Positions 1-64,000 of a stretch of DNA of 64,000 nucleotides are shown piece after piece. Origin of the DNA: Burkholderiales bacterium. GTDB taxonomy: Bacteria > Pseudomonadota > Gammaproteobacteria > Burkholderiales > Nitrosomonadaceae. Location of the stretch: contig JABTUQ010000009.1 of the NCBI GenBank assembly GCA_015075225.1, forward strand, positions 20,032 through 84,031. The letters run 5' to 3'. The position numbers were made by a program, and so were the translations under genes. Under the pieces are notes generated by a model, which was not told the origin of the DNA, searched no databases, and saw nothing but the letters and a program-made list of their open reading frames with translations. How positions within the stretch are numbered: position 1 is the first letter of the stretch; each line of letters starts with the position of its first letter.

Positions 1-589
1 GCCAGGCGCCATCATGCGCCAGCACCGGGCGCAAGGGCAGGCTGCTGGAATCATTGTAGGGATAGATTTCCTGCTGCCAGCCATCGGCATCCAGCATTTG
101 CCGGAAATACCCTTCCTGATACAGCAGGCCAACTGCGATCACCGGCACAGCCAGATCGCTCGCCGCCTTGAGATAATCGCCCGCCAGCACGCCCAGCCCG
201 CCGGCATATAACGGCAGCGCCTTGCCCAAGCCATATTCCATGCTGAAATAGGCAATGCCCCGCAACCCGGCATCGCCATACACATCACCAAACCAGCCGC
301 CACAACTGCAATAACCATCGCGTGCGTTGACCAGCTGATCGAGATGTTGCCGGAATGCCCGGTTCTGGCTCAATGCCTGCAGCCGTTCATGCGACAGGTT
401 TTGCAGCAGGACAAATGGATTTTCGCTCAGCTCCCATAACTGCGGATCCATGATTTTCCACATCGCATCCCCGGCATGGCTCCAGGTCCAGCGCAAATCC
501 ATGGCCAGATCGGCGATCTGCTCCACCAGCGGCAGCAGTTCTGCGGGTAAATCTCTTAGGTAAGGGATAAGGAAACGGGGCAGGCTCAT
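1..589 (-). CDS. glgP: alpha-glucan phosphorylase, N-terminal part (runs off the left edge)
   Basis: Minus-strand gene cut by the window edge; 196 codons are visible from an ATG at 587-589. The product opens with the helical domain (DUF3417 type, about residues 5-110, RWTWSH at residue 33) that precedes the catalytic domain in the long bacterial alpha-glucan phosphorylases, followed by AYFSMEYGLG and GGLGVLAGD motifs of the phosphorylase fold. Family role: cytosolic phosphorolysis of alpha-1,4-glucan to glucose 1-phosphate in glycogen turnover. The pyridoxal-phosphate lysine and the C-terminus lie outside the window. The start is chosen because the family motif begins directly after it and a purine-rich GAAAGATG precedes it. 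Confidence 0.85.
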   Translation of the reverse strand, partial: MSLPRFLIPYLRDLPAELLPLVEQIADLAMDLRWTWSHAGDAMWKIMDPQLWELSENPFVLLQNLSHERLQALSQNRAFRQHLDQLVNARDGYCSCGGWFGDVYGDAGLRGIAYFSMEYGLGKALPLYAGGLGVLAGDYLKAASDLAVPVIAVGLLYQEGYFRQMLDADGWQQEIYPYNDSSSLPLRPVLAHDGAW

Positions 590-746
590 GTTTCATCTTT
601 CTTTTGTGGTGATTCCGGGAGTGTACTCCCCGGTGGATTGGCTGATTTGCCGTGATGGCCTGTAGCCTTTCTTCACAAGGACAACATGATCGGGTTGAGC
701 CCGAATTGTGTCATGCGGTTCAACCCGATTGCGATCCTGATCGAAT

Positions 747-1160
747 TCAGATGAAGGTTGCTGCGGATACACCGAAACGCTTGCCCAAAGCGCGCACCTG
801 GCGAATGTTGAGCTCGCGTTTGCCGGATAAAACTTCTGATACCACACCCTGGCTGCCAATTTCGGGTAAATCACCCTGTTTCAGGCTGTGCTGCTCCATC
901 AGGAACTTCAGTGCCAGTATTCCGGTTGCTTCAGGTTGAGGGTGTCGCCTGGCTTCGTAAGTTTCGATCAGCTCTCCCACAATATCTACCAGCGCCATTG
1001 CCGGGTGGTTTTCATCACCCGAGGTTTCATCCAGCAATGCTTCCAGCATTTGGTGCATACGAGCATAGTGCGCTTCATCGCGGATAGGAGCAATATTCGT
1101 AATGGTGCGAAACTGCTCCCAGGCCGGTAATAGCTGTTGTATGTCGATGGTTGCATTCAT
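747..1160 (-). CDS. higA: HigA-type antitoxin, XRE-family HTH
   Basis: A 137-residue protein. The N-terminal 70 residues are helical and acidic; the C-terminal half (about residues 82-135) is a helix-turn-helix of the XRE/Cro type with SLKQGDLPEIG, SQGVVSEVLSGKREL and IRQVRALGKRFGVS, the layout of HigA antitoxins. Family role: binds and neutralises the HigB mRNA interferase and represses its own operon. It is the second gene of the pair; its ATG overlaps the toxin stop codon as ATGA at 1157-1160, so translation is probably coupled. The toxin-first order is typical of hig loci. No frame damage is visible, in contrast to the relic of a second higBA at 2155-2457. Confidence 0.85.
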   Translation of the reverse strand: MNATIDIQQLLPAWEQFRTITNIAPIRDEAHYARMHQMLEALLDETSGDENHPAMALVDIVGELIETYEARRHPQPEATGILALKFLMEQHSLKQGDLPEIGSQGVVSEVLSGKRELNIRQVRALGKRFGVSAATFI

Positions 1161-1444
1161 GGCTTCCAGTCTCCTTGATCGTAGTCCCGATGTGTTAGCA
1201 CGGCTTTGATATAGATGATTTGTTTTTCGAACCGGATATAGGCTATCAAACGATATTTGTGACCTCCAATGTTGAATACGGAGAGCTCTCCAACCCTATC
1301 CACCGCATTAAAAACAGATTTAAGTTCGGCCCAGTTGGCAAAGTGGTTTTTTTCAATCACTCGTCGCCAGCCCAGCAAAGGTGCTTCTGCCTGGGGGTGG
1401 TCGGCTATGAAAGCGCGCAAGGCACTGTTACTGATAATGTTCAT
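1157..1444 (-). CDS. higB: HigB-type toxin, mRNA interferase
   Basis: A 95-residue protein of the RelE/HigB fold: an N-terminal helix (NSALRAFIADHPQA), the WRRVIEKNHFANWAELKSVF segment and a C-terminal beta sheet with GGHKYRLIAYI and a basic YIKAVLTHRDYDQGDW ending, which resembles HigB proteins of the type that cleave mRNA at the ribosome. It lies directly upstream of the HigA-type antitoxin gene and overlaps it by four bases. The ATG at 1442-1444 follows the palindromic operator at 1453-1473 within about ten bases; the ribosome binding site is weak. Function is inferred from family and gene order, not shown. Confidence 0.83.
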   Translation of the reverse strand: MNIISNSALRAFIADHPQAEAPLLGWRRVIEKNHFANWAELKSVFNAVDRVGELSVFNIGGHKYRLIAYIRFEKQIIYIKAVLTHRDYDQGDWKP

Positions 1445-1452
1445 CCGGGCAG

Positions 1453-1473
1453 TTTATCTCAAATCGAGATAAA
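1453..1473. promoter_or_regulatory. palindromic operator upstream of higBA
   Basis: A perfect 8-bp inverted repeat, TTTATCTC and GAGATAAA separated by five bases, lies 9 bp upstream of the higB start. On the minus strand TTGTAT (just upstream) and TAAACT are spaced as a possible -35/-10 pair straddling the palindrome. A HigA-bound autoregulatory operator is the natural reading; this is inferred from position and symmetry. Confidence 0.6.
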
Positions 1474-1655
1474 TACAAGTTGAGCCTTGATGAGAGTGTT
1501 TATGCCTTGAAATCCTGCCAATGACGAACAACAGGAAATTCGAATTTTTCTAAAGTCTGTATGGCGGCAGTCGTTATACTCCCCAGCAGTATTCAGGAAG
1601 CAAGCAATACGCTGCGAATTCTGTTTTCTTTTTCAACCCGATGGAGAACTTAATC

Positions 1656-2081
1656 ATGCAATACAAACAACAAGGTTTTACTTTGATTGAATTGATGATC
1701 GTCGTCGCGATCATCGGTATTCTGGCGGCGGTGGCGATCCCGGCGTACCAGGACTATGTTGCCAAATCAAAAGCGGCAACAGCGTATGCAGATATTGTTG
1801 CAGGTAAGAGTGCTTATGAGCTTGCTGTTGTCGAGGGGCGTACAGTTAATATTGCTGCAACAGGTCTAGCTGCGGCTACCGGAAATTGTTCAGCGATTGC
1901 TGTGTCTGCACCTGATGCTACTACTGGTGCAGCAACAGATGCTATCAAATGTACAATTAGTAACCCGGGGCGTATTGGCGCCGGCGCGACTATCAGTATC
2001 GACCGCACAACAACCGGTTTATACGAATGCAAAACAAGTGGTTTTTCAAAAGCTGATTTCAAGCCGGTCGGTTGTTCTTAA
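1656..2081 (+). CDS. pilA: type IV major pilin (PilA/PilE-like prepilin)
   Basis: A 141-residue prepilin. The leader MQYKQQG ends in glycine and is followed by [20 protein letters not shown]: the prepilin peptidase site lies between G7 and F8, and the mature protein has the conserved glutamate at position 5 and a hydrophobic N-terminal helix. The globular part holds three cysteines (in GNCS, YECK and VGCS); the last two are placed like the D-loop pair of pilins. Family role: major subunit of type IV pili for attachment, twitching and DNA uptake, which fits with comEC 2.3 kb downstream. The ATG at 1656 is preferred over the one at 1641 because GGAGA at 1643-1647 is a good ribosome binding site for it. 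A terminator hairpin follows. Confidence 0.9.
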
Positions 2082-2107
2082 GTTAATTTTTATTTGCTTC
2101 ATCTTTT

Positions 2108-2140
2108 ACCGCCCTCGGGAAACCTCGGGCGGTTCTTTAT
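2108..2140 (+). terminator. rho-independent terminator of the pilin gene
   Basis: ACCGCCC (2108-2114) and GGGCGGT (2127-2133) form a perfect 7-bp GC-rich stem followed by the T-rich TTCTTTATTT, 26 bases after the pilin stop codon. Confidence 0.8.
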
Positions 2141-2154
2141 TTCCTCACAACAAA

Positions 2155-2457
2155 ATAAAGAATACCCATATTGTTTGTTTGATGGAGAAGATGTCATCCT
2201 GGTTGATTACCGGGATTGCCACTGAACAGGAGCAAATATGGCCAGAATGCACAATCCCCCTTATCCCGATAAACCTGCGCGAAGATGTACTTCCTGCGCT
2301 TGGGTTAACCGTAACCCGAGCGGCAAAAGCGCCGGGAATCAACCGTGTTACCTGCTTGCGCGTGTTGCATGGCAAGGTGGGTATCAGCGTCGATCTCGTC
2401 TTGCGCCCGGAAGCCTGGCTTGATGGTCCAGGTGCGGAAAGCGGGCTGAAAGGTTAG
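2155..2457 (+). pseudogene. relic of a second higBA toxin-antitoxin locus
   Basis: Two decayed fragments in tandem. Around 2168-2224 one frame reads YCLFDGEDVILVDYRDCH and then a stop, resembling the C-terminal strand and VDYH-like end of HigB toxins. From 2238 an ATG begins MARMHNPPYPD, the usual N-terminus of the short HigA antitoxins; about 35 bases on, the reading shifts frame and continues as LREDVLPALGLTVTRAAKA, INRVTCLRVLHGKVGIS and LRPEAWLDGPGAES, the HTH body of HigA, before stopping at 2455-2457 without the usual C-terminal tail. The 5' end of the toxin is missing and the antitoxin carries at least one frameshift. I infer a dead toxin-antitoxin locus; no intact product is expected. 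Confidence 0.6.
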
Positions 2458-2464
2458 CTTGTAG

Positions 2465-2557
2465 TTGCCTCGTAAAGACCGGGGGGTGTCCATCACACTA
2501 TGTAATTCCATTCCCACCGTCCTTGCGAAGCGGCATAGCCGGTGAAGCAATCCAGTA
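2465..2557 (+). repeat. solitary diverged copy of the comEC-upstream repeat
   Basis: This stretch matches the tandem units at 3845-4260 over their central part: CGTAAAGACCGGGGG, GTCCATCAC, TGTAATTCCA, CCACCGTCCTTGCGAAGCGG and GGTGAAGCAATCCAGTA occur in the same order. It ends the second higBA relic. The GCGAAGCGG...GAAGCAATCC core resembles short repeats that recur in many bacterial genomes. Confidence 0.75.
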
Positions 2558-2752
2558 TTTGCTTGATTGTCTCTCGTAGTGCGTGACGCTACAATTCCGG
2601 AATGATTCTCCATTCCAAGCATGAAGGGTTGCAATTGTTCTTCGAAACGGGAGATAAATCAGGTATTCGATCGGATCATGCTGCATTCAGGGTTCTGTTG
2701 GCACATGATTCGTTCATCAAGCGCCGTGAACATGTGTTGAAGGGGTGCCATT

Positions 2753-3049
2753 ATGATCCAGATCAGCCAGGAATTGCTGAAGCTGTTTGCCAGTAAGTAC
2801 ATCTGGTGGAAAACGCCGGAAGAGGCCGCGGCCATGCCCGGGCGAGTGATTGCCCAGGTCATGAACATTGGCGATTACGCTGATGTTCAGGCCCTTGCCG
2901 CGCAAGTGGGCGATGCAGTGCTTCGCGATGTGCTGATGCACGCAGAAGCTGGTCAGTTCAACGAGCGCTCCTGGGCCTATTGGCACTACCGCCTTGGCCT
3001 GTCGAGCGTGGATCATGTTCCGCCCTTACCTGTGCGGAAGTTTTCATGA
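2753..3049 (+). CDS. small protein paired with an AbiEii-type toxin (probable antitoxin)
   Basis: A 98-residue acidic-to-neutral, largely helical protein with KYIWWKTPEEAAAMPGRVIA near residue 15 and a C-terminal RSWAYWHYRLGL motif. Such small proteins (I recall them under a DUF6922-like name, not certain) commonly sit directly before nucleotidyltransferase toxins. Its stop codon overlaps the next start as ATGA at 3046-3049, so the two are co-translated. AAGGGG eight bases before the ATG is a fair ribosome binding site. No DNA-binding motif can be assigned with confidence. The antitoxin role is inferred only from pairing, size and overlap. Confidence 0.6.
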   Translation: MIQISQELLKLFASKYIWWKTPEEAAAMPGRVIAQVMNIGDYADVQALAAQVGDAVLRDVLMHAEAGQFNERSWAYWHYRLGLSSVDHVPPLPVRKFS

Positions 3050-3750
3050 CTGGCAAGTTCAAACCCTGCATGGATATATTGCCTTCCGCCCAAAAGTGCT
3101 TGTGGCCGGAGCTCAGAAATGCCGCGAATCTCGGATTCACGCTATACGGTGGCACCGCAATTGCACTTCGGCTGGGGCACCGTAATTCAGTCGATTTCGA
3201 TTTTTTTTCGGAAAAGCCGCTGGATCGGGAAGCCATCAAAGCGGCTTTTCCGTTCATGGAGCAGTCTACGACGCTTCAAGATCAAGATAATACCTGGGTT
3301 GTGCTTGTCCCCTATGGGAATTCAGAACGGGAGTATGTCAAAGTTTCGTTCTTCGGCACTATTGCATTCGGACGAGTGGGAGAGCCGGATTTTACTGACG
3401 ACGGTGTTTTGCAGGTAGCTTCCTTTGACGATCTGATGGCAACAAAAGTCAAAGTGGTGCTTCAGCGGGCGGAGGCCAAGGATTACCGTGATGTTTCTGC
3501 AATGATCAATGCCGGAGTGAGTTTGTCACGCGGAATCGCATCTGCTCGTTTGTTGTATGGGCCGAACTTTCAGCCGAGCGAAAGCCTGAAAGCACTGGTC
3601 TATTTCAACGATGGTGACTTGAAAACACTGACTGCTGACGAAAAAAGGACGCTGGTCGATGCGGTCAAGGCTGTGCGCGATCTTCCTGATGTGGCGCTGC
3701 TCTCAAAATCCTTGAGTGGCCTGAGTTGTATTGACCCGGATACCATGTAG
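3046..3750 (+). CDS. AbiEii/AbiGii-family nucleotidyltransferase toxin
   Basis: A 234-residue protein of the DUF1814/AbiEii group. Near residue 30 it has the nucleotidyltransferase signature TLYGGTAIALRLGHRNSVDFDFF: a GG-T motif, then the arginine/serine pair and two aspartates that bind metal. Further on, FDDLMATKVKVVLQRAEAKDYRDV is the family's second conserved helix with lysine and aspartate. Proteins of this family act as toxins of type IV systems, some by adding nucleotides to tRNA, and can abort phage infection. The ATG at 3046 lies inside the stop of the upstream small gene; the longer upstream reading from 2980 merely overlaps that gene. Catalytic residues look intact. Confidence 0.8.
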   Translation: MTGKFKPCMDILPSAQKCLWPELRNAANLGFTLYGGTAIALRLGHRNSVDFDFFSEKPLDREAIKAAFPFMEQSTTLQDQDNTWVVLVPYGNSEREYVKVSFFGTIAFGRVGEPDFTDDGVLQVASFDDLMATKVKVVLQRAEAKDYRDVSAMINAGVSLSRGIASARLLYGPNFQPSESLKALVYFNDGDLKTLTADEKRTLVDAVKAVRDLPDVALLSKSLSGLSCIDPDTM

Positions 3751-3844
3751 AGATTGAGCATTGCCTGGCTGTATTCCCTGGAATAGCGAAATGATTGATC
3801 TCCCGTTTTCCTGATTTTCTGAAGGGTGGCTTATCACCCATCCC

Positions 3845-4262
3845 TGGGTTGCCGCGTCAGCCTGCGGCTGTCTCGCAAAGACCGGGGGTTTGTCCATCAC
3901 GCCATGTAATTCCACTCCCGCTATCCTTGTAATTCCCCTCCCACCGTCCTTGCGAAGCGGCGTAGCCGGTGAAGCAATCCAGTAGCAACACTGGCTCAAC
4001 AGACAAGGTTGCCTGTTTTCTCCCGCCACGCCAATGCTGGATTGCCGCGCCAGCCTGCGGCTGCCTCGCAAAGACCGGGGGTTTGTCCATCACACCTTGT
4101 AATTCCATATCCACCATCCTTGTAATTCCCCTCCCACCGTCATTGCGAAGCGGCGTAGCCGGTGAAGCAATCCAGTAGCAATACCGGCTCAGCAGACAGG
4201 GTTGCCTGTTTCCTCCCGCCACGCCAATGCTGGGTTGCCGCGCCAGCCTTGTAAATACCGGG
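3845..4262 (+). repeat. 193-bp direct tandem repeat, two full units and a partial third
   Basis: The segment starting TGGGTTGCCGCGTCAGCC at 3845 recurs at 4038 and again at 4231, exactly 193 bp apart each time. Units one and two share the GCAAAGACCGGGGGTTTG, CCACCGT(C)nTTGCGAAGC, CCGGTGAAGCAATCCAGTAG and CTCCCGCCACGCCAATGCTG blocks. The third unit breaks off after about 30 bases. The repeat lies between the AbiEii toxin gene and comEC and contains no convincing gene; open frames through it are by-products of the repeat. Confidence 0.85.
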
Positions 4263-4346
4263 GTTTTCTTGCCGTGGATAAACAGCAGTTTTTCTGGCTG
4301 CTGGACAGCAGCGCGCATCATTCGGACCTGGCCACTTGGTGTGGAT

Positions 4347-6794
4347 ATGAATCAGGCTGTTTTTATATTGCGTTTAGCCGTATTCATAGTTTCTCTGTGT
4401 TTTTTTGGTGGTGAATCGGTGTTAATCGGAATCTACAGCCTTGCATTTGTATTGGGTGTGCTTTGGCTACTGCAGCAGCCGGTATTGCCCGGAGTTTACT
4501 GGGCGGCAGGTCTGGTTCCGGTTGCGCTGGCGGCCTTGTTTTTTTCTCGATTCCCTTCCCGTTTTTCAATAGGCATCGTTCGAATTCTTCTGTTTGTAAC
4601 GATGGTGGGTGCTGGTTTTTTCTGGGCGGCGTACCGGGCGCAGGATAGGTTGGCGGATGATCTCTCTTCTGCTTGGGAAGGAAAGGATATTGCGGTTGTT
4701 GGGGTGGTTACGGAAATGCCGCAGCTTTCCCGGCAAAGTGTGCGTTTCCGGTTTGAGGTGGAGCAGGTACTGATGCCGGAGGCTGTGGTGCCGTCCCATG
4801 TTCAGCTTGCCTGGTATCGTGATGCCAGGCGTGATGGGGGAGAGCTGCCCGGAATCATGGCGGGTGAACGCTGGCAGTTGACCATCCGGCTGAAGCGGCC
4901 GCATGGTAGTGCCAACCCACATGTACCGGATTATGAAGCGAAGTTGTTTGAACGTGATGTGCGGGCAACCGGGTATGTGCGGGCGGGGCAGGGCAATCGG
5001 CGGCTTGAAATCCTGGAGAGTAATCCGGCTTATGTGTTCGAGCGCAAGCGTGATGAAATCCGCAGCCGGTTTCAGCATTATCTGGCGGATTATCCGTATG
5101 CTGGGGTGCTGGTTGCGCTGGTGGTGGGGGATCAGCGTGCTATTCCACCGTCGCAGTGGGATATTTTTATTCGTACCGGTACCAGCCATCTCATGGCGAT
5201 TTCCGGTTCTCATATTACGTTGCTGGCTGGAATGGTATTTTTGTTGGCATACCGGGCCTGGCGATGGGCTGGCCTGGCGTTGTGGCTGCCTGCCCGCAAG
5301 TTTGCGCTGGTGTGTGGTCTGGTTGTTGCAACCGGCTATGCGTTGCTGGCTGGTTTTGCCGTGCCTGTGAGGCGCGCGCTGTTCATGATGACAATGATCG
5401 TGGCGGCATTCTGGCGCAATCGGCATGTACGTATGTTGCCGGTGCTGGGGTGGGTGTTGCTTTTGGTTGTGGTGCTGGATCCCTGGGCGGTGACTGCGGC
5501 GGGTTTCTGGCTGTCTTTTGCAGCGGTGGCGCTGATTTGTCTGGTGGTTTCGGGGAGAATTGGCCGCGCCGGGGTTGTTGCTGGCTGGGTGCGCATTCAA
5601 TGGGCGATTACGCTGGGGTTGTTGCCGCTGTTGCTGATTCTGTTTCAGCAGGTTTCGCTGGTATCGCCACTTGCCAATGCCGTGGCGATTCCGGTGATTA
5701 CTTTTATTATCGTGCCGCTTGCGCTGCTGGCCACCATTCCGGGGCTGGAATTTTTGTTGCTGGTTGCGCATCCTGTGCTGCAGGGAACCATGATGGTATT
5801 GCAATGGCTGGGCGAGCTTCCGCTGGCAACGTGGGAGCAGCAGGCGCCGCCATTGTGGGCCGTGATTGCGGCGATTTTCGGTGTGGTGTGGTTATTGCTG
5901 CCGGGTGGGCCGGGGCTGGGTATGGTGGCGGGGTTTCCCGCGCGCTGGCTGGGAATTCTGGCCGGGTTGCCATTATTTCTGATTTCTCCTGAAAAACCGG
6001 CAGAGGGAGAACTCTGGCTGACGGTGCTGGATGTGGGGCAGGGGCTGGCTGTGGTGGTGCGCACCCGGAACCACACGCTGCTTTACGATACCGGGCCGGG
6101 GTATGGTGAGAGTGATAGCGGGAAGTATGTGATTCTGCCTTACCTGCGCGGGGAGGGGCTGCAAGCGCTGGATCGGATGATCGTTTCTCATGTGGATTCG
6201 GATCACAGTGGCGGGGCGTTGTCGGTGCTGGAAAAAATAAACACCGGAATGCTGTTGTCCTCAATTGCCGGAGATCATCCGATCCGGCAGTCAATTTCCG
6301 ATAATCGCTATTGCCTTGCAGGGGATGCGTGGCAGTGGGATGGCGTAGATTTTGAAATTCTGCATCCGGCAGAATCTACAAATTTGGCGGTAAAACGCAA
6401 AACCAACGAAACAAGTTGTGTGATAAAAATAACAACGGTTCACGGTAGCGTGTTGTTGCCGGGGGATATCGGCAAGGAAACAGAGGCGGCGCTTCTGGGG
6501 CGTGTGGGAGATTCGCTTGCTTCCAATGTGCTGGTGGTGCCGCATCATGGCAGCCGTTCTTCATCATCACCTGAGTTTGTGCGGCAAGTGAACCCTGATT
6601 TCGCCATTTTTACGGTGGGTTATCGCAGTCGTTTCGGCCACCCGCACCCGGAAATAGTACAGCGGTATGTTGCGCAAGGCAGCAGGCTGCAACGCAGCGA
6701 TTATGACGGTGCTATTTTGGTGCGATTTTCCGGGGGGCGGGTAGCTGTCGATTCATGGAGGAATCTCAACCATCGCTTCTGGCATGACGAATGA
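4347..6794 (+). CDS. comEC: ComEC/Rec2 competence DNA-uptake channel
   Basis: An 815-residue inner-membrane protein. The N-terminal third has several hydrophobic segments and a DUF4131-like soluble part; the middle (about residues 230-500) is the polytopic ComEC core with GTSHLMAISGSHITLLAGM, a hallmark of the family. From about residue 557 (LTVLDVGQGLAVVV) a metallo-beta-lactamase domain follows, with SHVDSDHSGG near 613 as the metal-binding HxDxDH motif and VVPHHGSRSS near 729. Family role: transport of single-stranded DNA across the inner membrane during natural transformation. The ATG at 4347 is chosen because the longer frame from 4227 reads out of the 193-bp repeat; ribosome binding is weak. 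The upstream pilin gene fits a DNA-uptake function. Confidence 0.92.
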   Translation: MNQAVFILRLAVFIVSLCFFGGESVLIGIYSLAFVLGVLWLLQQPVLPGVYWAAGLVPVALAALFFSRFPSRFSIGIVRILLFVTMVGAGFFWAAYRAQDRLADDLSSAWEGKDIAVVGVVTEMPQLSRQSVRFRFEVEQVLMPEAVVPSHVQLAWYRDARRDGGELPGIMAGERWQLTIRLKRPHGSANPHVPDYEAKLFERDVRATGYVRAGQGNRRLEILESNPAYVFERKRDEIRSRFQHYLADYPYAGVLVALVVGDQRAIPPSQWDIFIRTGTSHLMAISGSHITLLAGMVFLLAYRAWRWAGLALWLPARKFALVCGLVVATGYALLAGFAVPVRRALFMMTMIVAAFWRNRHVRMLPVLGWVLLLVVVLDPWAVTAAGFWLSFAAVALICLVVSGRIGRAGVVAGWVRIQWAITLGLLPLLLILFQQVSLVSPLANAVAIPVITFIIVPLALLATIPGLEFLLLVAHPVLQGTMMVLQWLGELPLATWEQQAPPLWAVIAAIFGVVWLLLPGGPGLGMVAGFPARWLGILAGLPLFLISPEKPAEGELWLTVLDVGQGLAVVVRTRNHTLLYDTGPGYGESDSGKYVILPYLRGEGLQALDRMIVSHVDSDHSGGALSVLEKINTGMLLSSIAGDHPIRQSISDNRYCLAGDAWQWDGVDFEILHPAESTNLAVKRKTNETSCVIKITTVHGSVLLPGDIGKETEAALLGRVGDSLASNVLVVPHHGSRSSSSPEFVRQVNPDFAIFTVGYRSRFGHPHPEIVQRYVAQGSRLQRSDYDGAILVRFSGGRVAVDSWRNLNHRFWHDE

Positions 6795-6919
6795 TTTCTA
6801 CCTGATGGGAAGAGTGGGCCATCCGTCCATGTGTTGTACGGGGATATATAGCTGATATATCAATATATTAGTAAAAAAATAAAAGATGCAGGGAGACCAG
6901 TGAACGCTTTTCCCGGTGT

Positions 6920-6936
6920 GTAGGAAAAATTCCTAC
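6920..6936. promoter_or_regulatory. palindrome upstream of flhDC
   Basis: GTAGGAA, three A bases, TTCCTAC: a perfect 7-bp inverted repeat 136 bases before the flhD start. A second short repeat, CTACT at 6956-6960 and AGTAG at 6972-6976, follows. The 277-bp gap between comEC and flhD holds no gene; these look like regulator-binding sites but the regulator is unknown. Confidence 0.4.
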
Positions 6937-7071
6937 AAGCTTTCCAGACAAACTCCTACTAAAGATATGGTAGTAGCCTCCTTTACGGTATCTGCTCCCG
7001 GGTTAAAAATGCACACATCATTTTTCAGTTCAATCCGGTTCAATTCGTACATGTCAGAAGGAGTAGTAAAA

Positions 7072-7424
7072 ATGGGGACAAATCAGATTCTGGATGAAAT
7101 CAGGGAAGTTAATCTCGGTTATTTGCTACTGGCCCAACAGATGTTGCGAGTGAAGACAGGGTTGCTGCCATGTACCGCTTGGGTATTGATGAGGATATCG
7201 CCGATATTCTGATCAAACTGACCAACAATCAGCTACTCAAAATGGCCGGATCCAACATGTTGCTGTGCCGGTTCCGTTTTGACGACAGCCTGATTGCAGA
7301 GATACTCACCAGTCATAAAGCAGGATCGTGCATTGACACAATCTCACGCGGCAATACCTCATGGCAGGCCAACCTGCTGAGAGAAAATTTCCTGAGCATT
7401 CACCTGAAGGAGAAACAGTCATGA
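7072..7424 (+). pseudogene. flhD: FlhD, flagellar master regulator subunit, frameshifted as read
   Basis: Starts with an ATG at 7072 after AAGGAG at 7058-7063. The first frame reads QILDEIREVNLGYLLLAQQM, matching FlhD N-termini, then runs out of frame after MLR at 7149. The FlhD sequence resumes in another frame as EDRVAAMYRLGIDEDIADIL and LLCRFRFDDSLI up to the stop at 7422-7424. A one-base deletion at about 7147-7151 would explain this. FlhD with FlhC forms the FlhD4C2 activator of class II flagellar operons. The stop overlaps the flhC start as ATGA. No slippery heptamer is visible at the break, so programmed frameshifting is unlikely. It is either a mutation or a base-calling error. Confidence 0.8.
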
Positions 7425-7992
7425 AAGATAAAGTATTTTATCCGTTGGCAGACAGATTCAGCTTGCTACCGAGCTGGTTCGTTTAGGTGCGAGGCTGCAG
7501 GTACTGGAGGCTTCCACCTCGCTTAGTCGGGAACGATTGGTAAAGCTGTACAAGGAGGTCAAAGGGGCTTCTCCTCCCAAAGGAATGCTTCCTTATTCGG
7601 AAGACTGGTTTACAGGCTGGCAGCCCAATATGCATGCTTCGCTGTTCATCAATATCCATAGCTACATTACCCGATACACAAAAGTCCGTGATATTGATGC
7701 AGTTATCAAGAGCTATCAGTTATATCTGGAGCATATTGAGGTTAACTGCCTGCAGCGCATATTGAGTTTTACCCGTGCCTGGATGCTGGTACGTTTTGTC
7801 GAGAGCAAGGTGTTATCCGTGACACCCTGTGTCAAGTGTTCCGGTAATTTTCTGGTACACAGCCTGGATATTAAATCCAATCATGTCTGTGGACTTTGCC
7901 ATGTACCTTCACGAGCGGGCAAGACCAAGCGGCCAGTACAGGAGGTTGTGGAAGTTCAGGAAGTTGCAGTTAAAGAAGCATGTGCGATGTGA
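7421..7992 (+). pseudogene. flhC: FlhC, flagellar master regulator subunit, frameshifted as read
   Basis: The ATG at 7421 follows AAGGAG and overlaps the flhD stop. The frame MKDKVFYPLAD soon meets a stop, while from about 7453 a different frame continues as QIQLATELVRLGARLQVLEA, LYKEVKGASPPKGMLPYSEDWF and AWMLVRFVESKVLSV, which is FlhC throughout. Four cysteines in CVKCSG and CGLCH match the zinc-binding site of FlhC. One base seems to be missing near 7452. The body (about 180 residues) is otherwise intact and ends at 7990-7992. Like flhD it has lost one base; whether the regulator is functional depends on whether the two indels are real. Confidence 0.8.
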
Positions 7993-8052
7993 CAGGTTTT
8001 TCCCGGTGTTATCTCTGTGTTACCTTGTTTTTCCTGTTTCCTGCCAATATCA

Positions 8053-8085
8053 GGCACCTGGTGGCTGTTTATAGAACCAGGTGCC
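8053..8085 (+). terminator. hairpin after flhC
   Basis: GGCACCTGGT (8053-8062) and ACCAGGTGCC (8076-8085) form a perfect 10-bp stem with a 13-base loop, 60 bases after flhC. There is no strong T-run after it, so termination is possible but not certain. Confidence 0.5.
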
Positions 8086-8395
8086 CTGTTCCAAAAGCAA
8101 TTCTCGGCAAACAGCCGGAAGTTTTGTAACGATTTCCCCCATTAGGGAATCACTGATTAAATCCCACACTGCCGTACATGGTGTTTTGCGGATGGAATGC
8201 AAGACGAATGAGGCAGTGAATGGTTGGTTTCTTTACAACGGGATCAACGCCGCAGTTCATCTGCAGAACCATTACCCCAAAGGGTTGAAGAAGCATGCGC
8301 TCGCTATACCGTGCTCCTGCTGTGGTCTAATTTATTCGGATACTTCGATAGAAGGAGAATCCGGTTCGCCCCCAGAAAAACAGTAAATGGCACGA
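8086..8395. other. intergenic stretch without a recognised gene
   Basis: About 310 bases between the flhC hairpin and the repeat end at 8396. Two overlapping frames of about 100 and 64 codons stay open on the plus strand, but neither has a good ribosome binding site or a product I recognise. It may be remnant coding DNA. Confidence 0.3.
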
Positions 8396-8478
8396 GTTTT
8401 TCAGGGGCGATTACGTAATAAATAAGCATTTTGAGCCGATTTCTAACGCAGAAATGACAGTTCTTCAGAGGTTCCTTA
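8396..8478 (-). repeat. MITE-like element, half copy (copy A)
   Basis: Read on the minus strand this is the left half of the element seen in full at 12941 and 24150: it starts with TTAAGGAACCTCTGAAGAAC, continues with GTCATTTCTGCGTTA, ATCGGCTCAAAATGC and TTATTTATTACGTA, and then ends with CCCCTGAAAAAC, a degraded end. The outer TTAA forms the stop codon of the neighbouring membrane-protein gene. Confidence 0.75.
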
Positions 8479-9108
8479 ATCAATCAACCGTTTCAGGTTG
8501 TAAAGAAACATGGCGATTACACCCAGCAGGAGCATTGGCCAGTATGGGGTGATGGATTCGTACCAGTTCGTGCCAACGGAAACCGGTATTTCGAGATTGA
8601 ATTCAGTGTTGTGCGTATCTGTGCCGGATAGCCTGAGTATGTATTCTCCGGGTTCGTTTATCCGAACTTCTTGCGTGATAATGCCCGATTGGTAATTTCT
8701 GGCTGGAATCGATAAAAGCGGTTCCATGGTTGTTTCGCTGGTTTTTCTGGCCAGGCTGACTGTTAACGGTTGTTCCCGTACAGAAACCGGATAGAGCAAA
8801 TCAACGGTGATGTTGAGTAAACCAGGCCCGGGCACTTTCCCGCAGAAAATGGGGACGGATGCGGCGCTCATTGCATCTTCCGGTATTGCGTAATCTTCGG
8901 GAATGAAATAAGCGGAATAACCTACCAGCAGCGTATCTGATTCAATGGTGCAGGTGCCGCCACGAAAGCCTTTGGGGTAGGTGTCCGACATACTTCCCTG
9001 TGGATTTACCTGAAACTGTATGCCGATCAGCACAATGCTGGTAAATACGACGATACCAATAAAAAGGCGTTGAATATTCACAGACAGGTTTTGCCAGATC
9101 GCGATCAT
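8476..9108 (-). CDS. membrane-anchored protein of unknown function
   Basis: A 210-residue protein I do not recognise. It has a hydrophobic helix at about residues 14-31 and another at about 190-205, with a roughly 155-residue region of beta-strand character between them, which would lie outside the cytoplasm. Two cysteines (in GTCTIES and IFCGKV) could form a disulfide. AAGGAGG five bases before the ATG is a very strong ribosome binding site, which supports real translation. The gene stands alone; its stop codon TAA at 8476-8478 lies inside the end of the half MITE, so the true C-terminus may once have differed. It might be an accessory subunit of a membrane complex, but nothing in the sequence fixes this. 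Confidence 0.7.
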   Translation of the reverse strand: MIAIWQNLSVNIQRLFIGIVVFTSIVLIGIQFQVNPQGSMSDTYPKGFRGGTCTIESDTLLVGYSAYFIPEDYAIPEDAMSAASVPIFCGKVPGPGLLNITVDLLYPVSVREQPLTVSLARKTSETTMEPLLSIPARNYQSGIITQEVRINEPGEYILRLSGTDTHNTEFNLEIPVSVGTNWYESITPYWPMLLLGVIAMFLYNLKRLID

Positions 9109-9201
9109 GTTGCCTCCTTGAAAAGTGATCAGGGGTGGTGCTTCCTTGCGGTTATTTTCTGTGGTTACTTTCTTGTGGCAGGTTTTAGGAAAAATCCGGA
9201 T

Positions 9202-9768
9202 TTATTGCGCGCCGCGTAAAATATCTGCTGCCGCAAGCCGGCCAATTTGCGCTATTTCACTATTACCGGTCACCATTGCCGTTACTATGGTGCCGTCAAT
9301 CAGCAGGTTGAGCTTCTCCGTTACCATCTCCGGCTCCTTCACACCGCTTGCAGCGACGATGGTCTGCAGTCCTGCAGTAAATTGCGCTTTGTAACCATTG
9401 GCAATTTCCTGAATCCAGCTATTGCATTTCTCATGTTCGGCAACAGCATTGATAAATACACAGCCGTAAAAAATCTCGCTCTCAAACCAGTCCTGCATTA
9501 AATCGAACAAAGCCAGAATCCGCTCGGTTGGCGGACATTCCATTTGCGGAAGGTCGTGGTCAAACCAGCGGAACCAGATGCTGGCCTCTGCTTCAAATAC
9601 GGCTTTGAGCAGATTTTCCTTGGAGCCATAGTGGGTGTAGAGACTGCGCCGTGATACGCCGGATTCTTCGATGATGCGGGCGATTCCGGTGGCGTGGATA
9701 CCCACCTGGCAGAACAGGCGGCGTGCCGTCAGTAGAATTTTTTCCTCGACAGGGATTTTTGCGGGCAT
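9202..9768 (-). CDS. TetR-family transcriptional repressor
   Basis: A 188-residue protein. Residues 8-55 form the TetR helix-turn-helix: ARRLFCQVGIHATGIARII, then EESGVSRRSLYTHYGSKENLL, with the usual YxHYxSKExL ending. The remaining helical domain would bind a ligand; cysteines in ECPP, YGCVF and EKCNSW could be redox-sensitive (speculative). It is the last of three minus-strand genes (OsmC-like, flavin monooxygenase, this gene), 43 bases after the monooxygenase stop, so it probably controls that small operon or a target induced by the same compound. Confidence 0.85.
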   Translation of the reverse strand: MPAKIPVEEKILLTARRLFCQVGIHATGIARIIEESGVSRRSLYTHYGSKENLLKAVFEAEASIWFRWFDHDLPQMECPPTERILALFDLMQDWFESEIFYGCVFINAVAEHEKCNSWIQEIANGYKAQFTAGLQTIVAASGVKEPEMVTEKLNLLIDGTIVTAMVTGNSEIAQIGRLAAADILRGAQ

Positions 9769-9811
9769 TTTTTGGATAAGTCAGAGTGTTATCGGATAGT
9801 TAAAATTTCCG

Positions 9812-11005
9812 CTAATTCTCCTGTTTTTTGCCGAGTTGTTGACTGATTTTTCTGGCAATTTTGCCAGCCTCCAGTCGAATCTCGCGCAATTGTCCGCTGA
9901 GCGGGTTGACCTGGCCAATAAAGTACAGGCGTGGCGCGTTTGCAAATTCCTGGTCTCCTGCAATTTTGGCCCGATCTTTTTCATCGGTAATGCCAGGTAC
10001 CTGGATGAGATCGGAGAAGCCAGTGCAAAATCCGGTACCCGCAACAATGACATCCGGTTGCAGGGTCGTGATGTCTGGATCAGGATTGTGTCCGGTTGGA
10101 ACGGTGCTCAGCACTTCTACGTTTCCACCGGATATTTTCTGAATTGGCCCGACAACCTTGATGCGTCCAGCGCGGATATCATCGACGAAAGGGCCGTAAA
10201 GAATCGGCACGACATTATTGATGGCGTATTGTTTCAATGTTGACATGGTGGGGGAGGGTAGTCCGTATGCGGACAAATCACCTATCGTGGCGCTCCGGAA
10301 AAAACCCAGTATGCGATCCACCAATGCATTTGGCAGCTGTCTTAATATTATTCCGAGCCCAACAAAAGGGATGCCAAAAATACTTTTGGGCAGGAGTTGA
10401 GGCGGCGTTCTGACAGATAGCGTGACTGAACTGGCGTATTCCGCCAATCTGCTGGCAATTTCGGCTGCCGAATTGCCACTGCCAACTACCAGCACATGCT
10501 TGTCTGCGTAATCATGTGCACGTTTGAACAATGCGGAATGAATGATGTTGCCGGTAAAACTCTTTTTGCCTTCCCATTCGGGAATGACAGGAATGCGATT
10601 GGCACCAGCGGCAATGACGACAGCGCGAGCTTCAAATTGTTGATTTTCATTGTCGGTGATCTGCCAGATACCGCGTTCCTGGTCGTAGCTGATTTTTTCA
10701 ACCTCAATACAGGTTTGTACAGTAAAGTCGCCACGTTCGGGCATTTTCTCAAGCAGAGCCACCACTTCATCGCGTGAAGGCCAGCCTCCTGCAGACAGGG
10801 GAAACTTGCTGCCCGGCAGTGCGGAACAAAAACGACCCGAATTCAGGCGCAGCCCATCATAATGATTCCGCCAGACATCGCCGATAGCCGGTGTGCGTTC
10901 CAGTACCAGCGGGGTAAATCCGGCCTGGGTCAGTTCATGTGCGGCTGACAGGCCGGCAGGACCGGCACCGATTATGGCTACATCATGGATATCACTGGTT
11001 TTCAT
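9812..11005 (-). CDS. flavin-containing monooxygenase-like NAD(P)/FAD oxidoreductase
   Basis: A 397-residue protein with two Rossmann motifs: IIGAGPAGLSAA at residues 11-22 for FAD and VVGSGNSAAEIA near residue 171 for NADPH. DVWRNHYDGLRLNSG near residue 43 and a central GNIIHS, together with a late VIVAGTGF, are typical of flavin monooxygenases and related putative Baeyer-Villiger or YUC-like enzymes. Family role: NADPH-dependent oxygenation of small organic substrates; the substrate cannot be read from sequence. It lies between an OsmC-like gene (55 bases upstream) and a TetR regulator (43 bases downstream), suggesting a stress or detoxification operon. Confidence 0.83.
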   Translation of the reverse strand: MKTSDIHDVAIIGAGPAGLSAAHELTQAGFTPLVLERTPAIGDVWRNHYDGLRLNSGRFCSALPGSKFPLSAGGWPSRDEVVALLEKMPERGDFTVQTCIEVEKISYDQERGIWQITDNENQQFEARAVVIAAGANRIPVIPEWEGKKSFTGNIIHSALFKRAHDYADKHVLVVGSGNSAAEIASRLAEYASSVTLSVRTPPQLLPKSIFGIPFVGLGIILRQLPNALVDRILGFFRSATIGDLSAYGLPSPTMSTLKQYAINNVVPILYGPFVDDIRAGRIKVVGPIQKISGGNVEVLSTVPTGHNPDPDITTLQPDVIVAGTGFCTGFSDLIQVPGITDEKDRAKIAGDQEFANAPRLYFIGQVNPLSGQLREIRLEAGKIARKISQQLGKKQEN

Positions 11006-11060
11006 CGTTTATCTCCTTTCGATTTTGATCAGAACAACACGGCAGGGGGAGTTGATCTGC

Positions 11061-11603
11061 TTATTTCGGCTTGTGATGAATTTCGATATTGACTGGTACC
11101 GGGCGCATGATGGTGTCGGGTATGGGCGCGGTTTGTTTCAGTTTTTCCAGTAGTGCGATCACTTTTTCCTGTGGTGCATCGGTCTGAATTTCCACAACTA
11201 CGTTGATGTCTTCAAACCCGGGGTTGCCCGGCTCTACTGCAAACGCTGCCCGGAAATTGACGCGCCCGGAAACATGTACGCGGAGCGATTCGACATTGAT
11301 ACGGGCGGTAGATAATCCGCCAATATAGGAGGCTGTCAGACAGTGGCCGACTGCGGCCAGTAACATATCCTGCGGCGTGATTCCCATACCGTCCCCACCG
11401 TAGCGCGGGGGTTCATCGCCGATGATTATTTGCCCATCGGTGACATTCGCTGTGGTGTGATAGCCACTATCCCATACGACTGTAGCCTGATAGCGGGGTT
11501 TTGAGAGACTACCGTTATCTTCCTCCCTGATCTGGTTCTGTATTACAAATGATTGCTCGATGTTGATTCCATTGACGATTGTTTTTTTATTCGGTGAAGT
11601 CAT
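11061..11603 (-). CDS. OsmC/Ohr-family protein lacking the second active-site cysteine
   Basis: A 180-residue OsmC-family protein. ITPQDMLLAAVGHCLTASY carries the first family cysteine at residue 88. At the place of the second cysteine (usually CP followed by I or V) the sequence is QTAPIPDTIM, with alanine at residue 159. Classical OsmC/Ohr proteins use both cysteines to reduce organic hydroperoxides, so this one may use a single cysteine or serve another role, such as thiol transfer or ligand binding (inference). It is the first gene of the OsmC-monooxygenase-TetR cluster on the minus strand, and an AGATCCAGCC leader precedes the ATG. Confidence 0.8.
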   Translation of the reverse strand: MTSPNKKTIVNGINIEQSFVIQNQIREEDNGSLSKPRYQATVVWDSGYHTTANVTDGQIIIGDEPPRYGGDGMGITPQDMLLAAVGHCLTASYIGGLSTARINVESLRVHVSGRVNFRAAFAVEPGNPGFEDINVVVEIQTDAPQEKVIALLEKLKQTAPIPDTIMRPVPVNIEIHHKPK

Positions 11604-11966
11604 GGCTGGATCTCCAGGTGGGAAATTATTGGCAATTGTAGACTGTTCGTTCTACTTTTGCCGGATGATATACCCTGAATAATCTGATGGCAAGAGTAGG
11701 GTTTTTATGTTGCTAAAGACGCAGGGTTGATACAGGAAATGGCTGAATATGCGGAGAGAAAATCTGGAGTGTTAGTAGATAGCGGAGTAAACGATTTGGA
11801 AAACATTCCATTGTAGTTTTGGGGATAATTTAGTTCGCATTCGGTTAAGGAATGTGTGCCGGAAACGGCACAATATCAAATGTACCTGTCATTCAATTCT
11901 CCAGCTTGGTAAAGTTCTGGATTGCGGGTTTCTTTTAATGCAAATTATCCATTTGTGAGGATATTT
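11604..11966. other. divergent intergenic region with a short hairpin
   Basis: A 363-base AT-leaning gap between the OsmC-like gene and the EEP hydrolase gene. It holds TGTGCCG-GAAA-CGGCACA (11855-11872), a perfect 7-bp stem with a GNRA-type tetraloop, without a T-run. No gene is supported. Promoters of both flanking genes must lie here but no clear -10/-35 pair stands out. Confidence 0.4.
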
Positions 11967-12926
11967 ATGATTAATGAACTATTTATTGCGTTCTGGAATG
12001 TCGAAAATCTGTTTGATGTTGAAACAGCGGATCGGTCAGAGAAAATTCGAAAATTGATTGCCAGGGATATTGCGGGTTGGGATGAAGTTTTGTTAGGGGC
12101 AAAGCTGGGGCAGTTATCAAAGGTGATCCGATCCATGAATGCGGGCGCAGGTCCGGACATAATGGGTGTTTGTGAAGTTGAAAACAGGGTTGTTCTCATG
12201 AAACTTGCAGAGAAGATTGCCTCTGACGGTGGGCGTGAATACCAGGTTGCGCATGCGGATACGAGCGACAACCGGGGGATTGATGTTGCTTTTCTATATG
12301 ACCCTGCTATTGCCAGCGTATCTCCGAATCAAACCTACCAGCACTGGATCGTAAAACGCTTTGCAACCCGTGAGTTGTTTCAGGTGAATTTTGAAGTTAA
12401 TGGGCAGATTGTGGTGCTCGTCGGGAACCACTGGCCATCGAGAACAGCGGGGCAATATGAATCCGAGCCTTACCGGATGACGGCGGGCGAAACACTGTCT
12501 TACTGGGTTGAGCGGATTCAGCAAGAGCAGGGCAATGATGTACCTGTTGTCGTGCTGGGGGATTTTAACGATGAGCCATTCAATCGCTCATTGATTGAAT
12601 ACGCGCTATCCATTAATGATAGCCGCCGGGTGATCAGCGGAAAAAATCCATATCTGTTGAATCTGATGTGGCCAATCCTTGCCTCGGGTGCAGGTACATA
12701 CACTTATGGCGGGCAATGGAATCTGTTTGATCAGATTATGGTAAGTCGTGGAATTTTGAGCGGAAAGAGCGGGTGGCAGTTGCATGGAGCAGCGCAAATC
12801 GAAGCTGCTGAATTCATGTCGTACCCGAAAAAAATTGGGCCGAGACGGTTTGGCATTAAACCTACCGAAAGGGATGTTGCAGGATTTAGTGATCACTATC
12901 CTGTAAGCATCAAACTGAAGCGATAA
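11967..12926 (+). CDS. endonuclease/exonuclease/phosphatase (EEP) family hydrolase
   Basis: A 319-residue protein of the EEP fold. AFWNVENLFD at residues 8-17 gives the metal-binding asparagine and glutamate pair, GVCEVEN near 65 the second acidic site, NHWPSR near 155 the catalytic histidine loop, VVLGDFND near 197 the aspartate/asparagine loop, and FSDHYPV near the C-terminus the terminal SDH motif. Members cleave phosphodiester or phosphoester bonds; whether the substrate is nucleic acid or another ester is not visible. There is no signal peptide with this start. The ATG at 11967 is preferred because GAGGA precedes it; the frame is open upstream to 11922. A MITE copy follows 14 bases after the stop. 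Confidence 0.8.
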   Translation: MINELFIAFWNVENLFDVETADRSEKIRKLIARDIAGWDEVLLGAKLGQLSKVIRSMNAGAGPDIMGVCEVENRVVLMKLAEKIASDGGREYQVAHADTSDNRGIDVAFLYDPAIASVSPNQTYQHWIVKRFATRELFQVNFEVNGQIVVLVGNHWPSRTAGQYESEPYRMTAGETLSYWVERIQQEQGNDVPVVVLGDFNDEPFNRSLIEYALSINDSRRVISGKNPYLLNLMWPILASGAGTYTYGGQWNLFDQIMVSRGILSGKSGWQLHGAAQIEAAEFMSYPKKIGPRRFGIKPTERDVAGFSDHYPVSIKLKR

Positions 12927-12940
12927 GCTCCTGTCGCTGT

Positions 12941-13153
12941 TAAGAAATCTCTGAACAACTACCTACGTTGTCATTTCTGCGTTAAACATCGGCTAAAAAT
13001 GCGTATTTATTACGTATGAATTCTGCTTTTTATCTGGCGCCAGCGCCTCACCCTATACGGGCCAGCCTTACGGTTGTTCGCTGCGTTTTACTTGTGTCTC
13101 CAGTTTTCGCCTTGAACTGACTGCCTCGCTGACGTTTTTCAGAGATTCCTCAA
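12941..13153 (+). repeat. MITE-like element, full copy (copy B)
   Basis: About 213 bp. The left end is TTAAGAAATCTCTGAACAAC and the right end GTTTTTCAGAGATTCCTCAA: imperfect terminal inverted repeats. The interior shares GTTGTCATTTCTGCGTTAAA, TTTATTACGTAT, GGCGCCAGCGCCTCACCCTA and TCGCTGCGTTTTACTTG with the copies at 24150 and 33071. It has no coding capacity. Confidence 0.85.
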
Positions 13154-13209
13154 GTTGCAGCAAATACGGATGCTCTGCTCCAGAAACAGGTTGGTTCCGA
13201 GTATCCAAT

Positions 13210-13239
13210 AAAAAAGCCTGCAGTGAAGCAGGCTTTTTT
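13210..13239 (-). terminator. rho-independent terminator of hppA
   Basis: AAAAAAGCCTGC (13210-13221) and GCAGGCTTTTTT (13228-13239) form a perfect 12-bp stem with A/T runs on both sides, so it can work in both directions. It lies 21 bases beyond the hppA stop on the minus strand. Confidence 0.9.
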
Positions 13240-13260
13240 ATTATAAAAACTGATATCCGG

Positions 13261-15314
13261 TTATAACAGCGGGATAATCAGTAGTGCCACGATGTTGATA
13301 ATTTTGATTAACGGGTTGATGGCAGGGCCAGCAGTGTCCTTGTAGGGATCGCCTACCGTATCGCCAGTTACAGCAGCCTTGTGGGCATCGCTGCCTTTGC
13401 CGCCGTAGTTGCCGTCTTCAATGTATTTCTTGGCGTTATCCCATGCGCCACCACCCGCAGTCATGGAAATGGCGATAAACAGGCCGGTAACAATCGAACC
13501 CATCAGTACGCCACCCAAGGCTTGTGGACCAAGGAAAACTCCCACCAGTACCGGAATCAGAACTGGCAACAGGGATGGAACGATCATTTCCCGGATGGCA
13601 GATTTGGTCAGCATGTCAACAGCACGGGAATAATCAGGTTTGCGTGAGCCATCCATAATTCCCGGGATTTCCTTGAACTGGCGGCGAACTTCCAGAACAA
13701 CCGAACCGGCTGCACGACCAACTGCTTCCATTGACATGGCGCCAAACAGGAAAGGCACCATACCGCCGATGAACAATCCGATGATGACCAGGTGATTGGA
13801 TAAATCGAACGTCAGCAATTTATTGGCATGCTCCAGTCCGTGGGTGTAATCGGCGAACAGAACCAGCGCAGCAAGTCCGGCGGAACCGATGGCATAACCT
13901 TTGGTAACAGCCTTGGTGGTGTTGCCCACCGCATCCAGAGGATCGGTAATGGCGCGTACGGATTCAGGCATACCCGCCATTTCGGCGATACCACCGGCGT
14001 TGTCGGTGATCGGGCCATAGGCATCCAGCGCAACGATGATTCCGGTCATGGATAGCATGGCCGTTGCAGCGATGGCAATTCCGTAAAGACCGGCAAGTGA
14101 ATAGGCAACAATAATGCTTGCACATACCGCCAGTACGGGGGCTGCAGTGGCACGCATTCCCACGCCAAGTCCAGCGATGATATTGGTGGCATGGCCGGTG
14201 GTGGAGGCATTGGCAATATGCTGCACCGGTGGATATTCAGTGGATGTGTAGTATTCCGTGATTACTACCATCAGGCCGGTGAGTACCAGACCAATGGTCG
14301 TGCTGGCAAACAGACGCATGACCAGTTCGCCACCGCCGACATCGACGCCATCCAGTGTCAGGGTTGCATCTCCCATGAACCATACCGTGATGGGCAGGTA
14401 GGCAAAGAAAGCAATTCCACCAGCAACAGCCAGGCCGCGATACAGGGCGTTCATGATTTTTCCGCCTTCGCGCATCCTGACGAAATAGCAGCCGATGATT
14501 GAAGCAACGATAGATGCGGCACCCAGTGCGAGAGGATAAACGGCTGCATTGCCTGTGCCGGTATGAAACAGCAGGGCACCCAGTAACATGGTGGCAATGA
14601 TGGTGACAGCATAGGTTTCGAACAAATCGGCAGCCATTCCTGCGCAATCACCCACGTTATCACCCACGTTATCAGCAATGACAGCAGGATTGCGTGGATC
14701 ATCCTCAGGAATTCCGGCTTCAACCTTACCCACCAGATCGGCACCTACGTCTGCACCTTTGGTGAAAATGCCACCACCCAACCGGGCAAAAATGGAGATC
14801 AGCGAGCCACCAAAGGCAAAACCAACCAGCGGGTGAATGACATCACCGATATTGCTGGTTTCATCTGCACCACTTACGAGCAGGGCGGTATAACCAGCCA
14901 CACCCAGCAATCCGAGTCCGACAACCAGCATTCCGGTTACGGCACCGCCACGAAAGGCAATGGCCAGTGCTTCATTCAGACCGCTGCGTGCGGCTTCGGC
15001 TGTGCGTACGTTGGATTGTACGGAGACGTTCATTCCCATGAATCCCGCCAGGCCGGAGAGTATTGCACCCAGAGCAAAACCAATGGCAGTATTCCATGAA
15101 AGTGCCAGGCCAATGATGGCAAATAGCACCATACCCACCATGCCAATCGTTAGATACTGCCGTTTGAGATATGCTGACGCGCCCTGTATGGCAGCTGCAA
15201 TTTCCTGCATGCGTGCATCACCAGCGGGCTGTGCGTAAATCCGCCGGATCCACGGGCCACAAAATCAGGGCAAGTATCGCGCTGCAGATTGCAATCGTTA
15301 AACCGTTTCCCCAT
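13261..15314 (-). CDS. hppA: membrane-bound proton-translocating pyrophosphatase, N-terminus frameshifted as read
   Basis: A polytopic membrane protein; 649 residues are in one frame from 15210. It has the family's acidic loop [36 protein letters not shown] and the C-terminal [17 protein letters not shown]. The lysine in GNTTK is the form linked to K+-independent H+-pumping enzymes. Family role: PPi hydrolysis drives proton export across the inner membrane. The natural start is probably the ATG at 15314, preceded by GGAG, but the first 35 codons are broken: [20 protein letters not shown] is read in a shifted frame between two small deletions, and one codon seems missing in IQGASAY. The gene follows adk and pfp on the same strand, a pyrophosphate-economy cluster. 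Confidence 0.88.
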
Positions 15315-15452
15315 AAAGAACTCCAGTTAAAATCAGACCACCCTAAATACATACGGAGCCAGGCCTGATGGCTCCGCATCAATCCACAATCGAAATCATG
15401 AACAGCCTAAACGCATATTTTATATGCTCTTGCTGCCAAAAAACAAAACAGA

Positions 15453-16712
15453 TTAAATTTTGAACTCGGCCAGTTTTTTAGCCACAGCGACATTTTTCAG
15501 CCTGACATAGTCGGGTAACCCGCTTTTATACGGAGGGTAATCTTCCCCCTCGATCAGCGGGCTGAGGTATTCACGACATTTATCGGTGATGCCGAAACCA
15601 TCTTCACTGATGAAGTCCCTTGGCATCATTTTTTCCACATTGGCAACCCTGGAAAGTTCTGCCATGCCGGTTTTCCAGGTGTAGGGCGAGCTGGAAGTGC
15701 GTTCGATAGTTGGCATGACGGAATTGTGTCCGGCAATCGCAAACTCCACGGCAGCCTTGCCCATAGCATAGGCCTGTTCCACATCTGTTCGGGAGGCGAT
15801 ATGCCGGGCAGCACGTTGCAGATAATCAGCCACGCCCCAGTGATATTTCAGTCCCAGGCCATTTTTGACTATATTGGCGATTACCGGCGCCACCCCGCCT
15901 AGTTGTGCGTGCCCAAAGGCATCGCGCAATCCCTGATCGGACAGAAATTTGCCATCCGCACCCTTTACGCCTTCTGACACAACAACCGTGCAGTAGCCGT
16001 ATTCCTTGACGTAATGATCGGTTTTGGCGAGAAATTTCTCCTCGTCAAAGGTGATTTCCGGGAACAGGATAAGGATGGGTACCTCGCGATCCTTGCTGGA
16101 AGCTAGTCCGCCAGCGGCCGCAATCCAGCCTGCATGACGCCCCATGACCTCCAGAATAAAAACCTTGGTTGAAGTTTTGGCCATGCTGGCCACATCAAAA
16201 CTGGCTTCCAGCATGGAGACCGCAATGTATTTGGCTACAGAACCAAATCCCGGACAGCAATCGGTAATGGGAAGATCGTTATCAACCGTTTTGGGCACAT
16301 GAATTGCCTGAACCGGATAACCGAGTGTGCCGGCAAGTTGCGAAACTTTCAGGCAGGTGTCGGCTGAATCGCCGCCACCGTTATAGAAAAAATAACCGAT
16401 ATCGTGCGCTTTGAATACTTCGATCAGGCGTTCGTATTCGCGCCGGTTGTCTTCCAGGCTTTTCAGCTTGTAGCGGCAGGAACCGAAAGCACCAGAGGGT
16501 GTATGGCGTAATGCGCGGATGGCTTCGGCGGATTCAGCGCTGGTATCAATCAGATCCTCGGTCAGTGCCCCGATAATGCCGTTACGTCCAGCATAGATTT
16601 TTCCTATTTTATCGGGATGAGCACGGGCTGTTTCCAGTAAACCTGCTGCGGAAGCATTGATTACAGCAGTTACACCACCTGATTGAGCATAGAACGCATT
16701 TTTTATAGCCAT
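15453..16712 (-). CDS. pfp: pyrophosphate-dependent 6-phosphofructokinase
   Basis: A 419-residue protein. AQSGGVTAVINA at the N-terminus, NGGGDSADT near 115, PKTVDNDLPITD near 140 and EVMGRHAGW near 187 mark the phosphofructokinase family; the PKTVDND form (in place of PGTIDND) and GGDS in the nucleotide site point to the PPi-dependent group. Reaction: fructose 6-phosphate + PPi to fructose 1,6-bisphosphate + Pi, reversible, used in glycolysis/gluconeogenesis and possibly in the Calvin cycle sugar-phosphate network. It starts 66 bases after adk. An 8-bp stem CGGAGCCA/TGGCTCCG lies at 15354-15376 in the gap before hppA. The open frame is intact. Confidence 0.9.
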   Translation of the reverse strand: MAIKNAFYAQSGGVTAVINASAAGLLETARAHPDKIGKIYAGRNGIIGALTEDLIDTSAESAEAIRALRHTPSGAFGSCRYKLKSLEDNRREYERLIEVFKAHDIGYFFYNGGGDSADTCLKVSQLAGTLGYPVQAIHVPKTVDNDLPITDCCPGFGSVAKYIAVSMLEASFDVASMAKTSTKVFILEVMGRHAGWIAAAGGLASSKDREVPILILFPEITFDEEKFLAKTDHYVKEYGYCTVVVSEGVKGADGKFLSDQGLRDAFGHAQLGGVAPVIANIVKNGLGLKYHWGVADYLQRAARHIASRTDVEQAYAMGKAAVEFAIAGHNSVMPTIERTSSSPYTWKTGMAELSRVANVEKMMPRDFISEDGFGITDKCREYLSPLIEGEDYPPYKSGLPDYVRLKNVAVAKKLAEFKI

Positions 16713-16778
16713 TTTCTACTCCTGGTTGATCAAAAATTTGTGTTCTTCAAATGTCGTGTAACAAACTCAGAGCAGCGT

Positions 16779-17441
16779 TCACCTTCTTTGCCCGAGTGCT
16801 GCAATGATATTTTCCTGTATGGTTTCCACGCTGCCGGTTCCAGCAATTTTGATGTAGCCTGGTGCTTCCGGATCGTTGCTGTTTGCCCATTCAAGGTAAT
16901 ACCCAACCAGTGGCAGAGTCTGATCATGGTAAACCTGAAGACGCTTGCGTACGGTGTCTTCACGGTCGTCATCACGCAAAACCAGATCTTCTCCGGTAAC
17001 ATCATCCTTGCCGGCAACTGCCGGTGGGTTGAATTCAACGTGATAAACCCGGCCGGATGCCGGATGAACGCGGCGGCCGGACAGACGATTGATAATTTCG
17101 GCATCGGGTACGTCGATTTCGACAACATGGTCTATGCACACCTTGGCTGTTCTAAGGGCATCAGCCTGGGGGATGGTGCGGGGAAAACCATCAAATAAAA
17201 AACCGTTGGCACAATCAGGTTCTTCAATCCGTTTGCGTACCAGATCAATGATGATTTCATCCGGAACCAGACCCCCGGATTCCATGATTTTTTTTGCCAT
17301 CATGCCCAGCTCCGTCCCTGCTTTGACAGCATTGCGGAGAATGTCGCCGGTGGAAATCTGCGGAATGGAAAAATGTGCGCGGATGAAATTGGCTTGCGTG
17401 CCTTTGCCGGCGCCTGGTGCGCCCAGTAAGATGATACGAAT
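16779..17441 (-). CDS. adk: adenylate kinase, apparently starting at ATT
   Basis: A 220-residue adenylate kinase of the long (LID-containing) type. [15 protein letters not shown] is the P-loop at the very N-terminus, [12 protein letters not shown] binds [15 protein letters not shown] follows near 85, and the LID has [19 protein letters not shown]. Reaction: ATP + AMP to 2 ADP. The codon where the family has its initiator methionine is ATT (17439-17441), six bases after a perfect AAGGAGG; the next in-frame ATG (17303) would remove the P-loop. Either ATT is the start, as in infC of E. coli, or one base differs from ATG by mutation or error. pfp follows on the same strand. Confidence 0.9.
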
Positions 17442-17705
17442 GATCGTCCTCCTTGGATGTTATCAGGGGATGATGAGCATCCCGAAGCTGTATGTAGCGC
17501 AAAAATCCTGATCGTGACCGTATGGCAATCGAATCCGGGTAAATTGGCGCCCTTCTTTTCTCGTTTGCCGGCGATTATATCCCACGCACGCTGGCAGCTC
17601 GAAATTTTTGGGAACTTTAGCGTATTGGCATAACACCTGCGCTGGCCACCGTTTTTTACAGACTGAATATGCGATAATTTCGCTCTGCTTTTTCCGGGAA
17701 TAATC

Positions 17706-18737
17706 ATGGACGAAAATAAAAACAAGGCACTTACGGCAGCGCTTGCCCAGATCGAGAAGCAGTACGGCAAGGGTTCGATCATGCGATTGGGCGATAGCGA
17801 TGTAGCGAAAGACATTCAGGTGGTGTCCACCGGTTCGCTGGGTCTGGATATCGCGTTGGGTGTGGGCGGGCTTCCGCGTGGGCGGATTGTCGAGATTTAC
17901 GGCCCGGAATCTTCGGGTAAAACTACGCTGACGTTGCAGGTGATCGCCGAGATGCAGAAACAGGGCGGGACAGCAGCCTTCATCGATGCGGAACACGCGC
18001 TTGATCCGCAGTATGCCCGGAAGATTGGCGTCAACGTTCAGGAGTTGTTGATCTCCCAGCCGGATAATGGCGAGCAGGCACTGGAAATCGCCGACATGCT
18101 GGTGCGATCCGGATCGGTTGACGTGATTGTAGTGGATTCAGTCGCGGCATTGACACCCCGGGCTGAAATAGAAGGAGAGATGGGCGAGCCGCAGATGGGA
18201 TTGCAGGCAAGGCTGATGTCACAGGCTTTGCGCAAGCTGACCGCCAATATCAAACGAGCCAACACCATGGTGATTTTCATTAACCAGATACGCATGAAAA
18301 TTGGTGTGATGTTTGGTAACCCGGAAACCACCACCGGGGGGAATGCGCTGAAATTTTATGCTTCCGTGCGTCTTGATATCCGTCGTACCGGATCAATCAA
18401 ACGTGGCGAAGAAATTGTCGGTAACGAGACGCGCGTCAAGGTGGTTAAAAACAAGGGTGCACCCCCCTTCAAACAGGCGGATTTTGATATTTTGTATGGC
18501 GAGGGAATTTCGCGCGAGAGCGAGATCATTGAGTTGGGTGTGTTACATAAGCTGATTGAAAAGGCAGGTGCCTGGTATTCCTATAATGGAGAAAAAATAG
18601 GGCAGGGCAAGGATAATGTGCGTGAATACCTGAAAGAGCACAGGGATATCGCGCGCGAAATCGAACAAAAAATACGCGTTGCTGTGGGTCTTGTTGAAGC
18701 AAACAATCGAGCTGTTCCATCTTTTGCTGGTGAGTAG
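17706..18737 (+). CDS. recA: RecA recombinase
   Basis: A 343-residue Rec[10 protein letters not shown] at residues 66-74 is the Walker A motif, [15 protein letters not shown] the Walker B region, [22 protein letters not shown] the L2 DNA-binding loop, and the C-terminus is shorter and less acidic than in E. coli. Family role: ATP-dependent strand exchange, homologous recombination and LexA co-protease activity in the SOS response. It is divergent from adk with a 264-base gap; no clear LexA box was recognised there. recX follows two bases after the stop. Confidence 0.98.
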
Positions 18738-18739
18738 GC

Positions 18740-19180
18740 GTGAATCTGTACGCCCGTGCACTGGAATGTCTCGCCCGGCGGGAGTATTCACGGCAGGAGT
18801 TGGAAAAAAAGCTATCCCGCCATGAACAATCCACCGATGAATTGAAAAATGTACTGGACAGACTGGAGCAGCAAAAACTGCTATCGGATGAGCGGGCGGC
18901 TGAGCAGATTTTGCATGTGCGCAGCCGCAAATATGGAAGCAGACGGATACGCTTTGAGTTGCAGGCAAAGGGAATAGCGGGCGAATTGATTGAATCCGTG
19001 CTGGAAGATTTTGAACCAACCGAATTTTCCAGTGCGCGTACCTTGTGGTGCAAGAAATTTGGCATTGCACCCACTTCTCCGGAAGAACGGGGTAAACAGA
19101 TTCGTTACCTGGCCGGGAAAGGTTTTTCTTCCAAAGTAATAAGCAAGGTTTTGTCCGATGCTCGCGAAATGGAAAATTGA
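18740..19180 (+). CDS. recX: RecX regulator of RecA
   Basis: A 146-residue, highly charged, helical protein with the RecX pattern YARALECLARREYSRQELEKKL, then YGSRRIRFELQAKGI and a C-terminal RYLAGKGFSSKVISKVL. RecX binds RecA filaments and limits their extension. It starts with GTG two bases after the recA stop, so the two are one operon. alaS follows 59 bases downstream. Confidence 0.92.
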   Translation: MNLYARALECLARREYSRQELEKKLSRHEQSTDELKNVLDRLEQQKLLSDERAAEQILHVRSRKYGSRRIRFELQAKGIAGELIESVLEDFEPTEFSSARTLWCKKFGIAPTSPEERGKQIRYLAGKGFSSKVISKVLSDAREMEN

Positions 19181-19239
19181 TATGTGGAGTGTCGTGCCGG
19201 GTGAGGTTATTGCGCAAGATGTGTGCATAAGGTGTTGAT

Positions 19240-21831
19240 ATGAAAAGCAGTGAAATTAGACAGAAGTTTCTGGAATTTTTTGAAGCGCACGGTCATACCG
19301 TTGTGTCCTCCAGTCCGCTGGTGCCGGGAAATGATCCTACGTTGCTATTTACCAATGCGGGAATGGTGCAATTCAAGGACGTGTTTCTCGGCCAGGATAA
19401 ACGGCCCTATGTGCGCGCTGTAAGTGCACAGCGTTGCGTGCGCGCCGGAGGAAAGCATAATGATCTGGAGAATGTAGGCTATACCGCACGGCACCATACA
19501 TTCTTTGAGATGCTGGGTAATTTCAGCTTTGGTGATTATTTCAAGCGCAACGCCATTCTGTTTGCTTGGGAGTTTCTGACGGGCCCGCTGAGCATTCCCA
19601 GGGACAAGCTGTGGGCGACTGTTTATGCGGAAGACGACGAGGCGGCGGATATCTGGCTGAATGAAATCGGAATAGCCCCTTCGCGGCTGGTCCGGATAGC
19701 GACTTCGGATAATTTTTGGCAGATGGGGGACACCGGGCCTTGCGGCCCCTGCTCGGAAATTTTTTACGATCATGGGCCTGAAGTGGCAGGTGGGCCTCCC
19801 GGATCGGAAGATGCGGATGGTGACCGTTACATCGAAATCTGGAATCTGGTGTTCATGCAATATAACCGGGATGCCAGCGGCAAATTGCATCCATTGCCCA
19901 AGCCATCGGTGGATACCGGCATGGGGCTGGAGCGTATTGCAGCTGTCATGCAGCAAGTGCACAGCAACTATGAAATCGACTTGTTCCGCAGCCTGATTGA
20001 AGCGGCAGCCAGGGTAACCGGCGCGCAAGATTTGGCGAACAATTCGCTCAAGGTTGTTGCCGATCATATCCGCGCTTGCGCTTTCCTGATTACCGATGGC
20101 GTAATCCCCGGAAACGAAGGACGGGGCTATGTATTGCGGCGCATCCTCCGTCGCGCCATTCGGCACGGATACCGTTTGGGGCAGAAGCAGCCATTTTTTC
20201 ATCTGCTGGTGGATGATCTGGCAGGCGCCATGGGGCAGGCTTATCCTGAACTGATGGCAGCGCGGAAGCATGTAACCGGTGTGATCAGGCAGGAAGAAGA
20301 GCGTTTTGCTGAAACACTGGAAAATGGCATGGAAGTACTGGAGGCAGCGTTATCTGGTGGGAACAAAACGCTATCGGGCGAAGTGGTTTTTCGCCTGTAC
20401 GACACCTTTGGTTTTCCGGTGGATTTGACGGCGGATATTGCTCGTGAACGAGATATTACGGTGGACATGGCCGGATTTGAGATCTGTATGACGCAGCAGC
20501 GTGACCGGGCGCGTGCCAGTGGCAAATTTGCTATGCAGGCTGGTCTTGAATATACCGGGCAGCCAACCGAATTTTATGGCTATGACACGTTGCAGCATGA
20601 AGCACGGATTCTGGCGCTGTATAAACAAGGCAGTCGTGCAGATTTTGTGGAAGCGGGCGAGGAAGCTGTAGTTGTGCTGGATCAGACACCTTTCTACGCG
20701 GAATCCGGGGGGCAGGCGGGCGATAGCGGAGAGTTGTTGTCAGGGAATGGCACATTTATTGTGAAGGATACCCAGAAAATTCAGGCGGGTGTGTTTGGTC
20801 ACGCCGGGGTATTGAGCAGTGGCCGTATTGCCGTGGGCGATCGGGTAATTGCCCGGGTGGATCAGATTGCCCGGACCAGTACGGCCTATAATCATTCGGC
20901 AACTCATCTGCTGCATGCGGCATTGCGCCAGGTGCTGGGTAACCATGTGGCACAGAAGGGATCATTGGTGGATGCTGGCAGATTACGTTTCGATTTTTCT
21001 CACAACGGCGCCATGCAGGCAGATGAAATACGTCAGGTTGAAAATCTGGTTAATACCCAAATACGCAGGAATCATGAGGTTGCGACACAGCTGATGGCTT
21101 ACGATGATGCCGTCAAGCAGGGCGCCATGGCGCTGTTTGGTGAAAAATATGGTGATACGGTGCGCGTTGTGGCAATGGGTGATTTTTCAACCGAGCTATG
21201 TGGCGGTACCCATGTAAACCATAGCGGTGATATCGGTTTCTTCAGAATCGTGGCCGAATCCGGCGTGGCAGCAGGTATTCGCCGGGTGGAAGCATTGACC
21301 GGAGATGCAGCGCTGGCTTATACGCAACAACAGGAATTGCAGTTGCAGCAGGTGGCCGATGTATTGAAGGCCGCGCCACAGGAAGCGGCACTGAAACTTT
21401 CCCAGATACTGGACAATGTTCGGCAAATGGAAAAAGAGGTTGCTGCCTTGCGCTTGAAACTTGCCGGTATGCAAAGTTCTTCCCTGATTGAGCAGGCACG
21501 GGAAATCAAGGGGGTTCGTGTACTGGCCACGGCGTTGGAAAATGTTAATGCCAAAACACTGCGGGAAACGCTGGATAATTTCAAAACCCGGTTAAAACCT
21601 TGTGTTGTGGTACTGGGGACAACTGAGGGTGGCAAGGTGGCGCTGGTTGCTGGTGTAACGGATGATCTGACAAACAAGCTCAAGGCGGGTGATTTGATCA
21701 ATTTCGTTGCGCAGCAGGTGGGTGGAAAAGGGGGCGGGCGTGCCGATATGGCACAGGCCGGTGGCACGAATCCGGAAAATCTGCCGCAAGCCTTGGCAAG
21801 TGTGTTTCGCTGGGTGGAACAAAATCTTTAA
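19240..21831 (+). CDS. alaS: alanyl-tRNA synthetase
   Basis: An 863-residue class II synthetase. The N-terminal catalytic core has [15 protein letters not shown] and the [18 protein letters not shown] motif 2 region. The editing domain has [11 protein letters not shown] near residue 552 and [13 protein letters not shown] near 655, which supply the zinc ligands of the HxxxH...CxxxH type. The C-terminal oligomerisation and DHHA1-like part ends with [13 protein letters not shown]. It charges tRNA-Ala and deacylates mischarged Ser and Gly. Length is close to the E. coli enzyme and no damage is visible. Confidence 0.98.
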
Positions 21832-21898
21832 ATCCTGCCTGATATTTGTATAAACCTGAAAATAACCCGCATTTGTTATTCCCGATAATTCTTTCTGA

Positions 21899-22867
<969 letters not shown>

Positions 22868-22899
22868 TTGCAGCGAATTCTTCATTTACCCATTTCCAA

Positions 22900-23463
22900 A
22901 TGAAACCATGCAATCAATCTTTGTCCGAGGTGGATGCGCGTGATGACGATGTAGCCTTGTTTCGTGAGGCCATGCGAGGGGTAAAACCCCTGATTGAATC
23001 CGGGAAAATTGTTCATTCATCACTCCGGCGGCAACTGCCGGTCAAATTTGTTGTATTCGATTCCCCGGACAGGGAAAACATGTTTTCTGATGGTTGGCAG
23101 CCAGATATGGCTGAATGCGGGGAATGGTCCTTCGTCCGTCCGGGATTGCAGCGCCATACTCTACGAAAGTTACGACGAGGTAACTGGCCAGTTCAAGATG
23201 AGCTTGATCTGCATGGATTGAACCGGGATGAGGCGCGTCAGATGCTGGCAGAATTTCTGGAAAACTGTCTTCTGCAGCAATTCCGCTGCGTGCGCATTAT
23301 CCATGGCAGGGGATTGGGATCAAAGGATCGCAAACCTGTACTGAAAATGCTGACGAGAAACTGGCTGATGCAACACCATGCTGTGCTCGCTTTTTGTCAG
23401 GCATTGCCTGAGCATGGGGGAAGTGGTGCTGTTTTGATTCTTCTGAAAAGTGTGGGTAAATAA
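22900..23463 (+). CDS. Smr-domain protein
   Basis: A 187-residue protein of the small Smr type (YdaL/SmrA-like). A charged N-terminal region is followed, from about residue 100, by the Smr domain: DELDLHGLNRDEARQMLAEF, then CVRIIHGRGLGSKDRKPVLK and a final GGSGAVLIL strand. Smr domains bind nucleic acid and some have nuclease activity; HGRG and DLHG are the expected conserved sites. It follows trxB by 32 bases on the same strand. The biological target is not known. Confidence 0.85.
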   Translation: MKPCNQSLSEVDARDDDVALFREAMRGVKPLIESGKIVHSSLRRQLPVKFVVFDSPDRENMFSDGWQPDMAECGEWSFVRPGLQRHTLRKLRRGNWPVQDELDLHGLNRDEARQMLAEFLENCLLQQFRCVRIIHGRGLGSKDRKPVLKMLTRNWLMQHHAVLAFCQALPEHGGSGAVLILLKSVGK

Positions 23464-23516
23464 ATAATTTTCCTGCGGCAAAATTTGAATATAACTATCA
23501 ATTAGCAAGCAACTAA

Positions 23517-24143
23517 ATGAGAACACTTACAAAGGAAATGCTGGCACACCTGTCACCTGAGCAGGCAATACAGCTGCTGAAAGATGGTAACCAACGTTTT
23601 GTGAGCAACTTGAAGCTGAACAGAAATTTGCTGCAGCAGGTGAATGAAACCTCGGAAGGGCAATTCCCATTTGCTTTGGTTCTCAGCTGTATTGATTCGC
23701 GCACTTCGGCCGAGTTGATATTTGACCAGGGACTGGGGGATATTTTCAGTTGCAGGATAGCTGGAAATATTCTTAACGAAGACATTCTCGGAAGTATGGA
23801 GTTTGCCTGTCGTATTGCCGGTTCAAAGGTCATCATGATATTGGGTCATACCAAATGTGGTGCAGTCAAGGGTGCGTGCCACGGTATCAAACTGGGCAAT
23901 TTGACTGCTTTGCTGGATAAATTGCAGCCGGTCATGGACGCAGAGCTATCAGGTAAAGCCATTTCTGATACACCGGATCCGGAATTTATGGAAAACATCG
24001 CACGCTTGAATGTGCGCTATGTTATGGAAGAAATTCCAAAGCGTAGCCCTGTTATTACAGAAATGCTGGATAACAGGGAAATTGCTTTGGAAGGTGGAAT
24101 GTACGATGTGGATACGGGGATGGTTACGTTTTACGACAAGTAA
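23517..24143 (+). CDS. beta-class carbonic anhydrase
   Basis: A 208-residue beta carbonic anhydrase. LVLSCIDSRTSAE gives the zinc cysteine C58 with the D60-R62 dyad, and LGHTKCGAVKGA gives H111 and C114, so all zinc ligands are present. Reaction: interconversion of CO2 and bicarbonate. It lies 2.6 kb before the divergent cbbR-cbbL pair; a role in supplying CO2 to RuBisCO is a reasonable inference for a cell without an evident carboxysome cluster in this window. There is no signal peptide, so it is cytosolic. Confidence 0.93.
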   Translation: MRTLTKEMLAHLSPEQAIQLLKDGNQRFVSNLKLNRNLLQQVNETSEGQFPFALVLSCIDSRTSAELIFDQGLGDIFSCRIAGNILNEDILGSMEFACRIAGSKVIMILGHTKCGAVKGACHGIKLGNLTALLDKLQPVMDAELSGKAISDTPDPEFMENIARLNVRYVMEEIPKRSPVITEMLDNREIALEGGMYDVDTGMVTFYDK

Positions 24144-24149
24144 TCATCT

Positions 24150-24360
24150 TTAAGTAACTTCTGAAAAACGACCTGTGTTGTCTTTCTGCGTTAAAAATCA
24201 GCTCAGAATGCTCATTTATTACGTATAAACTCCGCTTTTTACTCGGTGCCAGCGCCTCGCCCTACGGGCCAGCCTTGCGGCTGTTCGCAGCGTTTTACTT
24301 GCGTCGCCGATTTTGCCTTGAACTGACTACCTCGCTAATATTTTTCAGAGGTTCCTTAAG
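24150..24360 (+). repeat. MITE-like element, full copy (copy C)
   Basis: About 211 bp, ends TTAAGTAACTTCTGAAAAAC and TTTTTCAGAGGTTCCTTAAG. The interior matches copies B and D: TTCTGCGTTAAAAATCAGCT, CATTTATTACGTATAAACTC, GTGCCAGCGCCTCGCCCTAC and CAGCGTTTTACTTGCGTCG. It lies between the convergent carbonic anhydrase and cheZ genes. Confidence 0.88.
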
Positions 24361-24407
24361 ACGTAACAATCCCCCGTTGGTCAGAAACTGTTTTTGTAGC
24401 AATGATT

Positions 24408-25046
24408 TTAGAATCCCAATTCTGCCAGAAGATCATCAACCTGTGCTTGGTTGACGTAAACATCTTCTTGTTTTTGTGGATTAATTGTCGGACCGTTTAA
24501 TAGGTTGTTACTTGGTTTGGCCGCCATTTCTTTGCTGGCCGGAGTATCTCCCAACAGTTGCTGAGTTTCTCTCTCAATTGTTTCAATTGTTTGCAAGATT
24601 CTCTGGATAACCTGGCCTGTCAGATCATGAAAGTTTTGTGCCACCAGGATTTCTGTCAGATAGATTTGCGTGGAGGCTGTTTGATCCGGAACTTCATTCA
24701 GAAAATCAAGTGTCTGCTTGAGTGCATGATGTATAACAGGTTCGTTTGCAATGGTGGTTACGGTTTCTTCAGGTATCTGCTTCCATAAATTATGTAAACT
24801 TTCGGCGTTTGCAGATAGATTCTCAAGGATAGGCTTGGCATTCTCTACTGCGAGCAAAGTAGATTCGGCAGATTGAGTTGTTTTGCTGATAATGTAATTC
24901 AGCTCATCCTTGCTGTTGGTTATTCCGTGGCTAGCTTGTTGCAAACGCTGATCATGTCCAAGCTCAGACAAGCAGCTGTGCAGCACTCTCGTGACCCATT
25001 TCAGGTGATCTACAATTTTTTCATTAGTATCCAAGCTGCTGTTCAT
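24408..25046 (-). CDS. cheZ: CheZ, CheY-phosphate phosphatase
   Basis: A 212-residue helical protein. AQNFHDLTGQVIQRILQTI is the conserved CheZ core with the catalytic glutamine in DLTGQ. The C-terminal VDDLLAELGF is the amphipathic CheY-binding peptide, joined by a flexible linker. CheZ speeds dephosphorylation of CheY-P and so ends the tumble signal. cheY lies directly upstream on the same strand with a 42-base gap. Confidence 0.93.
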   Translation of the reverse strand: MNSSLDTNEKIVDHLKWVTRVLHSCLSELGHDQRLQQASHGITNSKDELNYIISKTTQSAESTLLAVENAKPILENLSANAESLHNLWKQIPEETVTTIANEPVIHHALKQTLDFLNEVPDQTASTQIYLTEILVAQNFHDLTGQVIQRILQTIETIERETQQLLGDTPASKEMAAKPSNNLLNGPTINPQKQEDVYVNQAQVDDLLAELGF

Positions 25047-25088
25047 TTTTTGGCGACACCTGTTGACTAATCAATAAAAATTCCGGGT

Positions 25089-25484
25089 TTACGCATGTAC
25101 TGCCATATTCTGGATAATTTTGTTCAGTTTCTCGTCGAGTGTGGCTGCAGTAAAAGGTTTGACGATATACCCGCTTGCGCCAGCCTGGGCAGCAGCAATG
25201 ATGTTTTCTTTCTTGGCTTCGGCGGTGACCATCAGCACGGGGATGTCTTTCAATGCGTCATCTGCACGGACATTTTGTAACATGGTTAATCCATCCATAT
25301 TGGGCATATTCCAGTCGGAAACAACAAAATCAAAACCGCCATCGCGAAGTTTTTTTAGTGCCATTGCTCCATCCTCTGCTTCTTCGACATTGTTAAAGCC
25401 GAGTTCTTTCAGCAGATTGCGAATAATTCTGCGCATGGTTGAAAAATCATCCACTACCAGAAATCTGAGATTTTTATCAGTCAT
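25089..25484 (-). CDS. cheY: CheY, chemotaxis response regulator
   Basis: A 131-residue single-domain receiver. D12 and D13 ([11 protein letters not shown]) bind Mg2+, D57 in [12 protein letters not shown] is the phosphorylation site, T87 in MVTAEAK and K109 in YIVKPF complete the switch. CheY-P binds the flagellar motor switch. It is followed by cheZ. These two genes lie apart from a larger chemotaxis cluster, and cbbR sits 160 bases upstream on the same strand. Confidence 0.95.
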
Positions 25485-25643
25485 TGTTTTGTCTCCTTAA
25501 ATAGATTTTCTTTGTGCCCAACTGGTTGAATCCAAAATCCGACCTGTCAGTAAACGGATCAGCAGGGAGAAACTTGAGTAAATATTGGCTGATGTTGTCA
25601 CGAGATTTTTGCGAGGACAGTAGTTTTTCACACAGGAGAAAAT

Positions 25644-26582
25644 TCAGCTTTTGGATGAAGTGTTGCGGTGGGGGTATTCGAGGGCAACAAGATCAGCTGC
25701 TTCATTGAGCAAAAACTGCTTGAATACGCTGGAAATGTTGGAGAGACGCCTGTTTTTCTGGTGGACAACATTCCAGTGCCTGGTAATCGGAAGCCCTTGT
25801 ATATCCAGTATTACTAACCGGCCTGCTTCAAGCTCCAGTCTGATAGTATGCAGCGACATAATGCCCAGTCCCATACCGGCTTGAATGGCTTGTTTTATAG
25901 CCTCTGCAGTATCCGCTTCCATCCCTTTCTGAATACTGATTTTTTCTTGTGCAAAAAAACGTTCCATTGCGTTTCTTGTACCGGAGCCCGGCTCACGAAC
26001 GAGAAAAATTTCCTGCTCCAATCGTTTGACTGGGATTTGTTTTTGCTTGCAGAGTGGGTGATCTGGCGGAGCAATAATCACGAGCGGGTTTTCCATAAAC
26101 GATTCGGAAGTAATATCCAATCCTTCCGGTGGCTGGCCCATGATTGCCATATCCATATTGTTGTCAGATAGTTGTTTGAGTACGTTCTCACGATTGGAAA
26201 CATGCAGGCTGATAGTAATGCCGGGATAGCGCTGGCAGAAGCTGGCCAGTAGGTTGGGCACGAAATAGTTGGCTGTGCTGACGACGGCGATGCTTAACTT
26301 GCCACGTTCTAATCCTTTCAGTTCATCAAGAGCGAGCTCCATATCAGCCAGTTGCCGGGTAATAGCGCGGCTATAGTGAAATAACTCCTTGCCGGCTTCA
26401 GTCAGATGAATGCGTTTGCCTATTTGTTCAAACAGGGGAAGAGCGACCATTTCCTCAAGTCGTTTGATCTGAATAGAAACGGCTGGTTGAGTCAAATGCA
26501 GCTCCTCAGCTGCATGAGTGAAATTAAGGAGACGTGCAACTGACTCAAAAATCTTTAGTTGGTGCAGGGTGATATGTAGCAT
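25644..26582 (-). CDS. cbbR: CbbR, LysR-type regulator of the cbb operon
   Basis: A 312-residue LysR-type protein. Residues 4-62 carry the helix-turn-helix (LHQLKIFESVARLLNFTHAA, LTQPAVSIQIKRLEE), followed by the two-lobed effector domain (LSIAVVSTANYFVPNLL, LVREPGSGTRNAMERF, AGMGLGIMSL). Such regulators respond to Calvin cycle intermediates or reductant. The ATG at 26582 fits the family N-terminus; a TTG at 26612 in the same frame is the alternative. It is divergent from cbbL, the classic arrangement. Confidence 0.94.
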   Translation of the reverse strand: MLHITLHQLKIFESVARLLNFTHAAEELHLTQPAVSIQIKRLEEMVALPLFEQIGKRIHLTEAGKELFHYSRAITRQLADMELALDELKGLERGKLSIAVVSTANYFVPNLLASFCQRYPGITISLHVSNRENVLKQLSDNNMDMAIMGQPPEGLDITSESFMENPLVIIAPPDHPLCKQKQIPVKRLEQEIFLVREPGSGTRNAMERFFAQEKISIQKGMEADTAEAIKQAIQAGMGLGIMSLHTIRLELEAGRLVILDIQGLPITRHWNVVHQKNRRLSNISSVFKQFLLNEAADLVALEYPHRNTSSKS

Positions 26583-26652
26583 AACGGGGCAGAAAGCATG
26601 ATTAGCAGACAAGTATAAATAAAATTATATGATAACCATTACAATTATTAAT

Positions 26653-26681
26653 TTTAACTTATGATTTTTGCCGGGTATAGT
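26653..26681 (+). promoter_or_regulatory. probable cbbL promoter in the cbbR-cbbL gap
   Basis: TTTAAC (26653-26658) and TATAGT (26676-26681) form a -35/-10 pair with 17 bases between. The 188-base divergent gap is AT-rich, with TTAATTTTAA at 26648-26657 and other T-N-A half sites suited to LysR-type binding upstream of and overlapping the -35. Exact CbbR sites cannot be fixed by eye. Confidence 0.5.
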
Positions 26682-26770
26682 TGGCCCTGCAGTAAAGATT
26701 AATTTTTTAACGCTGTAAGCCGCCTTGGTTTCAGGTGATGAGGCGGGAATTTATTAAGGAGATTACAGAA

Positions 26771-28171
26771 ATGGCTGTTAAAACTTATAACGCTGGTGTC
26801 AAGGAATACCGGCAAACTTACTGGACACCCGAATATGCGCCACTGGATACAGATATTCTGGCTTGCTTCAAAATCACACCACAACCCGGCGTGGATCGTG
26901 AGGAAGCAGCAGCTGCTGTTGCGGCAGAATCCTCAACCGGAACCTGGACCACGGTATGGACTGATTTGCTGACCGACCTGGATTATTACAAAGGCCGTGC
27001 CTATCGCATTGAAGACGTGCCCGGTGACGATACCTGTTTCTATGCATTTATTGCGTACCCGATCGATCTGTTCGAAGAAGGATCCGTCGTCAACGTGTTT
27101 ACCTCCCTCGTTGGTAACGTATTTGGCTTCAAGGCGATTCGTGGGCTACGTTTGGAAGACGTGCGCTTCCCGATCGCTTATGTCAAAACTTGCGACGGTC
27201 CTCCACTCACGGTATTCAAGTTGAACAGGTATGCTCAGCCAAATATGGTCGCGCGTTGCTTCAGTTGCACGATCAAGCCGGTAGGTTTGTCCGCCAAAAA
27301 CTATGGTCGTGCTGTCTGCCCGAATGTCTGCCGCGACCGAGTCGGATTAACGAAGATGGTGACGTCAACAGCCAACCGTTCATGCGCTGGCGCCAACGTT
27401 TCGATTTCGTTATGGAAGCCATTCACAAGGCGGAACACAAGCTGTGGTGGTATGGGGTCCTCTGAACGTAACTGCCAACTCCGGAAGAAATGTACAAACG
27501 CTGAATACGCCAAAGAAATCAGCGCACCGATCATTATGCGACTACATTACCGGCGGTTTCTGTGTAACACAGGTTTGGCAAACTGGTGCCATGACAATGG
27601 CACTTTTCTGCATTCTGCCGTGCAATGCGCGGTGATCGACAAATCCCACATCATGGTATTCACTTCCGTGTGCTGGCCAGGTTCTGCGTCTGTCAGTGGT
27701 GATCACCATTCAGGTACCATTGTCAGTAAATTGGAAGGCGATCGCGGTGCAACGCTGGGCTGGATTGATTTGATGCGTGATAGCTTCATCAAGGAAGATC
27801 GCAGCCGCGGCATTATGTTCGATCAAGACTGGGGTTCCATGCCTGGCGTATTCCCGGTGGCTTCAGGTGGTATTCACGTTTGGCATATGCCGGCGCTGGT
27901 AGCCATTTTTGGTGACGATGCTTGCTTGCAGTTTGGTGGCGGTACCTTGGGCCATCCATGGGGTAATGCTGCCGGTGCTGCTGCTAACCGTGTGGCACTC
28001 GAAGCTTGCGTGGAAGCGCGTAACCGTGGTGTAGCTATCGAGAAAGAAGGCAAGGCCATTCTTACAGATGCAGCTAAAAACAGTCCTGAACTCAAGATTG
28101 CCATGGAAACATGGAAAGAAATCAAGTTTGAGTTCGATACAGTAGACAAACTGGACGTAGCTCACAAGTAA
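26771..28171 (+). CDS. cbbL: RuBisCO large subunit, form IA, with a heavily damaged central segment
   Basis: Starts at the ATG after AAGGAGA. Residues 1-140 ([34 protein letters not shown]) and the C-terminal half from [18 protein letters not shown] onward are perfect form IA RuBisCO. Between about 27195 and 27750 the frame stays open but the product is garbled: the expected GIQVERD, the KDDEN metal/carbamate loop and HIHRAMH are lost or shifted, and pieces of the true sequence ([27 protein letters not shown]) appear in other frames. SCTIKP retains the first active-site lysine; [10 protein letters not shown] follows it with a residue missing. The indels add up to no net shift. As read the protein cannot be active; see findings for error versus decay. 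Confidence 0.93.
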
Positions 28172-28238
28172 AAACCAACCTGCTCCTCGCATGTTGAATG
28201 CATGTGAGGGGGATTATTACCTGCATGGAGTAAATTGA

Positions 28239-28595
28239 ATGTCAGAAGTCATTGATTATAGAAGCCGTTTGTCTGATCCAGCCAGCCGTAAGTTTGAAAC
28301 CTTTTCCTACCTTCCGTCATTGGACAAGGATCAAATCAGAAAGCAGGTTGAATATGTTGTCAACAAGGGGTGGAATCCGGCTATTGAACATACCGAACCC
28401 GAGTTTTTGATGAGCAACTATTGGTATATGTGGAAGTTGCCCATGTTTGGTGAAACCGATGTGGAACGCATCCTTGCGGAAGCTGAAGCTTGCCATAAAG
28501 CTAACCCGAACAATCATGTACGTTTAATTGGTTATAACAATTTCAATCAGAGCCAGGGAACAGCGATGGTGATCTATCGCGGAAAAACGGTCTGA
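28239..28595 (+). CDS. cbbS: RuBisCO small subunit, form IA
   Basis: A 118-residue small subunit with [43 protein letters not shown] and [20 protein letters not shown], all typical of green-type form IA. It caps the L8S8 holoenzyme. It starts 67 bases after cbbL with GGAG upstream. Unlike cbbL it is intact. Confidence 0.97.
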
Positions 28596-28634
28596 TAACC
28601 CATAAGAACACGCAGTAAGGGATTGCTGTATAAC

Positions 28635-28671
28635 AACCCCCCGTTGCTGCAAGGTGACGGGGGGTTTGTTT
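28635..28671 (+). terminator. strong hairpin between cbbS and cbbQ (terminator or attenuator)
   Basis: AACCCCCCGT (28635-28644) and ACGGGGGGTT (28657-28666) form a perfect 10-bp GC-rich stem with a 12-base loop, followed by TGTTTTG. Partial termination here would give much more cbbLS than cbbQON transcript, which suits their stoichiometry (inference). Confidence 0.75.
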
Positions 28672-28710
28672 TGCCTAATAACCTAAACGCGTTTGAATAC
28701 TGGAGAAAAA

Positions 28711-29514
28711 ATGAGCGACGTTATCAAGCAACATTTCGTTAAGAATGAGCCATATTACCGTCCGGTTATGGATGAAGTGGCGCTGTACGAAGCAGCCTAT
28801 TCCGTACGTATGCCTATGATGCTGAAGGGCCCAACGGGATGCGGAAAAACCCGTTTTGTAGAATACATGGCATGGAAGCTGGGTAAGCCGTTGATTACTG
28901 TGGCATGTAATGAGGATATGACAGCTTCTGACCTGGTTGGGCGCTTCCTGCTTGATGCACAAGGTACGCGCTGGCAGGATGGTCCGCTGACTACTGCGGC
29001 GCGTTACGGAGCGATCTGCTATCTGGATGAAGTGGTCGAGGCAAGACAGGATACAACGGTTGTGATTCACCCGTTGACCGATAACCGCAGGGTTCTGCCA
29101 CTCGAGAAAAAAGGTGAACTGGTTACAGCACATCCCGATTTTCAGCTTGTCATTTCGTACAACCCGGGTTATCAGAGTTTGATGAAAGATCTGAAACAAT
29201 CAACCAAGCAACGTTTTGGCGCACTGGATTTCAATTATCCCCAGCATGACATTGAAACTGAAATCGTTTCGCATGAAACCGGAGTGGATTCTGCAACGGC
29301 TGGGAAACTGGTTTCCATCGCTGAGCGTGCCCGTAATTTGAAGGGCCATGGGCTGGATGAAGGGATTTCAACACGTATGCTGATCTACGCTGGCAATCTG
29401 ATTGCCAAGGGCGTGAATGTTCATGCGGCTTGTCGTATGGCGCTGGTTCGTCCTATTACTGATGATCCGGATATGCGCGATGCACTTGATGCTGCTGTTA
29501 CAACGTTTTTCTGA
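28711..29514 (+). CDS. cbbQ: CbbQ, AAA+ RuBisCO activase subunit
   Basis: A 267-residue MoxR-type AAA+ ATPase. Walker A GPTGCGKT lies at residues 40-47, [10 protein letters not shown] is the Walker B region, and [12 protein letters not shown] carries the sensor/pore segment. CbbQ hexamers with CbbO remove inhibitory sugar phosphates from form I RuBisCO. The ATG at 28711 follows GGAGA; an earlier in-frame codon at 28693 has no ribosome binding site. cbbO follows 41 bases on. Confidence 0.95.
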
Positions 29515-29555
29515 GAACCTAATTTATCCGGTATTAACTTTCTTCAGGGTACATC

Positions 29556-31883
29556 ATGAGTGTGAATCTGACAGATTACAGTGAGTTGCTGGAATCGCTA
29601 CAGCCCGAGTCCATGTCGTTGCTTGAAAATACCTGGCATGATGCGATCAGAACGCTTTCCCCACGCGGCATAGATAATTATCTAAAGGGTGCTTCAGCTT
29701 TGCAGGGGCTTGGGCGTGGTCGCTCTCTGGTTGATGCCTGGATCAATGAAATTCCTCTGGTAGCAAAGGAAGTGGGCGACGAAGTGATCAGCGACCTGGC
29801 AACCACCTGCCTGATGCTGGCATCCAAAACCTCCGGCGCAGTGATAGAAATGATCATAGCCACGTCAGCTACTGCTGCAGGCAGGTTGGGTGATCAGGAC
29901 TTGTTTCGTAATTATTTGCAGTTTCTGAGTACATTTACGGCACAGGCTCCGCGAGGGGTTCGCCCAATGCTGGATAAGCTTGATGTGCTGTTCAATCAGC
30001 TGACATTGGGTGGTTTACGGCGCTGGGCCTTGTGGGGCGCACATGCGCACAGAACTGATTATGAAGCACAACTTCAGTACTTCAGCCTGAGTTCCAAAGA
30101 ATCACTGGCCATGCTGCAGAAGGAACGCAAGGGCACGCTTTTCGTGGATATTCAGCGGCGTATCAACATTTATCTGCGTGCATTATGGGCGCGTGATTTC
30201 TACATGCGTCCGACATCGGGTGATTTTGAGAGCCGGGAAGGTTACCGTCCCTTTATCGAGGATTACATCATTCATCTGCCCGATGCTTATGATGCCCATG
30301 GTGAAGTTGCGGCCGGTGAAGTGTATCGTGCAGCAGCTGCCCATGCAGCAGCACACCTTGTGGAAACAAGATATCCGATTTCTGCCGAATCGTTGAATCC
30401 ACTGCAGATAGCGGTTATTTCCGTGATCGAGGATGCGCGGGTGGAGGCCTTGTCCATTCGCCGTTTTCCTGGTTTGCGGCATACCTGGTCAGTGTTGCAC
30501 ACAGCAACACCAGAAATGGATACGACGATAGGGAATTATCTTAACCGTCTGGCTCGTGCCTTGATTGATCCTGACTATGTGGATCCGGATGCATGGGTAA
30601 CTCAGGGGCGGCTGCTATTTGCCGGCGTGCAGGGTCGTCTGGATGATAACCAGATATGCTGGGATATTGGTGTGCAGCTTGCTCATGAAATCATGGCCAA
30701 GAAGATACCATTCAATCCAAGAACGGATGTGCTGACAGCTCCTTATCTTGACGATAACCGTTATTTCTGGGAGTTTGAGGAGTTCGATTTCGAGCGATCC
30801 ATTGCGGCGGGCTATGAGCCGCCCAAACAGGTGCGCAAGCATGTGAGCGTCATGGAGTTCATCAATGAACTCGATGTAGAGACAGCTGGGGACGATGCTC
30901 AAGAAATATGGGTGTTGGGAACAGAGTTATTTCCCTATGAGGATTTCGGGGTTTCCTACAATACTCTGGAGGGCAAGGAACCGGTTGCCTCGCCTATCCA
31001 CTATGCAGAGTGGGATTACCAGATTCAACTGGAACGCCCGGCATGGTCGACTGTTCAGGAGAAGCGTGCAAAACCCGGGGATATCCAGATCATCGATGAT
31101 ATTACCGCCCAGTACAAACGGGAAATTCATCGTATGAAATTTTTGCTGGATGCGATGCAGCCGCAAGGAGTGCAAAGAATCCGCAAACTGGAAGATGGCG
31201 ATGAAATTGATATCAACGCAGCAATTTCTTCGCTGACGGATATTCGTATGGGGCAGTATCCTGATCCACGTGTCATGATGCGGGCTGTGCGCAAGGTAAG
31301 GGATATATCGGTGCTGGTACTGCTGGATCTGTCCGAATCTACCAACAACAAGGTGAACGGACAGGATTTTACCGTGCTGGACCTGACCAGGCAGGCGACT
31401 GTGTTATTGGCAGATGCCATTAACCGGATAGGTGATCCTTTCGCGATACATGGCTTCTGCTCGGATGGGCGGCATGATGTCGAATATTACCGTTTCAAGG
31501 ATTTTGATCAGCCTTACAATGAAATTCCAAAAATGCGGCTCGCCGGTATGACAGGCCAATTGTCCACCCGCATGGGAGCAGCCGTACGCCACGCAAGCCA
31601 TTTTCTGAAACAGCAGCGCGCAGCCAAGAAGCTGTTGCTGGTGATAACCGATGGCGAACCGGCAGATGTGGATGTACGCGATCCACAGTATCTGCGCTTC
31701 GATACCAGGAAAGCGGTGGAAGAAGCAGGGCGTTCGGGCATACTAACCTACTGCATGAGCCTTGATCCGCGTGCAGACCAGTATGTATCCAGAATTTTTG
31801 GAATGCGGAATTATATGGTAGTGGATCACGTGATGCGATTGCCGGAGAAATTACCGCTGTTGTACGCCGGGCTGACTCGTTAA
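29556..31883 (+). CDS. cbbO: CbbO, von Willebrand A-domain RuBisCO activase adaptor
   Basis: A 775-residue protein. The N-terminal 500 residues are helical; from about residue 580 a von Willebrand factor A domain follows, with VLLDLSESTNNKV (MIDAS DxSxS motif), a GMTGQLSTRMGAAVRHA segment and LLLVITDGEPADVDV. In CbbQO-type activases the VWA domain contacts an acidic residue of RuBisCO and recruits CbbQ. Length and domain order match the family. cbbN follows 22 bases downstream. Confidence 0.94.
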   Translation: MSVNLTDYSELLESLQPESMSLLENTWHDAIRTLSPRGIDNYLKGASALQGLGRGRSLVDAWINEIPLVAKEVGDEVISDLATTCLMLASKTSGAVIEMIIATSATAAGRLGDQDLFRNYLQFLSTFTAQAPRGVRPMLDKLDVLFNQLTLGGLRRWALWGAHAHRTDYEAQLQYFSLSSKESLAMLQKERKGTLFVDIQRRINIYLRALWARDFYMRPTSGDFESREGYRPFIEDYIIHLPDAYDAHGEVAAGEVYRAAAAHAAAHLVETRYPISAESLNPLQIAVISVIEDARVEALSIRRFPGLRHTWSVLHTATPEMDTTIGNYLNRLARALIDPDYVDPDAWVTQGRLLFAGVQGRLDDNQICWDIGVQLAHEIMAKKIPFNPRTDVLTAPYLDDNRYFWEFEEFDFERSIAAGYEPPKQVRKHVSVMEFINELDVETAGDDAQEIWVLGTELFPYEDFGVSYNTLEGKEPVASPIHYAEWDYQIQLERPAWSTVQEKRAKPGDIQIIDDITAQYKREIHRMKFLLDAMQPQGVQRIRKLEDGDEIDINAAISSLTDIRMGQYPDPRVMMRAVRKVRDISVLVLLDLSESTNNKVNGQDFTVLDLTRQATVLLADAINRIGDPFAIHGFCSDGRHDVEYYRFKDFDQPYNEIPKMRLAGMTGQLSTRMGAAVRHASHFLKQQRAAKKLLLVITDGEPADVDVRDPQYLRFDTRKAVEEAGRSGILTYCMSLDPRADQYVSRIFGMRNYMVVDHVMRLPEKLPLLYAGLTR

Positions 31884-31905
31884 AAACCTGACTATAGGTG
31901 AGCTT

Positions 31906-32208
31906 ATGAAGGAACAAATTTATTTGGGAGTGGATCAAGATGCTGATGCCGGATTGACTCCCTTGGGGCGTATCGTGATTGATGCGTGGATTTTTGGTAT
32001 TTTGCCCGAGAGCGAGACTTGTGCCGGCTGGAATACATCCCGGATGCAGATACTTTATGAAGAGGTCTATGCTGCATGGGAGCCTTATGCGCACCTTCCC
32101 AGCCGTTTGCCACCAGAACTGCAGCAGCGGCATTCCTCTTTCTATTCACACAGAATTTCTATTGCAAAAAATAGTGGGTGGAATACTGATCTCAGTGATG
32201 AATCCTGA
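31906..32208 (+). CDS. cbbN: CbbN, small conserved protein at the end of the cbb operon
   Basis: A 100-residue protein of unknown biochemical function, with ADAGLTPLGRIVIDAWIFGILP and a WNTSRMQILYEEVYAAWEPYA stretch, no membrane segment and no cysteine cluster (one Cys in ETCAGW). It is the fifth gene of the cbbLSQON order known from Nitrosomonas europaea; the name is taken from that synteny. GGTGAG precedes the ATG, and a terminator follows at 32309. Confidence 0.8.
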   Translation: MKEQIYLGVDQDADAGLTPLGRIVIDAWIFGILPESETCAGWNTSRMQILYEEVYAAWEPYAHLPSRLPPELQQRHSSFYSHRISIAKNSGWNTDLSDES

Positions 32209-32308
32209 CTGAAATTGCTACTTTCTTATTCTTCTTCTCGCGGCAGATTCAGGCTGTGAAATTCGTTTATCACATCGTCAACTATTAAATTCAGCCTGGT
32301 AATGGAAC

Positions 32309-32345
32309 AAGAAGCCGTCACCTAAACGGGGCGGCTTCTTTTGTC
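32309..32345 (+). terminator. terminator of the cbb operon
   Basis: AAGAAGCCG (32309-32317) and CGGCTTCTT (32332-32340) form a perfect 9-bp stem followed by TTGTC. It stands between the convergent cbbN and the hypothetical gene at 32347, and can serve both. Confidence 0.8.
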
Positions 32346-32346
32346 A

Positions 32347-32766
32347 TTAAGAGTGATCTGCTGTGGTTTTCTGCCGGAATGAAATGATCTTCGCCGGATG
32401 ATGTGGAGCCTGTTTTGTCATCATCAGGCTTAAAGCAAGCGGGAACTCGCTTTGCAAGCGCCGCATGATGGTAGCTTGTCCTTCCCGGTAAAAGACGGCT
32501 TCAAATTCTATTGGCTGATTAAGTGCCACTCGATCATGCGAGTGAAAATTCTGCCAGGCAATATCAATCCAGCATTTGCGTTGACTATCAACAAATACAA
32601 ATTCTTCGGTATCGATGATGGCCAGGTATTGCATGCTGCGGATGGGGATGAATAACTGCCTTGTTTCACAGCGCGCAAGCAGCTTAATGGCCAGATTATA
32701 AGTCGAGGCCGGGAGTGTTCGTTTCTCCCGCTTGATTTCGGGATCGCGATAGCAGGTAATTTCCAT
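32347..32766 (-). CDS. conserved hypothetical protein
   Basis: A 139-residue protein I do not recognise. It starts MEITCYRDPEIKREKRTLPA, is mixed alpha/beta and ends in a basic tail (FRQKTTADHS). No membrane segment, signal peptide or metal motif is visible. GGAGGATATT before the ATG at 32766 is a good ribosome binding site and is why this start is preferred to one at 32802. It is convergent with the cbb operon. Function unknown. Confidence 0.6.
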   Translation of the reverse strand: MEITCYRDPEIKREKRTLPASTYNLAIKLLARCETRQLFIPIRSMQYLAIIDTEEFVFVDSQRKCWIDIAWQNFHSHDRVALNQPIEFEAVFYREGQATIMRRLQSEFPLALSLMMTKQAPHHPAKIISFRQKTTADHS

Positions 32767-32802
32767 ATTCCAATATCCTCCAGTCAAATGATTTGATAAC
32801 AA

Positions 32803-33070
32803 TTCCTTTGTTCGGAGAAAGTGACATTTCCTGGCGGAAATTATGGTCTTTTAACAGGCCAATGGGAGCCATTGTGCTATTTTGCCAAGGCTACATCCCA
32901 TATCCGTCTGGTTTATTGAAGGTGTCCTGGGAGAGAGGTTTTTAACCGCGGTTCCAGCACCCTGTAACTTGATATTTGTCAAACTTTCGTAAAGATTGTA
33001 ACGCTAATCCAGAAAATTGGGTGGAAACGTACGGTATGAAAAAATCCGGATATCAGCCTGGATCAGACGT
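32803..33070. other. intergenic region with no gene recognised
   Basis: About 270 bases between the hypothetical gene and MITE copy D. The only open frames are short and lack ribosome binding sites. It probably holds the promoter of the minus-strand hypothetical gene. Confidence 0.4.
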
Positions 33071-33270
33071 TGAAGAAACCTCTGCAAAACTACCTGTGTT
33101 GTCTTTTTGCGTTAAAAATCGGTTCAAAATGCTTATAAACTCCGTTTTTTACCCGGCGCTAGCGCCTCGCCCTACAGGGCAGCCTTACGGCTGTTCGCTG
33201 CGTTTTACTTGCATCACCGATTTTTGCCTTGAATTGGCTGCCTCACTGACGTTTTTTAGAGGCTCCTGAA
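33071..33270 (+). repeat. MITE-like element, full copy (copy D)
   Basis: About 200 bp, diverged. The left end is TGAAGAAACCTCTGCAAAAC and the right end GTTTTTTAGAGGCTCCTGAA; the interior has GTTAAAAATCGGTTCAAAAT, GGCGCTAGCGCCTCGCCCTA and CGCTGCGTTTTACTTGCATC. It lacks the CATTTATTACGTA block of the other copies. It lies just upstream of the photolyase gene. Confidence 0.85.
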
Positions 33271-33305
33271 GTGGATCTTTGCCGGAGATTAAAAACAGGA
33301 TTGAT

Positions 33306-34805
33306 ATGAACACTTCCGCCCTCGTCTGGTTTCGCCGCGATTTGCGCTGTTACGATCATGCCGCGCTGTACCACGCGTTACGCCGTCATCAGCAGGTATA
33401 TTGCGCCTTCATTTTTGATACCGATATTCTTGATGTGCTGCCTTCACGCCAGGATCGACGTGTCGAGTTCATCCAGGCCAGTATTGCCGAACTACACAAT
33501 GCGCTGCAAGCACTGGCCCGGCAGAATGGCGCTGCAGGAGGTGGTTTAATCGTACGCCATGGCCCGGCTGCGGTATGTATCGTGCAGTTGGCAAAGCATC
33601 TTGGCGTGAAGGAGGTGTTGACCAACCGTGATTATGAGCCGGATGCAAGAGCGCGTGATCAGCAGGTGGCGCAAGCATTGCGCATAGCGGGAATTGATTT
33701 CAGTGATTACAAGGATCAGGTGTTACTGGAATGTGATGAAGTACTCACCGGCCAGGGACGGCCTTATAGCGTGTTTACACCCTATAAGCAAGCCTGGCTG
33801 CAGAAGCTCGATTCTTTTCAGCTCAAACCTTATCCGGTTGAACGCTATGCCCACCATCTGGCAGGATGGTCTGAAGCCGGGCCTCTGCCAGCCTTGGAAG
33901 AATTGGGTTTTCAATCTGCCAATCTGCACGCTTTGCCCTTACCTACCGGGATACGCGGAGCGCACACATTGTTGCAGGATTTCTTGCCACGCATGGCGAG
34001 CTATGCGGAAGCACGGGATTTTCCTGGGCGCAAGGGTGTGTCCTATCTGTCGGTACATTTACGCTTTGGTACAGTGTCCATTCGTGAATTGGCGGGCGTT
34101 GCCCTGCGTCAGGCAACGCAGGGTTGTGCCGGCGCTCAAACCTGGTTATCCGAACTTGCCTGGCGCGACTTCTATTTTATGATTTTGTGGCATTACCCGC
34201 GTGTAGTCAGCCAGTCATTCCGGCCTGAATATGATTGTATCCAGTGGGATGATGCACCGGCACTGTGGGATGCCTGGTGCGGTGCACGTACCGGATACCC
34301 ACTGATCGATGCGGCCATGCGCCAATTGCACCAGACGGGGTACATGCATAACCGTTTGCGTATGGTGGTGGCCAGTTTTCTGACCAAGGATCTGGGTATT
34401 GACTGGCGTAGGGGAGAGCGGTACTTCGCAGTGCATCTCAATGATTATGATCTGGCGGCCAATAATGGCGGCTGGCAATGGGCGGCTTCCACGGGATGCG
34501 ATGCACAACCCTGGTTTCGTATTTTTAATCCGGTAACACAGTCACAAAAATTTGATCCTGAAGGACGCTTTATTCGCCGCTATTTGCCGGAGCTGGCACG
34601 GGTGCCGGATAAACATATCCATTTTCCCGCAGCGATGAAACCCGCAGAGATACAAGCGTGCGGCCTGCATTTGGGTGTGGATTATCCATTGCCTATCGTG
34701 GATCATGCCAGTGCACGCGAGCGTACTTTAAAGCGCTTTGGTTGCCTGAAAAACCAACCTCAATACGGAATAAGAAGCCGATCAGCAAACGAGGGTGATG
34801 GATAA
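33306..34805 (+). CDS. phrB: deoxyribodipyrimidine photolyase
   Basis: A 499-residue class I photolyase/cryptochrome. The N-terminal antenna domain begins ALVWFRRDLRCYDHAALYHA. The C-terminal FAD domain has SYLSVHLRFGTVSIREL, SELAWRDFYFMIL, TGYPLIDAAMRQLHQTGYMHNRLRM and NNGGWQWAASTGCDAQPWFRIF, including the tryptophans of the electron-transfer chain. It repairs cyclobutane pyrimidine dimers using light. The ATG at 33306 is preferred to 33279 because the family motif starts here. Confidence 0.95.
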   Translation: MNTSALVWFRRDLRCYDHAALYHALRRHQQVYCAFIFDTDILDVLPSRQDRRVEFIQASIAELHNALQALARQNGAAGGGLIVRHGPAAVCIVQLAKHLGVKEVLTNRDYEPDARARDQQVAQALRIAGIDFSDYKDQVLLECDEVLTGQGRPYSVFTPYKQAWLQKLDSFQLKPYPVERYAHHLAGWSEAGPLPALEELGFQSANLHALPLPTGIRGAHTLLQDFLPRMASYAEARDFPGRKGVSYLSVHLRFGTVSIRELAGVALRQATQGCAGAQTWLSELAWRDFYFMILWHYPRVVSQSFRPEYDCIQWDDAPALWDAWCGARTGYPLIDAAMRQLHQTGYMHNRLRMVVASFLTKDLGIDWRRGERYFAVHLNDYDLAANNGGWQWAASTGCDAQPWFRIFNPVTQSQKFDPEGRFIRRYLPELARVPDKHIHFPAAMKPAEIQACGLHLGVDYPLPIVDHASARERTLKRFGCLKNQPQYGIRSRSANEGDG

Positions 34806-34815
34806 AACTCTTGCC

Positions 34816-35028
34816 TTACCCGGGACGGCCAAGCAGATTGGCGAGCGCATCCAATGTCTGTGTATTGTCCAGCTCTTGCAGTTCGCTGATGCCGCGGGCA
34901 TGGCTGCACAGGGTAGGTACTTCCCAGGGGCGACGGGTCCAGATAATCAAATCGTGCCCCTGTGTTTTCCAGTAGTGGCAAAGTGCTCGGTCAATTAGTC
35001 CTGTGCCGCCGATCAGTAATATGCGCAT
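34816..35028 (-). pseudogene. N-terminal remnant of a YfcH/SDR39U1-type epimerase
   Basis: A 70-residue frame, convergent with phrB. It begins RILLIGGTGLIDRALCHYW, the NAD(P)-binding start of TIGR01777-type nucleoside-diphosphate-sugar epimerase-like proteins (usually about 300 residues), but ends at once after LANLLGRPG where the family has a second glycine-rich strand. The remainder is absent, replaced by the 3' end of phrB 10 bases away. Read as a truncated relic, probably from a deletion at the phrB junction. Confidence 0.7.
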
Positions 35029-35202
35029 GGTTTATTCTCTTCGCAGTCAGATTTGACGGGGTACTGAAATATTGCCTGGAATCTTTTGCAGCATTGTTTC
35101 ATGGCCGGCCTAACCTGGTTTAAAGGTTATGAAACATGATTGTTTCGGGCGGTTTATAGCTGTAAAAAAACAGTAAGGAGCGGGTTAGTGCTGTCCGCGT
35201 GG

Positions 35203-35279
35203 TGGTCAGGGTGAGAGGATTTGAACTTCGGAGCCCTGCGTCCCGAACGCAGTACTCTACCAGGCTGAGCTACACCCCG
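35203..35279 (-). tRNA. tRNA-Pro (anticodon CGG)
   Basis: Minus strand; folds as a cloverleaf of 77 bases including CCA. The acceptor CGGGGTG pairs with CACCCTG (one G-T wobble), the anticodon arm is CTGCG-TTCGGGA-CGCAG with anticodon CGG, and the T arm holds GTTCAAATC. The terminal CCA is encoded at 35203-35205. Confidence 0.93.
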
Positions 35280-35363
35280 AATGGAACAATTTGCAGGGAA
35301 ATTTGTGTTTGCAGGAAAGCAGCAAAAATTTTTAACCAGCAATTACTGCGGCTTTGGTAATTG

Positions 35364-36325
35364 CTAGTAATTCCTCGTAATTGCAAACTCTGCCAATTCT
35401 AGCAAACATTGTTTATAGGTAGAATCGCGGATTGCAGCTATGGCGGAGATGGCCGTGTCGGCTTCTTTCCGCGCATTGTTTTGCGTAATCCAGTGCACCA
35501 CTTTCCTGAATGATTTTGAGTATGGGTTCAAACCCATCCTTGCCGCCTGTTTCAATGGCGTGGCGAACGATATTGATTTGTGCGGATGCCTGAACGCATG
35601 GCAAATATCAATGGCAGTGGGTTTCCTTCTGCCAGATCGTCACCCAGGTTTTTACCGGTATCCTGATCATTCCCGGAGTAATCCAGCAGATCATCCACTA
35701 GCTGGAACGCTGTACCCAGGTGCATGCCATAAGCGGCCAGTGCTTCTTCCTCATCCGGGGTAGCCCCTCCCAGTATTGCGCCGAGTCGGGCAGCAGCTTC
35801 AAAAAGCTTGGCGGTTTTATAGCGGATGACTTGCAGATAGTTTTCTTCTTCCACATCCGGATCACGGCAGTTGAGCAGCTGCAACACTTCTCCTTCGGCG
35901 ATGGTATTGGTTGCATCAGCTAGCACTTCCATGATCCGCATGTTACCCACTTCCACCATCATCTGAAAAGCACGCGAATAGAGAAAATCACCTACCAGAA
36001 CGCTCGCAGCGTTACCAAATATTGCATTGGCAGTGGCCTGATTGCGGCGTAATTCTGATTCATCCACAACATCATCATGCAAAAGAGTAGCCGTGTGAAT
36101 AAATTCAACGACAGCAGCGAGATTGTGGTGAAACGAGCCTTTGTAGTCGAACAATCCTGCAGCCAGGATGACCAATGCCGGTCGCAGTCTTTTACCGCCG
36201 CTCTGAATGATGTATTCGCTAACCTGCCGGACTAGTGCAACCTGAGAATGAAGTTTTTGCTGGATAACGTTATCAACTTCGCCCATATCCTTGGCGATAA
36301 CGTTTCTGATTGACTCGATTGACAC
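35364..36325 (-). pseudogene. ispB: polyprenyl diphosphate synthase, with clustered frameshifts near the 3' end
   Basis: Starts with GTG at 36325 after GGGAG. The first 240 residues are a clean long-chain polyprenyl (octaprenyl-type) synthase: GGKRLRPALVIL, the first aspartate motif LLHDDVVDESELRR, and the second motif FQLVDDLLDYSGND. After LGDDLAEGNPLPLIFAMRSG the frame breaks: INIVRHAIETGGKDGFEPIL continues in a second frame and KEADTAISAIAAIRDSTYKQ in a third, ending at 35364. One codon also seems to be missing in EGNPLPL. The enzyme makes the quinone side chain and is essential, so two frameshifts within about 150 bases suggest error or very recent damage. Confidence 0.88.
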
Positions 36326-36448
36326 AATGGCTCCCTGTAGAAACCGCTATGTTAGGAATGTCGCGGCCCGGGTGTCAAGCTGGATTCCCTCCGGACAGAG
36401 CAAGCAGCTAGAATGCACGCCGTATAGCGAAGAACTGCGGAACTTCCG

Positions 36449-36479
36449 TTGATTGGGGCGGTATAACTTCCGTTATAAT
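36449..36479 (+). promoter_or_regulatory. probable hemA promoter
   Basis: A consensus TATAAT (36474-36479) lies 39 bases before the hemA ATG, with TTGATT (36449-36454) 19 bases upstream as a loose -35. The divergent ispB promoter must share this 192-base gap. Confidence 0.45.
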
Positions 36480-36517
36480 TATCCCAATTTTGAATTGGCG
36501 TCATCAGGATATTTTTC

Positions 36518-37771
36518 ATGCAACTTTTTGCCTTTGGAGTCAATCATCATACCGCACCCTTAGACATACGCGAGCATGTGGCTTTTTCCGAAGATTCGAT
36601 GCGGCACGCACTGCATGATCTGGTAAGTCATCAGCTGGTCAAGGAAGCAGCCATCGTTTCGACATGTAACCGCACTGAAATCTATTGCAATACAGATACG
36701 CCGGATAAAGCGGTGAGCTGGCTGGCGGATTTTCACCATCTGCGCTCGGGTGATCTAGAGCCCTACCTTTACAAATTGTTGCGGGAACAGGCGGTCAAGC
36801 ACGCCTTTCGTGTTGCCAGCGGTCTGGATTCCATGGTTCTTGGAGAGCCACAGATACTGGGGCAGATGAAGAATGCGGTGAAATCAGCCGAGCAGGCCGG
36901 AACGCTGGGATTGTTGCTGCACAAAATGTTTCAGCGCACTTTTTTTGTAGCCAAGGAAGTGCGTACTTCCACGGAAATAGGCACGAGTTCCGTTTCAATG
37001 GCGGCAGCGTCCGCGCGTCTGGCTGAAAGAATATTCGGCAATATCAGTGAGCAGAAAGTGCTGTTCATCGGTGCGGGTGAAATGATTGAGCTATGCGCTG
37101 CCCATTTCGCTGCCAGGCGCCCTGCGCATGTAACCGTTGCCAATCGTACTGCAGAACGTGCGGAAGCGCTGGCTCGGCGTTTCAATGCCCACCCCATTTC
37201 CCTGGGTGAATTGCCGGATCAACTGGCGTTGCACGATATCGTTGTCACTTCTACTGCGAGTCCGTTGCCCATTCTGGGGAAAGGGATGCTGGAACGGGCG
37301 ATCAAGCAGCGCAAGCATCGGCCAATCTTTATCGTTGATCTGGCGGTGCCACGTGATGTGGAAGCAGAAGTGGCCGAGCTGGATGATGTTTTTCTGTATT
37401 ACGTCGATGATCTGGCAGATATCGTCAAAGAGGGGTTGGATAACCGTCAGGGTGCTGTGACGCAGGCCGAGAACATTATTGAATCCAATGTGACTGATTT
37501 CATGCATTGGGTTGCCACACGGCAGAGTGTGCCTACCATACGGGCATTGCGTGACCAAGCTGAGCGATATCGTCAGCACGAACTGGCTCGCGCACACAAA
37601 CTGCTGGCAAAGGGCGAAGATCCTGAAAAAGTATTGGAATCATTTAGTAGTGGTTTAACTAATAAATTTCTTCATCTTCCTTCATCTGTCCTGAATCACG
37701 CCACTGATAAAGAACGCGAACAACTTATCGAGCTCGTTAACCGGTTATACCAACTGCACTATCCTCAATAA
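36518..37771 (+). CDS. hemA: glutamyl-tRNA reductase
   Basis: A 417-residue enzyme. [16 protein letters not shown] starts the catalytic domain, [11 protein letters not shown] contains the catalytic C50, [17 protein letters not shown] follows near 105, the NADPH domain has [14 protein letters not shown], and a helical dimerisation domain ends the protein. It makes glutamate 1-semialdehyde from Glu-tRNA, the first step of tetrapyrrole (haem) synthesis, in heavy demand in ammonia oxidisers rich in cytochromes c (context inference). Its stop overlaps the prfA start by one base. Confidence 0.96.
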
Positions 37772-38850
37772 TGAACAAGGGAATTATCGATCAGCTCACC
37801 CGGCTGAGCATGCGCCTGGGCGAATTGGACAAGCTGCTCAGTGATGAGAGCATTACGGCTGATCTGGATAATTACCGGAAGCTTTCGCGCGAACGTGCTG
37901 AAATCGAGCCGGTGACCGGCTTGTATCATACGTATCAACAGATCGAACAGGATCTGGCAACAGCCAGGGAAATGAGTTTGGATCCTCAATTCCGTGATTT
38001 TGCCGAAGCCGAGATCGAGGCAGGCAAACAGCAGCTTGTGAATATCGAAACCGGGATACTCCAGGAGTTGTTGCCCAGGGACCCCAATGACGAGCACAAT
38101 ATTTTTCTCGAAATCAGGGCCGGTACGGGAGGAGATGAATCTGCCCTGTTTGCAGGTGATTTGTTCCGCATGTACAGCCGCTACGCAGAACGGGAAGGGT
38201 GGCAGGTGGAAGTCGTTTCACAAAATCCTTCTGAAGTAGGTGGATACAAGGAAATTATCGCCCGGATTATTGGCCATGGCGCGTATTCCCGACTCAAGTT
38301 TGAATCAGGTGGACACCGTGTGCAGCGTGTTCCGGCAACGGAAACCCAGGGGCGTGTGCATACTTCAACCTGTACTGTGGCGGTTTTGCCAGAAGTGGAT
38401 GAAATTGCCGATATCACGCTGAACCCGGCTGACTTGAGAATTGACACTTTCCGTGCTTCCGGAGCCGGAGGGCAGCATATCAATAAAACGGATTCGGCCG
38501 TGCGGATTACGCACTTGCCAACGGGCATTGTCGTTGAGTGTCAGGAAGGGCGTTCCCAGCACAAGAACAAGGCGCAAGCGATGAGTGTTCTGATTGCGCG
38601 TATCCTCGACAAACAGGTGCGTGCACAGCAGGCGGAGCAGGCCGCAGCCCGGAAATCCCTTGTCGGGAGTGGCGAACGATCGGAACGTATCCGGACTTAC
38701 AATTTTCCGCAGGGCAGAATTACGGATCATAGAATTAATCTGACGCTCTATAAAATTGATCAGGTTGTGGATGGTGAGCTTGCAGAATTATGTTCAGCGC
38801 TGGCCGCTGAACATCAGGCGGCACAACTGGCTGCTATGACAGAAAAATGA
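37771..38850 (+). CDS. prfA: peptide chain release factor 1
   Basis: A 359-residue class I release factor. The GGQ loop is in [20 protein letters not shown] near residue 232; the codon-recognition region near 183-188 has the PAT-type motif ([12 protein letters not shown]), the mark of RF1. It terminates at UAA and UAG. Start and stop are overlapped with hemA and prmC (ATGA with the latter), so hemA-prfA-prmC is one operon. Confidence 0.96.
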
Positions 38851-39716
38851 TAGGAAACAACCTGCTTGTTTCAGGGCATGAAGATTTGAGCGCTCTCGTT
38901 ACAATCGGCAAGCTTTTGCGGAGTGCAAAAGGCATGATCGATCATACTGATGCACACTGGCTTCTACAAAGTGTATTGAACAGCAACGCTGCTTTTCTGA
39001 TCGCGCATGCTGAGCAGCCGCTCGATGCGGAGTTGGTGGATCATTTTCAGCAGTTGCTTGCAAGACGTGTGGCAGGAGAACCGGTAGCTTATCTGACAGG
39101 AGAAAGAGGGTTTTATGATCTGGTGTTCGAGGTGACGCCAGATGTGCTGATTCCGCGTCCAGAAACGGAGTTATTGGTGGAGCTGGCCTTGTCAAAAATT
39201 TCATCTGTCCGGCAATGTCGTATTCTTGACCTTGGTACGGGTAGCGGGGCTATTGCAGTAACGCTTGCCAAACATCGCCCGGATAGTTGCGTAACAGCTG
39301 TTGATCTTTCTACTGGCGCATTGGCCGTTGCAAAAAAGAATGCCAAAAAGCACGATGTCAGAAATATAAATTTTATTGAAGCAAACTGGTTTTCTGGTGT
39401 TTCAGGTGAAAAATTTGATGTGATCGTCGCTAATCCTCCTTATATTGCTGAAGGTGATTCGCATTTGCAGGAAGGAGATTTGCGTTTTGAGCCGCTGGGC
39501 GCGCTGGTTGCCCAGAATAACGGTTTGAGTTGTATCACCAGCATCATTGCGCAAGCGTCTGGTTATCTTGAGCCATCGGGCTGGTTAATGCTGGAGCATG
39601 GCTATGATCAGGCGGATGCTTGTCGTGAATTGTTGGAAAAAGCCGGTTTTACGCATCTGTTTACCCGGCCGGATCTTGCTGGTGTGGATAGAGTGACTGG
39701 CGGCCGGTATGGGTGA
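38847..39716 (+). CDS. prmC: release factor glutamine methyltransferase PrmC
   Basis: A 289-residue SAM methyltransferase. [20 protein letters not shown] binds SAM and [13 protein letters not shown] has the NPPY motif that holds the substrate glutamine. It methylates the GGQ glutamine of release factors, in keeping with its overlap with prfA. The N-terminal helical domain has [17 protein letters not shown]. Complete. Confidence 0.95.
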
Positions 39717-39867
39717 ATTGCGGCAAAATGAAGTGTTTTGTTATATGCACTGTGAATTAATGCCTGGCGCAGGTCTCCAATGCTGTAATGACAGCGTGCG
39801 ATTCTTGTATAGGGTGTTGTTCTGATCAGAATATGTATTGTTTATAAATTCAAGGAGAGATTGAAAT

Positions 39868-40176
39868 ATGGATATCGTTGATTCTATTGAGAAACAGGTG
39901 TCATCACACCCTGTAGTTTTATACATGAAAGGTACGCCACAACAACCGCAATGTGGTTTTTCTGCCAATGCAGTACGAATACTGAATGCTTGCGGAGTCG
40001 AGAATTTTTTTTCAGTGAATGTGCTGGCTGAGCCGGAAATACGTCAGGGCATCAAGGATTATTCCAGTTGGCCGACGATTCCCCAGCTGTATGTCAATGG
40101 TGAGTTTATTGGCGGATCCGACATTATGTCCGAGATGTTTCAGAATGGGGAATTGCAAAAGCTGTTTGAGAAATAA
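39868..40176 (+). CDS. grxD: monothiol glutaredoxin (Grx4 type)
   Basis: A 102-residue glutaredoxin with a CGFS active site at residues 29-32, [19 protein letters not shown] as the glutathione-binding TVP-like loop and a C-terminal helix. Monothiol glutaredoxins hold and deliver [2Fe-2S] clusters. AAGGAGAG lies before the ATG. Confidence 0.95.
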
Positions 40177-40192
40177 ACCGGCTGGCTTATGT

Positions 40193-40612
40193 TTAGCTAA
40201 TTGCCGAGGCAACTACCCAATATCTGGCAAATTTACCCACCGCAATGAAAAACGCTGCCGAGACCCAGTTAATCCGTAACCATCCGGCAGCGACGCATAA
40301 TACGTCGCCAATCAATGGTAGCCAGGATAAAAATAATATGGGTGCCCCACGGCGGCGTGTCCACTCCAACCCATGAACATGGCGGCCAAGCTTGTTTGAC
40401 AAAGCCTGTTCGTCGGGCAGGAAACGGCCAATCACGTAAGAACTCAATCCTCCCAGCGTATTGCCCAGCGTGGCAACATTCAGCGCAGGCCAGAATAAAT
40501 CGGGGTAAGCAATCAATACCCCGGCCAGCACTGCTTCAGAACCTCCTGGTAATAATGTTGCTGCAAGAAAACTGCTAGTAAAAAGTGCCAGCAGGCTTGT
40601 ATTTTCATCCAT
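40193..40612 (-). CDS. YqaA/DedA-like inner-membrane protein
   Basis: A 139-residue membrane protein with about four hydrophobic segments. LLALFTSSFLAATLLPGGSEAVL and the ATLGNTLGGLSSYVIGRF stretch are typical of the YqaA branch of the SNARE-associated/DedA family, and PILFLSWLPLIGDVLCVAAGW is the amphipathic motif. DedA-type proteins move lipid carriers; this branch's substrate is unknown. It is convergent with grxD. Confidence 0.85.
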   Translation of the reverse strand: MDENTSLLALFTSSFLAATLLPGGSEAVLAGVLIAYPDLFWPALNVATLGNTLGGLSSYVIGRFLPDEQALSNKLGRHVHGLEWTRRRGAPILFLSWLPLIGDVLCVAAGWLRINWVSAAFFIAVGKFARYWVVASAIS

Positions 40613-40884
40613 AAGAACAGCCGTGTGATTTTTTTCTGATTGAACAGGTGCAAAAGCAGCTTAAAAGAATTGCGGGTGCAAGTTGTTTGTGTAACTAGCC
40701 TGGCACTGCTTTTTATCCACCGTACTTTGTTATTTGGCCTGATTGTCGCATGTCATGCGATTTGTGTCTGTTTATCAGTGGTACTTGCGTATAAATAAGG
40801 CAAAGATCTCTTCCTTCTAAGCATTTTGTTTCCAGAATTGATGTTTAACATGCGCAAATCTAATCAGCAAAGGGATGCCTTGTT

Positions 40885-42197
40885 ATGCAATTGCCAAAAA
40901 GATTACGGAAATTCATTTTGCTATTGCTGGTTCTGCTCTCCCTGCCGGCACAGGCAACAAATGGACATATCCTTCACGGTGTCGGTCCGATCAATCAATC
41001 CATGGGTGGGGCGGGCATCGCAACGTCGATCGACGCAATAGGTGCGAACTACAACAACGTATCGTCAATTGCGTTTCTCGACAGGAGCGCGCTGGAATTT
41101 TCGATGGAGCTGTTTTTGCCAGATCGGAGTATGTCCGGTTCTATCAGTGGCGGCCCATCGGGTACGGTGGACAGTAAAACCCGGGCGGCGATTCTTCCTT
41201 CCTTTGGTCTGGTGTATAAAACACGGAGTCCCTGGACATTTGGTTTCATGGCCATGGGAATAGCGGGTTTCGGTGTAGATTATCCATCCAACAGCCCGAC
41301 TCCGGCTGGAAACTTCAATCCGCTGGCGGCACCCCAGTCTGCGGGTGGATTTGGCTCGATTTATTCGAATTACCAATTGATGCAGTTGACACCATCGGTA
41401 GCCTATCAGGTGACGCCGGATTTATCGCTGGGTGTGGGTCTGAATGTCAACCGGGCTTCATTCGTGGTTGATCCCTGGCCAGCGACACCCCCTGATGTCT
41501 CAGGTTTCCCCACTGGTACGCATGCTTCGGTTTCCTGGGGTTGGGGATTCGCACTGGGCGCCACCTATAAGTTGTTCGATCACCTTAAGCTGGGCCTGGT
41601 ATTCAAAAGCCCGCAGTGGTTTGAGCATTATTCCTGGAATTCCCAGTATCCTGATGGAACACCGGCAAATTTCCGTTTTAACCTGGGGCATCCGATGACT
41701 ATTGGCGGTGGAATCAGTTATCAGCCGATTGCTCCCTTGTTGCTGGCACTTGATGTCAAATGGATTAATTACAGCGATACCAGAGGATTTGAGCGGCAAA
41801 ACTGGGCGATGTCCGCATCCGGGCCGTTTGTGCAGGGTTTTGGCTGGAAAGACATCTGGACCGTGGCCGTGGGTGCCCAATATAAGCTTGATTCCACATG
41901 GACACTGCGTGCAGGTTACAACCATGGCGGGAACCGATTCCATCAAATCAGCAGTTTTTCAATGTGTGTTTGCCCGGCGAATCGTCCGGCACCATTTGGG
42001 TGCCGGTAGGTTATGACATTACCCAGCGGCTGGGTGTGAATCTTGCCTACTACCATGTTTTTACAGCAAAACAATCCGGAGCTTTCGTCAGTGATGGTTC
42101 CGGCGCGATTCCGGTCAATCAACCCATTCCCGGCACCCAGGTTACCAATCGACTAAGTGAAAATTCGGTTTCGATACAGGTGGGATACAAATTCTGA
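40885..42197 (+). pseudogene. FadL/OmpP1-type outer-membrane porin, frameshifted near the C-terminus
   Basis: Starts with ATG at 40885 and a signal peptide (KFILLLLVLLSLPAQA) followed by TNGHILHGVGPINQSMGGAG, a FadL-type N-terminal hatch. The barrel strands run to WTLRAGYNHGG near residue 350, where the frame breaks; IPSNQQFFNVCLPGESSGT, VNLAYYHVF and the terminal SVSIQVGYKF, ending in the aromatic residue needed for barrel assembly, follow in another frame. One base is missing at about 41936. Family role: uptake of hydrophobic compounds across the outer membrane. The stop of the shifted frame is at 42195-42197. Confidence 0.85.
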
Positions 42198-42473
42198 TTT
42201 GTTTCTTGCGCCTCGTGCCATTTTTCTGTTCAGTCAGCATGGTTTTACACCGGATCATGAATGATTTGAAAGCGGTTGCTGTGTGCTTCAGGAAAATAAA
42301 AATCCCAGTTCGCTGGATATTTCTCGATAACTCCAAAGAACCATGATTGCAAACAGGATGGAAAATCACTGACCTATTTGGAAGATGACATGCATTAAGT
42401 TCGAAGGTTTGATAAATAAATTAAAGATCTTTGAACTGCACCCGTTAAATTTGGGAGAAGGGTACGTTTGCTA

Positions 42474-43359
42474 GGGTTTGTTCTCAATCATGCGAATAGC
42501 TGTATGCCATATGTAATTGACGCCGAATAACTCGTTCACGGTCAATGACATGGCGAGGGCTGTTCATAGTGGATGAATTATATCATATCCTGACTTTTGC
42601 GCAGGAGTCAGGATGGACCGGACGATGTTACGAGATGACCAGTGGGCACGCATTGAGCAGCTATTGCCGGGCAAGAAGGGCGATCCGGCTGTACGGCGAA
42701 GGACAACCGACGCTTTGTCGAGCCGTTCTCTGATCACGCGTACCGGCAGTCCGTGGCGTGACCTGCCCGAAGAGCTTGGTATTGGCATCGGATTCTCGTC
42801 CGCTTCGCGCTGGCGCGAGAAAGTGTCTGGGAGCGTGGCAACAGCACTGCGTAAGGCCGCTACGGAGCATTTGTTCATTGACTCGACCATCGTGCGCGCC
42901 CACCAGCACCTCCGCTGGCGCCTGCAAGCAGGCCAACAGGAATTGGTCGTTCACGGGCGGACTGACCACCAAACTGCATGTCGCCGTGGATGCCCGGCAA
43001 TCCGCTGCGGATAATCCTCCCGGTCAGGCCAGATTGCCGATATCGAACAAGCGACCGCACTGATCAAGGATCAGCCCGTCGAATCTGTTGTGGCCGACAA
43101 GGGTGACGACCCGGATGCCTTCGTCACCGCGATTACAAACCAAGGCAGTCAGGCGGTCATCCCGCCACGCCCAACAGACTAACCCGCGCACGTTCGACCG
43201 CCACATCTACAAGAGCCGCAATCTGATCGAGCGTTTCTTCGCACGTATCAAGCAATTCAGACGCATCGCCACGCGCTACGACAAACTCGCACAATCCTTC
43301 CTGTCGTTCGTCCAGCTAGCTTGCGCTATCGCCTGGTTGACTTGATTGAGAACACACCC
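42474..43359. mobile_element. IS5-family (IS427-like) insertion sequence, 886 bp
   Basis: Ends are GGGTTTGTTCTCAATCA on the left and TGATTGAGAACACACCC on the right, matching at 16 of 17 positions as terminal inverted repeats. TA flanks both sides (42472-42473 and 43360-43361), the target duplication expected for the IS427 group. The enclosed transposase is frameshifted, so the copy is probably immobile unless helped in trans. Confidence 0.85.
42613..43345 (+). pseudogene. IS5-family transposase, broken
   Basis: The N-terminal part, MLRDDQWARIEQLLPGKKGD to TGSPWRDLPEELG, and the catalytic FIDSTIVRAHQH (first aspartate) lie in one frame. A second frame then carries TGGLTTKLHVAVDARQ, a third the VVADKGDD region, and NLIERFFARIKQFRRIATRYDK with the final glutamate is in a fourth segment ending at 43345. 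At least two frameshifts separate them. Function lost; family assignment from the DDE pieces and the ends of the element. Confidence 0.85.
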
Positions 43360-43412
43360 TAACAGCTTCCGGATTATCTGTTTGCCAAAAAGAAGATAAA
43401 ACTACTCCGGCT

Positions 43413-43724
43413 ATGCAAGTAATTTCAGGGAAATATGAGGTTATTCAGATAATGAGGTCAGGAATGAAATTAATTATTGCCAAATATAAATCCCGTGAGA
43501 TGAGTTTTGGCCCACGAGAGGGGGAGCTTGTTCAAAATCCAAAAAAAGCCAAAGGAAGAGGATTAAACAGCATTCCGATCCGGTTTACCCTGATGTCTCT
43601 GTTTTTTACAGCCTTATGTACATTTCGCGTACTACCGTTAATGCGTTGCGTTAATTATTATTTACCAGGTATTATGCCTAGAAAAGCGATAGAAATCACC
43701 TTACTGGAGCAAAGAACCATCTGA
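43413..43724 (+). pseudogene. possible N-terminal fragment of the GGDEF-EAL receptor gene
   Basis: A frame of 103 codons between the IS5-type element and the IS630 relic. Its LNSIPIRFTLMSLFFTALCT stretch looks like the cytoplasmic lead and first membrane helix of a sensor protein, and it points toward the GGDEF-EAL gene whose 5' end is missing at 44707. I infer that it is the detached start of that gene, but the rest of the frame is not convincing. Confidence 0.3.
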
Positions 43725-43734
43725 GATCGTGCAG

Positions 43735-44690
43735 CCATAGCGCGGAGCGCAGGATGGTTGAGCGAGCGGGGATCATTTAGCCTGCGCTGCGGCAGCAGAA
43801 CCAGACGGTTGCCGCAGAGTGAACCACAGAATTTCTCGTGTCAGTAAATGGCGCAAACGGTATGCGTACGGTATTGTCGGACGTAAAGATGAGCGACGAC
43901 CCGGCAAACCTGAGGTATACATGGAAAAGCATTCTGGGACAAACTGTTATCCAGGTTGGATAGCGAACCACCCCAAGGCCTGCCGATGGGATTGTCCAAC
44001 TTTGGCAGCAACTGGGGTCAAGTACTCATGCAGTTTGGCGAGCATTAAAGAAAGAAGGATTTATCTGCATAAGAGCACGCAGCTGGCATCAGTACTGATC
44101 CTGAGTTTGCAGAGAAATCGGCAAATATTATCGGGCCATATTTGAATCCGCCTCTCAATGCGTTAGTTTTAAGCATTGATGAGAAACCCAGTATCCAGGC
44201 TTTGGAACGAGAAACTGGATATCGAAACGGCGACCAAAGCCAGTGCGCTTACAGTGCCACATACAGCGTATGGCACGTTCAATCTGTTTGCTGCATTAAA
44301 TGGCCACGTCACATCAAAGCTCAAACCACCAAACCAAAACACGAGAAGATTTTCAGAATTTTATGGATCTTGTAATACAGGATTTGCCTGAAACAAAGAG
44401 GTGCATGTTATTTTTGATAACTACTGCACACATAAAGGAATGATGAGTGGCTGAACAGATATTCAGGCTGAGTACTTTCACTTACGCCCACTTCAGCAAG
44501 CTGCTAATCAAATTGAATATGGTTCGGTATCTTATCCCGTAAGACATTAAAAGGAGCAAGCCTTGCAATGTCACAGAATTGAAAGAAGCATCGAAGCATT
44601 TATTACTCGTCACAACCAGAATGCTCAGCCATTTAAGTGGCGCCGTCCTGAAGAGTTGCAGTCAAACAACATACAATAGCTAATTTGCGC
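43735..44690 (+). pseudogene. relic of an IS630-type transposase
   Basis: Scattered fragments in several frames match the IS630 family: [21 protein letters not shown] near 44148-44210 with the DEKPSIQ hallmark, [15 protein letters not shown] near 44280, VHVIFDNYCTHK near 44400 (second aspartate), and NQNAQPFKWRRPEEL near 44605 at the C-terminus. Stops and frameshifts interrupt it throughout. The 3' edge at about 44690 abuts the GGDEF-EAL coding region. Confidence 0.7.
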
Positions 44691-44706
44691 AATTAGACAC
44701 TACTAT

Positions 44707-46377
44707 GTGCTTCCACTTATGGAATCGGGGACATCCAGTATATTGGTAATAGGGATGATCGCCCTGAGTATTCTGATCCCCGCAGCAATTACAAATTTTG
44801 CCGCCAATAAACTGACGGGCACTATTCGTGAACTCAATAAAAGTACGGATGCCATTGCACAAGGAGATTTTGACAAGCCGGTCAATGTTGACTGTGCCTG
44901 TGAAGTTGGCAATCTTGCCGATAGCTTCCGGGCGATGGTCAATCGTCTCAATTCCAATATCGTACGGATAAACACACTGGCGTACACAGATGCCGTGACG
45001 GGGTTGCCTAACCGGGCGGTGATCGGCCATGTTCTGGACCTTGCTGCGCAAATGCGGGGAAGAGCCGAGTGCAAGGGGGCGCTGATGTTTATTGATCTCG
45101 ATGGTTTCAAGCGTGTCAACGATACTCATGGCCATGAGGGCGGTGATGAATTGCTGCGCCAGGTAAGTAGCAGAATTATTGAAGGTGGCTTTAACCTGAC
45201 GCGTGATCAGATCGAGAATTGCACGACCGCATTTGGAGAATTACGTCAAACTTGCCCAGAGAAACTTGTTTTCGCCCGCTTTGCCGGAGATGAATTCGTG
45301 GTACTCATGCCGGGCGATCATTCCGTATCTTCACTTGCAGAGCACGCTAACGATATTCTCAAGGCAATAAACCGGCCATTCATGGTTTGTGGAAATGAAC
45401 TGCGGATCGGTGCCAGTATTGGTATTGCCCAGGTAACAACCGGCTCGGATGATCCCCGGCAGCTTCTGATCAATGCTGATATCGCCATGTATTCGGCCAA
45501 GGAATCAGGGAAAAACCAGTATCGTTTTTTTGATGAATCACTCAAGTTCATCGCCAACGAGCGTAATCAAATTGAAATTGATCTGCGCAAGGCAATCGAA
45601 CAGGAAAAATTGAGTCTGCATTATCAACCCAAGGTGAATACACAGACCCTGGAGATTACAGGTGTCGAAGCTCTGGTGCGCTGGGAGCATCCGGAAAATG
45701 GATGGATTCCACCGTCAAAATTTGTTGGAATTGCCGAGCAATGTGGTTTGATGCCTGCTCTGGGTACTTGCATTCTGCGTATGGCTGCCAAGCAAGCAGG
45801 TATATGGCGTGATTCGGGGATGATGGTGCCCATTGCCGTGAATGTTTCTGCTGTTCAGTTTGAACGACCCGACATAGCCAATGAAATACTTTCAACGCTT
45901 GAGCAGTTCAATGTAGGTCCCGGGTTGATCGATATCGAAATTACCGAATCCATGGTGATGTCTGATATCGAAGCCACTAAATTGCGCATGGAAATACTGC
46001 GGGAGGCGGGTGCATTGATTTCAATTGATGATTTTGGTACCGGTTATTCCAACTTGTACAAGCTCTCGTATTTACCTTTCAACGTTCTGAAGATTGATAA
46101 ATCTCTTGTGGATGATATAGATCACAACTCAAAATCGGAGGCCATAGTGACTGCAATCATTCAGATGGCTCATTCACTGGGATATCAGGTTGTCGCCGAG
46201 GGGGTTGAGATGCAGAAGCAATACGATTTTCTTAAGAAAAACGGGTGTGATCAGATTCAAGGTTATCTGTTTGGTTATCCGATGTCTGCCCAGGCACTGG
46301 TAGAGTGGATTGATCACCGTACTTCTTATCACGATTCCATGAGCAAACCGGTTAAAAGAATGACCAGGGTGGCTTGA
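44707..46377 (+). CDS. GGDEF-EAL cyclic-di-GMP protein with a truncated sensor region
   Basis: 556 codons from GTG at 44707 (ATG at 44719 is the alternative). One membrane helix (SILVIGMIALSILIPAAIT) is followed by a HAMP domain (ANKLTGTIRELNKSTDAIAQ), a GGDEF domain with FAGDEFVVL in place of GGDEF, and an EAL domain with GVEALVRWEHP, EITESM and DDFGTGYS, so the phosphodiesterase site looks intact. Diguanylate cyclase activity with AGDEF is possible but uncertain. The periplasmic sensor and first membrane helix are missing: upstream the IS630 relic begins and a stop lies at 44677. Whether it is expressed is unclear. Confidence 0.8.
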   Translation: MLPLMESGTSSILVIGMIALSILIPAAITNFAANKLTGTIRELNKSTDAIAQGDFDKPVNVDCACEVGNLADSFRAMVNRLNSNIVRINTLAYTDAVTGLPNRAVIGHVLDLAAQMRGRAECKGALMFIDLDGFKRVNDTHGHEGGDELLRQVSSRIIEGGFNLTRDQIENCTTAFGELRQTCPEKLVFARFAGDEFVVLMPGDHSVSSLAEHANDILKAINRPFMVCGNELRIGASIGIAQVTTGSDDPRQLLINADIAMYSAKESGKNQYRFFDESLKFIANERNQIEIDLRKAIEQEKLSLHYQPKVNTQTLEITGVEALVRWEHPENGWIPPSKFVGIAEQCGLMPALGTCILRMAAKQAGIWRDSGMMVPIAVNVSAVQFERPDIANEILSTLEQFNVGPGLIDIEITESMVMSDIEATKLRMEILREAGALISIDDFGTGYSNLYKLSYLPFNVLKIDKSLVDDIDHNSKSEAIVTAIIQMAHSLGYQVVAEGVEMQKQYDFLKKNGCDQIQGYLFGYPMSAQALVEWIDHRTSYHDSMSKPVKRMTRVA

Positions 46378-46506
46378 GCGTTGTACAGGGGAATATCGTA
46401 ACTTTCAGCATTCAATCTCTGACGGCACTTCCATGTTGTGTATTCTGATTGCATAATTGGAACTATGTGTAACCGGATTTCCTGTTCGCAACTACGGAGT
46501 TGACTA

Positions 46507-47135
46507 TGCTGATTTATGATGCCCACAGCCCTGCACCGCGTTGTCTGCGGATGTTTCTGCTGGAAAAGCAACTGCAAGTGCCGGCTGTAACGGTGGATGT
46601 CATGACCGGAGAGAACCGGCAACGCCCTATTTGATCTGTCAATCCGGCTGGACAAACTCCAGCCTTGCGTCTGGACGATGGTAGTACACTGGCTGAAGCC
46701 GCTGCCATCGCCGAATATCTGAAGAACTTTACCCTTGCCGTCCCCTGATTGGCTCCACGCCGGAACAGCGTGCGCAACCAGGCAATGGTGGCGACGGGTG
46801 GAGCCAACATTACCGAATTTATTCACAATGCATACCACTACGCAGAAGGGCTTACCCGGTTCGAGTCGCGTATTCCGGTCTTGCCGGAAGCGGCTGACGG
46901 GCTGAAACAAGTGGCGCAGGATCGGTTGCACTGGCTGGATAGCATGTTCGGACCAGGGCCGTATTTATGTGGTGATCGCTTTACTGTTGCTGATATCTGG
47001 CTATATGTCTGGCTGGATTTTGGAGCAGCGGTTAATCAGCCATTTGATCGCAGTCTGCCAAATATCGGCCCCTGGTTTGAACGTATCGCAGCACGACCGA
47101 GTGCCGAACTGAGCAGGAAGCTGCTGGCAGCGTAG
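46507..47135 (+). pseudogene. glutathione S-transferase, N-terminal half frameshifted
   Basis: From ATG at 46507 the thioredoxin-like domain reads MLIYDAHSPAPRCLRMFLLE, then a stop occurs in the expected YLSVNPAGQTPAL region. SVNPAGQTPALRLDDGSTLA continues in the same frame after the stop, LIGSTPEQRAQ is in another frame, and the C-terminal helical domain ITEFIHNAYHYAEGLTRFES to IGPWFERIAARPSAELSRKL is in a third, ending at 47133-47135. Three or more small lesions lie within 46620-46800. GSTs conjugate glutathione to electrophiles; this copy is dead as read. Confidence 0.8.
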
Positions 47136-47284
47136 AACAACGGTACAATGGGTTGTGTCTCGGGCCTTTATTGTGTTTATATTGCAACGTATTAAAAATC
47201 TGGTCAGGTTGTGAGGGTTTTCCCCTCGATGCAAGGGGGGGACGTGTAGGGTAGTGTTTGTTTTTTTACTAAGGAGATGATGAC

Positions 47285-47566
47285 ATGAATAAAAAAATGG
47301 TAACAATGTTTGCACTGGTCGGCGCTTGTGTTGGTTTGTCTGCTTGCGCAACCACGGGTGATGTGGATGCACTCAGGTCCCGCGTTGATGCACTGGAGTC
47401 AGGTGTTTCTGCTGCAAAATCAGATGCAGCAGCTGCCAGAGCTACTGCCAACGACGCAGTCAACACTGCCAATCAGGCAATGGACAAGGCTAACGAGGCC
47501 AATGCGCGTTCGATTGATACCGAAACCAAAATTGATCGCATGTTCAAACGTGCCATGCACAAGTAA
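47285..47566 (+). CDS. Lpp-like small outer-membrane lipoprotein
   Basis: A 93-residue lipoprotein. The signal peptide ends in the lipobox VGLSAC with the acylated cysteine at C21, followed by a heptad-like alanine-rich coiled coil (DALRSRVDALES, AAAARATANDAVNTANQAMDKA), as in Lpp/OprI-type murein lipoproteins, but without the terminal lysine of E. coli Lpp (it ends RAMHK, which does end in lysine). AAGGAG nine bases before the ATG is strong. A large bidirectional hairpin follows. Family role: outer-membrane anchoring and stability. Confidence 0.85.
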   Translation: MNKKMVTMFALVGACVGLSACATTGDVDALRSRVDALESGVSAAKSDAAAARATANDAVNTANQAMDKANEANARSIDTETKIDRMFKRAMHK

Positions 47567-47582
47567 GCTGGTGGTTTCATAA

Positions 47583-47658
47583 CTACCCCGGGTTTTCCTT
47601 TCATTTGCAATCAAGGCGCGTTGCTTAATTGAAATGAAGCAGGGAGAGCCCGGGGTAG
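47583..47658. terminator. long hairpin between the lipoprotein gene and the mnh operon
   Basis: CTACCCCGGG (47583-47592) and CCCGGGGTAG (47649-47658) form a perfect 10-bp stem around a 56-base loop; inside, TCATTTGCAAT and ATTGAAATGA extend the pairing imperfectly. It stands between convergent operons and probably ends both. Confidence 0.7.
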
Positions 47659-47787
47659 CTTCAGTTTCTCCTCAATAGTCGTTCCCGGTTTTTCTTCGTT
47701 TATATTCAATCAATCCCGACCAATCTGCGAAATTTTCTGCATATTGGCTTCTTGCCGGGTGATTCGGCCGGATAAGGCTGACTGTCA

Positions 47788-48213
47788 CTATTCCTTTATT
47801 TCGTCTGTATTTTCGTGGGCTGCAGCCGGATTGTTTTCCGGCGATGATGTCCGGAGTGGGGTTGTAAGTGGATGCAGCAGTGGGACATCCGGGTTGCCTG
47901 CTACCCGATCGCGGTAAAGTGCAGCACGGCTTAGCAATATCAGCGTTACCGGTGTAGTTGCAGTTACAAATACACCAATCAGCAGTTGATGCAGAACAAG
48001 GCGCGATTCCACAACACTGAAGTAAATCACCGAAGCAAGGATAATGCCGGCGGTACCCCAGCTTGTTCCCAGAGTTGGTGCATGAATACGGTCGTAAAAA
48101 TTGCGCAGACGATAGAGCCCAAATGAGCCGATCAACGCCAGGCCAGCGCCGATTAACAGAAAAAAGGCGATAAGCAGTGCCGCCCATAGCGGCAGATCAG
48201 CAGCAAGAGTCAT
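47788..48213 (-). CDS. mnhG: Mrp/Mnh antiporter subunit G
   Basis: A 141-residue membrane protein with three hydrophobic segments, LLIAFFLLIGAGLALIGSFG, then YRLRNFYDRIHAPTLGTSWGT and a third segment with TATTPVTLILLSRAA. YDRIHAPT is typical of MnhG. The long charged C-terminal tail (about 35 residues) is unusual. Last gene of the operon; its ATG overlaps the mnhF stop by four bases. Confidence 0.9.
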   Translation of the reverse strand: MTLAADLPLWAALLIAFFLLIGAGLALIGSFGLYRLRNFYDRIHAPTLGTSWGTAGIILASVIYFSVVESRLVLHQLLIGVFVTATTPVTLILLSRAALYRDRVAGNPDVPLLHPLTTPLRTSSPENNPAAAHENTDEIKE

Positions 48214-48491
48214 TCGATAACTTCTCCGCGCATCAGAAATTTGGCTAGTGCCACGGTTGCTACAAAACCCAATGCTCCAATAATCAGAGATATTTCAAAG
48301 TACAGTGAATTGCCGGTGCCGATGCCGAAAACCAGCATCAACAGCATGCCGTTGCTATAAAGCGTATCCAGCCCCAGTACTCTATCCTGGGCGCGCGGCC
48401 CTTTTATCATGCGGATTAGCGCTAATATCATGGCAATTCCCAAGGCAATCTGTGCCAGAGTTACAGACCAGTAAAGAATAGTAGCGCTCAT
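48210..48491 (-). CDS. mnhF: Mrp/Mnh antiporter subunit F
   Basis: A 93-residue protein with three hydrophobic helices. IRMIKGPRAQDRVLGLDTLY is the conserved MnhF/PhaF motif with the GP-DR core. Overlaps both neighbours by four bases (ATGA), typical of the Mrp operon order. Confidence 0.9.
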   Translation of the reverse strand: MSATILYWSVTLAQIALGIAMILALIRMIKGPRAQDRVLGLDTLYSNGMLLMLVFGIGTGNSLYFEISLIIGALGFVATVALAKFLMRGEVIE

Positions 48492-48973
48492 TCAAATATC
48501 TCACGTAATAGGTGTTCATAACGGTTTTTGATTAGATTTACCCACGCAGTTTCATCAATTAAATCAAATACGTGCAGTATCAGCGTGCTGCGGGCAGAAT
48601 TATAGTCAACCCATGCGGTACCAGGCGTGCCAGTGATGATGACGGCCAGAATAGCCAGCCCCATGGGGTCGCGTAGTTCCAGTGGTATTGTCATGAAACC
48701 GGATTTTCCAGTTTTTTTTCCATCATGCAGAATAATTTGGGCTACGGCGATGTTGGAACGCACGATGTCGTAGAACACGATACCAGCTAGCCTGAACAGC
48801 AAACGCCAGTGCCTGGGCCTGGAATCGCATGGATGCAGAGCTGCCAATCCTCTGGCCGCCATTATTGCGATGATTGTACCCAGCAGAAACTGGCCGAACG
48901 AGAAACCAGCCAGCATCAGCCATGTGATCAGCAGTGAAATAGTCAGTAGTGGATATGGAAACAGACTGTTCAT
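48488..48973 (-). CDS. mnhE: Mrp/Mnh antiporter subunit E
   Basis: A 161-residue protein with two to three N-terminal hydrophobic segments followed by a cytoplasmic domain. FYDIVRSNIAVAQIIL and ITGTPGTAWVDYNSARSTLI are the MnhE signatures. Overlaps mnhD and mnhF by four bases. Confidence 0.9.
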   Translation of the reverse strand: MNSLFPYPLLTISLLITWLMLAGFSFGQFLLGTIIAIMAARGLAALHPCDSRPRHWRLLFRLAGIVFYDIVRSNIAVAQIILHDGKKTGKSGFMTIPLELRDPMGLAILAVIITGTPGTAWVDYNSARSTLILHVFDLIDETAWVNLIKNRYEHLLREIFE

Positions 48974-50615
48974 TCTGCGTTCTCCTCCAGTCGTGGCAAT
49001 GATTTAGTGACTGGTGTCTCCAGGACACTTCCAATATACGGCTGAGGTTGATGCAGACTGTTCGCTGTGGTTTCCATGAATTGCATTACCGGACCGGCCT
49101 GCATGGTCAGTACCAGCGTCATGCACAGCAGGGCGGCAACCGGTACGATTTCGATCAGCAATACTCTTGGCAGGGCGGTATCGATCGGCGGTGCCCAGAA
49201 CGTGCGGATGCTGAGCGGCTCATGGCGATCAGCGTGGCCAATCCAGAAAGGATGAGCAGTGCCAGCAGCCACCATGAGGTTGCGGGGATCAGGTGTGCCT
49301 GGCCGGATTCGTCCGGGTTGAATAAAGCATTGAGGATGACAAATTTGGCGATGAATCCTGACAGGGGCGGCAGACCAGCCAGCAGGATAGCGCAAGCGGC
49401 GAAACAAGTCCCGAGTACGGCGATTGTCCTTGGAATGGCAACGCCAACGATTTCTTCATCAGCCATTTCCTCATCATAATCACCAAAGGCTTCCATGGTA
49501 ACGGCCAGAACGTTGGACGCCATGTTTTGCCCTCTCTCCACCAGTTCGATCAGCATGAACAAGGCACTGATCGCCAGAGTGGAACTTGCCAGATAAAACA
49601 GTGCCCCAGCTGTCACTCCATTGTGTACCAGACCCAGGCTTGCCAGCAGCGTGCCGGAAGAGATCAGCACCGAAAAGCCGGCAAAGCGCCCCAGAGTCTG
49701 GGAAGCGAGCACACCTGCCGTACCAAAGCCTATGGTGGCCAAGCCGCTATAAAACAGGATTTCTAAGCTCATATTCTCTGGAAAATCGGGTGTATTCCCA
49801 AAGAAAAGCAGCGACAGGCGCAGTAACACGTAAATACCAACTTTGCTCATGATGGCAAAAATGGCTGCAGAGGGTGCCGGAGCTGCGGCATAGGTCGCCG
49901 GTAGCCAGAAATTGAGCGGCCACATGCCCGCCTTGATCAGGAAAGCCACGCCGAGAATGGCCGCACCAGATTCCAGCATGATCCGATTTGCTTCGCTGAT
50001 TTGTGGAATACGCAGCGCCAGATCAGCCATGTTGAGCGTGCCGGTTACGCCATAAATCAGAGCAACTCCGATCAGGAACAGCAGCGAAGCTACCAGATTG
50101 ATAGCGATGTAGTGTAACCCTGCTTTTACCCGCAGCAGTCCGGATCCATGCAATACCAGGCCGTAGGAGGCCGCCAGCATGATCTCGAAAAAAACGAACA
50201 GATTGAACAAATCTCCAGTCAGGAACGCACCGTTTAATCCCATCAATAGCAACAGGAACAATGTATGAAAATGCACACCAGCCTTGTGCCAGCGTGCCAG
50301 CGAGAACACCAGGGAGGGCAGGGCGAGCAGAGCAGTCAGCACCAGCATCATGGCCGATAAGCGATCGAGCACCAGATTGATGGCAAAAGGTGGAGGCCAG
50401 TTGCCAAGCAGATAAACCGCTATCCTGCCGGAATCTTCTTCCGTATGCGCCATGCGCAGCAGCATTACTGAAACTGCCAGCAACGCAACGGTCGCACAGA
50501 TGGATACCACGGCCTTCACCGATCGTGCGCGATCCTCAAAAAACAGGAGAACCACGCCGGCGATAAATGGAATCAGAACTGGCGCAATGATCAGGTGTTC
50601 TGGTACCAGATTCAT
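48970..50615 (-). CDS. mnhD: Mrp/Mnh antiporter subunit D, frameshifted near the C-terminus
   Basis: 486 codons are in frame from the ATG at 50615. The protein is a polytopic NuoN/MnhD-type antiporter with FLTGDLFNLFVFFEIMLAAS, LIKAGMWPLNFWLPATYAAA and SKVGIYVLLRL, including the lysine and glutamate of the proton path. At about 49208 the frame breaks after LIAMSR; the natural end, RTFWAPPIDTALPRVLLIE to TKSLPRLEENAE, follows in another frame to 48970. One base is missing. Overlaps mnhC by one base and mnhE by four. Confidence 0.88.
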
Positions 50616-50956
50616 CAGTCGGGCTCCCTGCCATCCACATGGTCAGTACCTGTCAGGCCGCGGGTGGCGAGCAGGATAACCAGAAACAGTGCTGTTGTGG
50701 CAAAGCCGATGACAATGGCTGTCAGCACTAGTGCTTGAGGTACCGGATCAGCCAGCATTGCTGGATCAATCCGGGTGCCTGCTTGTGTGACGGGTGGTTT
50801 GTCAGCCACCAATCGTCCCATGCTGAAGATGAACAGATTGACAGCGTAAGAGATCAATCCCAATCCGATGATGACTTGAAAAGTACGCGGGCGTAGCAGT
50901 AACCACACTCCCGAACCCACGAGTACGCCGATACCGAGCGACAGAATCAGCTCCAT
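50615..50956 (-). CDS. mnhC: Mrp/Mnh antiporter subunit C
   Basis: A 113-residue, three-helix protein of the NuoK/MnhC type: GIGVLVGSGVWLLLRPRTFQ, IIGLGLISYAVNLFIFSMG and PVPQALVLTAIVIGFATTAL. The DP-PQALVLTAIVIG pattern is the family mark. Its ATG overlaps the mnhA stop by one base. Confidence 0.92.
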   Translation of the reverse strand: MELILSLGIGVLVGSGVWLLLRPRTFQVIIGLGLISYAVNLFIFSMGRLVADKPPVTQAGTRIDPAMLADPVPQALVLTAIVIGFATTALFLVILLATRGLTGTDHVDGREPD

Positions 50957-53872
50957 TATGTTTCCTCCCCGGTTTTGGCAGACTCGGTGGTACGCGTGCG
51001 GTAGCTGCGAGTGGATTGGTGTGCTATCGCAAGCAGCATCAGGGCGGTTGCGCCGACAACCAGCAAAAGTACGCCGAGATCAAAGAACAGTGCAGTGGCA
51101 ACAGGTAATTGGCCGATCAGCGGTATTTCCAGATAAGTGGAATACGTGGTAAGGAAAGGGAATCCCGATAGCCACGATCCCATGCCGGTGAGTGCTGCCA
51201 GCAGCAATCCAAATCCGATCCAGCGAATAGGCATGATATGCAGGCGATCTTCAATCTGACGGGTTCCGCTGGCGAGGTACTGCAACAGCAGACCGATCGC
51301 CAGTGTAATCCCGGCAGCAAAGCCGCCTCCCGGCAGATCATGGCCGCGTAGAAAAAGATAAACAGCTAGCAGGATGATGAATGGAAACATCCATTGCATG
51401 ATGACCGAAGGCACCAGCAGATAATCATGAACGGTTTCACCTATGTTGCGTTCTGGGTGGTCATCATCAAATGCGTTTTGCCTGCGCTGCTGTTCGGGAA
51501 TGTCGATACTGTCCGGCGCGGGCCGGAAGCGCCGCAGTAGTGCATAAACAGTGAGCGCCACGATGCCCAGTACGGTGATTTCACCAAAGGTATCAAAACC
51601 ACGAAAATCCACCAGAATGACGTTGACGACGTTGTGGCCTCCGCCTTCGGGATAGGCTTGTTCTACAAAGAAACGGGCGATCGAGTCATGCAAGGGTGCG
51701 CTGGTCATGGCGTGATAGGCGATGAGCATCATTCCACTGCCGCAGCTGATAGCCAGTATCAAATCCCGCAACCGGCGCGCCTTTGCTGTCAGCGTGGAGG
51801 CAATATCAATTTTTTCTACCCGTTTTGGCAGCCAGCGCAATCCCAGCAGGATCAGCACCGTGGTGACAATTTCTACCAGCAACTGGGTAACCGCCAGATC
51901 AGGGGCGGAAAACCAGACAAAGGTGATACAGGTAATCAAACCTGCACCCCCCATCAGGATGAGTGCTGCCAGGCGATGGTATTTGGCTTGATAAGCCGCG
52001 CCGAGTGCGCAGGCCATGCCGGTTCCCCAGAGCAGGGCAAACACGGGATCAATCCCGGTAAGGCTGGGCAGGGCAAAACTGCTGTCAGTGGTAATGAATG
52101 GCCAGCAGCCCGCGATCAGGGCGATCAATATCACCAGAAACAGTTGCGGCTGGAGGCGGTGTGTGCCAAAGGATTCTTCCAGCCAGCGTGCCCATCGCCA
52201 CGAGAGCGTGACCAGCATCCTGTCAAAAATATGTTGACCCTTGAGACGGTTCAATCCGGGCGGGCCATCTTCGCAGCGGGCAAGATAATTTTTCAGGATC
52301 AGATAAAGCAATATCCCGCTAATGAACGCAATCATACTCATGATTAGTGGTGTGCTGATGCCATGCCAGATTGCCAGGCTGTATTGTGGTGTGCGATCAC
52401 CCAGCACGGAGGTCACGGCGGTATGCAGGTAGGGGCCGATCGTCATGCCGGGAATTATGCCAACAATGAGACAGGCCAACACCAGAAACTCGATGGGTAG
52501 CCTCATCCAGTGGGGTGGTTCATGCGGTTCACCGGGGAGTTCCTGTGGTTTGGGACCAAAAAAGACGGTATGGATAAAACGCACGGAATAGGTCACGGCA
52601 AAGGCACCGGCAATCGTGGCGACATAGGGAAGCATCTCATCCAGCATGGAGCTGGAATGCTGTCCCAGGGTCTCGGCGAAAAACATTTCTTTTGACAGAA
52701 ATCCGTTGAGCAGCGGCACACCCGCCATAGCAGCACTGGCGACCATGGCCAGTGTTGCGGTAATTGGCATATAACTGAACAATCCACTTAATTTGCGCAT
52801 GTCGCGTGTGCCGGCTTCATGATCAATGATGCCGGCTGCCATGAACAATGATGCCTTGAAAGTGGCATGGTTCACCATGTGGAAAATTGCTGCCACGGCA
52901 GCCAATGGACTGCCAAGACTCAGCAGCGTGGTGATCAGACCGAGATGGCTAATGGTTGAATAGGCGAGTAATCCCTTGAGATCCCGCTGAAAGATGGCGA
53001 AATAGGCACCAAGCAGCAATGTACTCATCCCAGCCAGCCCGAGTATGAAAAACCATTCATCGGTACCGGACAATACTGGCCATAGCCGGGTAAGCAGGAA
53101 TACCCCCGCTTTCACCATTGTGGCCGAATGCAAATAAGCTGACACCGGTGTGGGTGCGGCCATGGCATTGGGCAGCCAGAAATGGAACGGAAATTGTGCG
53201 CTTTTGGTCAGTGCCCCCAGCAGGATGAGCGCCAGTGTGGGCACGTACAATTCATGTTCCCGGATGGCATTACCTGCCGCCAGAACGCTGTCGAGGTCAT
53301 AGCTGCCAACGATGTAGCCGGTGAGAATCAGGCCGGCGAGCAGACAAAGCCCGCCTGTTCCCGTGATGATCAGCGACATGCGCGCACCTTCACGTGCTGC
53401 CGCGTTGTGGTGCCAATAACCGATCAGCAGGAATGAAAAGATGCTGGTCAATTCCCAGAAAATGGCCAGAAGGATCAGATTTCCCGCGATCACCATGCCC
53501 TGCATGGCACCGGCGAAAGCCAGTAAAAACGAGAAGAAACGCGGTACCGGATCTCTGGGCGACATGTAATAGCGCGCATACAGCACCACGAGAAACCCAA
53601 TGCCAGTAATCAGCATTGAGAACATCCAGGCAAACCCGTCCATCCTGAGTGTAAAGTTCAGCCCCTGCGCAGGCAGCCATTCAATGTCGCTGCGAAGTAC
53701 TTCACCTTCGGAAATGAACGGATAGAGAATGGCCACGATGGCAAAGGCCGCGAACATGACACTGCCTGCCAGCCAGGCCTCGCATTACGGGCGTTGGTTG
53801 GCAGCATACCGCCAGTGCACTGCCAGCAAAAGGTAGTGCGATCAAAAGATAAAGGAGATTTTCGCTGCTCAT
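50956..53872 (-). CDS. mnhA: Mrp/Mnh antiporter subunit A, fused to subunit B domain, N-terminus frameshifted
   Basis: A very long membrane protein: 933 codons in frame from 53757 plus about 38 natural N-terminal residues from an ATG at 53872 (SSENLLYLLIALPFAGSALA) that are separated by two frame breaks near 53790-53815. The NuoL-like part has LILLAIFWELTSIFSFLLIG, LTKSAQFPFHFWLPNAMAAP and KGLLAYSTISHLGL; after about residue 700 comes the MnhB-like part with GHDLPGGGFAAGITLAIGLL. MrpA with fused B is common in Gram-negative Mrp (Pha-type) systems. Family role: Na+ or K+/H+ exchange by the hetero-oligomeric complex. First gene of the operon. Confidence 0.9.
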
Positions 53873-53899
53873 CCTCGAATAAATAAGGTAAACGCCCAT

Positions 53900-54180
53900 G
53901 CATAGCGTATTAACTGAAACTGATACAGATTGACAACCGGCACCGGGCAATTGCCTGACATTGTTAAGCGGCAAGATCACAATCTGAAACAATCAGAGGA
54001 CATGCTTCTGACATGTGACTGAAGGCTGTTGAGCCCGATGTGGATTCGGATCTCATGATAGCTGCAGACAGCTGGAATTATACTGTCGATGAATTAGGAG
54101 GGATTTATCAGATTAAAAATAATTTCCGGATTTATTCGTGGTACCCAGATAGAGGGAAACATGAAAAGGCGGAAAATCTT
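53900..54180. other. intergenic region upstream of the mnh operon, no gene seen
   Basis: About 280 bases with no supported open frame and no clear hairpin. It must hold the mnh promoter; no convincing -10/-35 pair is visible on the minus strand. Confidence 0.35.
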
Positions 54181-54182
54181 TC

Positions 54183-54329
54183 CAGGGAACCTCTGAAAAA
54201 CCACCTACGTTGTCATTTCTGCGTTAAAAATCGGCTCAAAATGTTCATTTATTACGTAAAAACTCTGCTTTCTCTCCGATTTTTGTCTTGAACCGATTGC
54301 CTCGCTGACGTTTTTCAGAGATTCCTTAA
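54183..54329 (+). repeat. MITE-like element, shortened copy (copy E)
   Basis: About 147 bp with good ends, GGAACCTCTGAAAAACCACC and GTTTTTCAGAGATTCCTTAA, and the left part GTTGTCATTTCTGCGTTAAA, but it lacks the central 60 bases (the CCAGCGCCTC...CGTTTTACTTG block) of copies B, C and D. Looks like an internal deletion derivative. Confidence 0.85.
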
Positions 54330-54395
54330 TGGAGGGAGGTAGAACACAGACCGCATTTGCTTCGAAAAGTATCTCTATAAAACTCAGCTGAGTTA

Positions 54396-55667
54396 CTAAT
54401 GCAACCACTTTAGTGCGGCAATCCGTTGTTCGATCTGATTCATCATGTTGTGGTATTGCGGGCTGTCGGTGCTGCCGAAGCGTGCTTTGAAGGTGGTTTC
54501 GGATAGGTGTTCCGGAAGATCGGTCCAGTGTGGTATCAGGTCGGTATCACGTATTCCGGCCAGAATAATATTTCGCATTCTGCGTGCAGAATCCTGGCTG
54601 GCTATGGCTTTTTCGGCAAAACGGGTTCCCGCGCGATCGGCGATGAGATCATTGAAGGAGAACCCGCTGCCGGAGCGCGAATCTTCCAGCTCCTTATATA
54701 AACCGATGGCATCGGAAAGGGTTGTATCGGCGTAAGCAGTGATGGCTGCCGAAGCCATGAAGTGCATGGCCAGATCGTTTCGTCCATCCAGCGTGACTTT
54801 GATATGGACTGGATCGGGCCAGCTGGCTGCTTCCGGTATGACTAATCTGAGCGGGAACTGGACGACATGAAATGCCGCTACCAGGATGGCAGCACGGAAT
54901 TCTTCCCGGATATTTTCCTGAGAGGGATGGCGTGCAGTTTCCTGCATGATCAGGATCAGCAATTCTGATAATGGAATGGTTGCTGATGTGTGGCCAAGAT
55001 TCTGTTTATTGAGGAAATGGTGGTAGTGCAATAGCCTTTTCAGTGTTTGCTGATCAAATAAAGGGAGACTGACAGGCGTATAGCTGGTTTTGTCTATGTT
55101 CCATCCGTTCCAGAAATAGGAAATTGCCGCTTCGTGAGGATAAAACTGCAGTTTCCTGAAGGCATCCAGGCCGGCGCGTGCATCCGGGCTGGCTGCTTGC
55201 GCCCATGACAGAAGTTTCTCGATAAAAAAATGAGTGAGAAAATCCGGGATATGCAGGTTACCGATTTTTATTGAACCCAACTGGGGAAGATTGTTGCTTT
55301 CGGTCAGCGTGGCTTGCAGATTGATATAACGTTTGGCCACGTCAGTATGTATCGGCAGGCTCAGCTCTATTTGCGCGCTTTTGCGTTGCATGGAGATTTT
55401 TGCATGACCGTGGCCGATATGATGTGCCAGGTAATTCAGGGCATTATCCAGGTCGTCAGCCTGGATTCTGATCGTGGCAGAGGTGCCGGGGCGGACCTGG
55501 TAGCGATGGGTGTCCAGAATATTCTTGGCGCGGGCAATTTGTTCCGGCGTGATGGAGATGTCTCTTTTAACCCGGGGCTGGCTATCCACAGCAAGGAAAA
55601 CCGAGATTGCCAGCGCGGCCATCACGATCAGGGCCGATATTCCTGTCAAATTAAGTAGTTTTCGCAT
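54396..55667 (-). CDS. conserved hypothetical membrane-anchored protein
   Basis: A 423-residue protein with an N-terminal uncleaved signal anchor (LLNLTGISALIVMAALAISV) and a large, probably periplasmic part rich in helices. A conserved-looking stretch near residue 320, AITAYADTTLSDAIGLYKEL followed by SGSGFSFNDLIADRAGTRFA, resembles a family of uncharacterised proteobacterial envelope proteins that I know only as hypothetical. No catalytic motif can be named. It stands alone on the minus strand; the Slp-like lipoprotein gene lies 113 bases upstream on the same strand. Confidence 0.75.
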   Translation of the reverse strand: MRKLLNLTGISALIVMAALAISVFLAVDSQPRVKRDISITPEQIARAKNILDTHRYQVRPGTSATIRIQADDLDNALNYLAHHIGHGHAKISMQRKSAQIELSLPIHTDVAKRYINLQATLTESNNLPQLGSIKIGNLHIPDFLTHFFIEKLLSWAQAASPDARAGLDAFRKLQFYPHEAAISYFWNGWNIDKTSYTPVSLPLFDQQTLKRLLHYHHFLNKQNLGHTSATIPLSELLILIMQETARHPSQENIREEFRAAILVAAFHVVQFPLRLVIPEAASWPDPVHIKVTLDGRNDLAMHFMASAAITAYADTTLSDAIGLYKELEDSRSGSGFSFNDLIADRAGTRFAEKAIASQDSARRMRNIILAGIRDTDLIPHWTDLPEHLSETTFKARFGSTDSPQYHNMMNQIEQRIAALKWLH

Positions 55668-55780
55668 ACGGAATCGGCGCTGTCAGGATATTGGAGTCAT
55701 CTTGTTCCGGATAACTGGCGGTCTGGGCTATTTGCGATGGATGAATAAATGCAGATGCACTGTGTATCCGGTCGCGTAAC

Positions 55781-56335
55781 TTACCACCAGAAACGGTAGG
55801 GCCGGTAATATCCGTTATAGAAAAAAGGGTAGCCATAATAACCGGGAGGCGCATAACGATATCGGTTGTTCCAGTAGGTGCTGTCTTCCCGATATGTTTG
55901 TGGCCAAAGATGAATGTTTTTTGCAGTGATGAGCGGGATATGGATGGTTTTGTTGCCAACAGTGCGCTCGATACTTCCCTTGATTGTCCCGGTGACTGTA
56001 ATTTCGGCACCTTTGGTATAAATAGCCGGATCAAGAAATTCGCTGATTTCAATAGCAAAACGTCCTTCTCCAGGTTTGCCGGTTTCCGGATATCCGCTGC
56101 GATCCAGTGGGTAAAAAAGAACCTGCATCAGGCTGGAATCTATTTCATTTTCCACTTCAATCACAGTGCCTCCCCAGCGAACCGGGGTGTCCTTGTGGAC
56201 TTCTGCATTCTGACTGACTGTTTGATAAGGGATTTCCATTGCTGAAAAATTCCTGATGTCAGGTGGCATGCTGGTACATGCGCCAAGAAAGAACAGGCAG
56301 CACAACAAAAGCAAGGGTATGGTGCGGATTTTCAT
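55781..56335 (-). CDS. Slp-family outer-membrane lipoprotein
   Basis: A 184-residue lipoprotein with signal peptide LLLLCCLFFLGAC and acylated C20. RWGGTVIEVENE near 55 and the GRFAIEISEFLDPAIYTKGA strand match the Slp (starvation-induced lipoprotein) family; the tail is unusual, a tyrosine- and proline-rich YRYAPPGYYGYPFFYNGYYR. The start at 56335 is chosen for the signal peptide; the longer frame from 56443 would bury it. Function of Slp proteins is poorly known. Confidence 0.85.
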   Translation of the reverse strand: MKIRTIPLLLLCCLFFLGACTSMPPDIRNFSAMEIPYQTVSQNAEVHKDTPVRWGGTVIEVENEIDSSLMQVLFYPLDRSGYPETGKPGEGRFAIEISEFLDPAIYTKGAEITVTGTIKGSIERTVGNKTIHIPLITAKNIHLWPQTYREDSTYWNNRYRYAPPGYYGYPFFYNGYYRPYRFWW

Positions 56336-56616
56336 AATTTCCTCGATTGGCAAGATGAAAAAAGTGGGTAGTCCGATTGGACAAACACTTTGCTGCAAGA
56401 TTCGCGAGGTCGCCATGAGATTACTTTTCGGCATCGTGAACATCTGGATCAGGCGATACGGAATTTACCGATCTGTGTGATCAAACCAGTTTATTCCGTT
56501 TGATTGAAAGGTATAATAACGGCTTTTACGCCTGCCCCCGGATTATCTTGTCGGACTTTGTTTCTCACATGGCTTTTTTCATAGCCGGTTCCGCATAAGG
56601 CTGAGGGATCATAAAC

Positions 56617-57342
56617 ATGAATCAGTCTTCCATCCTTGATTTCAGAAGCGGCACTTTTTTTGCTCCCATTATGGTTCTTTACAGCAATGATCTGGAGCAG
56701 ATCGAACAGCGGTTGCAGGAAAAAATTGCGAGCGCTCCTGATTTCTTCAGAAATTCTCCAGTGCTGTTTGATTTGAGTGAGCTCAATGAAAACAATAAAA
56801 AAATAGATGTCGCTGCGCTTGTATCCCTTCTTCGTCAATCAGGCCTGTTTCCGGTTGGAATCAGGGGAGGGGATCCTGCACAGGAAAAACAGGCGCTGGA
56901 GTTATCCGTGCCGATTGATTCCGGTCGCAGCCGCAATGATGCCATTCTGCCGGAAGTGAAAAAGAAAGATGATGCAGTGCCTCAAGTTCAGGCGGTTATC
57001 AGGGAGGCAGTGCGTGCACCGGCAATGATGGTTACACAACCGGTACGTTCGGGTCAGCGCATTTACGCTGCCAGCGATCTGGTCATTCTGGCGCAGGTCA
57101 GTGCTGGTGCAGAAATCATGGCTGAAGGTAACATTCATGTTTACAACACGCTGAGAGGACGAGCGCTTGCGGGTGTGCAGGGAGACACGGCAGCCAGATT
57201 TTTTTGCCTGGATCTGCAGGCAGAGCTGGTTTCAATTGCTGGTATTTATAAAACCAGCGAGGATTTGAAAGATGCTCCCAAAAAAAAGCCGGTTCAGATT
57301 TATTTGCGAGATCAGGCATTGATTATTGAAGAATTAAACTGA
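56617..57342 (+). CDS. minC: septum-site protein MinC
   Basis: A 241-residue MinC. An N-terminal FtsZ-inhibiting domain ([20 protein letters not shown]) is followed by a linker and the C-terminal beta-helix ([59 protein letters not shown]), the MinD-binding and dimer part. It blocks Z-ring assembly away from midcell. minD follows 25 bases on. Confidence 0.95.
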
Positions 57343-57367
57343 AATTATTTCGGAGAAGGAGATTCAA

Positions 57368-58177
57368 TTGGCAAGAATCATCGTTGTAACATCAGGGAAG
57401 GGAGGGGTTGGTAAAACCACGACCAGTGCAGCTATTGCCATGGGTTTGGCCAAAAGAGGGCACAAAACGGCTGTTATCGATTTTGATGTCGGTTTGCGCA
57501 ACCTGGATCTGATCATGGGGTGTGAACGCCGGGTAGTATATGATTTTGTTAATGTCATTAACGGAGAGGCGAACCTCAATCAGGCGTTGATCCGTGACAA
57601 AAACTGCAACCAGCTCTATATCCTTCCTGCCTCGCAGACACGCGACAAGGATGCATTGAACCTGGAAGGTGTGGGTAGGGTGCTGGAGGAGCTTTCCAGG
57701 GATTTTAAATACATTGTTTGTGATTCGCCCGCTGGTATCGAGAAGGGGGCCAATCTTGCCATGTATTACGCAGATGATGCTTTTGTTGTGACCAATCCGG
57801 AAGTATCCTCGGTAAGAGATTCGGATCGCATGCTGGGAATCTTGGCGAGCAAATCGCGCCGGGCTGAGTTGAATATGGAGCCTATCAAGGAATATCTGTT
57901 GCTGACGCGCTATGATCCAGACAGGGTTGAATCCGGCGAAATGCTGAGTCTGGATGATGTGCAGGAGATTCTGTCATTGCACTTGCTGGGCGTTATTCCG
58001 GAATCAAAAGCAGTGCTGAATGCATCCAATTCCGGTATTCCCGTGATTCTCGACGAAAAAAGTGATGCGGGTCAGGCTTATGCAGATGTGGTGGCGCGTT
58101 ATCTTGGAGAAAAAAGGCCGCTCCGTTTTATTGATAGCAAGAAGGGATTTCTCAGAAAGCTGTTTGGAGGTAAATAA
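57368..58177 (+). CDS. minD: septum-site ATPase MinD, TTG start
   Basis: A 269-residue deviant Walker ATPase. KGGVGKTT at residues 11-18 is the signature with K11 and K16, VIDFDVGLRNLDLIMGCERR follows, VCDSPAGIEKGANLAMYYAD is Walker B, and the C-terminal KKGFLRKLFGG is the amphipathic membrane-binding helix. The start is TTG at 57368, with AAGGAG eight bases before. Its stop overlaps the minE ATG. Confidence 0.97.
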   Translation: MARIIVVTSGKGGVGKTTTSAAIAMGLAKRGHKTAVIDFDVGLRNLDLIMGCERRVVYDFVNVINGEANLNQALIRDKNCNQLYILPASQTRDKDALNLEGVGRVLEELSRDFKYIVCDSPAGIEKGANLAMYYADDAFVVTNPEVSSVRDSDRMLGILASKSRRAELNMEPIKEYLLLTRYDPDRVESGEMLSLDDVQEILSLHLLGVIPESKAVLNASNSGIPVILDEKSDAGQAYADVVARYLGEKRPLRFIDSKKGFLRKLFGGK

Positions 58178-58470
58178 TGAGTTTGCTGGATTATTTCAGA
58201 TCGTCTAAATCTAAAACAGCTACGGTAGCCAAGGAAAGGTTGCAGATCCTGGTTGCGCATGAGCGCTATTACCGCGATAAACCTTCTTATTTACCCCAGT
58301 TGCAGGAAGAGCTGATGCAGGTTATTCGCAAGTATGTGCAGGTGGATCAGGATGCCATCTCGGTCAAATTCGAGCAGGATGAAAGCCAGGAAACTTTGGA
58401 ATTGAATATTGTCCTGCCGGATTCGCAAGCTGCGCGGAGCTCTCAGCAAGATACCGTGCGCGCTCTTTAG
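58177..58470 (+). CDS. minE: cell-division topological specificity factor MinE
   Basis: A 97-residue protein with the N-terminal LLDYFRSSKSKTATVAKERL region, which binds MinD and membrane, and a C-terminal topological domain ending in an NIVLPDS-type strand. It drives pole-to-pole MinD oscillation. Start shares a base with the minD stop. Confidence 0.95.
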   Translation: MSLLDYFRSSKSKTATVAKERLQILVAHERYYRDKPSYLPQLQEELMQVIRKYVQVDQDAISVKFEQDESQETLELNIVLPDSQAARSSQQDTVRAL

Positions 58471-58574
58471 CTGACCAATATCGATGGAATTATTAAAAAA
58501 TGACTGGAGCAGGGTTGTCTGCCGGATCATCTGTGATGATTCGTCCTGTATTTTTTGATTTTTCCGCTTTAAAT

Positions 58575-59222
58575 ATGGGTGGGGTAGTGTGCCGAAACTG
58601 GATGCTGGGTATTCTCCTGTTTCTGGCTGGTTGTGCTGGTCCGGGATTTCGTCAGGAGGATGTAACTACCGTCATCATTCAACCTGTATCTGAACAGATT
58701 GAGGTTGCGCATGAACCTTTTGTTCTTGTCGGCAGGCTGGCCGTAAATGCTAGGAAACACCATTTTTCCGGCGGGATTCGCTGGCAGCATACCGGGCAAA
58801 GTGACGAAATCTACCTGTTTTCTCCCCTTGGACAGATCGTTGCGGAGATTTCCAGAGATCAAATGGGTGTGCGTTTGATTACTTCCGAACCTGCTGTTTA
58901 TCAGGCGCAGAATGCGGAGTATCTTACCAGCCAGGTATTGGGCTGGGAATTACCGCTTGCCGGTATGCAGTTCTGGGTACGGGGAACTCATTTCCCGGGC
59001 ACGGTTGCTGAAAAGGATCTGGACAAAAACAAACGCACTCTTGCTATTCGCCAGGATGGGTGGCGGATTGTTTACCAGAATTATTATCCCGCGCGGAAAA
59101 ACATGTCGGCTTTGCCAAGATTGCTGGAATTCAGCCGGATGGATGTGAAAATGAAGCTGATTGTCGATCAGTGGCAAGGTGAAACAAGAAATGATGTGGC
59201 AGTAGACAAAGCATTACCGTGA
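58575..59222 (+). CDS. lolB: outer-membrane lipoprotein receptor LolB
   Basis: A lipoprotein of about 215 residues: signal GILLFLAGC with C20 from the ATG at 58575, then FVLVGRLAVNARKHHFSGGI, EIYLFSPLGQIVAEI and a LGWELPLAGMQFWVRG stretch, all LolB. It takes lipoproteins from LolA and inserts them into the outer membrane. The start is uncertain: GTG at 58587 is an alternative, and the frame is open to 58500. ispE follows 13 bases on, a common pair. Confidence 0.9.
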   Translation: MGGVVCRNWMLGILLFLAGCAGPGFRQEDVTTVIIQPVSEQIEVAHEPFVLVGRLAVNARKHHFSGGIRWQHTGQSDEIYLFSPLGQIVAEISRDQMGVRLITSEPAVYQAQNAEYLTSQVLGWELPLAGMQFWVRGTHFPGTVAEKDLDKNKRTLAIRQDGWRIVYQNYYPARKNMSALPRLLEFSRMDVKMKLIVDQWQGETRNDVAVDKALP

Positions 59223-59235
59223 TAACTTTCCATGC

Positions 59236-60072
59236 ATGATTACTTATCCAGCTCCAGCCAAACTTAATCTGTTTCTGCACGTCATTGGACGTCGGGAAGA
59301 TGGTTATCATTTGTTACAGACTGTATTCCGCTTTATTGATTATTCCGATCAGTTGAGTTTCAAGGTTACACATGCCGGTGTGATCAGGCATACAAATCCG
59401 GTTCCCGGACTGATGGATACGGAAGATCTGTGTATCCGTGCGGCTAAATTGTTGCGGCAACGATCCGGGAAAGAATCACTCGGGGTAGATATTCAACTGG
59501 AAAAAAATATTCCGCTCGGGGGCGGGCTGGGGGGAGGTAGTTCAGACGCTGCCACCACATTGATTGTCCTGAATAGGTTGTGGGAAATCAATTGGGAAAA
59601 AGAGCGTTTGATGGCGCTGGGGCTGGAGTTGGGAGCTGACGTGCCGGTTTTTATTTATGGCAGGAGTGCCTTTGCTGAAGGAGTGGGTGAAAAACTTGAT
59701 GCTGTTGATTTGTCGCCCGCTTGGTACGTTGTTCTGACCCCTCCGGTACATATTTCCACAGCAGCGGTTTTCACCAGCAAAGAGTTGACACGAAACACAA
59801 TTCCTATCAAAATGGCGGCCTTTTACACGGTACAGGGGCATAACGATCTAGAGCCCGTTGCAATGCGCATGCAACCTGTTATTGCCGAATGGCTGGAATG
59901 GCTAAGGCAGCAACACGGTACAACAAAGGTGGCAATGAGTGGTTCCGGATCGTGTGTATTTGCAGAATTTCCTTCCGAGTCAGCTGCGCGTCAAATATTC
60001 AAGCAGTTGCCAGATGATATGAGCGGGTTTGTTGTACAAGGACTTGCAAAGCATCCTTTGTCGGATTTTTAG
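59236..60072 (+). CDS. ispE: 4-diphosphocytidyl-2-C-methyl-D-erythritol kinase
   Basis: A 278-residue GHMP kinase. PAPAKLNLFLHVIGRREDGYH starts the fold, NIPLGGGLGGGSSDAATTL is the ATP-binding glycine-rich loop, and TKVAMSGSGSCVFAEF the third motif. It acts in the non-mevalonate isoprenoid pathway. tRNA-Gln follows 9 bases after the stop. Confidence 0.96.
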   Translation: MITYPAPAKLNLFLHVIGRREDGYHLLQTVFRFIDYSDQLSFKVTHAGVIRHTNPVPGLMDTEDLCIRAAKLLRQRSGKESLGVDIQLEKNIPLGGGLGGGSSDAATTLIVLNRLWEINWEKERLMALGLELGADVPVFIYGRSAFAEGVGEKLDAVDLSPAWYVVLTPPVHISTAAVFTSKELTRNTIPIKMAAFYTVQGHNDLEPVAMRMQPVIAEWLEWLRQQHGTTKVAMSGSGSCVFAEFPSESAARQIFKQLPDDMSGFVVQGLAKHPLSDF

Positions 60073-60081
60073 AATATTTTT

Positions 60082-60156
60082 TGGGGAGTCGCCAAGTGGT
60101 AAGGCACCGGATTTTGATTCCGGCATTCGTAGGTTCGATCCCTACCTCCCCAGCCA
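60082..60156 (+). tRNA. tRNA-Gln (anticodon TTG)
   Basis: 75 bases with encoded CCA. The acceptor TGGGGAG pairs with CTCCCCA, the anticodon arm is CCGGA-TTTTGAT-TCCGG with anticodon TTG, and the T arm has GGTTCGATCC. It lies between ispE and prs, an arrangement often seen in proteobacteria. Confidence 0.95.
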
Positions 60157-60248
60157 GATCTCAATCAATCTGCCGGTATCATGCCAAGTGTTACTCAAGT
60201 GGTCGAATCAGACCGTGTCATCATTTAAACCAAAGGTAAAAATTATCT

Positions 60249-61199
60249 ATGTCCTATGACAGCCTGATGGTTTTTACCGGAACGGCAAATCCGAAACTGG
60301 CGCTTGATGTGGTCAAGCAACTGAACATCAATCTCGGCCGGGCAAGCGTTGGGCGTTTTAGTGATGGTGAAGTCATGGTGGAAATACTCGAAAACGTCAG
60401 AGGGAACGACGTTTTTGTACTGCAATCCACTTGTGCGCCAACCAACGATAGTCTGATGGAAATTCTGGTGATGGTCGATGCACTGAAGCGTGCTTCCGCC
60501 CGCCGTGTTACAGCAGCCATTCCCTACTTTGGTTATGCCCGGCAGGATAGAAGAGCCCGGTCTGCGCGAGTTCCTATTACGGCCAAAGTTGTGGCAAACA
60601 TGCTGACCAGCGTTGGAGTGGACAGGGTGCTGACCATGGATCTGCATTCTGATCAAATTCAGGGATTTTTCGATATTCCGGTTGATAATATCTACGGTAT
60701 GCCGATTTTTCTCGGCGATATTTGGAAGCATAATTACCAGAATCTGATAGTCGTTTCGCCCGATGTTGGCGGTGTAGTGCGGGCACGGCATCTTGCCAAA
60801 CGTCTGGAGTGTGACCTGGCTATCATCGACAAGCGACGTCCCAAGCCGAATGAATCCAAAGTGATGAACATCATTGGCGATGTCAGGGGGCGCACCTGTG
60901 TAATCATTGACGACATGGTGGATACAGCGAATACATTATGTGAAGCTGCTTCTGCACTCAAACGGGAAGGAGCCGAGAGCGTAATTGCCTATTCCACGCA
61001 TGCGGTGCTGTCAGGCAAGGCGATCGAACGGATCCGGAATTCGGATCTGGATAAGTTGATAGTAACGGACACGATTCCGTTAAGGGAGGATGCCAGTCAG
61101 TGCGACCGCATACATCAGTTAAGTGTGGCCAGCCTGCTGGGCGAATCCATGCTCAGGATAAGTAATGAAAGCTCGTTGAGCTCGCTGTTTATTGAATAA
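60249..61199 (+). CDS. prs: ribose-phosphate pyrophosphokinase
   Basis: A 316-residue PRPP synthetase. [57 protein letters not shown] and the PRPP-binding [16 protein letters not shown] are all present. It makes PRPP for nucleotides, histidine and tryptophan, and in autotrophs draws on Calvin-cycle pentose phosphates. Confidence 0.97.
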
Positions 61200-61256
61200 A
61201 ATAATTTTCTGGCCTGTTCAAAAGTGGATGGGCTTTTTTGTTTTCAGGAGAGTGGA

Positions 61257-61853
61257 ATGCAAATCGAAATAACTGCCAACAGTCGTAAATTACTCGGAAC
61301 TGGCGCAAATCGCCGTCTGCGAGCCCAGGGAAGATTGCCAGGGGTCATTTATGGTGGCGGTGGTACCGCACAATCCATCGATATGGATCACAAAGATCTA
61401 TATTTCAAGCTGAAACAGGAAGCTTTTCATGCCTCTATCCTTTCGATCAGTATTGATGGCAAAAAAGAACAGGTATTGTTGCGTGATGTACAAATGCATC
61501 CATTCAAGCAACTGGTGCTCCACATCGACTTCCAGCGAATCAGGCAGGATCAGAAAGTTCACATGAAGGTGCCATTGCACTTCATCAATGCGGATATTGC
61601 TCCTGGGGTCAAGCTGTCAGGCGGTATGATCAGCCATGTGGCAACCGAGATTGAAATATCCTGTTTGCCAAAAGATCTGCCGGAATTTATCACGGTGGAC
61701 TTATCCGGCATGACGGCAGGCAGCACGCTGCATTTCAGTGATCTGAAACTGCCGGAAAATGTAGAAATACCTGCCTTGGCAAGAGGTGGCAACCAGCCGG
61801 TGGCTGTGCTTATCGTACAGCGTAGCGAGACCGGCGAAGCTGGTAAAGAGTAA
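61257..61853 (+). CDS. rplY: 50S ribosomal protein L25 (CTC family)
   Basis: A 198-residue two-domain L25. [20 protein letters not shown] is the 5S rRNA-binding domain and the beta-rich C-terminal domain ([37 protein letters not shown]) is the TL5/CTC extension. GGAG lies six bases before the ATG at 61257. A CATGTCAG/CTGACATG stem follows at 61869-61895. Confidence 0.94.
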
Positions 61854-61954
61854 ATCTGCCTTTGTTTGCATGTCAGGGAAATATTCTCTGACATGTCCCG
61901 CCCTGTACTGAAATTTCTTTCTTTTCAAACCCTTTGTTGCCAGGATCACACTGA

Positions 61955-62545
61955 ATGTTGGAGCTGCCTGTAAGGCTGGTAGTTGGCCTTGGCAACCCGG
62001 GCGAGAAATACGCCTCAACCCGCCATAATGTTGGTTTTGACTGGTTGGATCATCTTGCTGATATGAATCGGGTTTCATTTTTGCTGGAAACCCGGTTTCG
62101 TGGACTTTGCGCACGCATTACACAGGCCGATAGCGATATCTGGTTGCTTAAACCACAAACATACATGAATGCAAGCGGTATGTCGGTTGCCGCTGTATGC
62201 CGCTATTACAAAATATCACCTGAACAAATGCTGGTTGTGCATGATGAACTGGATCTGCAGCCTGGTGTTATCAAACTGAAATCCGGGGGAGGAACCGGGG
62301 GGCACAACGGCCTGAAAAGTATTGCTGCCGATCTTTCCAGCCAGGCTTTCTGGCGATTGCGTATCGGCGTGGGACACCCGGGAGACAGAAATCAGGTGGT
62401 GGATTATGTACTACGCTCCCCGCGCAAAGAAGAAGCGGTACTGATTGATGAAGCAATCAATCACAGCATGCTGGTTTGGCCGCTGATTGCCAAGGGTGAG
62501 TTTGCAGCGGCCATGCAGCAATTGCATACCAGACAGCCAAACTGA
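61955..62545 (+). CDS. pth: peptidyl-tRNA hydrolase
   Basis: A 196-residue Pth. LVVGLGNPGEKYASTRHNVGFD near the N-terminus carries the catalytic histidine (H24), LLKPQTYMNASG follows, and VVHDELDLQPGVIKLKSGGG with GGHNGLKSI gives the remaining site. It recycles peptidyl-tRNA. prs-rplY-pth-ychF is a conserved gene order. Confidence 0.96.
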   Translation: MLELPVRLVVGLGNPGEKYASTRHNVGFDWLDHLADMNRVSFLLETRFRGLCARITQADSDIWLLKPQTYMNASGMSVAAVCRYYKISPEQMLVVHDELDLQPGVIKLKSGGGTGGHNGLKSIAADLSSQAFWRLRIGVGHPGDRNQVVDYVLRSPRKEEAVLIDEAINHSMLVWPLIAKGEFAAAMQQLHTRQPN

Positions 62546-62611
62546 CAAAACTGTTTCACCTATAAGCCGCCAGTTTGCGCAGCTTTCAGAAAAAATAACG
62601 GAAACCGGATC

Positions 62612-63703
62612 ATGAGTTTGAAATGTGGAATCGTCGGTTTGCCCAATGTTGGCAAATCCACCTTGTTTAATGCGCTGACCAAAGCTGGCATCGCAGCTGA
62701 AAATTATCCATTCTGCACCATAGAGCCTAATGTCGGCATTGTTGAAGTGCCCGATTCGCGTCTTGTCGAACTCAGTAAAATCGTCAACCCACAACGTGTA
62801 CAGCCCGCCATTGTGGAATTCGTCGATATTGCCGGATTGGTTGCAGGCGCTTCCAAAGGAGAAGGATTGGGAAACCAGTTTCTTGCCAATATTCGTGAAA
62901 CGGATGCCATAGTTAACGTAGTGCGCTGTTTTGATGATCCGAATGTTGTGCATGTTGCCGGAAAAATTGATCCGCTGGCCGATATCGAAGTCATATTGAC
63001 CGAGCTCGCACTGGCGGATCTTGCCACCGTGGACAAAGCCATAGCTCGAGATGGCAAAAAAGCAAAATCCGGAGATAAGGAAGCGCTCAAGCTGGTGGCG
63101 ATACTTGAAAAACTGGTGCCCCACCTTAACGAAGGATTGCCTGCGCGCACTTTCTCATTCTCGGATGAAGAAAAAGAAATCATAAAGCCGCTCTGCCTGC
63201 TGACTATCAAACCAGCCATGTATGTGGGCAATGTGCTGGAAGATGGTTTTGAAAACAATCCGCATCTTGACCGTTTGCGAGAGTACGCTGCCAAAGAGAA
63301 TGCGCCGGTCGTGGCGTTGTGTGCCAAGATCGAAGCTGAACTGGCTGATCTCGACGAAGCTGATAAAAAAGAATTTCTGGCCGATCTGGGACTGGAAGAA
63401 CCCGGCCTTAACCGTCTGATTCGTGCAGGTTACGATCTGCTCGGCCTGCAAACCTATTTCACCGCAGGCGTGAAGGAGGTACGTGCCTGGACCATCCACA
63501 AGGGAAATACCGCACCGCAAGCAGCGGGCGTTATTCATACCGATTTTGAAAAAGGCTTCATCCGCGCACAAACCATATCCTATGCCGATTTTGTCGCCTG
63601 CGGCGGTGAAGTTGGCGCGAAAGAAAAAGGCAAAATGCGGGTGGAAGGCAAGGATTACATCGTCCAGGATGGTGATGTCATGCACTTCTTGTTCAACGTC
63701 TGA
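62612..63703 (+). CDS. ychF: YchF/OLA1-type ribosome-binding ATPase
   Basis: A 363-residue Obg-related protein. [20 protein letters not shown] is the P-loop, [20 protein letters not shown] the G3 region and the NxxE motif of ATP-using YchF replaces NKxD. A coiled coil and a C-terminal TGS domain ([16 protein letters not shown]) complete it. It senses redox state and ribosomes. Complete, with a terminator at 63764. Confidence 0.97.
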
Positions 63704-63727
63704 TTCGAGCAAGCCATTTCACGCGAT

Positions 63728-63747
63728 TGCATCTGCTTGCAGATGCA
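63728..63747. repeat. perfect hairpin palindrome after ychF
   Basis: TGCATCTGC, TT, GCAGATGCA: a 9-bp perfect inverted repeat with a two-base centre. A second palindrome, CGTTGCATGCAACG, lies at 63800-63813, before the integrase start. They could be protein-binding or attachment-related sites; their function is not known. Confidence 0.5.
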
Positions 63748-63763
63748 TCACTGAAAACGATGC

Positions 63764-63789
63764 AAAGCCCCATGAATACGGGGCTTTTT
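63764..63789 (+). terminator. rho-independent terminator of the ychF operon
   Basis: AAAGCCCC (63764-63771) and GGGGCTTT (63780-63787) form an 8-bp stem followed by a run of T. Confidence 0.9.
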
Positions 63790-63921
63790 CATTTCATCTC
63801 GTTGCATGCAACGACACCTGATAGCGCTGCGCAAGTGAATACAGGCGTGTATATGGATCTTGCACTAAGTCGATGAAGATGTATACGATGAAGCCCTGAG
63901 GACGAACAGGAGAGCTTCACG

Positions 63922-64000
63922 ATGCTGACAGACGCCCAGTGCCGAGCCGCCAAGCCTAGAGAAGGCATCTACCGCCTCAATGACTACAAGGGGCTGTACC
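63922..64000 (+). CDS. tyrosine-recombinase integrase, first codons only
   Basis: The ATG at 63922, preceded by AGGAGAGC, opens a frame that runs off the right edge. The first 26 residues, MLTDAQCRAAKP then REGIYRLNDYKGLY, match the N-terminal arm-binding domain (DUF4102 type) of prophage and genomic-island integrases. The catalytic domain is outside the window. No tRNA is close by to serve as the usual target, so the attachment site may be ychF-proximal or elsewhere. It suggests a genomic island starts here. Confidence 0.75.
   Translation, partial: MLTDAQCRAAKPREGIYRLNDYKGLY

Follow-up and report, generated by a model that had tools for sequence, protein, structure and literature searches.

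Does the damage in the middle of cbbL in this Nitrosomonas genome record a real loss of RuBisCO, or does it belong to the deposited sequence? The window, by which we mean the whole 64,000-nucleotide stretch analysed, spans positions 20032-84031 on contig C19 in a genome (G000; 2.48 Mb, 19 contigs, 95.5% complete) whose relatives are Nitrosomonas. It contains an ordinary cbb operon, in which a LysR-type regulator gene in the cbbR position (25644..26612, minus strand; frame intact relative to the syntenic genome G012) is followed on the plus strand by cbbL, encoding the form IA RuBisCO large subunit (26771..28171), cbbS, encoding the small subunit (28239..28595), cbbQ (28711..29514, the listed ORF starting at 28693) and cbbO (29556..31883), the last three of which are intact; the names of the cbbL neighbours are those that we take to apply. 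The 3' part of cbbL has its best genome match in N. marina Nm71, with 98% identity, and the PRK-family match in the genome is unbroken. Synteny with contig C13 of G012 is long, extending over window positions 13246-52152. We conclude with high confidence that the altered patch in cbbL is a fault of the deposited record rather than a biological feature, and that the form IA RuBisCO gene of the cell itself is most probably ordinary and intact.

The extent of the damage was established with a profile alignment of 21 of the 29 cbbL loci fetched from relatives (four of the other eight were incomplete, and four had no ATG 1422 nt upstream of the gene end). Relative to this profile the gene carries 24 indel events, all located between 27205 and 27706 and with none in the other ~900 nt, comprising 17 deletions (31 nt in all) and seven insertions (10 nt). 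Pairwise alignments extend the substitution lesions to about 27194 and 27747, giving a lesion patch at 27194..27747 on the plus strand. A first-pass annotation, made from the sequence alone, had described textbook form IA ends flanking damage at about 27195-27750, and both statements are borne out; columns that are invariant in the 21 relatives are mismatched at 17/277 positions in the patch and at 3/520 in the flanks, a distribution that does not suit general decay of the gene. The implied rates are ~6% of bases deleted, ~2% inserted and ~6% substituted, or ~14% error over ~550 bp. Correct fragments do occur in all three frames, as had been reported, with 211, 70 and 211 aligned patch bases at frame offsets 0, 1 and 2 respectively. 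The indels had been said to sum to zero, which is wrong; the net change is -21 nt, or 7 codons, and cbbL is 1401 nt long as assembled and 1422 nt in relatives. The main frame is regained after the patch and is indeed free of stops, yielding a 478-aa ORF in which the Pfam domains PF02788 and PF00016 both score above cut-off (144.6 and 191.9 bits). The intact metal-binding and active-site motifs of a form I large subunit are missing from the gene as assembled, in agreement with the original description, the D-D-E that follows the carbamylated lysine being lost and HIHRAMH reading HSAVQCA; these motif identities are the ones that we assume. No structural cause of the patch was seen, in that its fold is no better than those of shuffled sequences (z 0.66) and a repeat search in 26900-28000 gave just two short pairs, one direct and the other inverted.

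Damage of the same type is present in unrelated conserved genes of the assembly. Within the window, a polyprenyl synthase gene of family PF00348 that we take to be ispB-like (35367..36325, minus strand) has a second lesion patch at ~35466-35627, with clustered small deletions and a tail split over three frames, and a presumed Mnh/Nuo-like antiporter subunit gene (49015..50603, minus strand) has a single-base frameshift, a deletion, at about 49210. On contig C1, ispA (L229, about 246.3-246.9 kb) contains 11 frameshifts and is found by PF00348 as two pieces, each with a stop, and aroQ is split in two frames; there is one further lesion in a CusA-like gene on contig C17. The ispA patch spans ~557 bp, and both its length and its character are nearly those of the cbbL patch; the likeness in length may come from a fixed processing window or from gaps of similar size. 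Searches for further complete copies of the broken genes found none, PF00348 returning only ispA and ispB, and PF01220 only the split aroQ.

Where compared, the relatives are intact at these genes. A single unbroken match to aroQ was obtained in 20 of 21 relative genomes (one genome had no match at all), ispA is unbroken in 4/4 and ispB in 3/3 relatives aligned, and none of ten PF00348 places in five relatives contains a stop; for the antiporter and CusA-like genes, G012 was the only relative compared. A frameshift-aware protein-to-DNA alignment against G012, which covered the window and three of the 14 readable stretches of G000, revealed events past residue 23 in 12 of 65 genes (32 events). 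In the corresponding control, 0 of 83 gene comparisons at 16 other cbb loci had a frameshift or a stop codon beyond residue 23, in a narrower survey than our own, since it covered the cbb neighbourhood with four to eight genes each; all 22 control events fall within the first 23 residues, where reference ORFs over-extend upstream of the real starts. Five of the 12 flagged genes are clear cases (cbbL, ispB, the antiporter gene, aroQ and the CusA-like gene) and account for 17 of the 32 events. The first-pass annotation had favoured either poor base calls or a local mutational event, and it is the former that these lesions in unrelated single-copy genes, intact in relatives, support; a mutational event limited to cbbL is unnecessary and would leave the ispA, ispB and aroQ lesions unexplained.

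The other seven flagged genes are not pressed as lesions. ORFs that are short or weakly conserved make up four of them; in a fifth the events precede the likely start, in a sixth they are close to where a polyphosphate-kinase-like gene begins, and the seventh is a GGDEF/EAL-type gene (43464-46374) that is split here by ~1 kb, its start matching at 43464-43643 and the remainder from 44692, whereas the G012 copy is continuous and encodes 627 aa. A short ORF, presumably transposase-like, lies just upstream of the start of this gene at 43088-43345, and no direct repeats were found around the interruption in 43300-44900. The frameshift-aware alignment replaced an earlier and cruder tblastn survey of reading frames, which flagged 7/84 genes of this genome versus 3/87 in reverse, the latter all being short ORFs of 101-123 aa, and which did not flag cbbL itself. 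Two other approaches were set aside: a coding-potential Markov model with frame switching missed the cbbL patch under strict settings and flagged clusters throughout the sampled stretches under lax ones, and counts of non-triplet gaps in permissive DNA alignments were uninformative, with controls clustering gaps as often as our own genome.

Assembly error is favoured because it explains the damage to cbbL, ispA, ispB and aroQ at once. The products of the last three genes, FPP synthase, octaprenyl diphosphate synthase and dehydroquinase, should be needed for growth, and their joint real loss together with that of the sole RuBisCO is hardly possible. The sole RuBisCO large-subunit gene found adjoins intact cbbS, cbbQ, cbbO and cbbR genes. 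It had been proposed that the strain has lost RuBisCO from this operon and must hold another cbbL; the second part is unsupported, a search of the whole genome (95.5% complete) with PF00016 having found no second large-subunit gene and both of its rows lying in cbbL itself, and for the first we prefer sequence error.

The ~550 bp of cbbL would have been taken from reads that had been corrected poorly or not at all, probably at a place where accurate short-read coverage gave out and a single raw long read, or a few of them, filled in. Such a situation can arise, for example, when long reads are used as bridges in hybrid assembly, which is the most likely route, although both instrument and assembler are deduced indirectly. 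The order of the 19 contigs (2,483,958 bases in sum) is that of descending-size numbering with text-sorted names, which would suit an assembler whose contig numbers follow size, as we assume those of Unicycler do. Sections of the Unicycler paper state that, in the absence of a path through the graph, the long-read consensus itself becomes the bridge, and that one read can be enough for a bridge (PMC5481147). Deletions outnumber insertions in the cbbL patch, and they likewise exceed insertions in nanopore reads according to part of an error survey (PMC8486125). Frameshifts and false pseudogenes arising from long-read or hybrid assembly are also described, in one portion of a further report (PMC12007338).

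Some features of the patch fit error poorly. By chance alone, a main frame would seldom stay open across 24 indels: simulations put the probability at 0.0006-0.0044 when indels of these types are placed randomly, and at 0.0005-0.013 when native codon usage or the actual indel positions are used; cbbL is one patch among several, picked for being striking, and the similarly damaged ispA is not open. Homopolymer enrichment of deletions was not found, 10 of the 31 deleted bases lying in runs of at least two, versus 47% of patch columns. This is unlike the nanopore profile, in which over half of deletions are tied to homopolymers according to the same part of the error survey (PMC8486125), and the instrument is therefore left open. 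The inferred patch rate of ~14% exceeds the nanopore error rate of 5.7-8% given there (PMC8486125), and falls within the range of 5-15% quoted in a section of the Unicycler paper (PMC5481147).

Indels and substitutions confined between intact flanks, together with deletions not enriched in homopolymers, would also be expected of a real pseudogene, in which RuBisCO function was lost by a local burst of mutation, for example through error-prone repair synthesis, too recently for wider decay. We regard this as very improbable given that the same lesions affect the ispA, ispB and aroQ genes, which should be needed for growth and for which PF00348 and PF01220 searches found no second complete copy, and given that no other RuBisCO was found and the remaining operon is intact. 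Real and recent hypermutation confined to ~550 bp of the only RuBisCO gene, with the frame kept and with similar bursts in several housekeeping genes, is extremely unlikely.

A chimeric consensus, in which the conserved central part of cbbL blends reads from several strains or species, is similarly far-fetched. The genome may be a metagenome assembly, and a very conserved stretch precedes the patch (0.96 identity to loci L004-L006 at 27071-27120); merging real genes would preserve the frame, however, yet most of the 24 indels are not multiples of three, and 28 of the 492 aligned patch bases are absent from all 21 relatives used. Mixing could nevertheless have been the original cause of a gap. 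A selected, altered protein, rewritten in frame for a new role, is barely conceivable even with an open main frame that is improbable under random indels and two RuBisCO domains that still score in Pfam, for its metal and active-site motifs are lost, the 29 cbbL loci retrieved from relatives showed no sign of the same alteration (full alignment for 21) and ispA carries the same lesions without an open frame.

Base-level assembly error thus remains our reading of the patch. Taken at face value, the assembly would describe a Nitrosomonas without a working RuBisCO, and also without an intact FPP synthase, octaprenyl diphosphate synthase or type II dehydroquinase; wherever this genome seems to lack a gene, the reads should be consulted. 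No report of the cbbL patch was obvious among the titles listed for papers on Nitrosomonas, cbbL, pseudogenes and frameshifts.

The patch resembles the gene-fragmenting indel errors of long-read and hybrid assemblies in its clustered small indels within conserved single-copy genes, its clean flanks and the intact genes of relatives; it differs from them in being dense (~14% over ~550 bp), in its open main frame and in lacking homopolymer enrichment. In gene order and intact neighbours the locus is like the form IA cbbR/cbbLSQO operon of Nitrosomonas, with cbbL flanks close to those of N. marina Nm71 and other Nitrosomonas, and the stretch at 27.19-27.75 kb in cbbL is its sole departure from that operon.
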